From the NCBI RefSeq assembly GCF_000220175.1, contig NZ_AFPU01000001.1, positions 779,512 to 843,511 of the forward strand: a stretch of DNA of 64,000 nucleotides, read 5' to 3'. Origin of the DNA: Nitrosarchaeum koreense MY1. Its GTDB lineage: Archaea; Thermoproteota; Nitrososphaeria; Nitrososphaerales; Nitrosopumilaceae. The notes beneath the pieces were generated by a model, which was not told the origin of the DNA, did not search any database, and saw nothing but the letters and a program-made list of their open reading frames with translations. Of the stretch, positions 1 through 64,000 are shown piece by piece (the first letter of the stretch is position 1; the number at the start of each line of letters is the position of its first letter). The position numbers and the translations under genes were made by a program.

Positions 1-2
1 TT

Positions 3-1313
3 AACCCAATTAATCCAATTATGAAAAAAGGGGATAATATTGCATTAGTTTTTGGAAATACTGGAACTGTTGCTCATGATGAACCAATATCATTTTACAT
101 TACAGATAATCAAGGAGTAAAAACAGTACCAGGCAACCCGATAGGACCGATCAAAGAAGATATCAGTTTAACTGTTGAGCCATTAGTTCCAGTGATTTTA
201 GTAGGAAGTGAATTTCCGACAATAGCATATTTGCTAGAAACAGAAGGAGAATCAGATACAACTACAACTGATGAAGAAGATGAGGAAGAAGAGAATGGAA
301 GAATTGGCGTAACTCCATTTATTGAGGATTCGGTTCTAACTTTATCTGCAAATGATTTTGTAAATACTGAACCCGAAATAATCAAAAAGAACCAACCATA
401 TGTGTTGTTAAATTTATTAACTGATGAAATTGGAGATGCTACATTATCGTTTCAAGCAGGTCAGTTTGAAGGAACCATGACAGCAACTAGTCACACTACA
501 GATCCTGCAGAAATGCACATGTCATTTGCAGAAAATCTTTTGGCAAACTCTGAAAGCTTAGCTACAATTCAATTGCTAGATTCAGCAGGGAATCCGGTAT
601 ATGCAAAAAATGATATTTTAATAAAAATAGTATCAAATGATGAATCAGTTTTAGAAATTCCAGAAGAGATTACAATAAAAAAAGGAGAATACTTTAACAC
701 AATAAAACTAGAATCACGTGATGAGGGTTTGATTGAAATTGCGTTATTATCGGAAGATTTACCTTTATCAAAATACAATATCAATATTGTAGATATTAGT
801 CCAATAGTATCTTTAGATTTACTTGGAGGTATGAATTGGAATGAACGTGTAGAAGCAAAACTGTCTGTAACAATTCCCGAAATTAATACAGCGTTAGGTG
901 GATTTGATGTGGAATGGGTTGCAACTGGGGGAGAAATACTACAATCAGATGACAGCACCAATAATGAAGGGATAGCAATAATGAACATTCTTGCCAATGA
1001 TAAAGATACAATATCTATCTCTGCAACAGTTTCAGGAAATGGTTTTAGTTCATCTACAATTTCAAAAACTGCACAAATACTAAACATACCGATAGTTGAA
1101 ACGCCTGTAGAACAGGAACAAGGGTTTATGATAAATGATTCAAATATGATCTACATAATAATTCCTGCGGCGATTGGAGTTGTAGTGTTTATTTTAAAGC
1201 GTACGGAGAAATTGGAAATTATAACTGAAAAGTTAGGCATTGCAGACAAGCTAAACATTGGTGAGAAATTTGAAGGGATTAAAGAAAAAATATCAGAGAT
1301 AAGAAATCGTTGA
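3..1313 (+). CDS. Surface protein with Ig-like repeats, C-terminal anchor (5' truncated)
   Basis: The frame is open back to the first bases of the window, so the first ATG (21) is probably internal and the N-terminus is missing. The visible 430 residues are beta-rich and acidic, with a Thr run followed by an Asp/Glu run near residues 77-90, and look like repeated Ig/Calx-beta-like extracellular modules. A single hydrophobic segment (about residues 384-403, ending in KRTEK) is followed by a charged amphipathic tail, which suggests a large exported protein anchored at its C-terminus. It reads toward the prepilin peptidase gene about 90 bp downstream. The exact family was not identified. Confidence 0.75.
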   Translation, partial: NPINPIMKKGDNIALVFGNTGTVAHDEPISFYITDNQGVKTVPGNPIGPIKEDISLTVEPLVPVILVGSEFPTIAYLLETEGESDTTTTDEEDEEEENGRIGVTPFIEDSVLTLSANDFVNTEPEIIKKNQPYVLLNLLTDEIGDATLSFQAGQFEGTMTATSHTTDPAEMHMSFAENLLANSESLATIQLLDSAGNPVYAKNDILIKIVSNDESVLEIPEEITIKKGEYFNTIKLESRDEGLIEIALLSEDLPLSKYNINIVDISPIVSLDLLGGMNWNERVEAKLSVTIPEINTALGGFDVEWVATGGEILQSDDSTNNEGIAIMNILANDKDTISISATVSGNGFSSSTISKTAQILNIPIVETPVEQEQGFMINDSNMIYIIIPAAIGVVVFILKRTEKLEIITEKLGIADKLNIGEKFEGIKEKISEIRNR

Positions 1314-1404
1314 ACATAAATTTATTTTAAAGATATGAAATATCAAAATAATATTTTGCCTAGAAATATAAAAGAAATCAGAGGATGATAAAGAGAATAA
1401 CAAC

Positions 1405-2094
1405 TTGTTTGAATTATTGAATTACGATAACATCGGAATTGGATTAGCACTCGTTATGCTAATAGTAGGATCCATAATTGATATTTGGAAAAGAGAAATT
1501 CATGATTATTTTTGGATGGTGTTTGGGAGTATTGGATTTTTACTAGTTTTTATAAATTCAGATATCTTACCGCATTTACTTTATCTCGGAATAGCGTTAA
1601 TCATAGCACCGTTTGTGATTTTCATTTGGAGAATTGGCTTATTTGGAGGGGCAGATGCATTTGCGTTAATTGCATTAGCAGTAATTGCACCAATGGCCAC
1701 ATTTTCTGAAAATCCAGTAACACCATTTACAACATTATCAAATGCTGCAGTGCTGTTTATCTTACCATTTATCATTAACTTGATTAGAAATTTAGCAGCA
1801 CTCATAAAACATGAAAATATTTTTGAGGGATTTGAAGAAACAGAATTTAAAAAAATTTGTGCAATGTTAATCGGATATAAAGCCAAAAACCCTAAATTTT
1901 GTTTTTCAATTGAAAAAATTGAAAAAGGTAAAAAAAAGATAAACCTTACAATCCATCATGCAGAAAACGAAGAATATTGTACAGAACCAAATACATGGAT
2001 TACTCCAGGAATACCCTATCTGCTTCTAATTACAGGAGGATTCATTATACAGCTGTTACAAGGAGACATCATACTGAGTCTATTTATCAAATAA
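1405..2094 (+). CDS. Archaeal type IV prepilin peptidase (A24, FlaK/PibD-like)
   Basis: 229-residue polytopic membrane protein that should cleave signal peptides of archaellins and pilin-like proteins at the cytoplasmic face. Two catalytic aspartates of the A24 family are visible: Asp26 in the early IDIWKREI segment, and Asp84 in FGGADAF, the GxGD motif written as GGAD. The start is TTG at 1405, behind a purine-rich GAGGATGAT; the nearby ATG at 1385 is out of frame and soon stops. The last ~70 residues form a soluble insert followed by a final membrane segment. No pilin gene is adjacent, so its substrates lie elsewhere. Confidence 0.85.
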   Translation: MFELLNYDNIGIGLALVMLIVGSIIDIWKREIHDYFWMVFGSIGFLLVFINSDILPHLLYLGIALIIAPFVIFIWRIGLFGGADAFALIALAVIAPMATFSENPVTPFTTLSNAAVLFILPFIINLIRNLAALIKHENIFEGFEETEFKKICAMLIGYKAKNPKFCFSIEKIEKGKKKINLTIHHAENEEYCTEPNTWITPGIPYLLLITGGFIIQLLQGDIILSLFIK

Positions 2095-2132
2095 TTCTTA
2101 AACATAATCAAAACTACGCCTAATCTTTGATC

Positions 2133-2168
2133 TGTAACACGTAATAACATACATTCGCTTATGTTACA
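2133..2168. promoter_or_regulatory. Inverted repeat in TrmB-family promoter
   Basis: TGTAACA (2133-2139) and TGTTACA (2162-2168) form a perfect 7-bp inverted repeat 22 bp apart, ending about 20 bp before the ATG of the TrmB-type regulator. The position suits an autoregulatory operator, but no binding protein can be assigned from sequence. Confidence 0.35.
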
Positions 2169-2187
2169 AAAATTGTAATAATTCCTA

Positions 2188-3147
2188 ATGACAGGTGAAT
2201 CGCTTACGGAGATGTTTGAAGTAGATAGTCCATTAAATGAAATAAATAGATTGCTTGTAAATTATGATTTAACGCCAAATCAGGCTAAAGTATACATATT
2301 TCTAAGCAAATTAGGCATTAAAACAGCTTCAGAGATATCAAAATCTCTTAAAATTCCAAGAACAGAGACATATCATTTACTTAGTGTTCTACAACAAAAA
2401 GGGATTATTTTTTCAGTGTTTGGCAAACCAACAAAATTTAATGCTGTTGGAATTAGTGAATCCATTGCAATTTTAGTAAATAATCAAAAAAATAGAATCA
2501 GTGAATTAGAAACAGGAAAAGAAGACATTATAAAATTATGGAAGTTAATTCCAAAATATAGTGGAAATAAGGAAACACCAGAAGACAATAAATTTCAAAC
2601 ACTACAAGGAAGAAATTCAATTTTAGTAAAATTAGAACAAATGGTAAGAGAATCATCAGAAAATATACTAGTGTTAGGAACTGAATCTGATTTTAAAAGA
2701 TTTCATCATACAAATTTTACAGACCTTCTTAAAAAAACAAAATCAAATCTCAAAATTCTTACAGACTATTCAAAAAAAGACATACATATCTTTGAAGATG
2801 TTCCTTTAAAAAAGATTAAAAGATTAGAGGACAAAAACAGAGAAGATTTTTGTTTCATAATCAAAGATGATATGGAAGTTATTTTTTTTATGAACAGTTT
2901 AAAATTAAAAGATATGATGGCAATTTGGACTGATTCCAAAACATTTGTAACCACATTAAGATCATTATTTAGTTTAATATGGAAAAATGCACATTATGTA
3001 GATGAATCAGATGTAGAATCATTATTGGGTTCTGAAATTACATATGAACATAGATTAAGAGAAATTGAACAAGAAAAAATCATCTTAAATTATTTACAGA
3101 AAAATTTTAAGCTTACCGAATACAAATCAGGAGTTAAAAATGAGTAA
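2188..3147 (+). CDS. TrmB-family transcriptional regulator
   Basis: 319 residues. An N-terminal winged helix (about residues 27-90) has the TrmB pattern: LTPNQAKVYIFL, then TASEISKSLKIPRTETYHLL as recognition helix, then a wing. A long middle helix leads to a C-terminal PLD-like/ligand domain (about 130-270). TrmB proteins bind DNA and respond to sugars or other small ligands. The gene overlaps the response-regulator gene by 8 bp and is followed by a histidine kinase, so the three are probably co-transcribed, and TrmB may provide the DNA-binding output the receiver lacks (inference). Confidence 0.85.
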   Translation: MTGESLTEMFEVDSPLNEINRLLVNYDLTPNQAKVYIFLSKLGIKTASEISKSLKIPRTETYHLLSVLQQKGIIFSVFGKPTKFNAVGISESIAILVNNQKNRISELETGKEDIIKLWKLIPKYSGNKETPEDNKFQTLQGRNSILVKLEQMVRESSENILVLGTESDFKRFHHTNFTDLLKKTKSNLKILTDYSKKDIHIFEDVPLKKIKRLEDKNREDFCFIIKDDMEVIFFMNSLKLKDMMAIWTDSKTFVTTLRSLFSLIWKNAHYVDESDVESLLGSEITYEHRLREIEQEKIILNYLQKNFKLTEYKSGVKNE

Positions 3148-3550
3148 AAATTCAATAAAAAACAAAAATGTAGATTCAAAGCAATTAAATATTTTAATAG
3201 TTGATGATAACGAACAAATTACAAAAATGCTTATTACATTTTTAGAATTAAAAAATCATAAATGTACAGGTGCAAGCGATGGCAAACAAGGACTTGCATT
3301 GATTGAAGAAGGTAATTATGATGTAGTGTTATTGGATTTGGCAATGCCTGAATTTGATGGATATGCCGTAATCAAAGCATTAGAAAGTAAAGACATGCTA
3401 AAAAACAATAAAATAATTGTATTTACAGCATCCACCATAACTCAAGATGAGCTAGATGAACTGGTCAGCAGAGGAGTTACATCATATATTTTAAAACCAA
3501 TTGATATTGATCAGTTATTATCTAAAATTGTTGAATCCGCATCTTCCTAA
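3140..3550 (+). CDS. Stand-alone response regulator receiver protein (CheY-like)
   Basis: 136 residues, essentially one receiver domain with no output domain. Visible conserved residues are the acidic pair Asp22-Asp23 (VDDNE), phospho-acceptor Asp66 (LLDLAMPEFDG), Thr96 (IIVFTAS) and Lys119 (YILKPID). It should accept a phosphoryl group from the histidine kinase encoded 19 bp downstream. The start ATG lies inside the 3' end of the TrmB gene (8-bp overlap), which implies coupled translation. Confidence 0.9.
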   Translation: MSKNSIKNKNVDSKQLNILIVDDNEQITKMLITFLELKNHKCTGASDGKQGLALIEEGNYDVVLLDLAMPEFDGYAVIKALESKDMLKNNKIIVFTASTITQDELDELVSRGVTSYILKPIDIDQLLSKIVESASS

Positions 3551-3569
3551 AGGTTAGGTGTAACATAAA

Positions 3570-4658
3570 ATGATTCCAATAAAAAATATCTTATTTTTAC
3601 TCTCAGGAGCGTCTAGTTTTATCATATTTTACATGGGTTTAGTAAACTACATCACTGCTATTGAATCATCAACAGGTTGGATTTTGCTAGTTTTTGCAAC
3701 CATTGTAGCAGCTGGAACATTACTTAGCACTGTATACATTTCAAAAAGCATCACAAAACCTATTGAAAAACTTGCAGAAAATATGACAGAATTTTCTAAA
3801 ACAAATAAGATTACAAACAAAAAACCAATCAATACAAACATAAAAGAAATTTATGAATTAAATAAGAATTTTGAAAGTATGGGAGAGAAGGTTGAAAAAA
3901 CAATATCAGTTCAACAAGAATACGTCGAAAAACTAAAACAGATCGATAAAAAAAAAGTAGAATTTTCATCAATGGTGTCACATGAATTAAAAACGCCACT
4001 AGTACCAATCTTAGGATATGCACAGATGTTACAGAAGCAAGAATTGATGGGAAAATTAAACAAACAACAAATAGATGCAGTAGATGAAATTTATTCATCA
4101 GCAGTAAAATTGCAAAGATTGGTAGGAGATATTTTAACAACACAAAAATTGGATTTAGGCAAATTAGATTTTAATCAAGAAAATATACACATAGCAGAAT
4201 TATTAAATTCAATTATAAAAGAATTCAACCCCATTGCTATTGAAAAAAAAATTAACATCATAAATAAGATTACAAAAGATGAAATCATATTTAGCGATAA
4301 AGATAGGATTAATCAGATTTTTTCTAATTTAATTAAAAATGCAATGGATTTTGTGGAACCTAAAAAAGGAGAAATAATAATCGGGGCAGATAATGACAAA
4401 GAATTTATAAAATTTTTTGTAAAAGATAACGGGATTGGAATTTCAGAATCCAATCAAAAAGAAATTTTTAAAAAATTTTATCAAATAGATACATCTACTA
4501 GCAGAAAAAGAAACGGTAGTGGTTTAGGTTTGGCAATTTGTAAAGGAATTGCAGACGGCCTTGGTGGAAACATATGGGTAGAAAGCAAAGAAGATGTCGG
4601 AACTGCATTTTATTTTAAGATTCCAAAACAACCAATTAAAGTAAACAGTAAGAAATAG
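3570..4658 (+). CDS. Membrane-bound sensor histidine kinase
   Basis: 362 residues. Two transmembrane helices (about 5-27 and 35-57) with almost no extracellular loop are followed by a HAMP-like linker (SKSITKPIEKL), an HisKA dimerisation helix with phospho-acceptor His138 in MVSHELKTP, and an HATPase_c domain with N box (NLIKNAMDF), G1 box DNGIG (286-290) and G2 box GSGLGL (316-321). The short loop suggests sensing within the membrane or in the cytoplasm. Last gene of the trmB-receiver-kinase operon; its natural partner is the adjacent receiver. Confidence 0.9.
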   Translation: MIPIKNILFLLSGASSFIIFYMGLVNYITAIESSTGWILLVFATIVAAGTLLSTVYISKSITKPIEKLAENMTEFSKTNKITNKKPINTNIKEIYELNKNFESMGEKVEKTISVQQEYVEKLKQIDKKKVEFSSMVSHELKTPLVPILGYAQMLQKQELMGKLNKQQIDAVDEIYSSAVKLQRLVGDILTTQKLDLGKLDFNQENIHIAELLNSIIKEFNPIAIEKKINIINKITKDEIIFSDKDRINQIFSNLIKNAMDFVEPKKGEIIIGADNDKEFIKFFVKDNGIGISESNQKEIFKKFYQIDTSTSRKRNGSGLGLAICKGIADGLGGNIWVESKEDVGTAFYFKIPKQPIKVNSKK

Positions 4659-4682
4659 CCGTAAAAAATTAATAAAATAAGG

Positions 4683-6605
4683 TCATAATTTTGAAACTTC
4701 GTTTAATACAAGAGGATTTTCAAGAGAGGATAAATCTCCCAAGGGCAATCCTAACAATTTTGCCCTTAAGACACGACGCATAATTTTCCCAGTTCTAGTT
4801 TTTGGAAGGTCAGATATTTGACATATAAATTTTGGACGCGCAATTTTACCAATCTTCTCAGCGATGTAATTAGATATTTCTACCTCTAGTTCCGTTTCAG
4901 ATTTATTTTCAGGCACAAAAAATACAACAATTGCCTCACCTGTAATTTCATCAGGAATTGCAATGGATGCAGCATCTGAAATTTTATGGTGTGAGATTAC
5001 AACATGTTCAATTTCAGCAGTACTCATTCTATGGCCTGAAACATTAATGACATCATCAGTTCGTCCTTTCATATACCATAAGCCATCGGCATCAACAAAA
5101 ACATAATCTCCATGAAACCAAATATTTTCAAAATTAGACCAATAGGTTTGAAGATAGCGTTGATCATCATTTAGTAATCCTCTAGTCATTGCAGGCCAAG
5201 GAGATTTTATCACAAGATAACCATTTTTTTGATGAATTGATTTTCCATCATTGTCAAACACATCCAAATTCATTCCAGGACATGGAATTCCTACAGTTGA
5301 AGGTTTTAGTTTCATTCCTGGGAAAACAGACAACATCGCACCTCCAATTTCAGTTCCACCAGATAGATTCATGATTGGGATTTTTTTGTTGCCAACTTTT
5401 TCAAATAACCACCACCAAGAATCTTCATCTAGTGGTTCCCCCGTAGTTGGTATGTTTCTGATTTTTTCAAATGAATGTAGTTTTAATGGTTTGATATTAT
5501 TTTTTTTAAATAATCTCACAGCCGTTGGAGATATTCCAAAAATGGTAGCATTGTGTTGATGTAACATATCCCAAATTCTTTCAAAATTTGGATAGTTTAA
5601 TGCTCCATCATAAATTATAGCACTGCCACCCATTATCAAAAGACCGTAAACATTCCAAACTAGCCCCGTAATCCAGCCTATATCTGCAGGCCACAAAAGA
5701 ATATCATCTTCATGCAAATCAATTAAAAATGCAGCCTGATATCCTGCAAAAACAGAAAAACCACCATGAGTATGAATCACTCCTTTTGGTTTTCCAGTGG
5801 TTCCAGAAGTATACAAGATAAACAACGGATCCTCTGAATCCATAATTTCAGTATGACATGTAGAATTTTGTGCAGATACTAGATTTTCATAAAAAACAAA
5901 TTTTGATGATTCTTCGTATTCATCAATTCCTTTGTATTGTATTACTATTATCTTTTCTATTTTTGTATCTTTTATTGCTGATTCGATAATATATTTTTGT
6001 GAAACATGTTTGCCTCCTCTTTGAAATCCGTCACATACAAAAAGAATTTTTGCGTTACAGTCCTGCAATCTTATTTGCAGAGATTCTGAGCTATAGCCTG
6101 AAAATACAACTGTTTGAACCGCACCGATTTTTGCAGATGCCAGAATTGCCAAAATAGATTCCTCAATCATAGGAAGGTATATTGCAACTACGTCTCCTTT
6201 TTTTACTCCTAATTGCTTAAGGGCATTTGCAAGTTTGTTTACTTTGGAATCTAATTCAGAATAAGTTATTTTAAAAGTTGTTCCATCTTCAGAGACAAAA
6301 ATATATGCAATATCATTTGGTTTTTTAAGAGCAAATTTTTCTACTGATGACTTGTAGATATTGGTCTTACCGTCAACAAACCATTTGGACCATTGGATTC
6401 CTTTTGATGTATCTAAAATTTTTGTATAAGGTTTGTCCCAAATTATTCCAATTTCTTTGTTCATTTCTTGCCAAAACCATTCTAAATTTTGATTTGCCCT
6501 TTGAGAGAGTTCTTGTAAAGTTGAGATGTTATGTTTTTTCATGAATTTGTAAATGTTTGAAGATTGTATTTGTTCTTCAGTTGGAGTAAATACAAAATCA
6601 GACAA
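4683..6605 (-). CDS. AMP-forming acyl-CoA synthetase (acetyl/acetoacetyl-CoA synthetase family)
   Basis: 640 residues, full length for the Acs family, which converts a carboxylic acid, ATP and CoA to acyl-CoA, AMP and PPi. Visible adenylation motifs are the P-loop ILYTSGTTGKPKGV (about residue 265), WPADIGWITG, SGGTEIGG, the hinge region GRTDDVINVSGHR and the catalytic Lys motif PKTRTGKIMRR near the C-terminus. The WFVDGKTNIYKSSVEKF segment is typical of Acs and acetoacetyl-CoA synthetases. Substrate is uncertain: acetate, acetoacetate, propionate or 3-hydroxypropionate are all possible in an organism fixing carbon by the 3-hydroxypropionate/4-hydroxybutyrate cycle. Confidence 0.85.
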   Translation of the reverse strand: MSDFVFTPTEEQIQSSNIYKFMKKHNISTLQELSQRANQNLEWFWQEMNKEIGIIWDKPYTKILDTSKGIQWSKWFVDGKTNIYKSSVEKFALKKPNDIAYIFVSEDGTTFKITYSELDSKVNKLANALKQLGVKKGDVVAIYLPMIEESILAILASAKIGAVQTVVFSGYSSESLQIRLQDCNAKILFVCDGFQRGGKHVSQKYIIESAIKDTKIEKIIVIQYKGIDEYEESSKFVFYENLVSAQNSTCHTEIMDSEDPLFILYTSGTTGKPKGVIHTHGGFSVFAGYQAAFLIDLHEDDILLWPADIGWITGLVWNVYGLLIMGGSAIIYDGALNYPNFERIWDMLHQHNATIFGISPTAVRLFKKNNIKPLKLHSFEKIRNIPTTGEPLDEDSWWWLFEKVGNKKIPIMNLSGGTEIGGAMLSVFPGMKLKPSTVGIPCPGMNLDVFDNDGKSIHQKNGYLVIKSPWPAMTRGLLNDDQRYLQTYWSNFENIWFHGDYVFVDADGLWYMKGRTDDVINVSGHRMSTAEIEHVVISHHKISDAASIAIPDEITGEAIVVFFVPENKSETELEVEISNYIAEKIGKIARPKFICQISDLPKTRTGKIMRRVLRAKLLGLPLGDLSSLENPLVLNEVSKL

Positions 6606-6649
6606 GTTATAGTTTTAAAAAAACCAGAAGTAAAAAGATTTTGTGATGG

Positions 6650-6913
6650 TCAAGAAATGTCTATTCCAAGTCTTCGAGCACATGCAATGGCAGATTTACC
6701 ATCATCTTCGGTAATTCCCACTTTTTCAAATTTTTCTATCCAACCTGTTTTGGTGTTCATCGTATTTTCCTTGTAATATTCTCGTAAAATTATGCCTATT
6801 TGAGAATCTAACCTATGTCTTGTTGCTTCATTCATTCCTTGCTGAAGGATTGTAGAGTCGGAATTTGCCAGTATTTTTATAAATTCAATATCTTCCAAAG
6901 ATAGTTCAGTCAT
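6650..6913 (-). CDS. Conserved small protein downstream of gatB
   Basis: 87 residues, predicted mostly helical, no membrane segment or cysteine cluster. It begins only a few bases after the gatB stop and so is probably the last gene of the aspS-gatCAB transcript. Not recognised as a known domain. The C-terminal part (GITEDDGKSAIACARRLGIDIS) looks like a compact helical hairpin. A role in tRNA aminoacylation is suggested only by position. Confidence 0.6.
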   Translation of the reverse strand: MTELSLEDIEFIKILANSDSTILQQGMNEATRHRLDSQIGIILREYYKENTMNTKTGWIEKFEKVGITEDDGKSAIACARRLGIDIS

Positions 6914-6917
6914 AACA

Positions 6918-8318
6918 TTAAATCTTCTTTTTTAGCAAATCAAGAGTTAATTTTGGATCTGCCTTTCCTTTTGTTTTTTGCATGACTTTTCCTACAAGAT
7001 AGTTTATAGTTTGAGGATTGGATTTTGCCTGTTCTACGGCTTGAGGTTCTTCAGAAATTACAGATTCAATAATTTTTGATAATTCAGACTCATCTGAGAG
7101 ATTTCCTAGATCAAGATCAGACATTATATCTGATAATGACTTGCCTGTTCTTACAATTTCATACAATGCATTTTTTGCAGAATTTCGTGCAATCTTACCG
7201 AACTGGATTGAATCAGCTATCGCTTTTAGATGTGAAGGAGTTAATTTTGATGATTCTCTTTTCTCTCTTGTATCTACTAATCCCATCAAATCAGTGGTTA
7301 TGATATTTGCAATTTCTTTGGCGTTTTCTTGTGTGTGTGCTTCTTCAAATAAATCTGAATAAAACTTGTCAGATGAAAGCACGTCAGCTACTTGAGATGG
7401 AATATTGTATTTTGATATATATCGTTGTTTTTTAGAACTGATGCTTTCAGGCATTTCCGATTTTAGTTTTTCTTTGATTTCATTTCCTATTCTAACCCAT
7501 GGAATGTCACCCTCTAGAAAATACCTATAATCCAGATCTTCTTCTTTTGATCTGGACGAGATGGTAATCTTTCTTTTATCATCCCAATGACGTGTTTCCT
7601 GAATTATTGGAATGTCTCTTGAATGCAAGCTTTGTTGACGTGTAATTTCAAAATGAACAGCTTTTTCTAAATCATGAAATGAACCAATGTTTTTTATTTC
7701 AACTTTATTTCCATGTTCAATGGAGACGTTTGCATCTGCCCTCATTGCACCCTCCAATCTAGGATCAGACACTCCAATATTCTCCAATAAATCAGATAAA
7801 ATATTTAGAAACTCTCGTACTTCTTTTGGGTTTTCAAAATCAGGCTCAGTTACAATCTCGACTAAAGGTGTACCTGCACGATTATAATCCACTAATGTGA
7901 TTTGGTTTTTTTCAGAACTTCCCTCATAGATTAACCTGCCAGGGTCTTCTTCTAGTTGAATTCTAGTGATTCTGATCTTTTTTTCTCCAACCATAAGAAT
8001 TCCACCACCTCCGACACTGGTATCTCCATAGATGTTTAATTGAGTGATTTGGAAATTTTTTGGCAAATCAGGATAAAAATAATTTTTTCTAAAAAATGCA
8101 ATTTTTTCCGGAGTAGAACAATTTAGGGCCATTGCAATCATTGTTGCTTTTTCAACTGCCTTTTGATTTAATCTTGGAAGACTGCCTGGCAATCCCATAC
8201 AAATGGGACATATGTTGGTGTTTGGCTCAAACTCTCTATAGTTTGCCTTACAAGAGCAAAATAATTTGCTTTCTAGATTTGTAAGTTGACTATGAATCTC
8301 CAATCCAATTTTTGTCAA
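6918..8318 (-). CDS. gatB: Asp-tRNA(Asn)/Glu-tRNA(Gln) amidotransferase subunit B
   Basis: 466 residues. GatB binds the mischarged tRNA and ATP and activates the side-chain carboxylate for amidation. The N-terminal signature GLEIHSQL, the zinc-type CSC...CPICMGLPGSLP region and the C-terminal helical GatB/YqeY domain (ending in the KVMQKTKGKADP pattern) are all present. The start TTG overlaps the gatA stop (TTGA). It acts with GatA and GatC and with the AspRS encoded first in the operon. Confidence 0.95.
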   Translation of the reverse strand: MTKIGLEIHSQLTNLESKLFCSCKANYREFEPNTNICPICMGLPGSLPRLNQKAVEKATMIAMALNCSTPEKIAFFRKNYFYPDLPKNFQITQLNIYGDTSVGGGGILMVGEKKIRITRIQLEEDPGRLIYEGSSEKNQITLVDYNRAGTPLVEIVTEPDFENPKEVREFLNILSDLLENIGVSDPRLEGAMRADANVSIEHGNKVEIKNIGSFHDLEKAVHFEITRQQSLHSRDIPIIQETRHWDDKRKITISSRSKEEDLDYRYFLEGDIPWVRIGNEIKEKLKSEMPESISSKKQRYISKYNIPSQVADVLSSDKFYSDLFEEAHTQENAKEIANIITTDLMGLVDTREKRESSKLTPSHLKAIADSIQFGKIARNSAKNALYEIVRTGKSLSDIMSDLDLGNLSDESELSKIIESVISEEPQAVEQAKSNPQTINYLVGKVMQKTKGKADPKLTLDLLKKKI

Positions 8319-9760
8319 ATTGGAACCTCCGGTAATTTGACAGTTTTTTCTAATGCATATGCTGCCTGTAATAGTAATTTATCATTCATCGAATTTGCAA
8401 TAAGTTGCATGCCAATTGGTAAGCCATTAGAAATAGAATACGGTATTGATATTGCGGGTTTGCCTGTAAGATTTGCAGTTACAGTGTTAATATCAACAAG
8501 AAACAATGCAACAGGATCATTTATTTTTTCACCAATCCTAAACGGTAAAATTGGAACTGTGGGGGAAATTAACAGATCAAATTTCTCAAATGCCTCATTT
8601 ATTTGTCTAGTAAGTTTACTTTTTATCTTTAGTGCTTTAAGAAAATATTTTCCTGCATGTCCTGCAGAAGGAACAAAGCCTCCAAGAATCATCCTTCTAG
8701 TGACTTCAGGACCGAGTTTTTTTCTTGCTTTTTCAATATATGAATTAAATTCATACCCCTCGACAGAAAAATCATAACCATATCTCAAATTATCGTATCT
8801 TGCAAGATTACTACCTGCCTCAGTTGCTGTAATTGTATAATATGCTGCAACTGAATATTTTACCATATCCAAGGAAATTTCTTCACATATTGCACCCAAT
8901 CCCTCTAATTTCGATATTGCGTCTCTTGTTGCAGACAGTACTATTGGGTCAATTCCCTCTCCAATCATCTCTTTGATTATGCCTATTTTTTTACCTTCTA
9001 TGCCTGAATCAATATCTTTTAGATAATCCTCATTTTTGTTATCCACCGTGGTGTTATCATTAGAATCATGTCCTGAAATCAGATTTAGCATAAATGCTGC
9101 ATCTTCCACAGTTCTAGTTAACGGTCCAATCTGTTCAATACTGTTTGCATATGAAATTAATCCATATCTACTAATCAATCCATAAGTTGGCTTGTATCCA
9201 ACAGTTGAACAAAAACTTGCAGGATTTCTAACTGAACCACCAGTATCAGAACCTAACGATGCAACACATTCAAATGCACTAACAGATACAGCACTGCCTC
9301 CAGAAGAGCCACCTGGGACATAATCTGTATTCCATGGATTTTTGCTTGGACCATATGCGCTGAATTCTGTAGAAAGACCCATTGCAAATTCATCAAGATT
9401 TACCTTTCCAACAAAAATTGCGTCTTGTTGTTTTAGCTTTGTAATGACAGTGGCATCATATGGTGCAACAAAATTTTCAAGCATCTTTGATGCACATGTT
9501 GTTTTTGTATCTTTTATGCAAATATTGTCTTTAATTGAAATTGGCATGCCAAAGCATTGCCCTATTTTCTCACCTGACTTTATTTTCTTGTCAATTTCTC
9601 TTGCTTGATCAACTGCCTTTTCATTAAGTGATAAAAACGCATGTAAAGTATCATCTATTTTTTGTATTCTGTCCATAGTTTTTGAAATGAAATCTTCGGC
9701 GGAAAGATTTCCGGATTTTATTTCTCGGACATATTGCAGAGCTGAAATTTTTATACTCAA
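8315..9760 (-). CDS. gatA: Asp-tRNA(Asn)/Glu-tRNA(Gln) amidotransferase subunit A
   Basis: 481 residues, amidase-signature family; it releases ammonia from glutamine for the GatB site. The Ser-cisSer-Lys triad is visible: Lys in SIKDNICI, cis-Ser in the GGSSGGSA loop and nucleophilic Ser in DTGGSVRNP. The start is TTG placed directly after the gatC TAA, so translation is likely coupled. Length is normal for the family and the gene is intact. Confidence 0.95.
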   Translation of the reverse strand: MSIKISALQYVREIKSGNLSAEDFISKTMDRIQKIDDTLHAFLSLNEKAVDQAREIDKKIKSGEKIGQCFGMPISIKDNICIKDTKTTCASKMLENFVAPYDATVITKLKQQDAIFVGKVNLDEFAMGLSTEFSAYGPSKNPWNTDYVPGGSSGGSAVSVSAFECVASLGSDTGGSVRNPASFCSTVGYKPTYGLISRYGLISYANSIEQIGPLTRTVEDAAFMLNLISGHDSNDNTTVDNKNEDYLKDIDSGIEGKKIGIIKEMIGEGIDPIVLSATRDAISKLEGLGAICEEISLDMVKYSVAAYYTITATEAGSNLARYDNLRYGYDFSVEGYEFNSYIEKARKKLGPEVTRRMILGGFVPSAGHAGKYFLKALKIKSKLTRQINEAFEKFDLLISPTVPILPFRIGEKINDPVALFLVDINTVTANLTGKPAISIPYSISNGLPIGMQLIANSMNDKLLLQAAYALEKTVKLPEVPI

Positions 9761-10024
9761 TTAAACCATCTTGGGAGCTCTGACATAGGTTCCTTTATAG
9801 TGATTAAGTTTTTCGATTAATTTTTCATCAAATGGAATATACTTGTCTTCTCGTAGATGGGTGATAGGAATTTCTCTTACAGATATCTCCTCCGATTCAA
9901 CACCCGCAGAATCTAAAATGTCAAAATAGCCTATCATCTTATCAACTCTTTCATAAATTGTAGGATCATCGATTTCAATTCTCATTAATTTTGCAACATG
10001 TTCAATTTCTTCTCGAGATACCAT
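9761..10024 (-). CDS. gatC: Asp-tRNA(Asn)/Glu-tRNA(Gln) amidotransferase subunit C
   Basis: 87 residues. GatC is the small structural subunit that wraps the GatA-GatB interface. The N-terminal helix pattern (EEIEHVAKLMRIEI) and the later YFDILDSAGVE segment followed by a conserved proline-poor tail (LREDK) are typical. It lies 10 bp after aspS and abuts gatA, in the same order as transcription. Confidence 0.9.
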   Translation of the reverse strand: MVSREEIEHVAKLMRIEIDDPTIYERVDKMIGYFDILDSAGVESEEISVREIPITHLREDKYIPFDEKLIEKLNHYKGTYVRAPKMV

Positions 10025-10034
10025 TTCTAATCAC

Positions 10035-11345
10035 CTACGGAGTTAATCGGTCAACATCCCTTGGATAAAATGTGACATCTCTGATGTTTTCTGTGCCTGT
10101 TAATGCCATGATTAATCGCTCTAAACCAATTCCACATCCCGCGTGAGGAGGCACACCGTAATCAAATGCTCCCAAATGATACTCAAAAGCGTCAGTTTTC
10201 ATTCCTTTATTTTTCATTCTCTCTTCTAGCTCATGTCTTTTCTCAATTCTAGTACTGCCTGAAGACAATTCCAAATCCCCAAACATTAAATCAAATGATT
10301 CAGAAATTTTTGGGTTTGTTTTACTGTCTTTTACATAAAACGGTTTTGGACCCAGAGGCCAATCTTTGATAAAGTAAAATCCTTCCACGCCAATTTTTTT
10401 AAGATTGGAAGGGTACAAGTCATCACCCCATTCAGTTTTGGCTCCAGCTTTTTGCATTTTTTCTATCAATTCGTCATAAGAGTACCGTGGTATGTGTTCA
10501 GGCTTTGAAGGAATGATAAACTCTACATCTGAATTATTTTTTGCATAATCACTAACAGTTACGATTGCAATTTTTATTATGTCTTCAATTCTATTCATTA
10601 CATCATTATAATCAACAAATGCCTCTTCCAAATCAACAGATATTGCTTCAGCAAGATGGCGATTAGTTCTTGATGGTTCTGCTCTAAAAATAGGTGCAAT
10701 TTCAAAAACTTTCTCAAAACTCATAATCAGTTGTTCTTTGTACAATTGGGGACTTTGAGCTAAAAACGCCTCTTTGTTGTAATAAAATATTGGAAATAAT
10801 GCAGCACCACCTTCAGTTGCAGTGGCTATCATTTTTGGAGTGTTGATTTCTATAAAGTTTTGTTGGTAAAAATAATCTCTAATTGATTTTAGCACTTGAC
10901 TTCTTGCATTGAAAATATGTTGCAATGTTTTACGTCTAAGATCAATTGGTCTTACTTCTAATCTTGTGTCTATGTTTTTCACAGTCTTTGCTAAAGGCTC
11001 AAAGGGTGGAATTTTTTCAACATCTGAAAATACACGTAGTTCAGATGGGATTATTTCAAATCCAGTAGGTGCTTTTTCAGAAGACTTGATCCTGCCAGTA
11101 ATTGCAATAGAAGAATGTGCTTTTAGTATGGATAATTTTTCACGTAGTTCATCTGGGCAATCTCCTTTTTTGGCAACAATTGGAATGTCACCGTTCTTGT
11201 CTCGGATTGTGGCAAAACTAATATTTCCATGACCCCTAATTGTCAAAACCCAACCCATTATAGTGACTTCCAAGCCATCCATTGATGGATTCAATTCGTT
11301 AGAATAATGAGATCTACGCAATGTTCCAAGCTCTGTTTTTATCAT
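10035..11345 (-). CDS. aspS: Aspartyl-tRNA synthetase (archaeal, probably non-discriminating)
   Basis: 436 residues, class IIb synthetase of the short archaeal type: N-terminal OB-fold anticodon-binding domain (about 1-105), then the catalytic core with motif 2 (FRAEPSRTNRHLAE) and motif 3 (GCGIGLERLIMALTG). The bacterial insertion domain is absent. Because gatCAB follows in the same operon, the enzyme probably also charges tRNA(Asn) with aspartate for transamidation. That is an inference from linkage; the discriminating residues were not checked. Lead gene of aspS-gatC-gatA-gatB. Confidence 0.93.
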   Translation of the reverse strand: MIKTELGTLRRSHYSNELNPSMDGLEVTIMGWVLTIRGHGNISFATIRDKNGDIPIVAKKGDCPDELREKLSILKAHSSIAITGRIKSSEKAPTGFEIIPSELRVFSDVEKIPPFEPLAKTVKNIDTRLEVRPIDLRRKTLQHIFNARSQVLKSIRDYFYQQNFIEINTPKMIATATEGGAALFPIFYYNKEAFLAQSPQLYKEQLIMSFEKVFEIAPIFRAEPSRTNRHLAEAISVDLEEAFVDYNDVMNRIEDIIKIAIVTVSDYAKNNSDVEFIIPSKPEHIPRYSYDELIEKMQKAGAKTEWGDDLYPSNLKKIGVEGFYFIKDWPLGPKPFYVKDSKTNPKISESFDLMFGDLELSSGSTRIEKRHELEERMKNKGMKTDAFEYHLGAFDYGVPPHAGCGIGLERLIMALTGTENIRDVTFYPRDVDRLTP

Positions 11346-11484
11346 AATTTACTAAATTGCTATCCTATGGTGTAATTAATTTTTGGGGGAAAATACGATT
11401 CACACTAGTTCAGAGGTATCCTGATTCTATTGGAAAACAAATTCAATGATTTTTTTCCCAAATACTAGTAAAAGAATGAAAAGT

Positions 11485-11580
11485 ATGAACTGTCAAGGAA
11501 AACCTCATGTTTGGAGATTTTCATACTAAAATGGTAGATGTGTAAAATGCAAGTCCAAGATCACATCACTAACGAATTGA
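11485..11580 (+). pseudogene. Relic of a zinc microprotein gene (in-frame stop)
   Basis: Reading from ATG 11485 gives MNCQGKPHVWRFSY, a TAA stop at 11527-11529, then NGRCVKCKSKITSLTN and TGA at 11578. Without the stop this would be a 31-residue C/H...CxxC zinc microprotein resembling the intact 33-residue protein at 13779-13880. One base change (TAA from AAA or CAA) explains the break. The rest of the gap between aspS and the 11762 gene shows nothing else convincing. Confidence 0.45.
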
Positions 11581-11761
11581 TTCTGAAACGAAGTTTGAAA
11601 AAACCATAGTAAAATAGACTTTTTTGAAATTATACTATTCTTAATGTCAATAGCAAACAATTAGATTTTTTCTGAGTTTTGAAGTCAAGGTTTGGGAATA
11701 TGGCATTAAAATCAAAAAAAAGTAACATTTATCATCAGAAAATATTTCAGGTTAAAATGAA

Positions 11762-11947
11762 TTGGATATATTAATAGGATTAGTAATAGCGATCTTTATT
11801 ATTACAGCAGTATTTGTCGGATATCATGCGTCCCAAGAGCCGCATGAAGTGGTAGAGGGACATGGCGAGTTAATAGAATTAAAAATACTCAGCCAAGTAA
11901 AACATGAAACATATATAAAATTAGAACTAAATGAATCGGCTCAGTAA
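11762..11947 (+). CDS. Small single-pass membrane protein
   Basis: 61 residues from a TTG start (11762); the ATG at 11757 is out of frame and stops after five codons. An N-terminal hydrophobic helix (about residues 2-20, LIGLVIAIFIITAVFVGY) is followed by a short polar tail containing HASQEPHEVVEGHGE. No known family. Likely a membrane-tethered microprotein with the tail outside or inside undetermined. Coding assignment rests on the clean helix-plus-tail pattern. Confidence 0.5.
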   Translation: MDILIGLVIAIFIITAVFVGYHASQEPHEVVEGHGELIELKILSQVKHETYIKLELNESAQ

Positions 11948-12010
11948 TATTTCAAAAACAACAAATTTTTTCGATTTACATTAAATTACTACATATTATT
12001 TAGAAAATCA

Positions 12011-12220
12011 ATGTCTTTGACAAACAAAGAAAAAATTATTGCATTAATATCAAATGGAATTGCAGTGTATTCATTATACCAAGAAAGAGGCAGTCTTCCA
12101 AAAAACACAAGCATGTATGATTTTGTACTAAAGGCAATTCCAGAAAACATCAAATCAGAATTAAGTGTGCAATTAATTGATGAGGTTTTTCAATATGTCT
12201 CATCCACACATAGTTCATAA
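12011..12220 (+). CDS. Small protein of unknown function upstream of purP
   Basis: 69 residues, soluble, helical, beginning MSLTNKEKIIALISNGIAVYSLY. It lies 28 bp upstream of purP on the same strand and may be co-transcribed. The N-terminal half resembles a short winged-helix-like hydrophobic pattern but no domain could be named. Function not assignable. Confidence 0.55.
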   Translation: MSLTNKEKIIALISNGIAVYSLYQERGSLPKNTSMYDFVLKAIPENIKSELSVQLIDEVFQYVSSTHSS

Positions 12221-12248
12221 AGTACAATAATGTAGAACATACATCGCA

Positions 12249-13274
12249 TTGACGGCAATAGCAACTTTAGGATCACATTGTGCACTACAAGTTCTAAAAG
12301 GTGCAAAAGATGAAGGTCTAAAGACAATTCTAGTTTGTGAGAGAAAAAGAGAGAGGCTATACCGTCGATTTTCATTTATTGACGAATTAATCTTAGTAGA
12401 TTCATTTACAGAAATATTAGAACAAAAACATCAATCAATTTTAGAGCAAAATAATGCAGTATTAATTCCTCATGGAACGTTGATTGCACAAATGAGCTCT
12501 GAACAAATTGAATCAATCAAGACTCCAATTTTTGGAAACAAGTGGATCCTAAGATGGGAGTCAGATAGAACCATGAAAGAAAAACTTATGCGAGAGGCAA
12601 GACTTCCTGTTCCAAAACCTGTCTTACATTCAAAGGACATAGATAAGCTAGTAATTGTAAAAAGGCAAGGGGCTGCAGGTGGCAAAGGATATTTTTTGGC
12701 TGCTAATCAAGAAGATTACAATAAAAAAAGAGAACAGTTGATTTCACAGGGAATAATTTCTAAAGAAGAGACACTCTACATTCAAGAGTATGCTGCAGGT
12801 GTTTTGGCATATCTGCAATTCTTTTATTCGCCTCTAAAAGAAGAGTTGGAATTTTTTGGAGCTGATCAAAGGCATGAATCAGACATTGAGGGGCTTGCAA
12901 GAATTCCATCAGAGCAACAGCTCAAAAATACTAAAGTTCCATCATTTAACGTGATAGGAAACAGCCCAATTGTTCTAAGAGAATCATTATTAGATGAGGT
13001 GTATACCATGGGTGAAAATTTTGTAGAAGCATCAAAAAGAATTGTATCACCTGGAATGAACGGGCCATTTTGCATTGAAGGGGTTTATGATGAAAATGCA
13101 AAATTTACATCGTTTGAATTTTCAGCTAGAATCGTGGCAGGAACTAACATCTATATGGATGGCTCGCCATACTACTCATTGCTTTTTAATGAGCCTATGA
13201 GTATGGGCAAAAGAATTGCACGTGAAATAAAAACTGCAAAAGGAACAAATCAGCTAGATAAAATTACAACGTAA
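12249..13274 (+). CDS. purP: FAICAR synthetase, PurP (ATP-grasp, formate-dependent)
   Basis: 341 residues. PurP catalyses the formate- and ATP-dependent formylation of AICAR to FAICAR, the penultimate step of archaeal IMP synthesis. Evidence: N-terminal preATP-grasp domain beginning AIATLGSHCALQVLKGAKDEG, conserved IPHGT segment, ATP-grasp glycine loop KRQGAAGGKGYF (about residues 136-147) and C-terminal EFSARIVAGTN. The start is TTG (12249) since the protein begins right at the conserved first strand. Its last 11 bp overlap the convergent surface-protein gene. Confidence 0.88.
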   Translation: MTAIATLGSHCALQVLKGAKDEGLKTILVCERKRERLYRRFSFIDELILVDSFTEILEQKHQSILEQNNAVLIPHGTLIAQMSSEQIESIKTPIFGNKWILRWESDRTMKEKLMREARLPVPKPVLHSKDIDKLVIVKRQGAAGGKGYFLAANQEDYNKKREQLISQGIISKEETLYIQEYAAGVLAYLQFFYSPLKEELEFFGADQRHESDIEGLARIPSEQQLKNTKVPSFNVIGNSPIVLRESLLDEVYTMGENFVEASKRIVSPGMNGPFCIEGVYDENAKFTSFEFSARIVAGTNIYMDGSPYYSLLFNEPMSMGKRIAREIKTAKGTNQLDKITT

Positions 13275-13761
13275 AAAAAGAAGGTTTCATTTTTGCAAAA
13301 AGCATGACAGATGAGAGCATTACTATAAACCCAAAAATTGTACCGATTGGGAATTCTGGAATCACATACGTTCCAATAATTTCAACTTCTTCAGAACCTA
13401 CTGGTACAAAGAACTCAAATGTGGAGAGCTCAGAATCAGAAGTTATTTGATAATATACTTCTTCACCATCAACTAAAATTATAAATTCATTATTTTCTGC
13501 ATTTATCAAATCATGTTCCAGTTCTATAAAAAATTGAGAGTCATATGTCTCATCCAGACCGATAAGCAATGATTTTGATTCCGGATCAATCTCCATTGCA
13601 ATGACATTAGCGTTTATAGTGTAAGAAATAGAATATTCATGTTCATCAATTTCCAAAACATATTCTGAGGAAGTAGAAAACGAATCAGATTCCGAAGTCT
13701 GGGCTAAAGCAGGTGTGCTAAAAATCAAAAGAGGTAAAATAAAAAGAAACCAATAATGCAT
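13264..13761 (-). CDS. Exported protein with PEF-type C-terminal sorting signal
   Basis: 165 residues: an N-terminal signal peptide (LLIFSTPALAQTS), an acidic, beta-rich extracellular part, then the tripartite tail PEFPIG - hydrophobic helix - AKMK basic end. This matches the organisation of PEF/PEFG-CTERM proteins of archaea, which are thought to be recognised by an archaeosortase. The central domain is unknown; repeats of EYVLEIDEHEYSISY type suggest a beta-sandwich. Confidence 0.75.
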   Translation of the reverse strand: MHYWFLFILPLLIFSTPALAQTSESDSFSTSSEYVLEIDEHEYSISYTINANVIAMEIDPESKSLLIGLDETYDSQFFIELEHDLINAENNEFIILVDGEEVYYQITSDSELSTFEFFVPVGSEEVEIIGTYVIPEFPIGTIFGFIVMLSSVMLFAKMKPSFFTL

Positions 13762-13778
13762 GATTTAGCATCAAATGA

Positions 13779-13880
13779 TTAATTATTATTGCTTTCTTCT
13801 ATTCCGCAATTAATACACATTTTTTTATCCTGAATGGCAAAATATGAAAAGCTGTGAATAAATCCAATCTTACAACTCAT
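13779..13880 (-). CDS. Zinc microprotein (33 aa)
   Basis: 33 residues starting MSCKIGFIHSF with a CxxC pair (Cys22 and Cys25, MCINCG). Cys3 and His9 with the CxxC pair could bind one zinc ion. A similar pattern occurs in the broken gene at 11485, suggesting a small paralogous family. Too short for normal gene callers; supported by its uninterrupted frame and metal-ligand spacing. Confidence 0.5.
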   Translation of the reverse strand: MSCKIGFIHSFSYFAIQDKKMCINCGIEESNNN

Positions 13881-13986
13881 GTTATTTTTAAAACTGCATA
13901 AGATTAGAGGATCAGGGTCAAAAAAAACATCGATCAAAGACCATTTATTTCAAAATCAAAGGAATCTAAATAAATAGACCAAATAT

Positions 13987-16104
13987 CTAAAGTTCTACCA
14001 GTATTGCTGCTTTTTCAGAAGTAACAAGTTCACTTCGAACTGCATCCACAATATCGAAAGTGGTGATAAGACTAGAATAATCTACCAGTTTAAGATCATT
14101 TAAAAGATAGATTTTAGGTGCAATTTCAGAATTGCCAGATTTCAAATAATCAATCAGTTCTTCTAATACTGTTATTTTGCCACCTTGAATAATTCTCCCA
14201 TTTTTTATCGATAATTTTGGTTTTCCATATCTATCTAAAACTAAAATATGATGCTGAGTCTTTTTGCCAAAAAATTTTTTAATTTCCATATGACCAGTAA
14301 ACACAAAATAGTGATCAGTTTCATAACTCAGATCAATTAGATCTTCAGAAATTTCAATTATTTCACTAGTTCGTTTTTTAGCATCTTCTAATGTAAAAAT
14401 ATTTTTTGAGGTCTCAGTACTATCCAATTCAACATTACCTACCGCAGTTACACGAAGTAAAGATTTTTCAGATACAAATTCACTATTAATCATTATTGAT
14501 TCAGGAATAGCGCCTTTGTCTACTAACATAGTATGTATTTTTTTATAAACTTGATTGATTTTTTCAGGGGTTGGTTCAATCATTGTTTGCTCCATCTCTT
14601 CTTGGAGCATTGATGACGCCACGCCAATTGAAGAGATAACTTCAGCATGCTCTGCTTTTTCATATTTAATTCCTAGTTGTTTTGCAACAAACGGAACAAG
14701 GACTGAAGCTCCACCTCCCCCTCCGATTAATGTTGTATTATATGGATTCATTTTGAATTCTTTTAAGATTTTAGTAATAGTTTTTGTGATCTCAAATGAA
14801 GCAGTTTGAATTATAGACATAGCAATTTCGTGATATGACACTCCTACAAATTCAGCAAATATCTTCAGAGCAATTTTTGCAGATTCTTGATTCCCAAATG
14901 CATAATCATTTTTTTCGATCATACCCAATGCATTTGCAGCACATGTGTTAGTAATTGCATAAGTACCCTTATTGCATTTTATTGCAACATATTCGGATTT
15001 GTCATTTGACATGGGCTTTATTAGAATTATTTTTCCTGTTTTAAGATCTTCAGGATCTGCAAAACAAGAATATTTGAGGCCAGCGATATGAGCGCTACGC
15101 GGACCTACATTTGAAATCCTGTTTTGTTTTAACCCAACCATACTGCCACCAGCAACGCCCAAAATTCTTACATCCATTGACCGAATACAAGTAGGATGAT
15201 CTTTTACTGTAACATAACGAATTTCAGGCTTACCATTTTTTATAATACAAATATTGGTACTAGTACCACCGACTTCAACAAATATACCATTTGTTATTTT
15301 TAGATGCAATAATGCACCAGCTACGCTTGCTGCAGGGCCTGAAAGAATAGTAAGGATTGGTTTTGTCTTAAAAGTATCCATACTAGTAACTCCACCATCT
15401 CCTTTCATTATCATCAATGGTGCAGTAACACCTGTTTTGCGGATTGCATCCTCAACAAAATTTGCAACTTGAAATGTTTTAGGCAAAACACTGGCATTAA
15501 CAGCTGCAGTAAGAGTTCTAATTTCTAACCCATATATTCCAGATATCTCATGAGATGCTGTAGAAAGTATTTTTTCTTTTGATGCGGTATTCATAACAAA
15601 TAATTCATTTGATGGATCATCGACTCCAAATGCTTCAGTTGCAATTATTACCTCTGCACCTTTTTCTTTTAATCGATTTATTGCAGCAATTACTTCTTTT
15701 TCGGTAATTAAATGAGATGTATCTAAAAATTCATGTGTTGTTTTAATGTCTTGATTTGTATTTATTGTAGAATCCTCTAAATTTGTTCTTTTGACTATAT
15801 CTTTTTTTGAAGGGCCTACCCCCATTGCAATTATTCCAACCTTTGATGTATCTGATTCTAGCAATGCGTTAATTGCTTGAGTAGTACTATGTGAGATTAA
15901 CTCGATCTCATTAATTCCAATTCCAGTTTCATGGATAATTTTTTTTAATGCAATCACGATACCTTCAGAGACCCCTTTTTCGGAACTATGCGTTGTAGGA
16001 ACCGTAGATTTTGCTAAAAGTGAGCCTGTTTTCACATCAATTGCAACAGCTTTTGTAAAGGTTCCACCAACATCAATCCCAACTCGGATTCTTCGCTTAT
16101 TCAT
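13987..16104 (-). CDS. Hydantoinase/oxoprolinase family protein (HyuA-like)
   Basis: 705 residues with the actin/hexokinase-like fold of HyuA: N-terminal phosphate-binding loop GIDVGGTFTKAV, conserved HSTTQAINALL, FVEVGGTSTNI and a late GGGGGASVL glycine cluster. Family members cleave hydantoin- or oxoproline-type rings using ATP, or act in acetone/acetophenone carboxylation. No HyuB partner is adjacent. Instead the gene overlaps the upstream FTR1 permease gene by 8 bp, so the two are translationally coupled. The substrate cannot be predicted; a link to iron uptake is an inference from position. Confidence 0.82.
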   Translation of the reverse strand: MNKRRIRVGIDVGGTFTKAVAIDVKTGSLLAKSTVPTTHSSEKGVSEGIVIALKKIIHETGIGINEIELISHSTTQAINALLESDTSKVGIIAMGVGPSKKDIVKRTNLEDSTINTNQDIKTTHEFLDTSHLITEKEVIAAINRLKEKGAEVIIATEAFGVDDPSNELFVMNTASKEKILSTASHEISGIYGLEIRTLTAAVNASVLPKTFQVANFVEDAIRKTGVTAPLMIMKGDGGVTSMDTFKTKPILTILSGPAASVAGALLHLKITNGIFVEVGGTSTNICIIKNGKPEIRYVTVKDHPTCIRSMDVRILGVAGGSMVGLKQNRISNVGPRSAHIAGLKYSCFADPEDLKTGKIILIKPMSNDKSEYVAIKCNKGTYAITNTCAANALGMIEKNDYAFGNQESAKIALKIFAEFVGVSYHEIAMSIIQTASFEITKTITKILKEFKMNPYNTTLIGGGGGASVLVPFVAKQLGIKYEKAEHAEVISSIGVASSMLQEEMEQTMIEPTPEKINQVYKKIHTMLVDKGAIPESIMINSEFVSEKSLLRVTAVGNVELDSTETSKNIFTLEDAKKRTSEIIEISEDLIDLSYETDHYFVFTGHMEIKKFFGKKTQHHILVLDRYGKPKLSIKNGRIIQGGKITVLEELIDYLKSGNSEIAPKIYLLNDLKLVDYSSLITTFDIVDAVRSELVTSEKAAILVEL

Positions 16105-18304
16105 CCAAGTCCTTCCTTGATTTTCGCATTGAAGCTAGTTGCTGTTCTTTTCTTGGACGCATTATCAAAATGTATGTTGATGCAATAAGGTAAACACCAA
16201 GTAATATTACCTGAGCAACAATAGTTTCCAAAGTAGGATAAATCCCAGTCATCATTGCAAGATTGATATCCAATCTAGGTATAGTGCCAATCAATCCAGT
16301 GTATGGCACAACATCCAATATCTGAAGTTCTCTAACTGCATTTCCTAAAAATGCAATTGATAAATATGCACCCACTCCCATTGTCAATCCAAATAATGCA
16401 CGTAATGGCAATCGTTTTCCCAATTTTCTCATTACATAATACAGACCCAAAAGTGAAATCAATCCAATGATAAAGCCCAGGCCTACATAGATTTCCATAT
16501 ATTTTGCAAATCCAGACATCGCTTGGTAAAATAAAACAGTTTCAAATCCTTCCCTATACACAGTAAAAAAGGATAACATCACAAAGACCATAACACTACC
16601 AGTGGTGGTAGCTTGCCAAACTTTTGCTTTAACAAACTCCATCCATTTTTTATGTTCAATTTTATTTAAAACCCAGAAACTAACATAAAATAAAACTGCA
16701 GTTGCAGACAATGCCGCAATCGCTTCAATCAATTCACGGTTTGCTCCTGAGATTTCAATAATGTACGATGCAATAATCCAAGTAACGGCAGTAGCTGCAA
16801 AGGCAGCAACAATTCCATAATAAACATATTTCTTAAATTGATTATTTCGTGATGCTTCAAGATATGTCAATATAGCACCAAGAATCAAGACAGACTCCAA
16901 TCCCTCTCTAAATACAATTGCAAAAGAAGATGAAAATGCGATTGCAGGGGCAAGCTCACCAGTCCCAGTTACAATTCTTTCAGATTCATCAAGATTTCGC
17001 TTGATTCCAATAATGACATCGTGAATTTCATTTTGAGGTGCCTCTTGTTTAATCAAGTTTCGCAGAGTGGCAAATTGGTATTCTACCTCAAGTGTAAAAT
17101 CTGGATCAATTGCCCTAAGAGGAATCTCTACAAACTCATAACTATCAAGGTATGCTGAGCGAGATGATGCATGTGCGGATTGAATATCTCCCTGATCATA
17201 ATGTAGTAATGTTTCTTCTAATTGCTCACGAATTACATCGATTTTATTTTTAACTACTGTTTTTTGATCATCAGATGCATCACCCATAGATTTTAAATTC
17301 TGTGTCGTTAGTGTACCACCATTAACAAGAGGAATAAGTTCGCTAGTCATTTTTTCAGCTTTTGCCAAATCAGGCAGAATTGAATTTTCAATAAATTGAA
17401 TAATTGCATCTGGATCCTCTTTTTGAATAATCATTTTTCGAAGATTTTCACGCATATCAATTTCTAATGTATTTAATAATGACTCGTCTACTTTTTTAAT
17501 GTCAGATTCTAGATATTCAAAATTTTCAAGATATGCCTCAATTGCGAGTTCTTCGGCAGTTGAATAATCATTAGAATTTACTGCGGTAGATAATTCGGAA
17601 TATAAGTTTCTAATTACACCATATAGATTGGTTTTATCGATTACAATCGTTTCAGTTCCTAACAAATCACGCTGTATTGCAGTGATTAAATTTCCAACAG
17701 TTACAAAGCTACTTTTATTTAAAACAGATTTATCCAAATCAGTAAAAAATGAGTCAGTCTCTTGTTTCAACCGATCATCAGATATTGGATTTTGATTCAA
17801 AATAATCTTTGAATGTTCGATTAACGATAAAGTAAAAAAGTATGATTCATTGCTTTTATGTTGAAAAAATGTTTGATATTGTTCATCAGCTTCTGATAAA
17901 ATAAACGCCACAACTACATTAGAATCACCATCTGATGAATTGGAGGATAAAGTTTCTTGCAGTGTATTTATGTGTGCAATCAAATTATGTGACTCTGATT
18001 TGGATAAAATACTCGAATGAAGATCAAGTAATTCAAGATGGAGGTCATCTGAAAGATCAGAATCAACTGTTCTTAAAAACTGAATATTTTTCCCATAGAA
18101 ATTATTAGTTAGAGCAGAATATTTTTCTGCAGCATCATAATCATCCTCCAAAATGGCTTTTTTCGTTAACTCCAGACCTAATTCAGTAATAGTAAAAATG
18201 GAAGCATATTGTTCTTGATTTTGAGCATATACACTAGTAGGTATAGAATACAATCCCAATGCAAAAACAACAATAATCAAATACCAATAAAATTTAGATT
18301 GCAT
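16097..18304 (-). CDS. FTR1-family iron permease with large extracellular N-domain
   Basis: 735 residues. A signal peptide ending in SVYAQNQ precedes a helical extracytoplasmic region of about 420 residues, then a seven-helix FTR1/EfeU permease domain. Both iron-binding REXXE motifs are present: REGLE (about residue 466) and REGFE (about residue 585). It should import ferric iron across the cytoplasmic membrane. The start ATG is only ~7 nt behind the predicted transcription start. A DtxR/IdeR-like palindrome sits between TATA box and ATG. Followed by the HyuA-like gene in the same operon. Confidence 0.88.
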   Translation of the reverse strand: MQSKFYWYLIIVVFALGLYSIPTSVYAQNQEQYASIFTITELGLELTKKAILEDDYDAAEKYSALTNNFYGKNIQFLRTVDSDLSDDLHLELLDLHSSILSKSESHNLIAHINTLQETLSSNSSDGDSNVVVAFILSEADEQYQTFFQHKSNESYFFTLSLIEHSKIILNQNPISDDRLKQETDSFFTDLDKSVLNKSSFVTVGNLITAIQRDLLGTETIVIDKTNLYGVIRNLYSELSTAVNSNDYSTAEELAIEAYLENFEYLESDIKKVDESLLNTLEIDMRENLRKMIIQKEDPDAIIQFIENSILPDLAKAEKMTSELIPLVNGGTLTTQNLKSMGDASDDQKTVVKNKIDVIREQLEETLLHYDQGDIQSAHASSRSAYLDSYEFVEIPLRAIDPDFTLEVEYQFATLRNLIKQEAPQNEIHDVIIGIKRNLDESERIVTGTGELAPAIAFSSSFAIVFREGLESVLILGAILTYLEASRNNQFKKYVYYGIVAAFAATAVTWIIASYIIEISGANRELIEAIAALSATAVLFYVSFWVLNKIEHKKWMEFVKAKVWQATTTGSVMVFVMLSFFTVYREGFETVLFYQAMSGFAKYMEIYVGLGFIIGLISLLGLYYVMRKLGKRLPLRALFGLTMGVGAYLSIAFLGNAVRELQILDVVPYTGLIGTIPRLDINLAMMTGIYPTLETIVAQVILLGVYLIASTYILIMRPRKEQQLASMRKSRKDLDE

Positions 18305-18314
18305 GAATTAATGA

Positions 18315-18333
18315 TTAGGTCTAGCTAACGGTA
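18315..18333. promoter_or_regulatory. DtxR/IdeR-like operator over FTR1 transcription start
   Basis: TTAGGTCTAGCTAACGGTA matches 13 of 19 positions of the classical DtxR/IdeR iron box. It lies between the minus-strand TATA box (TTTAAATAC, about 18332-18340) and the FTR1 start codon (18304), a repressor position. This agrees with iron-dependent repression of an iron permease; no DtxR gene is in the window. Confidence 0.5.
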
Positions 18334-18413
18334 TTTAAACAAAAGATTAATTCTATAACTTTAGAATGAACATCTAAGAATGTAAAATTCAATCTTTTTT
18401 ATTTTTTATTATT

Positions 18414-18776
18414 TTAACTAGTATTTGTTTTAGGATTAGATGTATTTGGATAAAGATGTAATGTAGGTTCCAAATCAGTCAAAGTGATTTCAACTTTACC
18501 AATACGACTACGATATTGTTTTATTTTTTTTCCTTCAGGGGAAATTACAAATTTATCTACTTCGGCAAGTGCCAATTCTTCCAAATTCGATAAGGTTTTG
18601 TAAACTGTAGATATTGAAATTTTTAACTCATCTGCAATTTGTGTTGCATCTTTTGATTCATTTTTAATTGAAAATAACACAGCCCTAGTACAAACATTGC
18701 TTAAAGATTCAATTATTTTTTGAGTTATATCAAATTCACTTAGTTGGATTATGTTAGGTTTTGACATTAAGATCAT
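18414..18776 (-). CDS. Winged-helix transcriptional regulator (tandem copy 2)
   Basis: 120 residues. A single HTH domain with the pattern ATQIADELKISISTVYKTLSNLEEL followed by a wing (VISPEGKKIKQYRS), ArsR/TrmB-like. About half its residues match the protein encoded just upstream (18776-19105), so the two are tandem duplicates. Their stop and start overlap as TGATG. No metal-binding cysteines are seen. Placed between the FTR1 operon and the cbt operon, they may regulate metal uptake (inference). Confidence 0.8.
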   Translation of the reverse strand: MILMSKPNIIQLSEFDITQKIIESLSNVCTRAVLFSIKNESKDATQIADELKISISTVYKTLSNLEELALAEVDKFVISPEGKKIKQYRSRIGKVEITLTDLEPTLHLYPNTSNPKTNTS

Positions 18777-19105
18777 CAGTTGGGTACTAAATTTAGGACA
18801 GGATCAGGTTTTTTTATTGAAATATCAGCCTTGCTTATTCGACTTTTGTAGATTTTGAACTTTCTTCCTTTATCTGAAATCATCCATCGTTCTACTTCAA
18901 TTAATGTAAGTTCCTCAAGATCACCCAGTTTTTTATAAACAGAACTAAGCGGGATTTTTAGCTTATCTGACAAGTCAGCTGCAGTCATTCCTTTTTTTAT
19001 TACTGAAAACAGTATTGCCCGAGATTCAGAATCTGCTAATGCTTCAATTACTTTTTGAGTGACATCATATTTTTTTAATTGAGGTAATGTTAAACGTCGT
19101 GTCAA
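18776..19105 (-). CDS. Winged-helix transcriptional regulator (tandem copy 1)
   Basis: 109 residues, same fold as its neighbour: TAADLSDKLKIPLSSVYKKLGDLEELTLIEVERW then a wing MISDKGRKFKIYKSRI. First gene of the two-gene regulator operon. A minus-strand TATA box (ATTTAAATAA, about 19128-19137) lies ~25 bp before the ATG, so the mRNA is nearly leaderless. An imperfect 24-bp palindrome at 19150-19173 lies upstream and could be its own operator. Confidence 0.8.
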   Translation of the reverse strand: MTRRLTLPQLKKYDVTQKVIEALADSESRAILFSVIKKGMTAADLSDKLKIPLSSVYKKLGDLEELTLIEVERWMISDKGRKFKIYKSRISKADISIKKPDPVLNLVPN

Positions 19106-19149
19106 TTAAATTAAAAATTAATAGAGAGTTATTTAAATTACATCATAGT

Positions 19150-19173
19150 GTTCTCGTTCTAGAGAGTTAGAAC
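19150..19173. promoter_or_regulatory. Imperfect palindrome upstream of tandem HTH genes
   Basis: A 24-bp sequence bounded by GTTCT and AGAAC, symmetrical at 8 of 12 position pairs, just upstream of the TATA box for the 19105 gene and directly before the cbtA stop. It could be an operator or part of the cbtA 3' end. Confidence 0.3.
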
Positions 19174-19175
19174 AA

Positions 19176-19904
19176 TTAATTAAAAGCAGACTTCAATTCA
19201 TTATCCGGCTTGAAATGATTCCAAAGAGAGCCTAAAATTATACCCAAAGATAACCAATAAATTGAAACTGCCACTGCAGACATCATTCTAAAATGATCAA
19301 CTAAACTCATAGGTGCAGTGATTTTATCAGGATTTTCAGGCATTGCAAAAAACACCATTCCAATAAAAACAGCATATCCTAAAATCGCAATAAATTTTTT
19401 ATTCTTTAATTTTTTAAATATCTTGTAAAATCCTAAAGCTCCAAATCCGGAAATTGCAATAAAAGTTAGAAACAATATTGATCTTAATACAACAGTATCA
19501 GGATCACCAACGGTTGGTGGATTTGCTGGGTATTTTAAAAAGGGAATAAAGTAAATTGCAAGCCACATTATTCCTGCTAAAATTAGAGATTTACTCACAT
19601 AAGATTTTCCAGGTAAAGAGTGTCTTGAGAGTACAAAAATAATTCCAAACAAAGAACCAATGGATATTCCTAAAATTGCACCAGCTAAAACTTGACCACT
19701 TTTTTGCCAATATCGATAAGAATCAAATTCTACTCTGAATTCAGGAGTGTCTTTTGCTTCGCCTGAAGCAAAAAGATGTTGATTTTCAATTCCAATTGCC
19801 TGATCTAATGAAGGCTCGACAAATACAAGATTAGCAGCACCATGAATTAGTCCTGCCGATAGACCTGAAATTAAAACAATAACAATAAAAAGAAATGTTC
19901 TCAT
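19176..19904 (-). CDS. cbtA: CbtA-type metal (cobalt) transporter subunit
   Basis: 242 residues with about six transmembrane helices and the CbtA layout: first helix LSAGLIHGAANLVFVEP, a conserved extracytoplasmic loop with EFRVEFDSYRYWQKSGQVLAGAILG-type sequence, and the FLKYPANPPTVGDPDT loop. CbtAB proteins are predicted cobalt transporters supplying B12 synthesis. Preceded by cbtB 12 bp upstream on the same transcript. Metal specificity is from family annotation, not visible in the sequence. Confidence 0.8.
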   Translation of the reverse strand: MRTFLFIVIVLISGLSAGLIHGAANLVFVEPSLDQAIGIENQHLFASGEAKDTPEFRVEFDSYRYWQKSGQVLAGAILGISIGSLFGIIFVLSRHSLPGKSYVSKSLILAGIMWLAIYFIPFLKYPANPPTVGDPDTVVLRSILFLTFIAISGFGALGFYKIFKKLKNKKFIAILGYAVFIGMVFFAMPENPDKITAPMSLVDHFRMMSAVAVSIYWLSLGIILGSLWNHFKPDNELKSAFN

Positions 19905-19916
19905 CAGGTTAACCCC

Positions 19917-20132
19917 CTAATGACAAGGAAAACCAGCAGCGTGTCTCATATCATGAGTAAGTTCATGGATGTAAAGATCTTGAAATGCTTCTTCTCCATA
20001 TACCAAACTAAAGATATGTCCCTGATCAAATCCAACAACAAACAATCCTGCTGCAAAAACTATAGCTAATGCCACAATTGCGATTACAGGAACACTGTTT
20101 TTAGATGCATTAATTTGTCTTGATTGAGACAT
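19917..20132 (-). CDS. cbtB: CbtB-type metal transporter subunit
   Basis: 71 residues from ATG 20132 (an upstream in-frame TTG at 20150 would add six residues). One transmembrane helix is followed by a histidine-rich tail HELTHDMRHAAGFPCH, the hallmark metal-binding end of CbtB. The ATG start is preferred because the TATA box (TTTAAATA, 20153-20161) is centred about 26 bp upstream, predicting a leaderless mRNA beginning at this ATG. First gene of the cbtB-cbtA operon. Confidence 0.8.
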   Translation of the reverse strand: MSQSRQINASKNSVPVIAIVALAIVFAAGLFVVGFDQGHIFSLVYGEEAFQDLYIHELTHDMRHAAGFPCH

Positions 20133-20152
20133 GAAGTTTCCGTCAATCAAAC

Positions 20153-20181
20153 ATATTTAAATTCTTGGACAATTTGTCCAA
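20153..20181 (-). promoter_or_regulatory. cbtB promoter with 17-bp palindromic operator
   Basis: The minus-strand TATA box TTTAAATA is immediately preceded by TTGGACAA-T-TTGTCCAA (20165-20181), a perfect 8+1+8 palindrome covering the BRE position. A dimeric regulator bound here would compete with or recruit TFB. It also lies in the divergent region before the + gene at 20218. Confidence 0.6.
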
Positions 20182-20274
20182 TTAATAAAGAAAAATTATT
20201 GCAGGCTCAAAATATCAATGTTATTTTTAGATCGAACATACTATTGTTGTAAAATACAACAAAAAATTAAGAAA

Positions 20275-20502
20275 ATGAGAAATTTTGAATCAGAACAAAG
20301 TCAAAAAAAATATCAAAACATAATATCACAAACAATAGAAGCCTCATTAATTGATCTGTATGGAATAAACGGATACAAATCGATTATTCAAGCAATGATG
20401 AAAGAGTGCGATAAATCTGAAAAAGAAATTACAGGAAATTACAAACATTTTTCTAGTATGATTCAAAGAATTTTTGGAAAAATAGGAGATTCAAAATCCT
20501 AG
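20275..20502 (+). CDS. Small helical protein, unknown function
   Basis: 75 residues from ATG 20275 (MRNFESEQSQKKY); an ATG at 20218 would add 19 residues rich in Tyr/Cys that look less like the rest, so the shorter form is preferred. Helical, soluble, with a ...EASLIDLYGINGYKSIIQAMMKEC... centre. Divergent from cbtB with the palindrome between them. No family recognised. Confidence 0.5.
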   Translation: MRNFESEQSQKKYQNIISQTIEASLIDLYGINGYKSIIQAMMKECDKSEKEITGNYKHFSSMIQRIFGKIGDSKS

Positions 20503-20619
20503 AACCAATAAAAATGGAGATCAATAAAATTCAAAATATAAGCATGATTTTTCAAACATAACAAAAATATTTCAGGAGTTATTTATTGAATTTATATATC
20601 AACTTAGGCTAGAAGAATC

Positions 20620-21249
20620 CTGCGTAAAAATATTCAAATTTTACAAGATATTGTATCTAGAAAAGGTTCAAGCAAAGTACTCACATTTAGCATACCACAT
20701 GTTTTCAAGGCATTACAATTATTAGATAAGGAAGGTTTTGTTAGCAGAGCGACCTTTGCAAAAGAGATTCATTTAGGAGAAGGGGCAGTCAAGACATTAA
20801 TTTTACATTTGAAAAAAGCAGGGATTGTAAAGTCAACAAAGTCTGGGACCTTTCTTACAGAAAAAGGAAAAAAACTATCAAATCAAATAAAAAACACAAT
20901 AGCCAAAGAATGTAAAGTAAAAAAATCATCAATAATCCAAGGAAAATATAATCATGCGATTTTATTAAAAAAATATGCTGAAATGATCAAAACAGGTATT
21001 GAGCAAAGAGACTATGCAATTTTGTATGGGTCTTCAGGTTGCACTACAATGATATACAAAAATGAGAAATTAGTCTTTCCAGGAAATGAAAGAGAGTGTT
21101 TTCCTAGAGACGCAAAAACAAAAAAATACATCATTGAGAATTTATGCCCACATGAAGAAGATGTCATAATAATTTCATCATCAGATGATCCTTTTGTAGC
21201 AGAAATATCTGCAAAAAATGCTGCATTATGGACAATAGCAATTGGATAG
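20620..21249 (+). CDS. DUF4443-type transcriptional regulator, apparent CTG start
   Basis: About 209 residues if started at CTG 20620. The N-terminal ~85 residues form a winged helix (FKALQLLDKEGFVSRATFAKEI, then GEGAVKTLILHLKKAGIV) and the rest matches the DUF4443 layout (ILYGSSGCTTMIY, FPGNERECFPRD, DDPFVAEISAKNAALWT). No ATG, GTG or TTG exists in frame between the preceding stop (20605-20607) and TTG 20809, which would cut the HTH in half. A TATA box TTTATATAT (20591-20599) lies 25 bp upstream of CTG, so a leaderless CTG-initiated mRNA is likely. Confidence 0.7.
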   Translation: MRKNIQILQDIVSRKGSSKVLTFSIPHVFKALQLLDKEGFVSRATFAKEIHLGEGAVKTLILHLKKAGIVKSTKSGTFLTEKGKKLSNQIKNTIAKECKVKKSSIIQGKYNHAILLKKYAEMIKTGIEQRDYAILYGSSGCTTMIYKNEKLVFPGNERECFPRDAKTKKYIIENLCPHEEDVIIISSSDDPFVAEISAKNAALWTIAIG

Positions 21250-21290
21250 AACAAGGAAACTATTTACTAGAAAATAAAATCAATAAACCT

Positions 21291-21935
21291 ATGAAAAAGA
21301 ATTTTGTACTTACAATTCCAATCATAATAGGAATTTTGGCAGGTTTGTTCTTAGCATTTTATCCACAAACAGAAGATAATCCAAAAATATTAACTGAAAC
21401 AAATCTAATTCATAATGGCTCACCTATTCTAGGAGACCATTCAGCAAAAATTACAATTTTAGAGTGGGGTGATTATCAATGTACATTTTGTCATAAATTT
21501 CATCAAACCACACTAAATGCAATTAAACAAGATTTCATAAATACTGGAAAAATAAAGATGGTATTCAAAGACTTTCCATTAAATGGAGAAGATTCTATTT
21601 TGGCTGCAGAAGCAGCATATTGTGCTCAAGACCAAGGAAAATACTGGCAATATCATGATGAATTATACAAGAACTGGGCAGGCGAAAGAACAGGATGGGT
21701 TAATCGAAACTCGTTAGATAAATTTGCGACAACTGTGAAATTGAATTTAGATAAATTCAACACGTGTCTTGATAATCACAAATATTTAGATAAAGTAAAT
21801 CAATTACACCAATTTGGAAAAGAGATAGGTGTTGATGCCACACCGTATTTTCTAGTTTTTAATAATGAAAAAATAATCAAAATAAGAGGCAATCAACCAC
21901 TTGAAGTCTTTTTAAAATCCATTGATGAATTATAA
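21291..21935 (+). CDS. Membrane-anchored DsbA-like thiol oxidoreductase
   Basis: 214 residues from ATG 21291. One N-terminal membrane helix (FVLTIPIIIGILAGLFLAF) anchors an extracytoplasmic thioredoxin-fold domain of the DsbA/BdbD type with active site CTFC in WGDYQCTFCHKF and a cis-Pro loop VDATPYFLVFN near the end. It should form or isomerise disulfides in exported proteins. It follows the DUF4443 gene by about 40 bp. A longer frame back to 21228 overlaps that gene and is not preferred. Confidence 0.85.
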   Translation: MKKNFVLTIPIIIGILAGLFLAFYPQTEDNPKILTETNLIHNGSPILGDHSAKITILEWGDYQCTFCHKFHQTTLNAIKQDFINTGKIKMVFKDFPLNGEDSILAAEAAYCAQDQGKYWQYHDELYKNWAGERTGWVNRNSLDKFATTVKLNLDKFNTCLDNHKYLDKVNQLHQFGKEIGVDATPYFLVFNNEKIIKIRGNQPLEVFLKSIDEL

Positions 21936-21999
21936 TTTCAGGAATATAATGAACTGAACCAACCAAACTTAATATTCGTATAACAGGAAGCAAAAACAA

Positions 22000-23292
22000 A
22001 TGGAAAAGATCAACATAGAAAAAGTAGATTCTGTTAAACTTTATAAAATTAGAAAAATGTTAGAAGAACTTTCCCAAAAATCAGGAAGAGGAACCGAACT
22101 GATCAGTGTATACATCCCAAAAGGAAAACAACTACACGAAATTATAAGCACCTTACAACAAGAACAAGGAACTGCAGACAACATCAAATCGGATTTGACA
22201 AGATCACATGTAGTAGATTCGTTAGGCAAAGTAATTCAGAGATTAAAACTACTCAAAAAAACACCAGACAGAGGACTTGTGATGTTTTGCGGAGCACTAC
22301 CGCCTGAAGGAGGAGGTCCTTTAGGAAGCGAGATGGTAAAGGTATGGGAAATTGATCCTCCAAAAGATTTGAAACAATATCTTTACAGGTGTGATGATCA
22401 TTTTCATGTAGACATTCTAAAAGACATGTTAAAAGATGACAATCTGATTGGATTCTTAGCTATTGATGCCAAAGATGCCGGATGGGGATTATTACATGGC
22501 GACAAAATAGAGGTACTTTCACAGACAGGCTCTGGAGTAGCAGGGAAACACAGACAAGGAGGGCAGTCTGCAAAAAGATTCCAAAAATTAAGAGAGATGG
22601 AGCTTTCATATTTTTACAACAGAGTTGCCGGAACAACAAGAGAATATTTTATTGATATTTATCCTGTAAAAGGATTAATAATTTCAGGTCCTGGACCTAC
22701 AAAAGAAGATTTTATCAATGGAAATTATTTAGAATATAGATTACAGAATATGATCATCAACACATTAGATTGTGGATATTCTGGAGCAGAGGGAATTAGA
22801 GAGGCATTTGCAAAGTCTGCCGAACTTTTATCAGATTTCAGAATGGTGGAAGAAAAGAAGCTAATCGAAGACTTGTTCAGAGAGATAAACTCCCATTCAG
22901 GGTTAGGAGTATACGGATTACAAGATGTGATTGAACTTTTGAAAAATAATGTGGTAAAAACTTTGATCATCACAGATGACACAAACTTAAATCGAGTTGA
23001 AGGAAAATGTCGCAGATGTCAAAATATTCAAGAAATAATTGTTGAAAGAAGAGACGTCATTCCAAAAAAAACAGAATACTCAAGCAAACCCTGCCCTGCA
23101 TGCAATGCAATGGAAGTTGAACCAAACGAACAAGATATAGTAGATTACTTGGAACTTCTTGCTGCTAAAACAGGAAGCAAATTAGAAGTGGTTTCAGGAA
23201 GTGCAGAGCATGGAACTATGTTATCAAGCTTGGGTAAAGTGGGCGCCATACTTCGATACAATCCAGGCCATACTAAGGAAGCAAAGATTTGA
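22000..23292 (+). CDS. prf1: Peptide chain release factor aRF1
   Basis: 430 residues, complete. It recognises all three stop codons and triggers hydrolysis of peptidyl-tRNA. Stop-codon motif NIKS at 61-64, catalytic GGQ at 187-189 in KHRQGGQSAKRF, and C-terminal domain with a zinc-type CRRC...CPAC insertion (GKCRRCQ and KPCPACN). Single-copy housekeeping gene. The 3' end overlaps the convergent HIT gene by 20 bp. Confidence 0.95.
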   Translation: MEKINIEKVDSVKLYKIRKMLEELSQKSGRGTELISVYIPKGKQLHEIISTLQQEQGTADNIKSDLTRSHVVDSLGKVIQRLKLLKKTPDRGLVMFCGALPPEGGGPLGSEMVKVWEIDPPKDLKQYLYRCDDHFHVDILKDMLKDDNLIGFLAIDAKDAGWGLLHGDKIEVLSQTGSGVAGKHRQGGQSAKRFQKLREMELSYFYNRVAGTTREYFIDIYPVKGLIISGPGPTKEDFINGNYLEYRLQNMIINTLDCGYSGAEGIREAFAKSAELLSDFRMVEEKKLIEDLFREINSHSGLGVYGLQDVIELLKNNVVKTLIITDDTNLNRVEGKCRRCQNIQEIIVERRDVIPKKTEYSSKPCPACNAMEVEPNEQDIVDYLELLAAKTGSKLEVVSGSAEHGTMLSSLGKVGAILRYNPGHTKEAKI

Positions 23293-23680
23293 TTTTTCTT
23301 GCAAGAATTGAAAGTTCATCTGTATTTGAGATTGAACGTTTTGTCCAAATGGTTCCTTTGTGATTATATCTTGGAATAATGTGGACATGAACATGAGGGA
23401 TGATCTGTTTTGCAGCCCTTCCGTTGTTTTGTCCAAGACTAAATGCATCAGCATTGGTTGCAGATAAAATGGCATTAGCTATTTTTGGAACTATTGAAAA
23501 CAAGTCACCAACTGCTTTTGAATTCATATCGGTGATTCTTTCATGATGTTTTTTTGGAACTACCAAACTATGGCCTACATCTATAGGATATTTGTCTAAA
23601 AATGCAACATGTGATGAGTCTTCATATAGAATATGAGCATCTTTAACTCCGGATAATATATCACAAAAAATGCAACTCAT
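23273..23680 (-). CDS. HIT family nucleotide hydrolase
   Basis: 135 residues, HIT fold: N-terminal CIFCDI with a CxxC zinc pair, FLDKYPIDVGHSLVVPKKH, and the catalytic histidine triad HVHVHIIPR (about residues 97-105). Members hydrolyse dinucleoside polyphosphates or nucleotide-aminoacyl adducts in the cytoplasm. Convergent with prf1. Confidence 0.9.
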   Translation of the reverse strand: MSCIFCDILSGVKDAHILYEDSSHVAFLDKYPIDVGHSLVVPKKHHERITDMNSKAVGDLFSIVPKIANAILSATNADAFSLGQNNGRAAKQIIPHVHVHIIPRYNHKGTIWTKRSISNTDELSILARKIKSLLP

Positions 23681-23757
23681 AATAAAATTAAATTTTTTGT
23701 TCTTATTATTGTTTCATGGATGAATAGATCAAAGTATTAACTTATCATATCAATATT

Positions 23758-24225
23758 TTATTGAATAATTAACAATCCTTTCATCTCGGGATGAATGGTA
23801 CAGTGATAAGCATATTCGCCAGATTTATCTGCCAAAAAGTTAATTGATTGAGATTCAAAATATCCAAGATCTTTTGAATGTACATTAAATTCATCGATGT
23901 TAAAATTATGAATTGATTTTTCATCAGGAGTATTTTTAATTTCATTAATTATATGCAGCGAAACAAGATTTCCTTTGGCAATATTCAAAGTAGGACTAGT
24001 CATTCCAGGACGAGGAGCCTGTTTTCCACCTCTACTTGATTGATGACTAAACAAATAATGACCGTCATCTGATTGTCCAGTTTTAATCAATATATTTTCT
24101 GGAACTAAAAACACTGGATAATCCACATTGACTGGAATTAGAGATTGATATGCATAATAACCGCCTGTTATAATGACTACAAGAATTACAATACCGATTA
24201 GTTTCATAATTGAAAATTTCATCAT
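23758..24225 (-). CDS. Membrane-anchored cupredoxin (type-1 copper protein)
   Basis: 155 residues. One N-terminal membrane helix (IMKLIGIVILVVIITGGYYAY) is followed by a small cupredoxin domain. The C-terminal copper loop YHCTIHPEMKG supplies Cys, His and Met ligands; the fourth ligand is probably the His in the SIHNFNID segment. It could carry electrons on the outer face. Copper proteins of this kind are abundant in ammonia-oxidising archaea. No partner gene is adjacent. Confidence 0.85.
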   Translation of the reverse strand: MMKFSIMKLIGIVILVVIITGGYYAYQSLIPVNVDYPVFLVPENILIKTGQSDDGHYLFSHQSSRGGKQAPRPGMTSPTLNIAKGNLVSLHIINEIKNTPDEKSIHNFNIDEFNVHSKDLGYFESQSINFLADKSGEYAYHCTIHPEMKGLLIIQ

Positions 24226-24246
24226 TTGGAGCGCCAGTTTATCTCA

Positions 24247-24408
24247 CTATTTTTTTCTCAAGATAATTTGCATTAACGCATCTTTGGAATAATCTATGCC
24301 ATGTTCTTCATCAGTGTGTTTTCCAAATTCTTCGATTACGTGTGCAATTTCACCCTCTGCTACAAAATCACACTCAAATCCATAGTCATTACATCGCAAT
24401 TTTATCAA
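24247..24408 (-). CDS. DUF1059-type small protein
   Basis: 53 residues from TTG 24408. The sequence begins MIKLRCNDYGFECDFVAEGE and continues to HTDEEHGID, the DUF1059 signature. No ATG is available in frame. A minus-strand TTAATTTAG TATA-like box near 24437 gives a transcription start close to the TTG. The palindrome TTAACATTGTTAA (24447-24459) overlaps this promoter. Function of the family is unknown. Confidence 0.7.
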   Translation of the reverse strand: MIKLRCNDYGFECDFVAEGEIAHVIEEFGKHTDEEHGIDYSKDALMQIILRKK

Positions 24409-24446
24409 ACTATATTTTTTGCATAACCGATAGTAATAAGCCTAAA

Positions 24447-24459
24447 TTAACATTGTTAA
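24447..24459. promoter_or_regulatory. Palindrome TTAACATTGTTAA, copy 1
   Basis: Perfect 6+1+6 palindrome between the divergent DUF1059 gene (minus) and wHTH gene (plus), overlapping the DUF1059 promoter. First of four copies in 1.4 kb. Confidence 0.6.
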
Positions 24460-24547
24460 GTAGGATTCCAACTCAAAATATAGTCTAGAAAATTACATTC
24501 AAAAATCCATTAGAAAATTAGATTAAGTGAACTATTACATGTAATGT

Positions 24548-24883
24548 ATGGCTGATTCTCGTAAATATCGTGACAGAATGTACATCATAAAGGACATAAT
24601 ACTTACCCTTTCAGAATATGGCCAGCTGAATCAGACAGCATTGTTTAGTTTTTGCGGATTAAACATATCAAAACATAAGGGAATTTTAGATAATTTGGAA
24701 TTAAATGAAATGATTAAGAGAGAAGAAGTTTCGGAAGGAAAAAGAACCATTACGATTTTCAAAGTGACGCAAAAAGGAATGAATTTTTGTCATGAGATCA
24801 TAGAACCCTATGAAAATCTATTTCCAAGAGGGGGAAAATTCTCCGAAGAATCATTCAAACTCGGGGGTTTACTCTTCATCTAG
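24548..24883 (+). CDS. Small winged-helix regulator
   Basis: 111 residues. Predicted winged helix: YIIKDIILTLSEYGQLNQTALFSF, recognition helix NISKHKGILDNLELNEMI, wing EGKRTITIFKVTQKGM. This resembles the single-domain archaeal regulators of the MarR/ArnR type. It lies beside palindrome copy 1 and is the nearest candidate regulator for the four-site set. Its 3' end overlaps the convergent membrane-protein gene by 15 bp. Confidence 0.75.
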   Translation: MADSRKYRDRMYIIKDIILTLSEYGQLNQTALFSFCGLNISKHKGILDNLELNEMIKREEVSEGKRTITIFKVTQKGMNFCHEIIEPYENLFPRGGKFSEESFKLGGLLFI

Positions 24884-25240
24884 ATCATATTGAGATGAAA
24901 TAGATTGATCAAGTTGTTCTTTTTTCTTCAGATAGTTATAGTAGCGATTATTCCATTTACTAAGCGAGTTAAACTGCCTCAATCCAGCAACTAACCAGAT
25001 GCCCGATGTTACCAATATCACTATAACCGTAACCATCAACAAAATGCCAAAATCACCTTCTTGTTCTATTAAAAGTAAAAATTTTGGATGAGTAGATAAA
25101 TACAATGAAATTATTATTGCAAGCGGAGCCAGAATAAGAGCAGATAAAGAAACACCCAACATAATGCCCTTTAGATGTTGAATTTTTTCAATAAATCCAT
25201 CCATTGAACTTAGAATATCGTTTCTCTCGTCATTTAACAA
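24869..25240 (-). CDS. Two-helix membrane protein with coiled-coil ends
   Basis: 123 residues with two transmembrane helices (about 31-54 and 66-90) flanked by charged helical ends, the C-terminal one lysine/glutamate rich (YLKKKEQLDQS). No family recognised. A minus-strand TATA box (TTATATAA, near 25265) about 26 bp before the ATG predicts a leaderless mRNA. Confidence 0.65.
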   Translation of the reverse strand: MLNDERNDILSSMDGFIEKIQHLKGIMLGVSLSALILAPLAIIISLYLSTHPKFLLLIEQEGDFGILLMVTVIVILVTSGIWLVAGLRQFNSLSKWNNRYYNYLKKKEQLDQSISSQYDLDEE

Positions 25241-25284
25241 ATCTAGACAACCCCTTGTTTCAAATTATATAACACACATTAATT

Positions 25285-25500
25285 CTATCGCATAGAGGTA
25301 TTTAGAATATACTTAACATTGTTAATGTGAAATTTAGTTTGTTCTGTTTTTGTTTGTACGTGACTTTGTTCTAAGAAGAGAATGACAACAAATACAACGA
25401 AGGTTTTGTGTTTTAATGAATATTGAACAAAACGAGCATCTTTTTTGTCCATTTTCATATTTCCTAGTAGAGAATTGGATAACTTTATGCAATACACATA
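25285..25500 (-). CDS. Possible small membrane protein
   Basis: An open frame containing MKMDKKDARFVQ, a hydrophobic stretch (FVVFVVILFL) and a polar tail ends at 25285. It would make a small protein with one membrane helix, but palindrome copy 2 lies inside its 3' part and the overlapping frame is also open, so coding is uncertain. The precise start was not fixed. Confidence 0.3.
   Translation of the reverse strand, partial: YVYCIKLSNSLLGNMKMDKKDARFVQYSLKHKTFVVFVVILFLEQSHVQTKTEQTKFHINNVKYILNTSMR
25313..25325. promoter_or_regulatory. Palindrome TTAACATTGTTAA, copy 2
   Basis: Identical to copy 1. On the minus strand it abuts a TATA-like AAGTATAT, about 70 bp upstream of the 25240 membrane-protein gene. 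Confidence 0.55.
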
Positions 25501-25525
25501 TACCATTACAACGATAAGTCATGAT

Positions 25526-25630
25526 CTAAGGGAATTTTTTTCTCCCAATTTGAAATTTTTCTAATCTCCACCAATCATCGTCTCGTTTAGAAGCAAGGTT
25601 TTCATCTTCTTTGTCTTCCTTTTTCTTCAT
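25526..25630 (-). CDS. Charged microprotein (34 aa)
   Basis: 34 residues starting MKKKEDKEDENLASK and containing DDDWWRLEKF. Strongly charged with a Trp pair; no family recognised. It reads away from the structured RNA at 25714. Too short for routine gene calling, supported only by a clean frame from an ATG. Confidence 0.45.
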   Translation of the reverse strand: MKKKEDKEDENLASKRDDDWWRLEKFQIGRKKFP

Positions 25631-25665
25631 GTTATTAAATTCATGAATTTTTTAATAAAAGTAGA

Positions 25666-25678
25666 TGAACAATGTTAA
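25666..25678. promoter_or_regulatory. Palindrome copy 3 (12 of 13 matches)
   Basis: TGAACAATGTTAA lies five bases upstream of the TATA-like ATCTAAATAC (25683-25692), which in turn is about 26 bp upstream of the 5' end of the structured RNA at 25714. Confidence 0.55.
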
Positions 25679-25713
25679 GCATTATCTAAATACCAAAGAT
25701 CAAAAATATTACT

Positions 25714-25842
25714 TATGCAGAAGCACATATCTACTCCAAAGGAAAAATTCCAAGAATTCATAAATTTGCATATCAGCAATGCGTAGTTTCATTTACTGCC
25801 TAAGACACGGGAATTTTTCTAAGATAAGCTTCTGCATTTTTG
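25714..25842 (+). ncRNA. Predicted structured RNA with own promoter and T-run terminator
   Basis: Three nested perfect stems are visible: ATGCAGAAGC (25715-25724) with GCTTCTGCAT (25828-25837); TATCT (25728-25732) with AGATA (25822-25826); GAAAAATTCC (25742-25751) with GGAATTTTTC (25810-25819). Together they make 25 bp closing a ~58-nt apical region that can form GCAT/ATGC. The outer stem runs straight into TTTTT. A TATA-like box at 25683-25692 places the transcription start at the first paired base. A 23-codon frame inside is probably incidental. Not matched to any RNA family I know. Confidence 0.65.
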
Positions 25843-25875
25843 TTCATATTTTAGATCAAGAACAAAAAAACTAAG

Positions 25876-25888
25876 TTACCATTGTTAA
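25876..25888. promoter_or_regulatory. Palindrome copy 4 (12 of 13 matches)
   Basis: TTACCATTGTTAA lies across the TTG start of the C2H2 gene, at the position expected for its transcription start given CATATTTTAG at 25845-25854. This suits repression. Confidence 0.55.
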
Positions 25889-26109
25889 GTGATGTTTTAG
25901 TACAACTAATTTCTGCGGAATGTGTGGAATTTAAAACAAAAATTTCAAAGAAAATAGCCGTTCCTAGTTTGAAAAATGTATTCAAAAAGGATCCTCAATT
26001 TACAAACGAGTGTAGAATTTGTAACATGAAATTTACGGATTCAGAAAGAACAAAGAAACACATGATTAAGGCTCACTCAAAACCAAAGCGCGAAAGACAA
26101 GATCACTAA
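25882..26109 (+). CDS. C2H2 zinc-finger protein
   Basis: 75 residues from TTG 25882 or 61 from GTG 25924. The C-terminal part is a classical single C2H2 finger: CRICNMKFTDSERTKKHMIKAH (two Cys, 12 residues, two His). The basic N-terminal half (KTKISKKIAVPSLKNVFKK) could contact nucleic acid. It precedes the tandem Lrp-like gene by 2 bp, so the pair forms an operon. Confidence 0.7.
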   Translation: MLSDVLVQLISAECVEFKTKISKKIAVPSLKNVFKKDPQFTNECRICNMKFTDSERTKKHMIKAHSKPKRERQDH

Positions 26110-26111
26110 AA

Positions 26112-26636
26112 ATGGCAAAAGCATACGTCATGATAAATTGTGAATTGGGTTCAGAAAAGGAAATCATTGCCTCACTGAGAAAAATTGTTGGAGTAAAAGA
26201 GGCCCATGGCACACTTGGTCTTTATGATATTGTGATACAATTAGAATCACCTACTGAACAAAATATTCAAGAAATTGTTACTAAAGTAATTCGTAAAATG
26301 CCAAAAATTCATTCTACAGTTACTTTAACCAGATCAGAATCAGGGGAATTATTTCAAGCATCGGAGAAGCTAATTGGGATGATGTTAGGTCAGAATAAGG
26401 CTCAAGCATATGTAGTCATTCACTGTGATAAAGGAGAAGAGTTTCCAACATTAAAAAATCTCAGCCATATTTCTGAAGTAAAAGAAGCAGATGTGGTTTT
26501 TGGGTTTTACGATGTTATTTGTAAGATAGAAACCTCAAATAACAAAACATTGGAAAACATAATCACAAAGGGCATCAGAAAATTGCCTCATATTAAAACC
26601 AGTATGACTCTTAACATAATCAATGAGCAAGGATAA
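26112..26636 (+). CDS. Tandem Lrp/AsnC ligand-binding (RAM) domains without HTH
   Basis: 174 residues with two consecutive RAM domains (about 1-78 and 95-170). Both show AYVxIxC, a gap of some 20 residues, VKEAxxxxGxYD, then a second half ending in IRKxPxIxxxxTL. No DNA-binding domain is present, so it probably senses an amino acid or partners with a full-length Lrp. Translationally adjacent to the C2H2 gene, with start ATG just behind its stop. Confidence 0.85.
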   Translation: MAKAYVMINCELGSEKEIIASLRKIVGVKEAHGTLGLYDIVIQLESPTEQNIQEIVTKVIRKMPKIHSTVTLTRSESGELFQASEKLIGMMLGQNKAQAYVVIHCDKGEEFPTLKNLSHISEVKEADVVFGFYDVICKIETSNNKTLENIITKGIRKLPHIKTSMTLNIINEQG

Positions 26637-26828
26637 GTATATTTTATCTGAAAGAAACACCAGAGTTCAGTTTACTTCCGATTTATCATTTTTTTAGGTA
26701 TAAAGCAATACAAGTGATGATAGTGAATCATTTCTTTTTTGGAGAAAAATTAATTTTCACATAATAATGTCAAGGTCAAATTTTCATCGAACAGTTAATT
26801 AGGGTAAATTTTTGATTTATGATTAATC

Positions 26829-27428
26829 ATGGGAAGAAAAGAGAGAAGAGAACGTGAAGAAAAGCGTGAAAATTACGCTACAAAGCGCTCTTCTGAGAAA
26901 AGAAAGAACATGATGATAGCTATAGGAGTATTTGCGGTAATAGCTGTAATTGTAGGTTATTCAATCTGGATTTTCATGAATATGACAACAAATGCGCCTG
27001 GCGCGCCAGAGGGAGCAGGTCCACTAGGAAGCGAGCACTCTCATGCTGCAATGTTAGTTAAGATATTTGGAGATACGTTTGACTTTTCATTACCTGCTTA
27101 CCAAATTAAGACAAGCTGGATTCACTTTGAAGGAGGAGACGGAACTACAGTTCACAAGCATGCAACTGGTGTGAATTTAGGATTTTTGTTTAATTCAATG
27201 AAATTAAAAGTTGATGATAAATGCTTCATATTCCAAGATGGAAGACAGTTTTGTACAAATGAGGATTATTCATTGAGATTTTTCATCAATGATCAAGAAG
27301 TGAATGATATTTCAGGATATGAGCCAATGGATAAAGATAGAATCCTTATTGTATACGGTTCTGAGACTCCAGAAGAGATTCAAGAATTATTAAAACAAGT
27401 AGACACACAGCCAATTATTGAAAGATAA
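26829..27428 (+). CDS. Thaumarchaeal membrane-anchored protein with His-rich beta domain
   Basis: 199 residues. A very basic cytoplasmic N-terminus (GRKERREREEKRENY) precedes one membrane helix (about 30-52) and an extracytoplasmic domain starting HSHAAMLVKIFGDTFDFS and containing HFEGGDGTTVHKHATG and two cysteines (KCFIF, QFCTN). Proteins like this are widespread in ammonia-oxidising archaea, sometimes labelled disulfide isomerase without a CxxC being present; I see no such site. The histidines suggest metal binding (inference). Confidence 0.7.
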   Translation: MGRKERREREEKRENYATKRSSEKRKNMMIAIGVFAVIAVIVGYSIWIFMNMTTNAPGAPEGAGPLGSEHSHAAMLVKIFGDTFDFSLPAYQIKTSWIHFEGGDGTTVHKHATGVNLGFLFNSMKLKVDDKCFIFQDGRQFCTNEDYSLRFFINDQEVNDISGYEPMDKDRILIVYGSETPEEIQELLKQVDTQPIIER

Positions 27429-27449
27429 TTTTTTCAGTATTTTTAATTA
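27429..27449 (+). terminator. T-rich stretch between convergent genes
   Basis: Directly after the 27428 stop, TTTTTTCAGTATTTTTAATT supplies two T runs, the usual form of archaeal intrinsic termination, before the convergent zinc-ribbon gene begins. Confidence 0.4.
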
Positions 27450-27653
27450 TTATTCATCAGATGGTTCTTGTGTTGTAAATTGTGCCATTTTATCAAATAG
27501 CATGTAATATCCACATTTAGTGCATCGTAGAACAGTCAATTCAGTAGTAAGAAATTCTTTATCTTCAAATCTACCGCTTAATTTTACATTTTCACCTGCA
27601 ATTTCTGCTTTGTTACTTTTACAAACAGGGCATTCAAGTGCTTTTTGCTCCAC
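27450..27653 (-). CDS. Zinc-ribbon protein
   Basis: 67 residues. Two cysteine pairs, CPVC near residue 9 and CTKC near residue 44, flank a beta segment (EIAGENVKLSGRFEDKEFLTTELTVLR), giving a rubredoxin-like zinc ribbon. A C-terminal KMAQF helix follows. Such small ribbons in this group are presumed nucleic-acid or protein binding. No operon partner. Confidence 0.7.
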   Translation of the reverse strand: MEQKALECPVCKSNKAEIAGENVKLSGRFEDKEFLTTELTVLRCTKCGYYMLFDKMAQFTTQEPSDE

Positions 27654-27857
27654 AGTATTACAAAATAAGATTACAATTTAAATCATTGAAACTTTTTCAA
27701 CAGATAATCTTAAAGTATAGAAGAAAGTCAATAGGTCAGATATAGAAATTATGCGAACATGTAATAGTTTTCATTTATATTTTATCTAATAGCATAGTCA
27801 AAAATATTATTTATTTGAGAGTTAGTTTTAAAATAAGAATTTAGAAGATAAAGAAAG

Positions 27858-28019
27858 TCATATTTCAATAACAGATAATATCTGTTCGTGATCACCAAAA
27901 CATTGCTTATTTTCCATACATGATTGACATACCAACCATGTATGATTATGACGACATCCTTTTGTCCCCTTGTAAATTATCTTATACTGTGGAGAATGTC
28001 TTTCTTCACAAATGTTCAT
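27858..28019 (-). CDS. Zinc microprotein, possibly 5'-frameshifted
   Basis: 53 residues from ATG 28019: MNICEERHSPQYKIIYKGTK, then CRHNHTW, CQSCMENKQC. Cysteines and histidines fit one or two zinc sites. The same frame stays open with protein-like sequence (YDSFAKNDKPFPLICKTSN) up to a stop at 28101-28103, while an ATG at 28117 (MKDQFE) sits in another frame. A single-base change may have split a longer gene of about 85 residues. Confidence 0.5.
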   Translation of the reverse strand: MNICEERHSPQYKIIYKGTKGCRHNHTWLVCQSCMENKQCFGDHEQILSVIEI

Positions 28020-28343
28020 TTGGACATCTCTGTTTGATGTTTTACAGATGAGAGGAAACGGTTTGTCATTTTTAGCAAATGAGTCATATCCGAAGTAATC
28101 TCAAATTGATCTTTCATGATAAAAATAATATGAGCGCCAATAGTTAAACAAATGTCAGATTAAAAAATTACACTAATATCACAATCTTAACCCTATAGCA
28201 AACCTCGTTTTCGTTTTATGTTACACTTGACGTAGATTTACTCATGAGGCATGATTAAGAATTCAGACAAATTTAGAATCTATTCCTAATTTCAATGAGT
28301 ACGTTTACCGTGATTGTCAAATCGTATGATAATCAGGGTATTT

Positions 28344-28475
28344 TTATCTAATATTATAATCTCTTTGCTCTTCCTTCATTGTTTCATCCATTCTTCTGTA
28401 CAAGATATGTGAACATTTTTCCATCCATTTTAGTCCATCAGAAATAATTATCTCCTTTTTACAAATACAAATCAA
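28344..28475 (-). CDS. Possible small protein
   Basis: 43 residues from TTG 28475 (MICICKKEIIISDGLKWMEK), preceded by an in-frame stop. It has a CxC pair and a charged helical C-terminus (RRMDETMKEEQRDYNIR). Only the amino-acid pattern supports it. The remainder of the 28120-28577 gap shows no other gene; the ilvD TATA box TAAATTATAG (about 28547) lies ~27 bp before its ATG. Confidence 0.3.
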   Translation of the reverse strand: MICICKKEIIISDGLKWMEKCSHILYRRMDETMKEEQRDYNIR

Positions 28476-28577
28476 TCACAAATCTAGTTTTATGGATTAT
28501 GAATTTAAGCATGTTAGAAAGTAGACAATGAGAATTTCGATAAAGTCTAAATTATAGCAATTTACATTTGTCATGTT

Positions 28578-30251
28578 ATGGAAATTTCTAGTAGAAATGT
28601 TGTAGAAGGAACTGCCAGATCTCCTCACAGAGCAATGTACAAAGCGATGGGATTAACGGATAATGATTTAAACAAACCGTTTATTGGAGTATGTCATACT
28701 GGAAATGAAGCGACCCCTTGTAATATTCATCTACCAAGATTAGCTCTAAAAGCAAAAGAAGGAGTCAGCGATGGAGGTGCAACGCCTAGAGAATTTTCAA
28801 CCATTGCAGTAAGTGATGGAATCGCAATGGGACATGAAGGAATGAAATCATCATTAGTTTCAAGAGAAGTAATTGCAGATTCAATCGAATTGATGATTCG
28901 CGCACATCAGTATGATGCATTTGTAGGAATTGCAGGATGTGATAAAAGTTTACCAGGAACTATGATGGCAATGGCCAGATTAAATTTACCTTCAATCTTT
29001 GTTTATGGTGGAACCATTATGCCAGGAATGCTAAATGGTCAAGAATTAACTGTAGTTGATGTGTATGAAGCAGTAGGAGCATATGATGCAGGGCAATTAT
29101 CTTTAGAAGGGCTAAAAGCAATAGAAAATACGGCATGTCCAAATGCAGGTTCTTGTGGCGGCATGTTTACTGCAAATACAATGGCATCAATTTCTGAAGC
29201 AATTGGTCTTGCTTTGCCAGGTAGTGCAAGTCCCCCAGCAGAAGACGATAGAAGAGAAAAGATAGTGTATGATACAGGGAAAGCTTGCGTAAAACTATTA
29301 GAACAAAATATCAAACCACGAGACATTCTTACATTTGATGCATTTGAAAATGCAATCACAATGCTAAATGCAGTGGGTGGCTCTACAAATGGAATTTTAC
29401 ATTTGTTGGCATTATCAAACGAAGCAAGAATAAAATTAACATATGAGGACTTTGAAAGAGTTAGAAAAAAGACACCACATCTAGCAGATATGAAACCTGG
29501 AGGAAACTATGTCATGAATTCATTGGATAAAATTGGAGGAATTCCATTTATCCTAAAAAAATTAGCAGAAAAAAAATTAATTCATGACAATTGTATCACA
29601 GTTACTGGAAAATCAATTAAAGAAAATATTGCATCTATGAAAATTCCAGAATCAATTCAACAAATAGTAAAATCAGTTGAAAATCCAATTCATTCAGTAG
29701 GAACAGCTGTCATATTGAAAGGAAGTTTGGCGCCAGAAGGTGCAGTGATTAAAACAGCTGGAGTTGAAATGACACGATTTACAGGAAAAGCACGTGTATA
29801 TGACAGAGAAGAGTATGCATTTGATGCAGTAGCCAAAGGAGAAATCGAGGAAGGACATGTTGTTGTAATCAGATATGAGGGGCCTAAAGGCGGACCAGGA
29901 ATGAGAGAGATGCTTGCAACTACTGCAGCACTTGTAGGTCAAGGATTAGGAAAAAAAGTCGCAATGGTAACAGACGGTAGGTTTTCTGGAGGTACTCGTG
30001 GATTTATGGTAGGACATGTTGCTCCAGAAGCATATGTAGGAGGACCTATCGCTCTAGTAAAAAATGACGATGAGATAACAATTGATATTGAAACTAACAT
30101 ACTTGATCTTCATGTATCGACAGATGAGCTAGAAAAAAGAAGAAAACAATGGAGTCCACCAAAACCAAACTATACAACAGGAGCACTAGCTAAATATGCA
30201 ACACTAGTTGGCTCGGCTGCACAAGGTGCAATCACCAGTGCAAAATTATGA
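28578..30251 (+). CDS. ilvD: Dihydroxy-acid dehydratase
   Basis: 557 residues, complete. It dehydrates 2,3-dihydroxy acids to 2-keto acids for valine, isoleucine, leucine and pantothenate synthesis. Iron-sulfur ligands are visible: Cys48 (ATPCNIH), Cys in the [12 protein letters not shown] segment and Cys in [14 protein letters not shown]. Late motifs [12 protein letters not shown] and [10 protein letters not shown] are intact. Leaderless mRNA is likely from the TATA position. The other branched-chain genes are elsewhere. Confidence 0.95.
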
Positions 30252-30269
30252 TTTGTAATAACTTACAAA
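30252..30269 (+). terminator. Hairpin directly after ilvD
   Basis: TTTGTAA (30252-30258), a TAAC loop and TTACAAA (30263-30269) make a perfect 7-bp hairpin right after the stop codon. No T run follows on this strand, so it may be an mRNA 3'-end stabiliser rather than a terminator. The rest of the gap to 30489 shows nothing convincing. Confidence 0.35.
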
Positions 30270-30489
30270 AAAATCCCTAGAATTTTTTCGAATAGAACCA
30301 AAAGAATGAATCGCTCACAAGGTTTATAGATCACTGATATGAGATTAATTTCAGAGATAACAGGAAAAGAAAATTACGTTACAATTATTGAATTACTGTT
30401 GTCTACTAAAGATAATTAAAATCAAGGTATTTGCCACATGTTTCTAATCCTTTCAAAATACTTAAGATGGAACTATAATTTATAAAAAT

Positions 30490-30702
30490 ATGGGGTTGCT
30501 TACAAAAAAAATTCTAGAATATCAACAAAAGAAACTAGTACAAGCAGAAAATTTGCTAAAATCCCATATTTCCAAAAAGGAGCAGCTCAAAGAAATAGGC
30601 TCAGATAAAGAGATTGCAAATCAGGATAAAATGATCAAAATTTGGAATAAAAATATTGAAAAAATTAAACAAGAAATTAACAAGCTCCAAATTAAAGGCT
30701 AA
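30490..30702 (+). CDS. Small coiled-coil protein
   Basis: 70 residues, almost entirely predicted coiled coil: KKILEYQQKKLVQAENLLKSH, then EQLKEIGSDKEIANQDKM and KNIEKIKQEINKLQ. Lysine/glutamate rich. It stands 44 bp upstream of the lysine-rich 30747 gene and may be co-transcribed. Function unknown. Confidence 0.55.
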   Translation: MGLLTKKILEYQQKKLVQAENLLKSHISKKEQLKEIGSDKEIANQDKMIKIWNKNIEKIKQEINKLQIKG

Positions 30703-30746
30703 AATTTCATCAATACGCTTATGTTTGTATTAAACATAAAAGAGAT

Positions 30747-31049
30747 ATGGGTTCATTTGGAGACTATACAATTGCTAAATCATCATCTGTTGACATAAAC
30801 AATATCAAATGGACCCAAAAAAACCAAGATACTACTAAGAAATCAAAAAAGAGTAAAGAAAAAACAAAAAAAATATCACCTTTGAACATCATCTATACGG
30901 ATGATGTAGAAAATCCAACATTAGATAAGATATTCAAAATTCAAACAGAACAGATAGAACAAAAAAAGAAGAAAAATGAGAAAAAAGCCAAGACCGCCTC
31001 TACAACTAGTTCAAAAATACAGTACTCATTTAGTCGACGTGGGAGATAA
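30747..31049 (+). CDS. Lysine-rich, largely disordered protein
   Basis: 100 residues, about a quarter lysine, with long low-complexity stretches (KKSKKSKEKTKK, QKKKKNEKKAKT) and a basic RRGR end. A short ordered part (PLNIIYTDDVENPTLDKIF) occurs in the middle. A nucleic-acid or membrane-surface role is suggested by charge only. Convergent with the helicase gene. Confidence 0.55.
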   Translation: MGSFGDYTIAKSSSVDINNIKWTQKNQDTTKKSKKSKEKTKKISPLNIIYTDDVENPTLDKIFKIQTEQIEQKKKKNEKKAKTASTTSSKIQYSFSRRGR

Positions 31050-31091
31050 TATTAGATAATTTAATTTTTAATCATTGTAAGAATTATTAGA

Positions 31092-32771
31092 TTATTGATT
31101 TTCTATGCCTAAAACATCATAATATGCACGTGGAATCATTTTTTGAGCTTTGAATAATACGTTATTAATTGCGGTATCCAGTACGTATGTTTTTGCCCAA
31201 TCATTTTCACTTCTAATTGAACGACCAAATCCTTGTAATAATTTAGTCAGAGTTTGTGATGTATACCATAATGGAAATTTGTCCATTTTTGCTTTTGTTC
31301 TTTTTTCTTTATAGTTTGGATATGGAACTTTGGCAATGATTTGAAATCGTGATAAATCATCTTTGAGGTCGACTCCTTCCCATAATGAAGAAGAAAGTAG
31401 GACACCAGTAGGATCAGATGCATGTTCTGAAATAATTTCATCTTGAGTTTTTCCATCTTGATTATAACTATGACAGATCCTAATTCTTCTAGTATTTTTT
31501 GGAGAAAGATATCTAAGGATTTTTTGACATCGAGGAACAGAAGAAGTTAGGATCAAGCCTCTTTCACTAGAATGCTCATCCATTATTCTATCAATTGCTT
31601 TTATCACCTCAAGTTCATCAGATTCAGTAGAGCCATAGCTTAATCGTTTAATGTTTAAAAGATCAATTCGTCGATTATTAAGAGGAAATGGGGATTTGGG
31701 AGTATCAATGAATGCAACTTCATCTTGGGTTAATCCCATATTTTCACAAAAGCTGAATCGATCAATCGTGGCAGACATGAATATTTGATATTCTGTGGTG
31801 AAAAAAGAATTCGCAAATGAAGATACATCGATTGGTTTCACAGAAATTGATCTAAAATTTCCATTCAAATCTCTAATAGGATCATTTACAACAAAATTAT
31901 CTTTTCCAGTAAGAATGTCAATTTTAGCTTGTGCTGCTCTATCATATCGTCGCTCTAATCTTATTATAGACTCATAATCAGGTTCTCTTTGAAAGGAATC
32001 ACTTTCCTTAATGTCTTTAATTTTTTTGGCATAAGAATATGCAATATCATCGATTAGTTGAATCATAGAATCTAAATCGGAAAAATCATATTTTCCAGAA
32101 TTTAAATTACATTCGTCAATTTGGCCATTAAAAATATCAAATCCGATAAACTGCATTATTTGGTCTTCAATTTTATGGGCCTCATCAAATATCGAAACTT
32201 TCCTATTAAGATAATCTTCAAATAGTTTTTTGTTAAATTTCATAATTTGAAAAAAAGCATGGTAATTCCACAGAGAGTGTTTTGAGACAAGAGCATCGTA
32301 TTTTTGAAGATAATAGTGACATGATTCAGTATTTTGTGTGTGTTCATCAATCTGTTTGATTGTTGGTTTGAATTTACATACTTCAACTATCTCTTTTCCG
32401 TTTTTGATTATTTTTTCCTGACATTGTCCTTTGTCACAAGTCAATCCCCATCGCATAGCTCGTCTAGTATTGTCTACTTTTTCAGATTCCATCATTTTCA
32501 AACAAGCAAAATTTTGTTTACCTTTGACAGGTTTAAGAAATGGGATATCTTTGATGTATTGATCTTGAAGGTGTTTTGAGGCGGTAATTGTAAATGAACT
32601 ATCAAAATATTTAGATACTGTAGCTCCAACTAGAGATTTTCCTACTCCAGTAGGAGCACACAAAATAATTTTCTTGTAACCTGATTTTATTTTCTCTTCA
32701 ATTTCAAAAATTATCTTTTTTTGAATATCACGTGGAGAAAATTGATCTGGAAATTTTTCTAAAAGAGACAG
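31092..32771 (-). CDS. XPD/DinG-type superfamily 2 DNA helicase, apparent CTG start
   Basis: About 559 residues if started at CTG 32771. Motifs: Q-like FSPRDIQKK, Walker A CAPTGVGKS, DEAH box FDEAHKIED, LLSSSLWEGVDL and motif VI QGFGRSIR. Cysteines between Walker A and DEAH (ACLKMM, CDKGQC, VCKFKP, ESCHYY) suit an iron-sulfur cluster as in XPD. The only standard start, TTG 32663, falls inside Walker A, so the real start is upstream, where the only near-cognate codons are CTG and ATC at 32769-32774. A TTTAATATTA TATA box lies ~25 bp before it. Confidence 0.8.
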   Translation of the reverse strand: MSLLEKFPDQFSPRDIQKKIIFEIEEKIKSGYKKIILCAPTGVGKSLVGATVSKYFDSSFTITASKHLQDQYIKDIPFLKPVKGKQNFACLKMMESEKVDNTRRAMRWGLTCDKGQCQEKIIKNGKEIVEVCKFKPTIKQIDEHTQNTESCHYYLQKYDALVSKHSLWNYHAFFQIMKFNKKLFEDYLNRKVSIFDEAHKIEDQIMQFIGFDIFNGQIDECNLNSGKYDFSDLDSMIQLIDDIAYSYAKKIKDIKESDSFQREPDYESIIRLERRYDRAAQAKIDILTGKDNFVVNDPIRDLNGNFRSISVKPIDVSSFANSFFTTEYQIFMSATIDRFSFCENMGLTQDEVAFIDTPKSPFPLNNRRIDLLNIKRLSYGSTESDELEVIKAIDRIMDEHSSERGLILTSSVPRCQKILRYLSPKNTRRIRICHSYNQDGKTQDEIISEHASDPTGVLLSSSLWEGVDLKDDLSRFQIIAKVPYPNYKEKRTKAKMDKFPLWYTSQTLTKLLQGFGRSIRSENDWAKTYVLDTAINNVLFKAQKMIPRAYYDVLGIENQ

Positions 32772-32869
32772 GATTAAACCTGATTTTCTTTAATATTAAA
32801 AGCATGAAGGTTCTATTATTATCAAATACATGTGATGTAGTTTAATATCTAGTAAGATCACAGTAAATC

Positions 32870-33187
32870 ATGGAATTATTAGAAGATAAAATGAGAGTTT
32901 GGTTAGAAAGCGCCAAATTTGTCAAAGCAATTCCTGGCGTGTATGTATTGTATAACAGAAACAAAGATGTGATCTACATAGGTGAAAGTAACAATTTAGA
33001 AGAGACATTTACAAAATACGTAGAAACTGAATTTGAAGGAAACGAATGCAAACAGAAAACACAATCATATCAACGCGAATTCACTAATAATCCAAAAGAA
33101 AGACAAATTCAGTTAATCGAAGAGTTCAAAAAACAGTCAGGAAAATTACCATCCTGCAATACAGAGATTGCATTAGAAACTCATTAA
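32870..33187 (+). CDS. GIY-YIG-fold protein, catalytic Arg apparently missing
   Basis: 105 residues. The GIY-YIG core is visible as GVYVLYNRNKDVIYIGES (GVY at 23-25, YIG at 36-38). In active nucleases an Arg follows in the next helix (NLxxR); here it reads NLEETF, so catalysis is doubtful. The C-terminal half is charged and helical with NPKERQIQLIEEFKK. It could be a degenerate DNA-binding nuclease. Divergent from the helicase gene by about 100 bp. Confidence 0.65.
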   Translation: MELLEDKMRVWLESAKFVKAIPGVYVLYNRNKDVIYIGESNNLEETFTKYVETEFEGNECKQKTQSYQREFTNNPKERQIQLIEEFKKQSGKLPSCNTEIALETH

Positions 33188-33273
33188 TGATTTTTATCGA
33201 ATCATCTAGTCTGGTATATCTTCAGGCATAAAATTAGAGAAAGTAATTAATTTAAGAGTGTCGTAAAAATATA

Positions 33274-33405
33274 ATGCATCAGTGTTATTATTGCGAACAA
33301 ATTTTTGATTCCAAAGAAGCATTGTATGATCATGTTGAAATTCATTCAGATATTGAACGAAATCAAGAAATAATGGATAGGAAAAAGAAGGAAAAAAAGG
33401 ACTAG
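33274..33405 (+). CDS. C2H2 zinc-finger microprotein
   Basis: 43 residues with a single canonical finger, C-x2-C-x12-H-x3-H: MHQCYYCEQIFDSKEALYDH followed by VEIH, then a basic tail KKKEKKD. Short but the ligand spacing is exact. Lies between the GIY-YIG gene and the 33508 gene. Confidence 0.6.
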   Translation: MHQCYYCEQIFDSKEALYDHVEIHSDIERNQEIMDRKKKEKKD

Positions 33406-33507
33406 CCTTATTTTTTGGTTTAAACAATCAATTACTAAATAAAATTAGAGTAATAGTAAGAATTTATCCATTCAGGAATAGAAATATAGATTTTAAAATA
33501 AAAGAAT

Positions 33508-33771
33508 ATGGAATGGGTTGAATCACTTTTAAAAAGATCATGCGATAAAACACTAACAAAAGGGGAAGTATTACACAGTTTGTTTCACATGATTGAAATA
33601 AATGAAAATACATTAAATCACATACAATCAGATAAGAGAGATTTTGGCCCAGAATTAGAAGAACTAAAACAGACCGAAATCAGAGATTTAGATTTCCATC
33701 TAAAATATTATCGCAGTCTTGTCAATTATATCAGTTCAATTCCTGAAAACAAAATTATCAAACAAGAATAA
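33508..33771 (+). CDS. Small helical protein, unknown function
   Basis: 87 residues, acidic and helical, with HSLFHMIEINENTLNHI and DLDFHLKYYRSLVNYI. No cysteines in pairs, no membrane helix. ATG start at 33508. The 3' end converges on the DUF922-like gene. Not recognised. Confidence 0.55.
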   Translation: MEWVESLLKRSCDKTLTKGEVLHSLFHMIEINENTLNHIQSDKRDFGPELEELKQTEIRDLDFHLKYYRSLVNYISSIPENKIIKQE

Positions 33772-33817
33772 GATCATCAGATCACAATACACAAGATTAT
33801 AAAAATTATTAGAAAAA

Positions 33818-34354
33818 TTACATTCGTAATTTTTTAAACATATCATCAAATTTTTGTTGTTTTTCAAGTATTTGTCCATAATTTGTTTGTGCATCATACT
33901 CTTGACGTTCATCAAAAAGATATTTCTCCCATTTTTCAATTTCATTTGCTATCATTAAACCTGAACTTTCACGTGCATGCTGTTTTTGTTGTTCTTGGTT
34001 TTGGCCACGTGTAGAGAATTTTTTCCACAAGAAAACATCTTCAAGATGTCGGGTTATTTTAGGTTTAAGTAATTCAGCAAGATCAAAATGTCCTTGTTCA
34101 TGTTTTAAAAGCAATATTGTTTCTTGTGATTGTCTTATCCAAGATAACATTGGATAAAATTCAGTAGTCAAAACAATATTTTCGATAAAAAATTTAATTT
34201 CATCACCAAAACCTTCAGAATTTACAGTCCAAATGTAAGAGTATTTGATGGTACTATGGGAATCTTCAAATGCCGCCGGATTAGAATCCGCTTTAAAATC
34301 AGATAATTGTAAAAAATAATCTTTAGACCATGCAATAGTATTATTTTGATTCAT
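33818..34354 (-). CDS. DUF922-like putative zinc metalloprotease
   Basis: 178 residues. The motif LLLKHEQGHFDLAELL (HEQGH at 85-89) together with an N-terminal WSKDYFLQLSDFKAD matches the DUF922 layout, a family of predicted zinc-dependent proteases with an HExxH-like site. Bacterial members are normally secreted, yet no signal peptide or membrane anchor is seen here. The C-terminus is a charged helix. It stands near a second HExxH protease gene (34960). Confidence 0.6.
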   Translation of the reverse strand: MNQNNTIAWSKDYFLQLSDFKADSNPAAFEDSHSTIKYSYIWTVNSEGFGDEIKFFIENIVLTTEFYPMLSWIRQSQETILLLKHEQGHFDLAELLKPKITRHLEDVFLWKKFSTRGQNQEQQKQHARESSGLMIANEIEKWEKYLFDERQEYDAQTNYGQILEKQQKFDDMFKKLRM

Positions 34355-34458
34355 TAAAATTCCTAGTATTATATAGGGATAAAATTATTGATTTTTGAAT
34401 ATTTTCTATAAAATTAGGCAAATAAACGGATTAAATTATAATTTATCAAATTAAGAAT

Positions 34459-34523
34459 ATGTTTGACGGCTATGAATTCTAGGGAATGGTCGATTAGGCA
34501 AACGTAGGAATGCCGTCAAACAT
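34459..34523 (+). ncRNA. Predicted structured RNA A (12-bp closing stem)
   Basis: ATGTTTGACGGC (34459-34470) pairs perfectly with GCCGTCAAACAT (34512-34523). A second short stem ATTCT/GGAAT (34476-34480 with 34507-34511) continues it with a bulge only on the 5' side. A TATA-like TTAAATTATA (34431-34440) is about 26 bp upstream. Intergenic, with no coding frame. Confidence 0.5.
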
Positions 34524-34723
34524 GATGACTCAATATTATCACATCAAAATAGATTAAAAGAAATAGTGTGTTTAATTTGAAAAACAATTTGTACTAAAAT
34601 ATGCGATATTTAGCCACAATTAACAAATTTAGGAAGGATCATTTTTTCTAACCATTTTGATCAATTAAAAAAACATGTTTCATTTTAACAGTTTTTTTCA
34701 TAATTAAAAACATAAAAAATATT

Positions 34724-34811
34724 GGAAGCAAGGCTGTTTGCATATTTGATGGCTTGAATACATCCCCCAAAGGGACTGAAGCAATAAAGACATCAAATTT
34801 GCTTGCTTTCC
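34724..34811 (+). ncRNA. Predicted structured RNA D (multi-stem)
   Basis: GGAAGCAAG (34724-34732) pairs with CTTGCTTTCC (34802-34811, one bulged T); ATTTGATG (34744-34751) with CATCAAAT (34791-34798); GCTT (34752-34755) with AAGC (34779-34782); TCCC (34763-34766) with GGGA (34772-34775). The nested order gives one long imperfect hairpin of about 88 nt. A TATA-like CATAATTAAAA lies around 34699-34709. Confidence 0.5.
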
Positions 34812-34848
34812 CTTAAACTATTAATTTCAGACAAGGTAAAATCAGTTT

Positions 34849-34935
34849 ATGAATTTAAGATTAATTATTTCAATGGAAGTAGCAGTCACATCATTAGCTG
34901 TAGGATTAATTTTGGTATATGACATTACAAGATAA
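34849..34935 (+). CDS. Membrane microprotein (28 aa)
   Basis: 28 residues beginning MNLRLIISMEVAVTSLAVGL, a single hydrophobic helix with a short polar end (YDITR). It lies just downstream of structured RNA D and converges with the metalloprotease gene. Plausible but short. Confidence 0.4.
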   Translation: MNLRLIISMEVAVTSLAVGLILVYDITR

Positions 34936-34959
34936 TTATAATTAAAAATTTAAATAAAA

Positions 34960-35856
34960 TTAATTTTTGACGTCAAAATTAGGATGACAATCCAATACAT
35001 CTAGAATAGAATTACTTTGATTGATTAATTTATGTTGCTGGTCTATAAGTAAATTAATTTGCTCTGCTTCAGAATTTAATTTTTTTAAAGCAATTTGAGC
35101 TTTTTCAAATTCTTCTACAGATAATGTTTTATTTTCATAATACGTATAATGTTTATAATATTCATCATATTGTAAATGTTTACGAGATATACTATCTGAA
35201 AGGGATTTAATTTGAATTCTGAGTTGTTGATCTTGTTCAAGTAGTAATTTTTGACCAACATAGAGTTCTTCAAATTTTTGAGGGACGATAAATCCCATAG
35301 AATCAAAATCAGCAGAAGGAGATTCATCTGAATACATTAAACTGTTTTTATCTGCGGTATGTCCTAAACCTAAAACATGACCTATTTCATGCATTATTAT
35401 ATTGGAAACCATATTTTCATCATTTTGAACATATTTCCCACTACAGTCTTCATCACCAACAGAAATATCCAATACACATTGATTTAAAATTCCAAATAAC
35501 ATCGAATTACAAGTAGCTAAACCTGAATGAGTTTCAGATGCATATACTTGCCATCGGATAATAAAATTGGGGTTATCAGATTCTACAAAATTCAAATGAG
35601 GATTTAATGATTCCCAGGTTTCAAGTGCCTTATGTAATGCATTTAATGGAATTTTCTCATCAGGTAAATTTGGAACGGGCTGAACAGAATAAGATATCGT
35701 TTTTTGCTCATTTTTAGGCATAAATTTTGATAATTCTTTAATATTTTCGGATGTTTGTGGTAACTCAGATTTTTGATTATCAAAAGGGAATAGATTTGCA
35801 TACCATAGATAACCTAACGAAATTACAAATAACAGTGCAATGAGTAGTATCTTCAC
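34960..35856 (-). CDS. Matrixin-like secreted/anchored zinc metalloprotease
   Basis: 298 residues. An N-terminal hydrophobic segment (KILLIALLFVISLGYLWYA) exports or anchors the protein. The catalytic motif HEIGHVLGLGH (156-166) with a Met-turn SLMY (172-175) is the metzincin signature, closest to M10 matrixins. The last ~100 residues form a coiled coil (KLNSEAEQINLLIDQQHK). It should act outside the cell on proteins. No partner genes evident. Confidence 0.8.
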   Translation of the reverse strand: MKILLIALLFVISLGYLWYANLFPFDNQKSELPQTSENIKELSKFMPKNEQKTISYSVQPVPNLPDEKIPLNALHKALETWESLNPHLNFVESDNPNFIIRWQVYASETHSGLATCNSMLFGILNQCVLDISVGDEDCSGKYVQNDENMVSNIIMHEIGHVLGLGHTADKNSLMYSDESPSADFDSMGFIVPQKFEELYVGQKLLLEQDQQLRIQIKSLSDSISRKHLQYDEYYKHYTYYENKTLSVEEFEKAQIALKKLNSEAEQINLLIDQQHKLINQSNSILDVLDCHPNFDVKN

Positions 35857-36003
35857 TAAAAAAAATTATGTCGGTGGAATAAGTAAAACTTTCTACAAAT
35901 TAATTGGTCATATTACAACAATAATTGAAAATTTCAGACACTTACGCACGTTATTAACCAATATTAAATAATAAAGAAATACACAGGACATAGCAGAAAA
36001 CAT

Positions 36004-36159
36004 ATGCAAAACAAAAAATTAGAGGATAAAAGATATCAAGAGTTAATAAAACAAAAAGAAGAATTTGAAAAAAATAGACCACATGATATAGAATCCATGA
36101 GAAGATGGAAACATTCAATGGGCAAAATTTTGGAAGAGTTAGAATTATTTAAAAAATAA
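36004..36159 (+). CDS. Charged helical microprotein (51 aa)
   Basis: 51 residues from ATG 36004 (MQNKKLEDKRYQELIKQKEE), a long charged helix followed by RPHDIESMRRWKHSMGK. Looks like a small coiled-coil protein. No family recognised. Confidence 0.5.
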   Translation: MQNKKLEDKRYQELIKQKEEFEKNRPHDIESMRRWKHSMGKILEELELFKK

Positions 36160-36211
36160 TAAAAATTAGGATTCATTTTAAATCACATAGTTATTTTTAA
36201 AAAGAAATCAA

Positions 36212-36463
36212 CTAGCATGGGTGTGATTTTGATAAATAATTAGATTTTTCAGCTGAATTTAATAGATCTGGGTTTAATTTAAGAAGTGCAATCACACTAG
36301 AAAATGCCGGACATTGACTATCAATTGAAAATAGTTCTTCATAATTTTGGCATTGTATTATTGCATGGGAACCCCAATCACATTCAACACCATCTAACAA
36401 ATCAAAAATTACTTTAACATTACAAGAACTACATTCCAAGAGAAGATTATCAATTTTATTCAC
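36212..36463 (-). CDS. Small Cys-rich protein
   Basis: 83 residues from GTG 36463; a longer frame starts at 36496 with residues unlike the rest. A TTTAATAATATG TATA-like box is ~24 bp upstream of the GTG, which supports that start. Cysteines occur as ECSSCNVKV, VECDWGS, IIQCQ, SQCPAF and a final HPC, suggesting a zinc-binding fold. Unknown function. Confidence 0.5.
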   Translation of the reverse strand: MNKIDNLLLECSSCNVKVIFDLLDGVECDWGSHAIIQCQNYEELFSIDSQCPAFSSVIALLKLNPDLLNSAEKSNYLSKSHPC

Positions 36464-36643
36464 AATATTAAACCTACAACATATTATTAAAATCACAATA
36501 TAACTTGTAATAAAGTGATTTTAATAGTAGATTAATTTCCAAATTTGAAAAAATGATCAAGGTAATCAAACATAAAACTAGGTATAATTAAGACAATAGA
36601 TTTTTTTAAATTATGAGCGTTATTTTAGACAGAGGTCTAAGAA

Positions 36644-36850
36644 ATGACTGAATGCCCTACATGTAAACTATCCATGGAATCACATTCAACGGCAGAATTA
36701 ATGGAGTGTTGTATGAAACAGATTGGCGATGATTTTACTGAAGAAGATCATGGCGTATGCCCAAATTGTAAACATTCGATCAAAAAACATACTCATAAGG
36801 AACTTGCAGAATGTACATTGGCATTTTTTAAATCAAATATTCATGATTAA
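36644..36850 (+). CDS. Protein with two tandem Cys/His modules
   Basis: 68 residues. Two repeats share CPxCKxSxxxHxxxELxEC: CPTCKLSMESHSTAELMEC (4-22) and CPNCKHSIKKHTHKELAEC (39-57). Each offers three Cys and at least one His, so one metal ion per module is likely. Internal duplication is clear. Unrecognised family, probably zinc binding. Confidence 0.7.
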   Translation: MTECPTCKLSMESHSTAELMECCMKQIGDDFTEEDHGVCPNCKHSIKKHTHKELAECTLAFFKSNIHD

Positions 36851-36956
36851 ATAAAATATAGATTTTTAATTTTAATAAATTTAAAAAAAGTAATCAAAAA
36901 TAAAAATATGGCATTTTGAAGATAAGCATAAACAGCGGTCCATTAAATTCAAAATA

Positions 36957-37553
36957 TTGGATCAGTTAACAGAGATACTTATCGAGAAATATTCTCCCAT
37001 GTTAACAAACAAGCAAGTATGGGAATTTGACCAGATTAATGAAGATATAAAATTTGACATGGTGTATACGGAACCTGAGAATAAAGGTGAAATATCATGG
37101 AAATCAAAATTAGCTCATCTAAATAGCGACATCAGAGAAACAGTAGTGAATACTTTTGATTATCTTGCAGACGGATACGAGTTATGGATAACTAGTTCTA
37201 AACAAAATCAAAAAAAAATAGACATGTCATTAATACCATATATCATGGCGGTATTAGTAGATACAATGATTGATGAAGAAATTTGTTTAAAATTTAGAGA
37301 AGAAAATAACTACTTAGTTGTTTCAGTTGATTCACAGACAGACGTTATAGATTGTAAAGAATTCTTTGAAGAATTTTATCATCTAGCAACTGGATTCAAT
37401 TATGATGTAAACACTGGAATTCCAGATGATGAAACTGAAGCAGAAATGTACTTGACAAGATTACAAGAAGAATTCGATCTAAAAATGAAGGAGAAACTAG
37501 GTGAAAAATACCTTCCAGGAAATAGTGATCCAGATTCAATCACCTCCAAATGA
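36957..37553 (+). CDS. Acidic protein of unknown function
   Basis: 198 residues from TTG 36957. Acidic, mixed alpha/beta, single cysteines only; segments such as FDYLADGYELWITSSKQNQKK and YHLATGFNYDVNTGIPDDETEAEMYL are distinctive but unassigned. It ends in a charged helix. Soluble, no signal peptide. No operon partner apparent. Confidence 0.6.
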   Translation: MDQLTEILIEKYSPMLTNKQVWEFDQINEDIKFDMVYTEPENKGEISWKSKLAHLNSDIRETVVNTFDYLADGYELWITSSKQNQKKIDMSLIPYIMAVLVDTMIDEEICLKFREENNYLVVSVDSQTDVIDCKEFFEEFYHLATGFNYDVNTGIPDDETEAEMYLTRLQEEFDLKMKEKLGEKYLPGNSDPDSITSK

Positions 37554-37610
37554 TTGAGTCAAACAACCATATTTCATTAAACTTTAAGTTGGTAAAAATC
37601 AAAATATACT

Positions 37611-37733
37611 ATGGAACATACTAAAGAGTGCGAATATAGAAATACACATGATATGATTCATGCCAATTGTTTTTGTAAATGCCATAAGATAGTAATGATG
37701 GAATCAAAAAAAATGGATTCAAAATCATTCTAA
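37611..37733 (+). CDS. Cys/His-rich microprotein with CxCxCH motif
   Basis: 40 residues starting MEHTKECEYRNTHDMIH with the core NCFCKCHK (Cys20, 22, 24; His25) plus Cys7, His13 and His17. CxCxC spacing is typical of metallothionein-like or copper/zinc-binding peptides. It converges with a second CxCxC microprotein (37899-38027). Confidence 0.55.
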   Translation: MEHTKECEYRNTHDMIHANCFCKCHKIVMMESKKMDSKSF

Positions 37734-37898
37734 ATTTAAATTACGTATAGAACATAAATGTAAAAATTCTTTAGGGATGAGAAAATAACAATAATGCTGA
37801 TTGGCTAGATTGGGGAATAAACAATACTCACAACCTTTCTCAGACTAGAGCAGTGAAGCTCATCATTCAGGTCTGACAAACAAGGTCTTTGATGCCAG
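37734..37898. other. Intergenic stretch without clear feature
   Basis: No open frame. C-box-like and D-box-like words (ATGATGA, CTGA on the minus strand around 37840-37867) are present, but the spacing does not form a complete C/D guide RNA. Confidence 0.3.
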
Positions 37899-38027
37899 TT
37901 AGCTTTTACAGTGACAACTACATTGACAACTATCAGGGATACAGCGATTTTGTTTACAATCAAGACAACGTTTACTTCGACCAGTTTTCATTCTTAATTC
38001 TTCAATTCTTCTTGTCTTATCACTCAT
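37899..38027 (-). CDS. Metallothionein-like Cys-rich microprotein
   Basis: 42 residues: a basic helical N-terminus (MSDKTRRIEELRMKTGRSKR) and a cysteine-rich C-terminus, CLDCKQNRC then CQCSCHCK. Seven cysteines occur in the last 22 residues, four of them alternating (34, 36, 38, 40). This density is characteristic of metallothioneins and suggests soft-metal (Cu, Zn, Cd) binding. ATG start; the frame is clean. Confidence 0.6.
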   Translation of the reverse strand: MSDKTRRIEELRMKTGRSKRCLDCKQNRCIPDSCQCSCHCKS

Positions 38028-38110
38028 GAAAAGTAATACTTGTTGTATTCAAAAAGTCTTTAGATATGTAGTTCCAAGTCCTAAAATAGCAGCAAATTAT
38101 AAAAAAAGTA

Positions 38111-38479
38111 TTGCCAGAAAATAAAAGGCCATTTAAAAGATTCGGGGATAGAACGTCTCGACCAAAAACCCAAACAGATGAGGATAAAATTAGAGATTTT
38201 GTTTTACGTAACTCAAAAAATGGGTATTATACCAAAGTGTCGACACTTTCTTACAAATTTGAAATACCCATTGAGAAAGCATGGGAAATAGTAGGAGGAC
38301 TTTTGATAGATGGTTCATTAGAATCAGTTCATGATGAATTCACCGGCGAAATGAAACTATGTGAGGCAGGAAAAACATATCTAATAATGAATTTAGAACA
38401 ACAAAGGAAAAAACAAAAATCACAAGAATTCAAAAGAAACAAAAACCAAAAAAGAACAAAGACATCTAAGATAAATTAA
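38111..38479 (+). CDS. Basic DNA/RNA-binding protein with winged-helix-like core
   Basis: 122 residues from TTG 38111. A basic N-terminus (PENKRPFKRFGDRTSRPK), a winged-helix-like centre (IRDFVLRNSKNGYYTKVSTLSYKFEIPIEKAWEIVGGLL) and a very basic disordered tail (RKKQKSQEFKRNKNQKRTK). The charge suggests nucleic-acid binding. No named family. Confidence 0.6.
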   Translation: MPENKRPFKRFGDRTSRPKTQTDEDKIRDFVLRNSKNGYYTKVSTLSYKFEIPIEKAWEIVGGLLIDGSLESVHDEFTGEMKLCEAGKTYLIMNLEQQRKKQKSQEFKRNKNQKRTKTSKIN

Positions 38480-38540
38480 GTATGATTTTTTAAAAATTAT
38501 TCAAGATAACTTTTAATTTTTATACAATTTAAGGCAGATT

Positions 38541-38627
38541 ATGGAAATTGAAGATAACCTTCCAGCCCAGTGTCACTCAATGATTAAATCAAAAAAGAAA
38601 ACAGAGACAGATTCGTTAAAGTTATGA
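38541..38627 (+). CDS. Upstream microprotein coupled to 38624 gene
   Basis: 28 residues (MEIEDNLPAQCHSMIKSKKK plus a short tail). The stop overlaps the next start as ATGA, suggesting a leader peptide or a translationally coupled small gene. No family recognised. Confidence 0.45.
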   Translation: MEIEDNLPAQCHSMIKSKKKTETDSLKL

Positions 38628-38974
38628 CAAAACTAAACAAACAAGACAAAATAGAGTTTGATAAAATTCTGTATTCAATTGAAGGAAAATTAGATGAAAA
38701 ATTGATTAGATTGATGTTGGATTTAATTTTTAAAACAAACTGGATAAACACTAATGCAACTAATCTATATAAAAATAACATTAAAGAAATTCCAGATAAA
38801 TCACTAGACGCATTCATACTAGGAAGCCATCTAGGACAAATATATCAAATAACTTTAGAATTATCTAAAAAACTAGAATTAACGTTATCACACAATCAAA
38901 AAAATATTTTAAGAGAATTTATTTTTTTCCTAGTTTTGCTTCGCCAGAAAAACCAAAAACAGAGTAATATATAA
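38624..38974 (+). CDS. Helical protein of unknown function
   Basis: 116 residues, all-helical, with LNKQDKIEFDKILYSIEGKLDE and LGSHLGQIYQITLELSKKLEL. No cysteines, no membrane helix. ATG start inside the stop of the 28-codon frame before it. Not recognised. Confidence 0.55.
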   Translation: MTKLNKQDKIEFDKILYSIEGKLDEKLIRLMLDLIFKTNWINTNATNLYKNNIKEIPDKSLDAFILGSHLGQIYQITLELSKKLELTLSHNQKNILREFIFFLVLLRQKNQKQSNI

Positions 38975-39008
38975 CAAACCTTAATTTTCTATAGATATAC
39001 AAAAAACT

Positions 39009-39155
39009 ATGATACAATGCAAGATCTGCGGAACGCCGTTAGGAAAAGAACCAACATCTCAACAATTAGACGAGCATTGGAAAAAACAACACGAATGGCA
39101 TTGGAAAATCAATCAAGATAAAACTCCAGAAGAGGCACTTTTAAAGAAAAAATAA
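39009..39155 (+). CDS. Zinc-finger microprotein
   Basis: 48 residues: MIQCKICGTPLGKEPTSQQL, then DEHWKKQHEWHW. CxxC with two histidines 22 and 27 residues later gives a C2H2-like set, and the charged C-terminus follows. Typical of the small fingers in this region. Confidence 0.6.
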   Translation: MIQCKICGTPLGKEPTSQQLDEHWKKQHEWHWKINQDKTPEEALLKKK

Positions 39156-39195
39156 TAGTGCAAGCGTCTTTATCATAGATAAAATATTATAAATC

Positions 39196-39534
39196 ATGGA
39201 ATTTATGATTACGATTTTACATTTTCATAAAGGTAATGATATTGACAATATAATTTTTGGTAAAAAACAAAATGAAAATAAAGTTAATGAAGACATTCGA
39301 ATTTTTCCATCGGGAGGATTAACAAAAAAAGGAGGAATACAAGAAAAATATTTGAAAATAAATCTTAAAAAAAATAATGATTTTAATTTAGAATTATTAT
39401 CAGATTTCCTATCACATAGATTATCATCAATTGATGATGCCGATAGCCTAAAGATTGGCAATACAAAAGTGGAATTAAAAAAAAATGAGATTAAAAAAGC
39501 ATTAAAGGATCATTTAGATGAAATTTTAAGTTGA
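39196..39534 (+). CDS. Protein of unknown function
   Basis: 112 residues, mixed alpha/beta, starting MEFMITILHFHKGNDIDNIIFG. Lysine/aspartate-rich, no cysteines. The stop codon lies inside the 5' arm of structured RNA B. Function not recognised. Confidence 0.55.
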   Translation: MEFMITILHFHKGNDIDNIIFGKKQNENKVNEDIRIFPSGGLTKKGGIQEKYLKINLKKNNDFNLELLSDFLSHRLSSIDDADSLKIGNTKVELKKNEIKKALKDHLDEILS

Positions 39535-39591
39535 CGTCTTGGAGTAGTAATCGTTTATAGCATGCCTAGACCACTAAACGAAGGCGTCAAT
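39530..39591 (+). ncRNA. Predicted structured element B at gene 3' end
   Basis: GTTGACGTCTT (39530-39540) pairs with AAGGCGTCAAT (39581-39591), 11 pairs including two G-U wobbles; CGTTTA (39552-39557) pairs with TAAACG (39575-39580), stacked directly on the first stem on the 3' side. Wobble pairs point to RNA. It overlaps the stop codon of the upstream gene, so it may be a 3'-UTR structure. Confidence 0.5.
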
Positions 39592-39609
39592 ATCATACAA
39601 TGCAGGTGG

Positions 39610-39678
39610 TATAAAACCAGGCATCAGGTAATTTTGAACATTTGTTTAGTTCAAACTAAAAATTAAAACTAATGTTCA
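39610..39678 (+). ncRNA. Predicted structured RNA H with TATA box
   Basis: TATAAAA at 39610-39616 is followed about 24 bp later by TGAACAT (39635-39641), which pairs with ATGTTCA (39672-39678); inside, TTTAGTT (39645-39651) faces AACTAAA (39654-39660). No coding frame spans it. Confidence 0.4.
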
Positions 39679-39812
39679 ATAATCAAATTCAAGAAACATA
39701 TCATCAAAAAAAAATAATTAGGCTCCAATTTTTGTAAAAAAACTATTTTTGAGCTTATTTATGTGAAAAAATTTACTTAGGTATAGTAATACAAATTTTG
39801 AATTATTTAGTC

Positions 39813-40043
39813 ATGACAACAATAGAGGCATACGATATGAAAATACGTAAAAAAGTGACCATGAAAAATCCAAAACCATATCTGATGAAAAATGGGTCAT
39901 GGGCATTAAAAGGAACTAGTTCTGCCACTGGGATTACATTATTCAAAATTGTTGGCAAAAAACCTTCATTGTCTCATTCAAAACTAGACTATCTGAAAAA
40001 TATGTTTACTAGCAGAAAATGTGAATGCGATAAATTCTGCTAA
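39813..40043 (+). CDS. DUF5679-like protein lacking zinc cysteines
   Basis: 76 residues from ATG 39813 (TTG 39798 would add five). The sequence follows the DUF5679 layout (AYCxxCxxKxxMKNPxxxxLKNGxxALKGxCxxCGxxLFKI) but reads AYDMKIRKKVTMKNPKPYLM and ALKGTSSATGITLFKI. All four canonical zinc cysteines are replaced. Three cysteines occur instead at the very end (KCECDKFC). The framework is otherwise well kept. Confidence 0.65.
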   Translation: MTTIEAYDMKIRKKVTMKNPKPYLMKNGSWALKGTSSATGITLFKIVGKKPSLSHSKLDYLKNMFTSRKCECDKFC

Positions 40044-40130
40044 TATTTTTTATATTTAAAAATTTGTAGTTTAAATGTTTAGTTAAATCGGATTGGATAT
40101 TTTTTAAATAATTGTTTAAGATCATCAAAT

Positions 40131-40658
40131 ATGCAATTCGAAAGTGTTAATTTGAGAATTACTCACAAAATAATAATGTCTTTAGATATAGAGTGGCATA
40201 GAAATTTTTATGGTATATCGTGGGCATATGAAAAAGACCGCTTAGTTGTATCAATGGTTTTTGAAGATAAAAAAGAAGCTTTAGAAGTCTCTAAAGAGAT
40301 TGAAGATTGGAGCGATAAATTTACCAGATTAACAATCATAGAAAGAGAGAATGGAGAATATTCTATTTGTTGTTTTCAAGATCCACAAATTTCAAAGAGT
40401 AAAAAGAATATCGGATTATACCGTACAGGAATGCCGCAAAGTGGAGGATATGAGCAAGTAAAACCAATGATTGAAGAAAAATCACCTTTGTTGCAAATTG
40501 CACATGCTGCAGATGTTAGAGATATGAACACATATGAACAAATATCAAGACTTGTACCTATGAGAAAATATAGAATTATTTCAGAAAAGGATTTGAAAAG
40601 ACAAGAATTCTTTTATGAAAAAATGGCAGACAAATACAATCAAAATGAAACAAATTAG
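40131..40658 (+). CDS. Protein of unknown function
   Basis: 175 residues from ATG 40131. Soluble alpha/beta; the first half holds IEWHRNFYGISWAYEKDRLV and EVSKEIEDWSDKFTRLTIIERENG, which resemble a short sensor-like fold. The C-terminal part is helical and charged. Single cysteines only. No family recognised. Confidence 0.6.
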   Translation: MQFESVNLRITHKIIMSLDIEWHRNFYGISWAYEKDRLVVSMVFEDKKEALEVSKEIEDWSDKFTRLTIIERENGEYSICCFQDPQISKSKKNIGLYRTGMPQSGGYEQVKPMIEEKSPLLQIAHAADVRDMNTYEQISRLVPMRKYRIISEKDLKRQEFFYEKMADKYNQNETN

Positions 40659-40805
40659 ATGTAAAAATACTCAGTTAAAAAAACCATATTTGACATTATA
40701 ACTAATTAAAATTTGTATTATAGAATGACCAATCCATTATAATCTAAAAAAAATACATAAATTCCTCATGATAATACTTTGTAGCCATTGTAGATGATTC
40801 TGGGG

Positions 40806-40871
40806 ATACTTGGTTAGACTTAACAAAAAATCAATCTGATGATATGTGTCTAAGTTAATCTAACCAAGTTT
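40806..40871 (+). ncRNA. Long hairpin E (16-bp stem, one bulge)
   Basis: ACTTGGTTAGA-c-TTAAC (40808-40824) pairs with GTTAATCTAACCAAGT (40854-40869), interrupted only by bulged C40819. The 29-nt loop holds CTGATGAT. Intergenic, before the 40926 membrane-protein gene; the strand of transcription is uncertain. Confidence 0.5.
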
Positions 40872-40925
40872 CAAATTTTAACATCATGACTAGGAATAAA
40901 TTAAAATGAATTTAGGAGATATCAA

Positions 40926-41132
40926 TTGAAAATCACTGAATTTAGGCATCCAAGTATTTTATCATTAATGGTAGGTTTAACTTTAACATTATTTGGTGCC
41001 ACAATATTGTTGAATCCTCAAGACAATACTACAAACATAGTTTTTTTGAGTATGTTTGGAATTGGATTATTCATTTTAGGTTTAAGTTGTTCATTATTAT
41101 ATCAAATAAGAAGAGCAAGAATCAAACCATAA
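40926..41132 (+). CDS. Two-helix small membrane protein
   Basis: 68 residues from TTG 40926, with two transmembrane helices (about 11-31 and 39-60), a short loop (NPQDNTTN) and a basic end (RRARIKP). No family. Coding supported by the regular helix-loop-helix pattern. Confidence 0.55.
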   Translation: MKITEFRHPSILSLMVGLTLTLFGATILLNPQDNTTNIVFLSMFGIGLFILGLSCSLLYQIRRARIKP

Positions 41133-41180
41133 CAATTTTCAAAAACATAGTATTTTAAGACCAAAAAAAATAGTTTATTG

Positions 41181-41531
41181 ATGACAGAACATAATCTACA
41201 AGGATCAGGGGGATATGTCATAGCTGAATTGACTGAAGAGCAAGCCAAAAAAGCAGATTTAGGAGTTGGAAAGTTATTTTTAGCGCCAATAGGTAAACTG
41301 GAAGAACAAAAAATGTCAAAACATTATTGTAAAAACTGTGAAAAAGAATTTGACAATCCACCAAAGATACATCTAGAAGAAAATACCAGTGAACAAGTTT
41401 CGGATAATTTAATCCTAGTAGAAAGAGGCCAATATACATGTCAACAATGCAGTAGCATTATTGGGGAATACAGAGTGTTTCAGAAGAAAGACGAATCAAG
41501 TGATGCAGGTAATGCTAGGCCTAGTCAATAA
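41181..41531 (+). CDS. Zinc-ribbon protein
   Basis: 116 residues from ATG 41181 (a preceding TTG is less likely). Cys pairs YCKNC and TCQQC flank a ~50-residue insert, giving a treble-clef or ribbon. A preceding helix-turn region (IAELTEEQAKKADLGVGKLF) is of unknown type. Probably one zinc site. Unrecognised function. Confidence 0.6.
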   Translation: MTEHNLQGSGGYVIAELTEEQAKKADLGVGKLFLAPIGKLEEQKMSKHYCKNCEKEFDNPPKIHLEENTSEQVSDNLILVERGQYTCQQCSSIIGEYRVFQKKDESSDAGNARPSQ

Positions 41532-41586
41532 AACACATTGTACAAAAACAATATCCTTAAGTTTAGAATTAAATAGTAAACTAACA

Positions 41587-41730
41587 ATGTCTAGTACATT
41601 ATTTAAGATAAAATGTGAAAAAGGTCACAAAGGAAATGCCTTGTTATGGGGTGAAGAAACGATTCAAAAGTACATTGAAAGTAAAAAATGCAATAGTTGT
41701 GGTTCCCCCATACATCAGATACCCAAATAA
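41587..41730 (+). CDS. Zinc-ribbon microprotein
   Basis: 47 residues from ATG 41587; a longer frame reaches back to 41461 inside the preceding gene and is rejected. MSSTLFKIKCEKGHKGNALL carries C-x3-H, and CNSCGSP supplies a CxxC. The pattern is a one-zinc ribbon. Confidence 0.6.
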   Translation: MSSTLFKIKCEKGHKGNALLWGEETIQKYIESKKCNSCGSPIHQIPK

Positions 41731-41792
41731 AATTCAGAATAATTAGAAAAATTTTAAGAATTACTTAATAAGATATTTTTCACATACAATTC

Positions 41793-42440
41793 ATGAATTC
41801 AAAAGAAAATCCTGAAAAAATATACCCAGCAGGATATGAATCAACCATAAAAAGTCAAAACGATAGCAATGTTAGAAATCAATTACTCTTTGAAATTCTA
41901 AAAACGTCACCAACTGAATTTATCAATACAGATTTGTTCACAGTGATGTCAAAAAGACGTTCAACTAGAAAGTTTAGTGATAAAATTGTAGAGACTGTAA
42001 AAATTGATAAGATAATAGCTGCTGCAGACACAGCGCCTACTGCGGGAAATTTTCAAGGATTTGAAATTTTTTATGTTAAAAGCTCAGTAAAAAAACAACA
42101 ATTAGTTGAAGCATGTAATAATCAACCATACGTAAATGCACCTCTAGTTCTGGTTTTTTGTAAAAATCCTTCACGAGTTAAATTTGATTTTCCTGAAGAA
42201 ATTCTCAAAAAATTTGCAATACAGGATGCAACATTAGCGGCTGCATATTCACAGCTTGCAGCTCAAGCATTAGGATTGAGTTCCATATGGATCGGAATGT
42301 TTGATGAACAAAAAGTAATGAATGTCATCAATACAAAATTGATTCCATCGTCAGTATTATGCATCGGATATCCTAAACAAGACAAATTCCCAAAGCCACG
42401 AAGGAATCTCAAAGAATTGGTACACGTAGTATGGGAATAA
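41793..42440 (+). CDS. Nitroreductase-family flavoprotein
   Basis: 215 residues. FMN-binding signatures: KRRSTRKFSDKIV (RRS motif), AADTAPTAGNFQGFEI (substrate/FMN loop) and LAAQALGLSSIWIGMFDE. Members reduce nitro compounds, quinones or flavins using NAD(P)H. An N-terminal extension of about 45 residues precedes the core. The physiological substrate is unknown. Confidence 0.85.
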   Translation: MNSKENPEKIYPAGYESTIKSQNDSNVRNQLLFEILKTSPTEFINTDLFTVMSKRRSTRKFSDKIVETVKIDKIIAAADTAPTAGNFQGFEIFYVKSSVKKQQLVEACNNQPYVNAPLVLVFCKNPSRVKFDFPEEILKKFAIQDATLAAAYSQLAAQALGLSSIWIGMFDEQKVMNVINTKLIPSSVLCIGYPKQDKFPKPRRNLKELVHVVWE

Positions 42441-42467
42441 AAATAAGATAACATTAATTAAAAAAAC

Positions 42468-42483
42468 TAAAAAATCTTTTTTA
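42468..42483. terminator. Bidirectional A/T terminator between convergent genes
   Basis: CTAAAAAATCTTTTTTATTA (around 42467-42485) provides T runs on both strands between the nitroreductase gene and the convergent 42484 gene. Confidence 0.4.
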
Positions 42484-42681
42484 TTATCGCATTTTATCCC
42501 TACAAACACCACATAGATAATTTTTCTTAAAATTTGTAATCTCAATTTTAAATTCATCTGTATCAAAATAATTTTCTCCAGTCTTCATTCCTCCAGGTAC
42601 TTTTTTATCACATTTTGAGCATTTTAGATCAAGTTCAAATTTGATTTTCTTTTCATCCTTTCCAACTTTTCCAATAATCAT
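42484..42681 (-). CDS. Zinc-binding small protein
   Basis: 65 residues with two CxxC pairs, KCSKC (about 21-24) and LCGVC (about 57-60), separated by a charged beta segment. It resembles a small zinc ribbon with a basic C-terminus (RDKMR). Convergent with the nitroreductase gene. Function unknown. Confidence 0.6.
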   Translation of the reverse strand: MIIGKVGKDEKKIKFELDLKCSKCDKKVPGGMKTGENYFDTDEFKIEITNFKKNYLCGVCRDKMR

Positions 42682-42755
42682 ACATGATTCACATTACTTG
42701 AATTTTTTATATAGTATACAAATCTTAAGTTTTAAGTAAGTAAATTCTAGAAAAA

Positions 42756-43439
42756 ATGATGGAGTTTTCTCAAATTGAAGAGCCGCAGATTGAAAAACCA
42801 ATAGTTATTGCTGCAATGCAAGATATGGGAAATGTTGGAAGTATTGTAGTTAATTTCATCAATAATAGTTTAAAAACAAAAAAATTCAGAATTGCAAAAA
42901 CGCCATATCCAACATATGTGGTAGATGAAGGAGGTCACATAAATTTACCAAATGAAAGTTGGGAATACAGATATGCAGATGGATTAATTGTTTTTGGCGG
43001 AGGTACGGGTCAACCGCAAGACACCCCCGAACTATATGCTTTGTGCCAAGATGTAATTGATATTTCAAAAAAATATTCTGCCAAATTTATTTACACACTT
43101 GGAGGATTTCACACAAATAGGATACTAGATAAAAACCCAAAAACATTTGTAACTTCAACGTCAATTGAGCTGACTAAACAAATGCAAGAATTAGGCGTTT
43201 TAACAACACCCCAAAAGTCAATAATTACAGGATTCAATGGATTGATCTTAGGATTTGCTAAACAAAATGGCATTCAAGGAATGGGAATATATGGAGAATT
43301 AAATCAGCCTGAAATTCCACAGTACAGAGCAGCAATTAGCATAATCAAAACATTAGAAAAGCTAACTTATAGAAAATTAGGGGATACAACAAGATTAGAA
43401 TTACTCGCTCAAGAGATTGAAAAAAGTTTTGAAAATTAA
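42756..43439 (+). CDS. PAC2 (proteasome assembly chaperone 2) family protein
   Basis: 227 residues, matching the archaeal PAC2/DUF75 layout: IVIAAMQDMGNVGSIVVNFI, VVDEGG, a nucleoside-phosphorylase-like core with VFGGGTGQPQD and LGGFHTNR, and GFNGLILG. Archaeal homologues are linked to proteasome assembly or ATP-grasp ligases; a direct chaperone role is inferred. ATG start; monocistronic in appearance. Confidence 0.8.
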   Translation: MMEFSQIEEPQIEKPIVIAAMQDMGNVGSIVVNFINNSLKTKKFRIAKTPYPTYVVDEGGHINLPNESWEYRYADGLIVFGGGTGQPQDTPELYALCQDVIDISKKYSAKFIYTLGGFHTNRILDKNPKTFVTSTSIELTKQMQELGVLTTPQKSIITGFNGLILGFAKQNGIQGMGIYGELNQPEIPQYRAAISIIKTLEKLTYRKLGDTTRLELLAQEIEKSFEN

Positions 43440-43518
43440 TTAAATATCAAGATAACATCAAACCGCATAATTTTATTATTACATCATTACAAAAAAAATA
43501 TTGCAATATACACACGTC

Positions 43519-44163
43519 ATGACATCGATACTCCAAGCATGTCAAACAGAAATAGACGGAGTCAGATATTACAAAACACCACAAGGATTGTTATATCCAT
43601 CGATCACAACGGTGCTATCAAAAACATCAGACACGGCAGGTCTTGATCAATGGAGAGAAAAGATAGGAAATAATTTAGCAGATCAGATAATGAAAGATGC
43701 TCAAATTCATGGCACCATGACTCATAAATTATGTGAGGATTATCTAAAAAATAAAGAGTCAGTCGGAGATTTTCTTGATATCCCAAAAAATCATTTTGAA
43801 AAATTAAAACCATATTTACATAAAATGAACAATATTCGTGGAATTGAACTTCCACTGTATAGCGATGAACTCAAAATTGCAGGTACATGTGATTGTATTG
43901 CAGAGTATAATGGGAATCTATCAATTATTGATTTTAAAACTAGTAGAAGTAGGCTAGTTGAACATTATGATAAAGTTCAAAAATATTTCATGCAAGCAAC
44001 TGCGTATTCTTTGATGTGGAAAGAAAGAACCGGAATAGAAATAGACCAAATCGTAATCATAGGATCGGAGGAAACAGGAGATATTGCAGAGTTTATCAAA
44101 ATCCCATTGGATTTTAAGGACAAGTTAATTGACACCATAGAAAAATTTCATAATTTATCATAA
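43519..44163 (+). CDS. PD-(D/E)XK exonuclease, MGME1-like
   Basis: 214 residues from ATG 43519 (TTG 43501 would add six). The RecB-type nuclease core is seen as HGTMTHKLCEDYL, AGTCDCIAEYNGNLSIIDFKTS (catalytic D...D-x-K) and QATAYSLMW (QxxxY). The YPSITTVLS opening resembles mitochondrial MGME1 and phage single-strand exonucleases. It would degrade or trim DNA ends. No viral neighbours are seen. Confidence 0.8.
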   Translation: MTSILQACQTEIDGVRYYKTPQGLLYPSITTVLSKTSDTAGLDQWREKIGNNLADQIMKDAQIHGTMTHKLCEDYLKNKESVGDFLDIPKNHFEKLKPYLHKMNNIRGIELPLYSDELKIAGTCDCIAEYNGNLSIIDFKTSRSRLVEHYDKVQKYFMQATAYSLMWKERTGIEIDQIVIIGSEETGDIAEFIKIPLDFKDKLIDTIEKFHNLS

Positions 44164-44222
44164 ATATGGAAAAAACATCCTAAACTAGGCTTAAAATAAA
44201 CCCAATAAAGAGAAGATAGAAA

Positions 44223-44573
44223 ATGACAGATTTCATTCATGAACCATACAAAACCATCTTTGTTAGAGATTTGATAAAATTGAGTCTAGATGACCTTCTT
44301 AGCATGATGGCGTCACTTGAGTCAGGTAGTGCATATTGGGTTGATGGTGTTCTCTTTGCGTGTTTTGCAATGACAGAATCAGAAGAATTAGCAAAAAAAG
44401 AGATTCAAGGACAAACGTATCTTGACAAAGTCATATTTGCAAAATATGATAACTATACCAAAACAGCAAAACTATCAACTAACATGGAGATTAATGTATT
44501 AAATGTACAAAAGAGTCGTCTTTACAGAGATTTAATTTCATGGTTAAAAAAACAACCAATTTGGAACGAATAA
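44223..44573 (+). CDS. Protein of unknown function
   Basis: 116 residues, soluble, alpha/beta: ...VRDLIKLSLDDLLSMMASLESG..., YWVDGVLFACFAMTESEELAKKEIQG. One cysteine. ATG start. Follows the nuclease gene by about 60 bp and may be co-expressed. Not recognised. Confidence 0.6.
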   Translation: MTDFIHEPYKTIFVRDLIKLSLDDLLSMMASLESGSAYWVDGVLFACFAMTESEELAKKEIQGQTYLDKVIFAKYDNYTKTAKLSTNMEINVLNVQKSRLYRDLISWLKKQPIWNE

Positions 44574-44636
44574 AATATTATTAAAGATATGAAGACATCA
44601 AATAAATATTTCAAGATATTTTCAGAGTAACATAAA

Positions 44637-44852
44637 ATGAACAAAGACGAATCAGAATTTTTCATAACAGAATTTCCAAAAGAAGGATTTAGTTTGATAG
44701 ATCAGCTCCAAGGAAGAGTGCAGTTTGCAATTTTAGATCAAATCAAGCTTATGAAAACATCGGGCATGAAAAGTAATGAAATTAAAAAAATAATTTTAGA
44801 TAATGTTCAAAACATTATAGAAAATTATCAATTTGGAAAAAAATCAGATTAA
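44637..44852 (+). CDS. Small helical protein
   Basis: 71 residues, ATG start. Segments GFSLIDQLQGRVQFAILDQIK and SNEIKKIILDNVQNIIENY predict two or three amphipathic helices. No cysteine, no membrane helix. Unknown function; its gene ends before structured element F. Confidence 0.55.
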   Translation: MNKDESEFFITEFPKEGFSLIDQLQGRVQFAILDQIKLMKTSGMKSNEIKKIILDNVQNIIENYQFGKKSD

Positions 44853-44933
44853 ATTTTAATTTCATACAAAATCTAGTTGAAAAATAAACAAATGTAAAGA
44901 ATTTCCACAATACTGTTTTTAACTCATTATTAC

Positions 44934-45041
44934 ATTACTACTACAGGTAGTAATCAAATAATACCAAACATCAATGGTATGTCAAAAAGTGTATTGATGC
45001 TCAGTTGTCAGTGGATAATTGATTGGTTTTGATTACTATCT
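44934..45041. ncRNA. Structured element F with two mutually exclusive stems
   Basis: AGGTAGTAATCAAA (44945-44958) pairs with TTTGATTACTATCT (45028-45041), 14 pairs with one G-U; ACCAA/TTGGT continues it inward; CATCAAT (44969-44975) pairs with ATTGATG (44993-44999). The same GTAGTAAT can instead pair with ATTACTAC just upstream (44934-44941) to form an 8-bp hairpin. The two folds exclude each other. It lies between convergent genes. Confidence 0.5.
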
Positions 45042-45056
45042 TATTTTTACCGTTTT

Positions 45057-46052
45057 TTAGCGATATTCATCGCCACAGTCACCTATTAAACCAAAAAGAT
45101 CATTGGATTTACTAGTCACTGAGCGTATCATGGCTAGATCTTCATTCTCAAGAACAATATCAAAAACTTGCGCATTGTCTTGCCTATGCTCAGAGAGGCC
45201 AAGTCTTGAGCCAATTATTACACCTGCAACTATAGGTTTATCCAAAATAAATTTTGTAGAGATATTTGCAATACTTGAATCATATTTTTTTGCTATTTTA
45301 GATAAAATTTGCAATAACTCTTGAAATAAACTCCATCCACCCCATGCATCAATCATGTTATAATATTTTTGTAGGCTTGAGGTATTCAAATCTACTCTAC
45401 GAGGTTCTGGATAATTCAGATATTTTTCAGATAAAAATCCACCAAGCAGGGTGCCATATGCAAGAATAGAAATATCATGTTTTTGACAAAATGGTGTCAT
45501 TAATTTTTCTGGTCTTTGATCTAAAATAGAATATTGCACTTGATTTGAAATTAGTTTAAAACCGCGGTCAGTCATTATCTTGATTCGTTCTGTATCGAAA
45601 TTTGTAAGACCAAGATGTTTGATCTTTCCCTCTTGCTGTAACTTAGTGAGATTACTAAGAGCGTCAAGATAACTAGGGTCATTGTAATCCCACCAATGAA
45701 ACTGGATCAAGTCAATTGTTTCAGTGTTCATTTTTTTTAATGATTGATCAACATGATATTCTACAATTGACTTGCTCATAGGTCCAGGATTTGGAACAAA
45801 TTTAGTCAATGCCTGTGATTGTTGCAAGTCTTTTGGAGGTAATTGTTTTCTAAATTCACCAATAAAGGATTCAGCAGGTCCGTAAATATCAGCCAAATCC
45901 CAAGTAGTGAATCCATTCTTGTGATATTCAAGCATATCAGAAATTGCAGCTTTTGGTTCAATCTGTCCATGCCCACCAGACACTTGCCACATTCCATTTA
46001 AAATTCTACAGATAGATAGATCATCAGATAGTTCAATTTTTGGAATTGTCAA
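45057..46052 (-). CDS. Aldo/keto reductase family oxidoreductase
   Basis: 331 residues, (beta/alpha)8 NADPH-dependent reductase. Visible features: TTWDLADIYGPAESFIGEF with catalytic Asp and Tyr, a later Lys in the LTKFVPNPG segment, DLIQFHWWDY, and the NADPH-binding tail VAGVIIGSRLGLSEHRQDN. The start is ATG 46052. Substrate unknown. No operon. Confidence 0.88.
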   Translation of the reverse strand: MTIPKIELSDDLSICRILNGMWQVSGGHGQIEPKAAISDMLEYHKNGFTTWDLADIYGPAESFIGEFRKQLPPKDLQQSQALTKFVPNPGPMSKSIVEYHVDQSLKKMNTETIDLIQFHWWDYNDPSYLDALSNLTKLQQEGKIKHLGLTNFDTERIKIMTDRGFKLISNQVQYSILDQRPEKLMTPFCQKHDISILAYGTLLGGFLSEKYLNYPEPRRVDLNTSSLQKYYNMIDAWGGWSLFQELLQILSKIAKKYDSSIANISTKFILDKPIVAGVIIGSRLGLSEHRQDNAQVFDIVLENEDLAMIRSVTSKSNDLFGLIGDCGDEYR

Positions 46053-46162
46053 TAAGAAATATAGAATTTAACTTTATTTTATGAGTATGCAATAGATTCA
46101 AGTATCAACAATCAGACAGGCAAAATCAATTAATTTAAGAATTAGAAGAAGGGATTTACAAT

Positions 46163-46411
46163 ATGGTTCATTATTATATTAAAAAAATAAAACGTATTTC
46201 TCAAAAACCCTCTACCTGCATGATTTGCAATAGTCAAAATATTGTAGAAGATGCAGTGTTAGCATCTACGGGGCCAACTCAGGAAAATACAGATTATACT
46301 CCATCCATATTATGCCTAGAATGTGAAACTCTAATGATAATTACTTCAGAACCAGGTGTGGGACTTGGATTACAAGCATCAATAGGAAATGAAGTATCAA
46401 TGAGAAACTAA
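46163..46411 (+). CDS. Zinc-ribbon-like protein
   Basis: 82 residues with CMICN (about 19-22) and LCLEC (about 50-53) separated by a VLASTGPTQENTDYTPSI loop; a glycine-rich C-terminus (GVGLGLQASIGNEV) follows. Looks like a one-zinc ribbon. Unknown function. ATG start. Confidence 0.6.
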   Translation: MVHYYIKKIKRISQKPSTCMICNSQNIVEDAVLASTGPTQENTDYTPSILCLECETLMIITSEPGVGLGLQASIGNEVSMRN

Positions 46412-46573
46412 AACACTCCAGGCTAATTAAAAAAGAGATACCATACAGATATCCAATCTAATTATGAAGTATCAAAAATTGAGATCCACATATAGATTCG
46501 TGACCAATAGTCAAATTTTTCAATTTAAAAATTTAATATGAGATGAATTAGCGTATGAATATTGACAAGTGTA

Positions 46574-47716
46574 ATGAATACAGAAGTATCCATAGTAATT
46601 CCTACCTATAATGAATCTGAAAATATCAAAGGAATTTTACATTTGATCAAAGAGCACTTGCCAAAAAACACCATGGTAGAAGCAATAGTAGTAGATGATA
46701 ATTCACCAGATGGAACAGGCAAAATTGCTGAAGATTATTTTAAATCATTAAAAGAAAAAACACTGTACACAATTAATGTAATAAATAGGAAAACAAAGGA
46801 AGGGCTAAGCTCTGCAATACTAAATGGGATAGAACAAGCTAAAGGCAAAATAGTTGTTGTGATGGATAGTGATTTTTCTCATCCTCCACAACTCATACCA
46901 AAGCTTGTTGAAGTTTTAAAACAATCAAAAACAGACATAGTCGTTGCTTCAAGATATCTTAATGGAGGCAATATTCAAGGGTGGTCGTTAAAACGAAAAA
47001 TCATCAGTAAAATTGGAACTATGATAGCAAAGAAAGGATTGGGAATTAACCAATCAGATCCAATGTCAGGATTTTTTGCATTTAACAAAGATGTGATTAA
47101 AGGAATTAATTTTGATGCCATAGGATACAAACTTCTTTTAGAAATGATAGTAAAGGCAAAAGGAGTTTCCATAAAAGAAATTCCATATACATTTTTAGAC
47201 AGACAAAACGGAAAGAGCAAACTTGGAATCAAAACAATTTTAGAATTTGGACATGCCGTATGGAAGCTTTACAGACATGGAAAAAGAGAGCAGAAAAACG
47301 AGAAAAGAACATCAGTAAAATTTGTTTCAAAAGCTGCTAGATTCTTTTCAGTTGGGGCTTCAGGATTGGGGGTAAATTACATCATGTCTATTCTGTTTTC
47401 ATCGAGTTTGGACATGTGGTATATTCATGCAACCATACTGGGAATCATGTTTTCAATTACCAGTAATTTTATCTTAAACAAGTATTGGACTTTTGAGGAT
47501 AGAGATTTTGCAGTAAAAAGGACTATTGTTCAATATGGCAAATTTGCAGGATTTAGCTCTATTGGTGCTTTGGTTCAACTCGGAATGGTATATTATCTAG
47601 TTGATGAGTTAACCATGTCTTATCCAATTGCACTAGTGTCAGCTGTTGCAACTGCAGCATTTAGCAACTTTATCTTAAATAAAAAATGGACATTTAAAGA
47701 AAAAGTCTGGGGATAA
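46574..47716 (+). CDS. Dolichyl-phosphate mannosyltransferase-like GT2 fused to GtrA domain
   Basis: 380 residues from ATG 46574. The N-terminal ~235 residues are GT-A fold: VSIVIPTYNESENI, VVDDNSPDGTG, VVMDSDFSHPP (DxD-like) and SDPMSGFFAF, matching DPM1. The C-terminal ~125 residues are a GtrA domain of four membrane helices (FFSVGASGLGVNYI, FILNKYWTFED). It should transfer a sugar from a nucleotide sugar to a polyprenyl phosphate at the membrane, for protein N-glycosylation or surface glycans. Confidence 0.88.
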   Translation: MNTEVSIVIPTYNESENIKGILHLIKEHLPKNTMVEAIVVDDNSPDGTGKIAEDYFKSLKEKTLYTINVINRKTKEGLSSAILNGIEQAKGKIVVVMDSDFSHPPQLIPKLVEVLKQSKTDIVVASRYLNGGNIQGWSLKRKIISKIGTMIAKKGLGINQSDPMSGFFAFNKDVIKGINFDAIGYKLLLEMIVKAKGVSIKEIPYTFLDRQNGKSKLGIKTILEFGHAVWKLYRHGKREQKNEKRTSVKFVSKAARFFSVGASGLGVNYIMSILFSSSLDMWYIHATILGIMFSITSNFILNKYWTFEDRDFAVKRTIVQYGKFAGFSSIGALVQLGMVYYLVDELTMSYPIALVSAVATAAFSNFILNKKWTFKEKVWG

Positions 47717-47803
47717 CAGATTTTAAAATGAATTAAATCCATTAAACATTTAACAAAAAAATATCAAAAGAAGATCAATAAAATAATTTTTAGATAGTTA
47801 AAA

Positions 47804-47884
47804 CTAGAAAAGACCGATTAGGGCTAGCCCCATTACCATCAACAGGACACCGCCAAGAATCGTCATAATACCAGTTCTAGACAT
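47804..47884 (-). CDS. Membrane microprotein (26 aa)
   Basis: 26 residues, starting MSRTGIMTILGGVLLMVMGL, a single hydrophobic helix after a basic N-terminus. Glycine-rich helix suits membrane packing. Clean frame with ATG; otherwise unsupported. Confidence 0.5.
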   Translation of the reverse strand: MSRTGIMTILGGVLLMVMGLALIGLF

Positions 47885-47941
47885 AAACTATCCTAATCAA
47901 ACCAGTATATGAAATTCTAGTTCGTTTAATTTTATTCAGAA

Positions 47942-48127
47942 CTATTGTAATGAATAATGCAATTCACAAAACAATGCCATTCCATTTGATAATGTTTTGG
48001 CAGAAATACTACAACCATCACGTAATCCTCTACCACAAATATAACATTCAACTTCAGTCACACTTGTTTGCACTAGAGAATTTTTTTTAAAATAAAGATC
48101 CTGCATCATAGATTTTGCACTTGGCAT
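47942..48127 (-). CDS. Zinc-binding small protein
   Basis: 61 residues. Cysteines CYICGRG and DGCSIS plus a final FCELH give a C2-C-CxxH pattern suited to zinc. The N-terminal helix (SAKSMMQDLYFKKN) is basic. A minus-strand TATA box (CTTTATATG, about 48153-48162) lies ~25-30 bp upstream of the ATG; the TACCGTA direct repeats lie just upstream of it. Confidence 0.6.
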   Translation of the reverse strand: MPSAKSMMQDLYFKKNSLVQTSVTEVECYICGRGLRDGCSISAKTLSNGMALFCELHYSLQ

Positions 48128-48162
48128 ATCGAATTAGAATACAACAGATCATCATATAAAGG

Positions 48163-48179
48163 TACCGTACTATACCGTA
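48163..48179. promoter_or_regulatory. Direct repeat TACCGTA, 10-bp period
   Basis: TACCGTA occurs at 48163-48169 and 48173-48179, exactly one helical turn apart, beside the BRE/TATA of the minus-strand 48127 gene and about 90 bp upstream of trpE. It could be an activator or repressor site for either gene. Confidence 0.4.
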
Positions 48180-48270
48180 ATTATATAAAATTTTGATGCA
48201 TATATTGTAAAAATAAACAAAAAAACAACTAATCAATTTAAATAATAAACGAGTAAAATTTTGTCTATGG

Positions 48271-49620
48271 GTGGACATCTTTGGAAAATCACAACCAAAA
48301 GTAATACCTCTAGAGTTAACTGAAAACCAATTTCAAATATATAATAAAATATCAAGAAACTATTCTTATTCATTTCTATTCGAATCATTAACAGGTCCTG
48401 AAGTATTGGCAGAAACGTCAGTCATGGGGTTTGATCCTAAAATAATTCTCAAAGGATACTCAGACAAAGTCGAAATAATAAAAAATAACAAAACAGATAC
48501 CATTCAAACAGATAATCCATTTGAAGAGTTAAAAAAACTATTAGGAAAATCAGAGGATCAAAGTTATAGATATTTGGGAGGTGCAGTAGGGGTTGTAAAT
48601 TATGACGCAATAAGACTAGTAGAAAATATTCCAGACACACATGATTCGCCACAACCATTAATGGAGTTTGGAATTTATGATGATGGAATATTATACGACA
48701 ACATACACAAAAAATTATTTTATTTTTATAATGATCAAAATAGATTTGAACAATTTAAAATGAGTGAAGATTCATTTGATGATTTTAAAGCAACAGAAAT
48801 AACACCAAACATGAATCAAGAAAAGTTCTCAAATATTGTAAACAAGGCAAAACAGTACATACATGACGGAGACATATTTCAGGTAGTACTATCTAGGAAA
48901 TTTGCATTTGATACACAAGGAGATAATTTAACATTATACAAAACACTACGAAGATTAAACCCATCACCTTACATGTATCATTTAAAACAAGACAATAAAA
49001 CAATCATCGGTGCATCTCCAGAGATGCTTGTAAGAATAACTAATGACAAAGTAGAAACATTTCCAATTGCAGGAACTAGAAAGATTACAGATAATGAGGA
49101 AAAAAACAATCAATTAGCAGACGAATTACTCCATGACGAAAAAGAATTGGCGGAACACACAATGCTAGTAGATTTAGGAAGAAATGATATTGGAAGAGTT
49201 TGCAAATACGGAACTGTTCATACTGAAGAATTAATGGAGATTAAACGATTCAGCCATGTTCAACACATAGTAACACATGTTGTTGGCAATTTAGCGCCTA
49301 AAAACGACATGTTTGATGCGTTTAAAGCAGTTTTTCCCGCAGGAACAGTCTCAGGCGCGCCAAAAGTCAGAGCAATGGAGATAATTGACGAATTGGAGAC
49401 TGAAGCGAGAGGCCCTTATGCAGGTGCAGTGGGATATTTTTCTTATAACGGATGCTGTGATTTTGCAATCGCAATTAGAAGTATATTCATAGAAGGAAAC
49501 AAAGGATTTGTTCAATCAGGAGCAGGGATTGTATCAGACTCTATTGCAGAAAATGAATTCAAAGAAACAGAGCACAAAGCGGGAGCGATGCTTCAAGCAT
49601 TAAGAGAGGCAACAAAATGA
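48271..49620 (+). CDS. trpE: Anthranilate synthase component I
   Basis: 449 residues. It forms anthranilate from chorismate using ammonia from TrpG. Chorismate-binding signatures: DGDIFQVVLSRKF, HTMLVDLGRNDIGRVC, FPAGTVSGAPKVRAMEIIDELE and GPYAGAVGYF. GTG start at 48271, preceded by an ATTTAAATAA TATA box about 30 bp upstream. First gene of trpEGDCBA; the stop overlaps the trpG start (ATGA). Confidence 0.95.
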   Translation: MDIFGKSQPKVIPLELTENQFQIYNKISRNYSYSFLFESLTGPEVLAETSVMGFDPKIILKGYSDKVEIIKNNKTDTIQTDNPFEELKKLLGKSEDQSYRYLGGAVGVVNYDAIRLVENIPDTHDSPQPLMEFGIYDDGILYDNIHKKLFYFYNDQNRFEQFKMSEDSFDDFKATEITPNMNQEKFSNIVNKAKQYIHDGDIFQVVLSRKFAFDTQGDNLTLYKTLRRLNPSPYMYHLKQDNKTIIGASPEMLVRITNDKVETFPIAGTRKITDNEEKNNQLADELLHDEKELAEHTMLVDLGRNDIGRVCKYGTVHTEELMEIKRFSHVQHIVTHVVGNLAPKNDMFDAFKAVFPAGTVSGAPKVRAMEIIDELETEARGPYAGAVGYFSYNGCCDFAIAIRSIFIEGNKGFVQSGAGIVSDSIAENEFKETEHKAGAMLQALREATK

Positions 49621-50210
49621 AATTTCTAATCATAGATAATTATGATTCATTTGTTTACAATATTGCGCAGTATTTAGGGGAATTAGGAGTGGATTGCGAT
49701 GTTATTAGAAACGACAAGATAACATTAGAGAAAATAAAACAAAATAATTATGACGCTGTAATAATATCACCAGGTCCAGGAACACCTACTGATAGAAAAT
49801 ATTTTGGCATATGTAGTGATGTAATAAAAGACATGGGGTCAACCACTCCAATACTTGGAGTATGCTTGGGGCATCAAGGCATCATTCATGCGTTTGGCGG
49901 CAAAGTTACAAATGCAGGATGTGTCAGACACGGAAAGACCAGTCCAGTAGATCATACAAACTCAGATCTGTTCAAAGATGTCAAGAATCCATTTAGGGCA
50001 ACAAGATATCATTCACTTGTAGGGGATAAGACAATAATTCCAGATGTGCTAGAAGTTACAGCTGTTGCTGCAGATGATGGAGAAGTGATGGCAGTAAGGC
50101 ATAAAGAGTATCTCATAGAAGGAGTACAATTTCATCCAGAATCAATTATGACAGAGGATGGGAAAAAAATTCTGGCAAATTTCATAAAACAGGTAAAGGA
50201 TAGAAAATGA
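49617..50210 (+). CDS. trpG: Anthranilate synthase component II (glutamine amidotransferase)
   Basis: 197 residues, class I glutamine amidotransferase. Catalytic Cys83 in GVCLGHQGI and the His-Glu pair in VQFHPES are present, with the SPGPGTP oxyanion region. It supplies ammonia to TrpE. Overlaps trpE (4 bp) and trpD (4 bp). Confidence 0.95.
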   Translation: MKFLIIDNYDSFVYNIAQYLGELGVDCDVIRNDKITLEKIKQNNYDAVIISPGPGTPTDRKYFGICSDVIKDMGSTTPILGVCLGHQGIIHAFGGKVTNAGCVRHGKTSPVDHTNSDLFKDVKNPFRATRYHSLVGDKTIIPDVLEVTAVAADDGEVMAVRHKEYLIEGVQFHPESIMTEDGKKILANFIKQVKDRK

Positions 50211-51253
50211 TATCAAAGTTAATTTCAAAATTACAACAAAAGACTGATCTTACATATGACGAGATCAATGTGGTAATGGTGGATGTGCTTTCTGGAAAAA
50301 CAAATGAACAAGAAAATTTGGATTTTTTATCCAGTTTAACTGAAAAAGGAGAAACCGATGACGAGTTATTGGGAATGCTAGATAAAATGCAAGAGTTTTC
50401 CCTCAAAGTTGAGCCTAGAAATCAGGGAACAATAATAGACATGTGCGGAACAGGAGGAGACAAACTCCAAACATTCAATGTATCAACTACAGCATCATTT
50501 GTAGTTGCAGCCGCGGGAGGGATTGTAGCTAAACATGGAAATAGATCAAGTTCAGGAATTTCAGGAAGCGCCGATATTTTTGAATATTTTGGATATGATT
50601 TGAACCAAGAACCTACTCAAATTGCAAATGTTTTAGAAAAACACAACATTTGTTTTATGTTTGCGCAAAAGTTTCATCCTGCAATGAAACATGTTGCAGC
50701 TACAAGAAAGAAGTTAGGAAAGAGAACAGCTTTTAATCTTTTAGGACCATTGTCAAATCCTGCTGGTGTAAAGAATCAACTTATCGGAGTATCCTCAACA
50801 GAATATCTTGATAGATTACCATTAATTCTAAAGAGAAAAGGAGCTAAAAACATAATGACAGTTCGTTCAGATGATGGAATGGATGAATTTTCAACTAGCG
50901 CAACTAACAGAGTATGTATTTTAAAAAATGACAAAGTGTTAATGAATGCAATAGATCCAGAAGTCGTAGGATTACACAAATCAAAATTAAAAGATATTCA
51001 AATTCAAACAAAAAAAGATGCAATAGAATCATTTGTAGGAGTTCTAAACAACACGGCAAACCAAGCAATGACTGAAACTACAGTACTTAATGCTGCAGGA
51101 GGACTGATTGTTGCAAATATCTCAAAGAATTTTGAAGAAGGAGTAGAATTGGCATCAAATATGATAAAAGAAGGAAAGGCATTAAAATTACTAGAAAGAT
51201 TTGTTGCAGATACAGGAGACATTTCAAAATTAAAGGAGATAACAAATGGTTGA
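50207..51253 (+). CDS. trpD: Anthranilate phosphoribosyltransferase
   Basis: 348 residues. It joins anthranilate to PRPP. Conserved CGTGGDKLQTFNVSTTASFV (PRPP loop), KHGNRSSSGISGSAD and LGPLSNPAG are visible. Overlaps trpC by 8 bp. Complete and of usual length. Confidence 0.95.
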   Translation: MISKLISKLQQKTDLTYDEINVVMVDVLSGKTNEQENLDFLSSLTEKGETDDELLGMLDKMQEFSLKVEPRNQGTIIDMCGTGGDKLQTFNVSTTASFVVAAAGGIVAKHGNRSSSGISGSADIFEYFGYDLNQEPTQIANVLEKHNICFMFAQKFHPAMKHVAATRKKLGKRTAFNLLGPLSNPAGVKNQLIGVSSTEYLDRLPLILKRKGAKNIMTVRSDDGMDEFSTSATNRVCILKNDKVLMNAIDPEVVGLHKSKLKDIQIQTKKDAIESFVGVLNNTANQAMTETTVLNAAGGLIVANISKNFEEGVELASNMIKEGKALKLLERFVADTGDISKLKEITNG

Positions 51254-52022
51254 AAACATACTGAGAAAATTAGTAAATAATTCTCAGGCGGCAATTGATG
51301 ATGGAGTATATGATGTAAACATTAAACTACAAAAATCAAATAAGGATTTTTTACAAATAATAAAAACAAACATCCATGCAACTCTTCTTACAGAAGTAAA
51401 GTTTTCATCCCCATCATTAGGCAAAATTAGAACGTTATCAGACCCATCAAATATAGCACATCAAATGATTGCAGGTGGTGCCAAAGCATTATCAGTGTTA
51501 ACTCAGCCTCACTTGTTTAATGGTTCTCCGGAATATTTCATGCAGGTACGACAATCAGTTGATGTCCCGTTACTAATGAAAGACATCATGATTGACACTG
51601 TACAAATTGATGCTGCTGAAAAAATAGGAGCCGATTACATGTTAGTTATTCAATCATTGTTTGACCAAGGATTTCTCAAAGACATTGATGAATTCATTAA
51701 ATATGGTCACAGTAAAGGGTTGAAAATATTGCTAGAGGTTCATACAAAACAAGAGTTTGAAAATGCACTCAATACAAAAGCAGATTTGATTGGAATTAAC
51801 AACAGAAACCTTGACACATTAGAAATTGATCTTAAAACTACTCAAAAAGTACTTGAAGGGTATAAAAAAACAAGACTGATACTTGCTGAGAGTGGGATTG
51901 AAACTGTGGAAGATATCCAATATTTAAAAAAGTGCGGAGCTGATGCATTTCTAGTAGGGTCCAGCATAATGAAAAGTGATAATATTGAAGAACATGTCAG
52001 AAAATTGGTGAATGCATATTGA
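51246..52022 (+). CDS. trpC: Indole-3-glycerol phosphate synthase
   Basis: 258 residues, a (beta/alpha)8 enzyme converting CdRP to indoleglycerol phosphate. Motifs: [32 protein letters not shown] and [11 protein letters not shown]. Single domain, not fused to TrpF. The stop overlaps the trpB start (TTGA). Confidence 0.92.
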
Positions 52023-53209
52023 AATATCCTAAAGATGGAAAATTTGGAGAGTTTGGTGGCAAGTACATTCCAGAAACGCTTGTTCCGGCAATTGAAGAAT
52101 TAGAAGAAAACTATCTTAAATTCAAAGAAAACAAAGAGTTCAAAAAAGAATTAGATTACTATCTAAAACAATATGCTGGAAGACCAACTCCATTGTATTA
52201 TGCAAAAAATTTGACAGAAAAATGCGGCGGTGCTAAAATTTATCTAAAAAGAGAAGACCTACTACACGGAGGAGCTCATAAAATAAACAACACATTAGGT
52301 CAGGCATTACTTGCAAAAAAGATGAATAAAAAAAGAATCATTGCAGAAACAGGAGCAGGTCAACATGGAGTAGCAACAGCTATGGCATGCGCAGTATTAG
52401 GAATGAAATCCGAAGTATACATGGGTTACAAAGACACCATACGACAAAAACTAAATGTTTACAGAATGAATATGCTAGGTTCTAAAGTTCATCCAGTAAA
52501 ATCAGGCTCTAAAACACTCAAAGATGCAATCAATGAAGCAATCAGAGATTGGATTACAAATGTGGAAGATACATATTATTTACTAGGTTCTGCAGTAGGT
52601 CCGCATCCATATCCTGTGATGGTAAGAGATTTTCAAAGTGTGATTGGAGAAGAAATCAAAACCCAGATGAAAAAATTATCAAATAAAACACCAGATATTG
52701 TAATTGCTTGTGTTGGTGGGGGGTCAAATGCAATTGGAACATTTTATCCGTTAGTTAATACAAATACTGAAATCATTGGAGTAGAAGCCGCAGGTAAGGG
52801 ATTAAAATCAAAATACCATTCTGCAACATTATCTGCAGGTAGTAAAGGTGTACTTCACGGAATGATGACTTATCTATTACAAGATGATGAAGGACAAGTT
52901 ACAGAGACACATAGCATTTCAGCAGGACTAGATTATCCCGGAGTGGGTCCAGAACATGCATATCTTAAAGATACAAATCGTGTAAAGTACCGTTCTGCAA
53001 CAGATGCTGAAGTCATAGATGCATTTTTGATGCTAACAAGAACAGAAGGAATCATTCCAGCTTTAGAGTCATCTCATGCAATAGCTGAAGCAATGAAAGT
53101 TGCAAGAAAGAGTAAAAGATCAGAATCAATAGTAGTTACACTTTCAGGAAGAGGTGACAAAGACGTAGAAGAAGTCCAAAGGTATTTGAGTAAAAATGAC
53201 AAGAATTAA
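52019..53209 (+). CDS. trpB: Tryptophan synthase beta chain (TrpB1 type)
   Basis: 396 residues, PLP enzyme making tryptophan from indole and serine. PLP lysine Lys88 in [14 protein letters not shown], the substrate loop ETGAGQHG and [10 protein letters not shown] phosphate loop are intact. The opening [13 protein letters not shown] marks the TrpB1 type that pairs with TrpA. TTG start overlapping trpC. Confidence 0.95.
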
Positions 53210-53999
53210 TGAAAAATTTGCAGAACTTTCTGCTAAAAATGAAAAAGCATTGATCACATACATAATGGTAGGATATCCAAATGAAAGTGCAACCATATCA
53301 ATAGTAAGAGGGCTAATCAAAGGAGGAGCAGACATAATAGAATTAGGATTTCCATTTTCAGATCCTCTTGCAGATGGACCAGTAATTCAAAATGCAAGTA
53401 CCGTATCTTTAAACAATGGAACGAAGATCACGAGTTTTTTTAAAATTGTTAAAAAGATTAGAAATGAAACAGATATCCCACTAGTCTTAATGACATATAC
53501 CAACATTTTGTATCATAAAGGATATGCAAGTTTCATTGCCGAGGCTAAAAAAGCAGGTATTGATGGATTTATTCTTCCAGACATGTCAATTGAAGAATCA
53601 AAAGAATACATTGAATCAGCTAAAAATATGGCAGATACTATATTTCTAATATCTCCAAATACTACAAAATCAAGAATAGAAAAAATTGTAAAGACATCTT
53701 CAGGATTTTTATATTTGGTTGCAGTTTATGGCACCACAGGAATAAAAGCAGGAATCCAAAATTATACGCTAAAGGCAATCAAAAAAGTAAAAAAAATTGC
53801 CAAGGGGAAAATTCCAATAGGAGTAGGATTTGGTGTTTCAACACCAGAGGATGTAAAAAAATACATTACAGCAGGAGCTGATGCAGTAATTGTAGGTAGT
53901 GCATTTTTGAAACTAATTGAAAAGACCCCAAAAAACAGTCTTGAAAAAAGCATCGCGTCATTTACCAAGAGTCTCAAAAAACAAACCATTCTCAAATAA
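53196..53999 (+). CDS. trpA: Tryptophan synthase alpha chain
   Basis: 267 residues. It cleaves indoleglycerol phosphate to indole for TrpB. Catalytic Glu49 ([16 protein letters not shown]) and Asp60 are visible, along with [12 protein letters not shown] phosphate loop. Overlaps trpB by 14 bp; last gene of the operon. No trpF is present in this cluster. Confidence 0.94.
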
Positions 54000-54045
54000 T
54001 ATTATAAAGTATTAAATGACAATTAAGAAATTAATTAACCTCGAT

Positions 54046-54132
54046 TTAGAGACGAACCTTACCACATTTTCTACAAGAAATTGTTCCATTTGAAACATAC
54101 TCGTGATTACAAGTGTCAGCCTCTACCATCAT
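54046..54132 (-). CDS. Zinc microprotein (28 aa)
   Basis: 28 residues with C-x-H and CRKC: DTCNHEYVSNGTISCRKCG. Cys8, His10, Cys20 and Cys23 can bind one zinc. A second in-frame ATG at 54129 would shorten it by one residue. Convergent with trpA. Confidence 0.55.
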   Translation of the reverse strand: MMVEADTCNHEYVSNGTISCRKCGKVRL

Positions 54133-54538
54133 ATTTTGACTCTAAAAAATCTCAATATTATTGAATAATGATGAAAACGTTGAGTAGAAATACAAAATCA
54201 TTTTACATAATTCTAACAAAATTTAATGTTAAAATTAAAAACACATACTAGTTTAAATATACAATCAAGAAAAAATTTACTAATTTTTCGTTAAAGAATA
54301 GTGGTCTTATTTTTGAAGGGAATTAGGGGGAACTTTATTTTAGGCAAAGACCACTAACTAGATGTTCTCATTTAACTAAAGACTTTATCAAATAAAAAAT
54401 ACCCGGTAAAAATCCCAAACACTCGTTAAAAAAATTAAAGAATTTCGCACGAATGTAAGAGTGAGTCAAAGTATTAGATCGCTTAGAATACGAGTTGTTT
54501 AACAAAACATACAAAAACAGGAGAATTGTTTTCTTAAT
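54133..54538. other. Intergenic region upstream of pyrG
   Basis: No gene found. It holds hairpin C (54299-54356) and, before pyrG, a purine-rich CAGGAG (54519-54524). TTTAAATATAC at 54252-54262 could serve as a TATA box for the hairpin transcript. Confidence 0.5.
54299..54356 (+). ncRNA. Predicted structured RNA C (10-bp closing stem)
   Basis: TAGTGGTCTT (54299-54308) pairs perfectly with AAGACCACTA (54347-54356) across a 38-nt purine-rich loop. It shares the words AGGGAAT and TTAGGCAAA with element A and AGACCACTAA with element B. No coding frame. Confidence 0.45.
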
Positions 54539-56140
54539 GTGCAGACTAAGTTAATTTTTGTAACAGGAGGAGTAATGTCAGGTCTTGGAAAAGGTGTTAC
54601 AACGTCATCAATTGCAAAATTATTACAATTAGCAGATCAAAAAGTATCATGTATCAAAATAGATCCATATCTAAATTATGACGCAGGTACCATGAACCCA
54701 ATTGCTCATGGCGAGGTCTTTGTTACAGAAGATGGAGGTGAATGTGATATGGATATAGGAAACTATGAGAGATTCCTAAATCAAAATATTCCAAAAAGCC
54801 ACAACATTACAACAGCTCAAGTATACTCTACAGTCATTGAAGCAGAAAGGAGAGGAGAATATCTAGGAGCATGCGTTCAAATCATCCCACACATTACAGA
54901 TGAGATAAAAAATAGAATTAGAAAAATTGCAGAAGAAGAAAATCTTGACTTTTTAATTGTCGAATGTGGAGGAACTGTAGGAGATATAGAGTCACTTCCA
55001 TTTTTAGAGGCATTAAGACAGATAAGAGTAGAAGAAGGGCCACATAATGTAATTTTTGTACATGTGACACTTGCACCATCACTTGATGTGGTAGGTGAAC
55101 AAAAGACAAAACCCACACAACACAGTGCACAGGAATTAAGAAGGATAGGAATTCAGCCGGACTTTTTAGCTGTAAGATGTAGTACTCCTTTAGAAGAAAA
55201 GACAAAGAAAAAAATTGCATTATTTACAAATGTTACTGCAAATGATGTTTTATCATGTCATGATGTAAAATCAATTTTTCAAGTACCGCAGATACTATAT
55301 GATCAAGGAATTATGGATTCATTATTTACAAAGTTTGGAAAAGTTGGAATGGTAAATGCATCAGCAAATTGGGATAAATGGAATGCAATTGCAGATTCAA
55401 TGACAAACCATGAAGACAAAAAAGTAAAAATTGCCATGGTTGGAAAATATGTTACACTTGCAGATAGTTATGTTAGTGTAAATCATGCACTAAAACATGC
55501 TGGCGCAAAATTAGGAAATTCAGTTGAAATTGACTGGATTGATTCTGAAACAATTACAGACTACAATATTTTGTCAAAATATGACGGCATATTGGTACCA
55601 GGGGGATTTGGAACAAGAGGATCTGAAGGAATAATAAAAACTGCAAACCATGCAAGAGAGAAAAATATACCGTACCTTGGCATATGTTTTGGATTTCAGC
55701 TAGCAGCAATTGCATTTGGAAGAAATGTTTTGAAATTAGAAGATGCAAACTCTACAGAGATAAAAGCAGATACTAAAAATCCAATTGTAGATCTACTTCC
55801 AGAACAAAAAAACATTTCAGACATGGGAGGATCATTGCGGCTAGGTGCAAATGATGTCAAGATAAAACCAAATACATTATCACATAAAATCTACAATGCA
55901 GATACAATTAGCAAAAGACACAGACATCGATATGAAATAAATAAAGAATACATCCCAGAACTTGAGAAAAATGGAATGATATTTTCAGCAGATAGCGATG
56001 GGGGAAAGAGAATGGAGATGTTAGAGATTCCAAAACATAAATTCTATCTTGGCGTTCAGTTTCATCCAGAATTTAACAGCAGACCAGGATATCCAGAGCC
56101 AGCATTTGAGGCATTTGTAAGAGCAGCATCACAGAAATAG
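54539..56140 (+). CDS. pyrG: CTP synthase
   Basis: 533 residues, full length. The N-terminal amidoligase domain opens with [18 protein letters not shown] and the C-terminal glutaminase has catalytic Cys in [10 protein letters not shown] and a VQFHPEF His-Glu pair. It aminates UTP to CTP with glutamine and ATP. GTG start at 54539; the overlapping ATG at 54537 is out of frame. Confidence 0.95.
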
Positions 56141-56148
56141 AATTCCAA

Positions 56149-57150
56149 TTATTCTATTTTTGATATCTCATAGATTTTTTGTCTGGCATCTCTAATAGAG
56201 ACTTTCTTTTTCACATATCCTTTTTTTAATAAATGACTAAGTGCCAATCTAACGGTTCTGCTTGGCAGTAATGTCTTATTTGCAAGATCTTTTTGAGTTA
56301 GAGCACCTTCATACTCTAATGTTTTTAGCAATAATTTAGAACTAGGAGGCATACTGAGTAACTCTTCAGCAAGATGAACTTTCTTTGCAAGTGCAGATAT
56401 TGCAGTAGAGTCTTTTTTTAGACGAATAATTTTGGCAGGGGGCAAATATTGGGTACACTCTACGGTGTTATTTACTTTGTATCTATCAAGACCGTCAAGA
56501 ACAACCTCACAGTGAAGTCTAGCTGAGATATCGCTGATTTGGATAGAGCTTTTGTTTGATACTATGATAGGTCTTCGTGTAATATCTAAAGAGTTGACAG
56601 AAATTATTTCAAATACATCAGAATCATGAAACAGCATAGGACCTCCGGCAGACATTGAATATGCAGATGAACCAATTGGAGTAGAGATTATTATTCCATC
56701 ACTATTATCGTGCCAAACTTCTTCATCGTTTACACGTAGTGTGTGTTCCATCAGCATTGCACTTTTTGACGAAAATACTGCAACATCATTTAAGACAGGA
56801 TAGACATTTTTTCCATCAATTTTCACCCCAAGTCGTGGTACTTCCTCAACTGTGTAATTTTGTTTTTTTAGTATTCTTACATAAGACGAAAACTCTCTAA
56901 GATCAATTTGAGCCAAAAACCCACTGGATTCACCTTCACTTATTCCAAGTACTGGGAATATAGAATCAAAGTGTCTATGGAAATAATTTCTAACGCCCTT
57001 ATCTCCTCCAAGCACCAAAACACAGTCAGCTGGTTTTGCTTTTGATTTTGAAGTAACTATAAAGGATTCAATATCTTCATTGTCTAGAATTTTTTTAATT
57101 GTTTTTGCTGCAGAGTCAGTTGTACCAGAAGCATAGATACCTATTTGCAC
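56149..57150 (-). CDS. NAD kinase-like protein fused to a winged-helix domain
   Basis: 333 residues. Residues 1-255 have the NAD kinase fold: nucleotide motif VLVLGGDKG (GGDK, 48-51, in place of GGDG), LNDVAVF and DGIIISTPIGSSAYSMSAGGP, with the catalytic Asp50 kept. Residues ~262-333 form a winged helix (KLLLKTLEYEGALTQKDLANKT, LPSRTVRLALSHLLKKGYVKKK). It may make NADP, or act as a NAD(P)-responsive regulator. It follows the PfkB gene in the same operon. Confidence 0.8.
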   Translation of the reverse strand: MQIGIYASGTTDSAAKTIKKILDNEDIESFIVTSKSKAKPADCVLVLGGDKGVRNYFHRHFDSIFPVLGISEGESSGFLAQIDLREFSSYVRILKKQNYTVEEVPRLGVKIDGKNVYPVLNDVAVFSSKSAMLMEHTLRVNDEEVWHDNSDGIIISTPIGSSAYSMSAGGPMLFHDSDVFEIISVNSLDITRRPIIVSNKSSIQISDISARLHCEVVLDGLDRYKVNNTVECTQYLPPAKIIRLKKDSTAISALAKKVHLAEELLSMPPSSKLLLKTLEYEGALTQKDLANKTLLPSRTVRLALSHLLKKGYVKKKVSIRDARQKIYEISKIE

Positions 57151-57189
57151 AGTGAAATGAAACTAGGAGTTCAATAAAAGGATAAAGTA

Positions 57190-58059
57190 CTAAATTGTTC
57201 TATACTTTACCAAATTGTAAAAATATGAAGCATTAGTCTCAATTGTATGTTTTTGGGGTATTTTCAGTAGACCAACCTGTTTTGAGTCAAGTGCAGCCTG
57301 TGCTGAACCACCTGCAAAACACAAAGCCCAGAGAAAGTCTTTTTCTTTTAGCATGGTGCAACAAAATGTTGCACAAAAAATATCGCCAATGCCAGTGGTG
57401 TCATAAACTTCCTTATTTGGCAAAGTAATAGAATAAATTTTATCTTTTACCAATAATGATACTTCAGTTTTGTTTGTAAAAAGAACATGTTCAACACCTT
57501 TTCTCTGCAATGCAATCATCATCTCATCATTTGTTCCAGTTACGATTTTTTGAGATTCTTCAGGATTAACCTTGATTGCATTGACCCCAGTTAGATCAAG
57601 ATCAGTGTTTTCTAAAATGACATTTTTGTTTGAATCGACTCTACGTAAAAATCCTTGTGGATCAACTAGAGTAAAATTAGAATCTTTTTTAATTTTAGAA
57701 AATGTTTCAGATGAAATTTCATGAAAGATGGGGGTAATTAATGAACCATCGGCATTGATGGTATCATATTCAATTGGCTCACATTCATTTAGTAGTTGTA
57801 AAGTTCTATCAGAACCTGTTATATTTATTGCAAATCTAGTAGTGAGTTTTTCAGAAAAACCATTATCAAATTTAATTTTATTTTGAGTTAGGTATTGTTG
57901 TGGAAAATCTTTACCAAATTTTGTAAACAGAGATACGTCAAATTTGAGTTCCCTTGCAATTAAACCAGCATAACAAGCTGCACCTCCAATTTGTTCATGA
58001 GTTTCACCTTCAAGTGTAATTGAATCAATTGCACAGTGTGAAAATAATGCCAGTTTCAT
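57190..58059 (-). CDS. PfkB family carbohydrate/nucleoside kinase
   Basis: 289 residues of the ribokinase fold. The N-terminal glycine region GGAACYAGLIARELKF and the catalytic DTTGIGDIFCATF (anion hole and base Asp) are present. Family members phosphorylate sugars, adenosine or inositol; the substrate cannot be read from sequence. The opening resembles 5-keto/inositol-type archaeal members. Start ATG 58059. Co-oriented with the NAD kinase-like gene 39 bp downstream. Confidence 0.82.
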   Translation of the reverse strand: MKLALFSHCAIDSITLEGETHEQIGGAACYAGLIARELKFDVSLFTKFGKDFPQQYLTQNKIKFDNGFSEKLTTRFAINITGSDRTLQLLNECEPIEYDTINADGSLITPIFHEISSETFSKIKKDSNFTLVDPQGFLRRVDSNKNVILENTDLDLTGVNAIKVNPEESQKIVTGTNDEMMIALQRKGVEHVLFTNKTEVSLLVKDKIYSITLPNKEVYDTTGIGDIFCATFCCTMLKEKDFLWALCFAGGSAQAALDSKQVGLLKIPQKHTIETNASYFYNLVKYRTI

Positions 58060-58083
58060 AAATTAAGTTCAAATATTAATGAT

Positions 58084-58191
58084 TTAGTTTTTTGCATTGT
58101 TTTTATTAAAACATTCTTGACAAAGTAAGTTCCCTTTCATTATAACCAACTCCATATTTGATCTAAAGCAAACATGACATAGGCCACGCAT
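58084..58191 (-). CDS. Zinc-ribbon microprotein (35 aa)
   Basis: 35 residues, MRGLCHVCFRSNMELVIMKG then LCQECF. Two CxxC pairs 17 residues apart make a minimal zinc ribbon. Upstream of the PfkB gene and in the same direction. Clear pattern though very short. Confidence 0.6.
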   Translation of the reverse strand: MRGLCHVCFRSNMELVIMKGNLLCQECFNKNNAKN

Positions 58192-58442
58192 AATATTTCA
58201 ACAATACTTGTTCTAGCATTAAAACATGATCGGATTTCAAAAAACAGTACAAAGAGGATAAGACCTAGAGACATGTATCTATCGATCAAATAATTTGGAA
58301 TTTCATTCTTTAGACATATTTTGTATAATACCAAGTAATTGTATCATCATGAGATATTGGATAGCGAGTGTAAGAAATTACATTTTAGATGGGGGATATT
58401 CAAAGCACACAAGAATATAAGGAGGGGGAATCGATAATTTTC

Positions 58443-58730
58443 ATGCCACTTAAACGTGCAAGTCGAGGTCGTACCAAAGGAGGCAAAGGATCCTCAGGAA
58501 CAGTACAATGTACAAACTGTGGTTGTACAGTTCCGAAAGATAAAGCAAAGAAAGTCACGGGTAGAATCAATCTAGTCGAACATACTTTGGCAAAAGAACT
58601 ACGAGCTCAAGGAGCATACATTGCATCACCAACAGTTTTGAAATGGTATTGTATTTCTTGTGCAATTCACTTTAAGATTTTAAAAATTAGATCTGAAGAT
58701 AGCAGAAGACAGCGTGGAAAACTACGTTAG
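58443..58730 (+). CDS. rps26e: Ribosomal protein eS26
   Basis: 95 residues from ATG 58443; an earlier in-frame codon at 58389 adds residues foreign to the family. Small-subunit protein shared with eukaryotes. Basic start MPLKRASRGRTKGGKGSSG, zinc cysteines in CTNCGCTVPKDKA and the later YCISCAIH. The KIRSEDSRRQRG ending suits the C-terminal tail near the mRNA exit. Confidence 0.92.
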   Translation: MPLKRASRGRTKGGKGSSGTVQCTNCGCTVPKDKAKKVTGRINLVEHTLAKELRAQGAYIASPTVLKWYCISCAIHFKILKIRSEDSRRQRGKLR

Positions 58731-58930
58731 AAGTTTTCTTTAAAATATAATTGAATCATTAATTAAATTATTTTCGGATGAAAATTTTGCCCTTCTCAGA
58801 TCGTGAAACAGTGAATCATTTTGTACTACAATCAATGCTCTAGTATTCTTCATTGTTGGGCAATATACTAATTCATTCAATATAAAAAAATGTTAGTTAT
58901 GTTGAGATATTGATATTATTCGATTAGCAT

Positions 58931-59512
58931 CTATTCTGTTTTTTCTTTAATATTTTTAGCGGTAGTTATCATTCTTTGAACAAGTGTGATTCCTGCAATT
59001 ACAACAACAATCATCACTGCAGGCTCCATATAGCCAATTATTCCAATTATTGCAATAACTAGCAAACGTTCTGCTCTCTCACCAATACCAATTCCTTGCA
59101 TATTGATGTTAAGTGCATCAGATTTTGCTCTAGCATAACTTACCAATAACGATAATGTTATTGCAAACATTACTAGATATGGTTCGGCATACCCACCAAT
59201 CAATAATCCCAAAAATATTGCAACTTCAGCAATCTTGTCAAACATCGAATCAAGATATGATCCTTTCTTTGAAGTTTTTCCAGTAATCCTTGCAACTTGC
59301 CCATCCACCATATCAAAAAATCCAGATACAAGTAGTAAAACACCGCCAATAATCAATCCAAATTCAATTCCCATCCCATATACTACAGCAGATGCAAGTG
59401 CAAACAACAAACCAACAACTGTCCAAAAGTTGGGCGAAAATCCAGTAGATGCAAACGCTTTTCCAATCTTTTCAAGTATTGGCTGTAGTGTTCCTCTTAG
59501 ATTATTCAGCAT
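58931..59512 (-). CDS. CDP-alcohol phosphatidyltransferase (archaetidyl-transferase)
   Basis: 193 residues with about six membrane helices. The family motif D-G-x2-A-R-x8-G-x3-D-x3-D is complete: D70-G71, A74-R75, G84, D88, D92. It attaches an alcohol head group to CDP-archaeol, likely archaetidylinositol phosphate synthase given archaeal context, but head group is not certain. Confidence 0.85.
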   Translation of the reverse strand: MLNNLRGTLQPILEKIGKAFASTGFSPNFWTVVGLLFALASAVVYGMGIEFGLIIGGVLLLVSGFFDMVDGQVARITGKTSKKGSYLDSMFDKIAEVAIFLGLLIGGYAEPYLVMFAITLSLLVSYARAKSDALNINMQGIGIGERAERLLVIAIIGIIGYMEPAVMIVVVIAGITLVQRMITTAKNIKEKTE

Positions 59513-59596
59513 TGTAAATTTCCCAATTGTATTTTCAACATATTGATTTTATTTTTGTGAATTTTAAATTTCAAAACTATCACATCAAAAAATAAG

Positions 59597-60478
59597 TTAT
59601 TTGTAATTTAATCGAGATAGATTCATAGCAATTAATGTAGACATTATCTTTGCAGCAATTGAGGCAGTAGCACCATTATCATATTGTGGGTTTAATTCAA
59701 CGATGTCAACACCTGTTACATTCTTGTTTTCAAGTGAATAAATCAAATCAAATAATTCTCGAGAAGTCATACCTGCAGCTTCGGGGTTTCCCACACCAGG
59801 AGCATATGCAGGATCTAACACATCAAGATCAAAACTAGTATACATAGAATCAAAAGAAGATGTAAAATCTTTTAGTAATTTAGGACCATTTCCTTCTCTT
59901 ACTTGTTTGTCAGAAATTGTTTTAATATTATGTTCTTTTAGAAATTCAAGTTCCTCTTTTACAAAAGCACGGGCACCTACATGTAATATGTTATCTGCAC
60001 CTCTTTGCTCTACAATGCGTCTAAGATATGCAGCATGACTTAGCTTGGTATTTGCAAATTCATCACGTAAATCGTAATGAGCATCAAACACGACATAACC
60101 AGTTTCTTTTGGAAAACTCATGTATGTGCCAAATGTAAGTGAGTGCTCTCCACCCAAAATAAACAATTGTCTTTTCTTTTCAACTAGTTCTTTTGTGATC
60201 TTACCAATCATGTCAATCATCTCACTTGCAACAACAGTATGAGTGGTATTTCCAAGATCTTCAATGTTTACAGATTCTAAATCAATACCTAATTGTGGAT
60301 GAAATATCTCAATATTGTTAAAAGCATCACGAATTACATCTGGTCCAAATCTGCATCCAGGCTTGTATGAATGAGTGGAATCAAACGGAATTCCAAATAC
60401 GGTAGCCACAGGCTCAGAATCACTAGATGAAGCAGTGATCATGGGATTTCTATTCATGTATAAATCAAGAAAACTCAT
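59597..60478 (-). CDS. speB: Agmatinase-family ureohydrolase
   Basis: 293 residues, arginase/agmatinase fold. Mn-binding motifs: GGEHSLTFG, FDAHYDLRDEF and SFDLDVLDPAYAPGVGNPEAAG. It should release urea from agmatine (or a related guanidine) for polyamine synthesis. It starts 2 bp after thrS and so is co-transcribed. Which guanidine is used is not visible. Confidence 0.85.
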   Translation of the reverse strand: MSFLDLYMNRNPMITASSSDSEPVATVFGIPFDSTHSYKPGCRFGPDVIRDAFNNIEIFHPQLGIDLESVNIEDLGNTTHTVVASEMIDMIGKITKELVEKKRQLFILGGEHSLTFGTYMSFPKETGYVVFDAHYDLRDEFANTKLSHAAYLRRIVEQRGADNILHVGARAFVKEELEFLKEHNIKTISDKQVREGNGPKLLKDFTSSFDSMYTSFDLDVLDPAYAPGVGNPEAAGMTSRELFDLIYSLENKNVTGVDIVELNPQYDNGATASIAAKIMSTLIAMNLSRLNYK

Positions 60479-60480
60479 TT

Positions 60481-62355
60481 TTACACCATCAGTTGGGGTC
60501 TTTGTGAAAGATATTTTGGAAGATTTAGCCAGGTAAATGGCTTGCCTTTTGTTTGTTCACTAATTTCATGAATAAAATCATCAAACGTCAATTCTCTAAC
60601 ATTTCCTGTTTGTCTATCCCTAATACTTAGATTTTCCGAATTTGCTTCTTTTTCTCCAATTACCAGAGTATAGCGAATCCAATCTCTTTCAGCATCTCTG
60701 ATTCTCTTTCCTATAGTTTCGTTTCTATCATCAATATCTACACGAATATTTTGAGATGACAATTTATCAGATAAACTATCACAAATCTTAGAAAACTCTT
60801 CTTTTAGTGGGATTACTCTAACTTGTGTAGGTGCAAGCCATAATGGAAATTGTGGTTTTTTTCCTTCTTTAATTTCCTGAGCTGCTTTTTCTAAAATTAC
60901 ATAAATTACTCTCTCAATTGCCCCACTTGGAGAATTATGTAATATTATAGGATTTTTACGAGTATTATGTTCATCTACAAATTCAATTCCATATCTATTT
61001 CCATTTTCAACGTCAATTTGATCAGTAGAAAGAGCAGATGCTTTTCCCATAGAATCAACAAAGTTAAATTCCCATTTTAAAACAAAATAAAAGAATTTTT
61101 CTTTCCACATTTCAACAAGCACGGGTCTTCCATGTTTCTTTACTAATTCATTAATTGATGATTTGTTTTCATTATAGAAGTCCTCAGTAAATCTAATGGC
61201 CATCTCATAATCAGACTCTATAATTCCAAGTTCTTTTAGAACATTACGAGATAAATCAAATCTAACTTTGATTTCTTCTATTGATTGTGCCATATCTTTG
61301 CAAAATGCATGACAATCAGGCATAGTAAATGCTCGCAGTCGTCTTAATCCTACCAGTTCACCAGATTGCTCGCGTCTAAAACTATAACGAGTCAATTCGT
61401 ATAATCGGTAAGGCAAATTTTTGTACGACATTTGAAATTCATTTGCCATCAAAAATTGTCCAAAACAGGCTGCAAATCTTAAAAATAGTTTTTTTCCTTC
61501 AGAATCAATATTGTATTGTCTTGCAGGAAATCGATTGAAATAACTAACCATACTTGGGTGATGTGAATCATACATGATTGGAGTCTCGACTTCGTAACCA
61601 CCATATTCTTTGACTTTATCGGTGACAAATCGTTCAATGAGGGATTTGATCAAACGACCGTTTGGAAAAAAACGCATGTTTCCAGAATCAGATGCAGGTT
61701 CATAGTCTGCAATTCCCATTTTTTTCATCAATGCAACATGTGGTGGTGGTTCATCTACTGCTCGTTTTTTTGCTGATTCATATTTTGCAAGTACTTCAAG
61801 TTTTGGATATTTTGAAAAATTAAAATCTCCAATGTTTTCAAGAGCGCCATCTGGAGAAAGTATTTTCCAATACGAAGTAATTTTTGATTCTCCTTTTAGT
61901 GCTTCAGAAGTCATCTCTTTTTCTTCAGGCGAAGTTTTTTCGCCAATGTTTTCTTTTGTTACAATTTTGGAACTTTCAGCTAATGGGTGTCCCTTTACTT
62001 TAAGATGATATGATTTTGTCCAACCAAATGGAGAGTGAGATACTTCAAGTTCAGTTGCAGAAGACTCCATCTCTTTAAGTAAAGATAATGCAGTTGATGG
62101 GGCCGCTAAATTTGAGCTAAGATGAGCATATGGATATAACAGTAGTTTTTTACATCCAATTTTTGCCATGGAATTTTTTATTTGTGAAATTGCACTTTGA
62201 ACAACGGATGAATCGTCACCATTTTCGATTGCTACAAAAACAACAACAACTTCTTCTAATCTTTTTGTTTCAGGAACAATCTCTTCAGCACTTTTGATCT
62301 CTTTTTTTGTTGGAGTATATTCTATGCTATCACAGTGCAGTTGCAGTATACGCAT
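60481..62355 (-). CDS. thrS: Threonyl-tRNA synthetase (archaeal type)
   Basis: 624 residues. The N-terminal ~140 residues are the archaeal DTD-like editing domain that removes serine (opening MRILQLHCDSIEYTP). Catalytic core class II motifs: MRFFPNGRLIK, RLYELTRYSFRREQSGEL (motif 2) and LHNSPSGAIERVIYV (motif 3). C-terminal anticodon-binding domain contains PLWLAPTQVRVIPL and DDRNETIGKRIRDAE. Complete. Confidence 0.94.
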   Translation of the reverse strand: MRILQLHCDSIEYTPTKKEIKSAEEIVPETKRLEEVVVVFVAIENGDDSSVVQSAISQIKNSMAKIGCKKLLLYPYAHLSSNLAAPSTALSLLKEMESSATELEVSHSPFGWTKSYHLKVKGHPLAESSKIVTKENIGEKTSPEEKEMTSEALKGESKITSYWKILSPDGALENIGDFNFSKYPKLEVLAKYESAKKRAVDEPPPHVALMKKMGIADYEPASDSGNMRFFPNGRLIKSLIERFVTDKVKEYGGYEVETPIMYDSHHPSMVSYFNRFPARQYNIDSEGKKLFLRFAACFGQFLMANEFQMSYKNLPYRLYELTRYSFRREQSGELVGLRRLRAFTMPDCHAFCKDMAQSIEEIKVRFDLSRNVLKELGIIESDYEMAIRFTEDFYNENKSSINELVKKHGRPVLVEMWKEKFFYFVLKWEFNFVDSMGKASALSTDQIDVENGNRYGIEFVDEHNTRKNPIILHNSPSGAIERVIYVILEKAAQEIKEGKKPQFPLWLAPTQVRVIPLKEEFSKICDSLSDKLSSQNIRVDIDDRNETIGKRIRDAERDWIRYTLVIGEKEANSENLSIRDRQTGNVRELTFDDFIHEISEQTKGKPFTWLNLPKYLSQRPQLMV

Positions 62356-62491
62356 AATCTCAAACCAAATAATAATTGAATTAAATCTTTGGCTATTTTA
62401 TTCTCACATAGTAATGAAAAAGGTTTAGATCGTGCCTAAATTTACCAAAAAAATTAGTTAAGAGGATTTTAGAAAAAATAGAATTCTATCA

Positions 62492-62893
62492 TCAGCCCCA
62501 TTCATATATAGAAAATGAAAATTCTTCTTTAGCATCTTTTTTAATTAGATTTTTTTCTAGTATGACCCTACAAATCAAACTGGGATCAGTTACGATTTCT
62601 AAGCCTTTTAGAGCGTCTTTCTTGGTGGACATTTCCTTACCAAGGATTTTAACGACTGCATCAGATAGACCAGAAAGATCCTTTTTTGAATATTTTGCCT
62701 TGTGCAGATAAAATACAATACTAATAGACAGTTGTTTTTCGGCACATCTCTTCTGCACATTACTGATGTTTTTACCCAGTTTAGTTAGTACTGCTTCACG
62801 AATTAGTAATTTGGTCTCCTTTGCTTTTTTTCCCGTGGATAATGGAACAAATCCACTAACTTTGATATTTTGTAATAATACATCGCCTTTCAT
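62492..62893 (-). CDS. Protein of unknown function
   Basis: 133 residues, alpha/beta. The fold pattern (a strand KQLSISIVFYLHKAKYSKKDLSGLSDAVVKILG, later VTDPSLICRVILEKN, final strand FSFSIYEW) loosely recalls RusA-type resolvases, but the aspartates of that active site cannot be confirmed. Basic N-terminus. Not assigned. Confidence 0.55.
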   Translation of the reverse strand: MKGDVLLQNIKVSGFVPLSTGKKAKETKLLIREAVLTKLGKNISNVQKRCAEKQLSISIVFYLHKAKYSKKDLSGLSDAVVKILGKEMSTKKDALKGLEIVTDPSLICRVILEKNLIKKDAKEEFSFSIYEWG

Positions 62894-63051
62894 AATATTA
62901 CTAAAAACAAGTGGAATTTAATCCGGGATCATAATAAAATATGATTGAAAAGTTTACTTTTTGAATTATTTGATGCGATATTATTTTACATTAAAAATAA
63001 AGAACTTGGTACAGGCATGAAGCGGCATTAATTTTTTCAAAGTAAAAATCA

Positions 63052-63396
63052 TCATTTTTGTTTTTCAATCTTATCTCTTAACGTAATTATTGAACGTAAA
63101 ATCAATCCAGAGATACCCAAATTAGATTTAAGAAATTGTACTGTACGTTTAAGAGAATCAGCACCACGGAATCCTTCATCATAAATCATCTCTACTGAAC
63201 CCTTATCAGTATCAACAAAAGATGTAATTAACGAATAATGTCCTAATCGCTCATCAATTTTTTCAAGATATAATCGGAGTTCCACAGTGTTTATCAAAAA
63301 TCCCTGTTCAGCAAAACCACCTGCTGAAATCAACACCTCAACCTCATCAGGACTTCGGTTTATTCTTTGAGGGTCATGTAAATCAATTATATTCAT
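63052..63396 (-). CDS. Protein of unknown function
   Basis: 114 residues, alpha/beta, starting MNIIDLHDPQRINRSPDEVE. A segment VDTDKGSVEMIYDEGFRGADSLKRTVQFLK is distinctive. No motif is recognised. It lies 6 bp after the rhodanese-like gene and shares its transcript. Confidence 0.6.
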   Translation of the reverse strand: MNIIDLHDPQRINRSPDEVEVLISAGGFAEQGFLINTVELRLYLEKIDERLGHYSLITSFVDTDKGSVEMIYDEGFRGADSLKRTVQFLKSNLGISGLILRSIITLRDKIEKQK

Positions 63397-63402
63397 TATG
63401 TA

Positions 63403-63741
63403 TTATAGGTACTCTGTTCCCACATAAGAAATATTTGTAAAATAAAGCCGATATGGCCAATTGTTTATTCCACCTATCAAATAATGGGCATCAATATCAT
63501 GAGAACGTAGAGTGATTGTCATCTGTTTTGATTGTTTGTCGTCTTTACTTATCAAAATTATCTTTGAATGTTTTGGAACATCAATTAAACACCCTTCAAC
63601 ATATTTTACTAAACTAGATTTTTTGATATGTCCTTTAGCAAACTCTTCTTTTTTTCGCAAGTCATAAATTGCAATATTATTATCAGTTTTAATAAAATTC
63701 AATAATTCAGACGGCGTAAGTCCAATATCAGAATTTTCCAT
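63403..63741 (-). CDS. Rhodanese-like domain lacking catalytic cysteine
   Basis: 112 residues from ATG 63741 (an upstream ATG at 63759 would add six). Rhodanese fold: IAIYDLRKKEEFAKGHI and a final YLIGGINNWPY. The active-site loop, normally C-R-x-G after ILY/ILV, reads ILISKDDKQ with Ser in place of Cys, so sulfurtransfer is unlikely and a binding or signalling role is probable. Confidence 0.75.
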   Translation of the reverse strand: MENSDIGLTPSELLNFIKTDNNIAIYDLRKKEEFAKGHIKKSSLVKYVEGCLIDVPKHSKIILISKDDKQSKQMTITLRSHDIDAHYLIGGINNWPYRLYFTNISYVGTEYL

Positions 63742-63887
63742 TTTAATCTTAACTATCAATTAATTGTTCTGGTTTAAAGATTAGTCCAAAAATCACATAA
63801 TGGTCAGAGCAGATCATCAGTATAACATATTTATTTTCTGACTACATGCCACAAACTTAATCAATAGGGATTCTAGGTGAAGCATGA

Positions 63888-64000
63888 TTGTCTCAAGAGA
63901 ATAATCAGACAGATTATTTTAATAAAAAAGTATCGCAATATTATAGAACGAATATTCTAATGTTATCAGAACATGTCAGGGTTTCTGAAGCATGTACAAT
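63888..64000 (+). CDS. Partial gene running off the window end
   Basis: Starting at TTG 63888 with a preceding GGTGA-type purine run, the frame reads MSQENNQTDYFNKKVSQYYR and continues with TNILMLSEHVRVSEACT to the last base. Residue composition looks coding. Product not identifiable from 37 residues. An internal ATG at 63960 is an alternative start. Confidence 0.5.
   Translation, partial: MSQENNQTDYFNKKVSQYYRTNILMLSEHVRVSEACT

Follow-up and report, generated by a model that had tools for sequence, protein, structure and literature searches.

A hitherto uncatalogued gene for a small structured RNA in ammonia-oxidising archaea, which appears to be switched by an operator common to neighbouring genes

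Ammonia-oxidising archaea rank with the most abundant microorganisms in the ocean and in soils, and regulatory RNAs and regulons are almost unknown in this group. In bacterial stress regulons, the sRNAs MicA, RybB and MicL are members of the sigma-E regulon. Among archaea, sRNA162 and sRNA154 of Methanosarcina are stand-alone intergenic sRNAs that are thought to regulate in trans. Tan1 is a structured non-coding RNA (ncRNA) of marine group II Euryarchaeota, which has a conserved fold and whose function is unknown (PMC5069720). In this study, a 64,000-nucleotide stretch of the genome of Nitrosarchaeum koreense MY1 (the window) was found to contain a genuine gene for a small structured RNA that occurs in ammonia-oxidising archaea and had not been catalogued before. 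The gene, referred to here as sRNA1, is at positions 25715–25837 of the + strand.

Similar to sRNA162 and sRNA154, sRNA1 is a stand-alone intergenic gene. Different from them, it is linked to a defined operator and a candidate regulator, and to our knowledge there is no sequence or structure relation between these RNAs and sRNA1. Similar to the sigma-E sRNAs, sRNA1 has in its promoter a control element that is also used by a small regulon of protein genes, including those for an HtrA-type protease and membrane proteins. However, the sigma-E sRNAs have no sequence relation to the archaeal RNA, which folds into a closed rod and whose promoter combines an archaeal TATA box with a palindromic operator and involves no sigma factor. 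Tan1, compared by description only, is likewise a structured ncRNA of a marine archaeon with a conserved fold, but it belongs to another phylum and no operator-linked gene set was reported for it (PMC5069720).

Folding identified three colinear stems in sRNA1, where a sequence-only reading of the window had placed them. The outer stem of 10 bp is formed by ATGCAGAAGC (25715–25724) and GCTTCTGCAT (25828–25837) and is supported by fold and alignment. The middle stem of 5 bp, formed by TATCT (25728–25732) and AGATA (25822–25826), is clear in the genus of the window only. The inner stem, found by folding, joins 25741–25751 to 25810–25820 through 10 Watson-Crick pairs and one G-U. The minimum free energy of sRNA1 was -33.9 kcal/mol (z = -3.87), and none of 200 dinucleotide shuffles was equally stable. 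The minus strand of the element also folds (z = -2.91), which is expected because the element is an inverted repeat; the z value was lower on the + strand than on the opposite strand in 29 of 36 copies. In the alignments, the most conserved parts outside the stems were the unpaired ACUCC and the loop UUUCRUUU-n-CUGCC. The former is part of the conserved CTACTCC (25731–25737, +) on the 5' side of a lopsided internal loop, and the latter belongs to the conserved loop TTTCATTTACTGCCTAAGACAC (25787–25808, +), a candidate contact site for a partner.

No match above the gathering threshold was found when the whole window was searched against Rfam 15, the best local matches being far below it. In addition, ARAGORN gave no tRNA or tmRNA match for the element, and a literature search found no description of this RNA family. 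A DNA search detected the element in 10 of the 18 genomes of the window's genus, including three copies in G002, and gave one match in another genus. When the bare inverted repeat was scanned over named genomes, chance matches swamped the signal. Covariance model R1 was followed by the broader R2, for which a cut-off of E < 1e-8 was used for the family count. R2 identified the RNA in 29 of 250 genomes of the family, which belonged to three genera (g1, g4 and g12) and some of which had 2–3 copies; the E-values across these genera went down to 1e-30. The RNA proposed as new lacks an Rfam match and has relatives in three genera. No further genus with the RNA was found at E <= 1e-4 in a 400-genome sample of the class. 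Moreover, a pattern that is free of the fold (TATA box, spacing and ATGYAGA..TTCTRCAT) matched 16 sites in 14 of 95 g12 genomes and none in the control. There is usually one copy per genome. G002 and G159, however, each contain three dispersed copies, and in G002 and G009 orphan copies stand alone with their own promoter, away from the cluster described below.

A paralogous RNA, sRNA2, was not found in the window and was identified at L225:7448-7563 (+), L227:5909-6025 (-), L228:7496-7619 (+), L229:5418-5541 (-), and L244:1501-1614 (-). It has the same operator and promoter spacing as sRNA1 and a different but compensated outer stem (ATGTAGAAGTC/GACTTCTACAT and ATGTAGAATTT/AAATTCTACAT). A third RNA candidate beside sRNA2 (GCGAGAAC...GTTCTCGC) was dropped because its sequence also reads open on the opposite strand.

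The pairs of the outer stem were counted in 36 aligned sequences, in all of which pairs 2–7, 9 and 10 were unbroken. In sRNA2, pair 4 changed from C-G to T-A in five sequences, pair 9 from G-C to T-A in one, and pair 10 from C-G to T-A in two and to T-G in three. Pair 8 changed from A-T to G-T in six sequences. Across pairs 1–10, 11 wobble cells were G-U on the + strand and none was G-U only on the - strand. Given that G-T pairs only in the RNA of the + strand, the assignment to this strand is right. In G009 and G002, both sides of inner-stem G-C pairs changed to give A-U. When the 3' arms were swapped, the outer and inner pairing were both weakened and none of 10,000 permutations matched the native pairing, a figure that is not a strict probability because the sequences are related; within g12, the inner stem does not discriminate in this test. 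Variation in the outer stem was limited, and independent compensatory events are few, because most two-sided changes came from five sequences of one paralogue. The RNAalifold covariation term was near zero on 13 close sequences; most of the support from covariation is owed to the wider set. A covariance search among related Nitrosopumilaceae had been suggested as a check, and it found relatives whose stems are kept through compensatory changes; the conserved secondary structure is that of a structured ncRNA.

The promoter of sRNA1 contains the TATA box TAAATA (25687–25692, +) and the operator palindrome TGAACAATGTTAA (25666–25678; consensus TTAACAwTGTTAA), which is present in all 36 copies and at other promoters too. 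In 36 of 36 aligned copies, exactly 8 nt separate the palindrome from the TATA box downstream. In the window, the TATA box begins 28 nt upstream of the first paired base, 25715, and the distance from its first T to the first paired base was 28 nt in 28 of the 36 copies, 27 nt in four, 29 nt in three and 25 nt in one. Archaeal TATA boxes set the start site at about this distance, and the transcript is predicted to start at or near 25715. Given that the spacing is kept across the compared copies, the register between promoter and fold was confirmed. The T-run after the outer stem (25837–25841, +) is a possible terminator. A T-run of at least four within about 10 nt of the stem was found in 20 of 36 copies, and this is the least conserved part of the element. 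The TATA box and the palindrome directly upstream of it had both been described correctly, with a spacing that proved fixed in every copy. The proposed start at the first paired base agrees with the TATA register, but this base is 25715 and not 25714. Of the promoter, fold and terminator that were said to be in register, the promoter and fold were borne out by the comparison and the TTTTT was only partly conserved. Beyond the sequence-only reading, the analysis revealed that the palindrome is an operator common to a gene set, that there is a paralogous RNA, and which regulator is the likely partner.

Perfect matches to TTAACAwTGTTAA were found at four sites in the genome of the window. Two of them are in the window, between the winged-helix and DUF1059 genes (24447–24459) and at the gene for a small membrane protein (25313–25325), and two are at genome coordinates 542201 and 973625, the last of which is within a coding frame. 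The operators with one mismatch at 25666 and at 25876 (TTACCATTGTTAA, 25876–25888, upstream of a C2H2 Zn-finger gene) flank the RNA. Genome-wide, the set of operators with one mismatch was not enriched (22 versus 39 in the control); the operator and TATA box in register formed a highly specific pattern, with 0 matches in the control.

In the window's genus, the genes behind the operator and TATA box are those for the RNA, the small membrane protein, an HtrA-like protease, a MoxR ATPase and a Zn-ribbon protein; in other genera, the DUF1059 gene is also behind the operator. The small membrane protein (24869–25240, -) has two apparent transmembrane stretches and no Pfam or other family match, and its gene is preceded by the operator and TATA box in several species, with conserved synteny. 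It is very conserved (FIEKIQxLKGxMLGVSLSALILAPLAI), and in every occurrence of the cluster that was seen, its gene adjoins the winged-helix gene. The DUF1059 protein (24247–24408, -; Pfam PF06348), whose gene has an operator, is followed downstream by a cupredoxin-like protein (23758–24225, -; Pfam PF13473). Downstream of the RNA is a C2H2 Zn-finger-like protein (25882–26109, +). The 5' end of this listed ORF overlaps the operator, and its true start is probably further in than 25882. A Zn-ribbon-like protein with CxxC pairs (25334–25522, -), encoded between the membrane-protein gene and the RNA, is conserved in most relatives and is related to another Zn-ribbon gene with an operator in G002 and G009; it had no Pfam or NCBIfam match. 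The ORF at 26112–26636 (+), which is in the conserved cluster, encodes Lrp/AsnC ligand-binding domains in tandem but no DNA-binding domain. Across most of g4 and g12, the genes follow the order LrpRAM, C2H2, winged helix, membrane protein, (Zn-ribbon), RNA and DUF1059; those of the window's genus are rearranged but remain clustered. The RNA is apparently switched by an operator common to this small neighbouring gene set, which is possibly stress-related, as the HtrA-like protease, MoxR, and the membrane and cupredoxin proteins hint at envelope or protein-quality stress. The genes of the cluster are not named in a peroxide proteomics paper.

The candidate regulator of the operator is a winged-helix protein (24548–24883, +), as suggested by its co-occurrence with the RNA and operator and by synteny. 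Its scores were below the cut-offs for HTH_45 (PF14947; 24.2 versus 25.5 bits) and Sso10a_fam (25 versus 60), and it appears to be only a distant winged-helix relative, weakly HTH_45/MarR- and Sso10a-like. At a threshold of at least 159 bits (at least 73% identity), its orthologues were found in 26 of 250 genomes, 25 of which also contain the RNA, and in g12 the identical 15 of 95 genomes hold both. In the RNA-positive G004, G011 and G014, a winged-helix gene of about 55% identity is on the same contig within about 2.5 kb, and the remaining RNA-positive genome, G017, is badly fragmented. Operator-promoters were found in 15 of the 15 g12 genomes with the RNA and winged-helix gene versus 4 of the 80 others (control, 0). 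Those of the latter four, G163, G123, G124 and G181, which have no close winged-helix orthologue, may reflect partial loss, assembly gaps or chance; G163 holds sRNA2. In G122, the winged-helix gene has the operator at its own promoter, which is what autoregulation would require. This strong association makes the winged-helix protein the most likely candidate for the operator's binder. In archaeal promoters in general, a site just upstream of BRE/TATA fits an activator. Given that the spacing of the operator is fixed just upstream of BRE/TATA, the regulator is probably an activator.

We consider it reasonably probable that sRNA1 is a stand-alone ncRNA gene, of a family new to the Nitrosopumilaceae, under a winged-helix-regulated operator and that it acts in trans. 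Its transcript, an RNA of ~125 nt, would arise from a TATA promoter of its own, controlled by a dedicated operator. This operator would be bound by the winged-helix protein, whose gene is 0.8 kb away and which would also control the small membrane protein, DUF1059/cupredoxin and the Zn-finger protein, with the HtrA-like protease and MoxR ATPase added to the regulon in its own genome or in relatives. Folded into a closed rod whose outer stem hardly varies, the RNA would present the internal-loop ACUCC and the conserved loop, and would act as the RNA arm of the regulon, its loop contacting another RNA or a protein.

For such a trans-acting regulatory RNA, base-pairing is somewhat more likely than protein binding. 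The complement of a 16-nt part of the loop, with up to three mismatches, gave 44 matches versus 53 for the reversed control, and none of the matches examined was at a plausible start-codon site. When the neighbouring genes were scanned for duplexes with the RNA, no mRNA-sense target recurred. The one signal that did recur came from the antisense strand of the membrane-protein gene, meaning that the loop resembles the mRNA of this gene. Mimicry of this mRNA was rejected because the similarity within the same species was no higher than that between swapped species (7.7 versus 8.0). If the RNA instead titrates or scaffolds a protein through the conserved loop, the Zn-ribbon or C2H2 protein of the cluster would be an example of a partner, given that small, putative nucleic-acid-binding Zn proteins are encoded alongside the RNA. 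The bases of the loop and internal loop are also conserved across genera without a detectable mRNA complement. However, the RNA showed no recognisable protein-binding motif of a known kind and nothing in the analysis favours protein binding over base-pairing, and we regard this alternative as rather unlikely.

The reading of sRNA1 as a stand-alone, trans-acting RNA gene must also be weighed against cis-acting, coding and mobile elements. A same-strand gene is a short way downstream, as would be the case for a riboswitch or attenuator. This gene, however, varies (C2H2 in the window's genus versus DUF1059 in others), an operator and promoter of its own separate it from the RNA, and the orphan copies stand elsewhere. 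Without a constant cis gene and with an intervening promoter, a leader is very improbable. Many archaeal mRNAs are leaderless and begin with ATG at the start site. Every copy of sRNA1 starts with (A/G)TG at the predicted start and is open for 14–43 codons, which is compatible with a leaderless mRNA of a short peptide, but the peptides diverge after MQK/MQR. Relative to the ATG, frames 0, 1 and 2 accounted for 17, 5 and 8 occurrences of the loop and 17, 11 and 2 of the CTCC motif, and sRNA2 starts with ATG TAG. A conserved short peptide was refuted by these differences in frame and by the ATG TAG of sRNA2, and a coding role is even harder to credit than a leader. The absence of a conserved open reading frame is in line with a structured ncRNA and bears out the view of the sequence-only reading that no protein frame of value exists here. 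The inverted ends ATGCAGAAGC...GCTTCTGCAT could be the terminal repeats of a miniature inverted-repeat mobile element, for which the dispersed copies of G002 and G159 might speak. Given that the RNA is syntenic in three genera and usually single-copy, that its promoter and operator are outside the repeats at a fixed distance, and that its inner stem and loop are conserved, such an origin is the least credible of all.

It is possible, although we suggest it only tentatively, that a winged-helix activator distantly related to MarR/Sso10a drives both paralogous sRNAs together with envelope and quality-control genes (HtrA-like protease, MoxR, membrane protein and cupredoxin). If true, the archaea would have in this two-RNA regulon their counterpart of the sigma-E/sRNA arrangement; as far as the literature search shows, no sRNA regulon has been described in these organisms before. 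The sequences define the RNA family, its operator and promoter geometry, and a strong candidate regulator, and the lineages with the RNA very likely include cultured strains; thus, expression, binding and target searches are directly feasible. The copy on L165 of G138 looks decayed, as CTACTCC and the loop motif are lost and the distance from TATA box to stem is 25 instead of 28, and the winged-helix match of G138 carries two stop codons.
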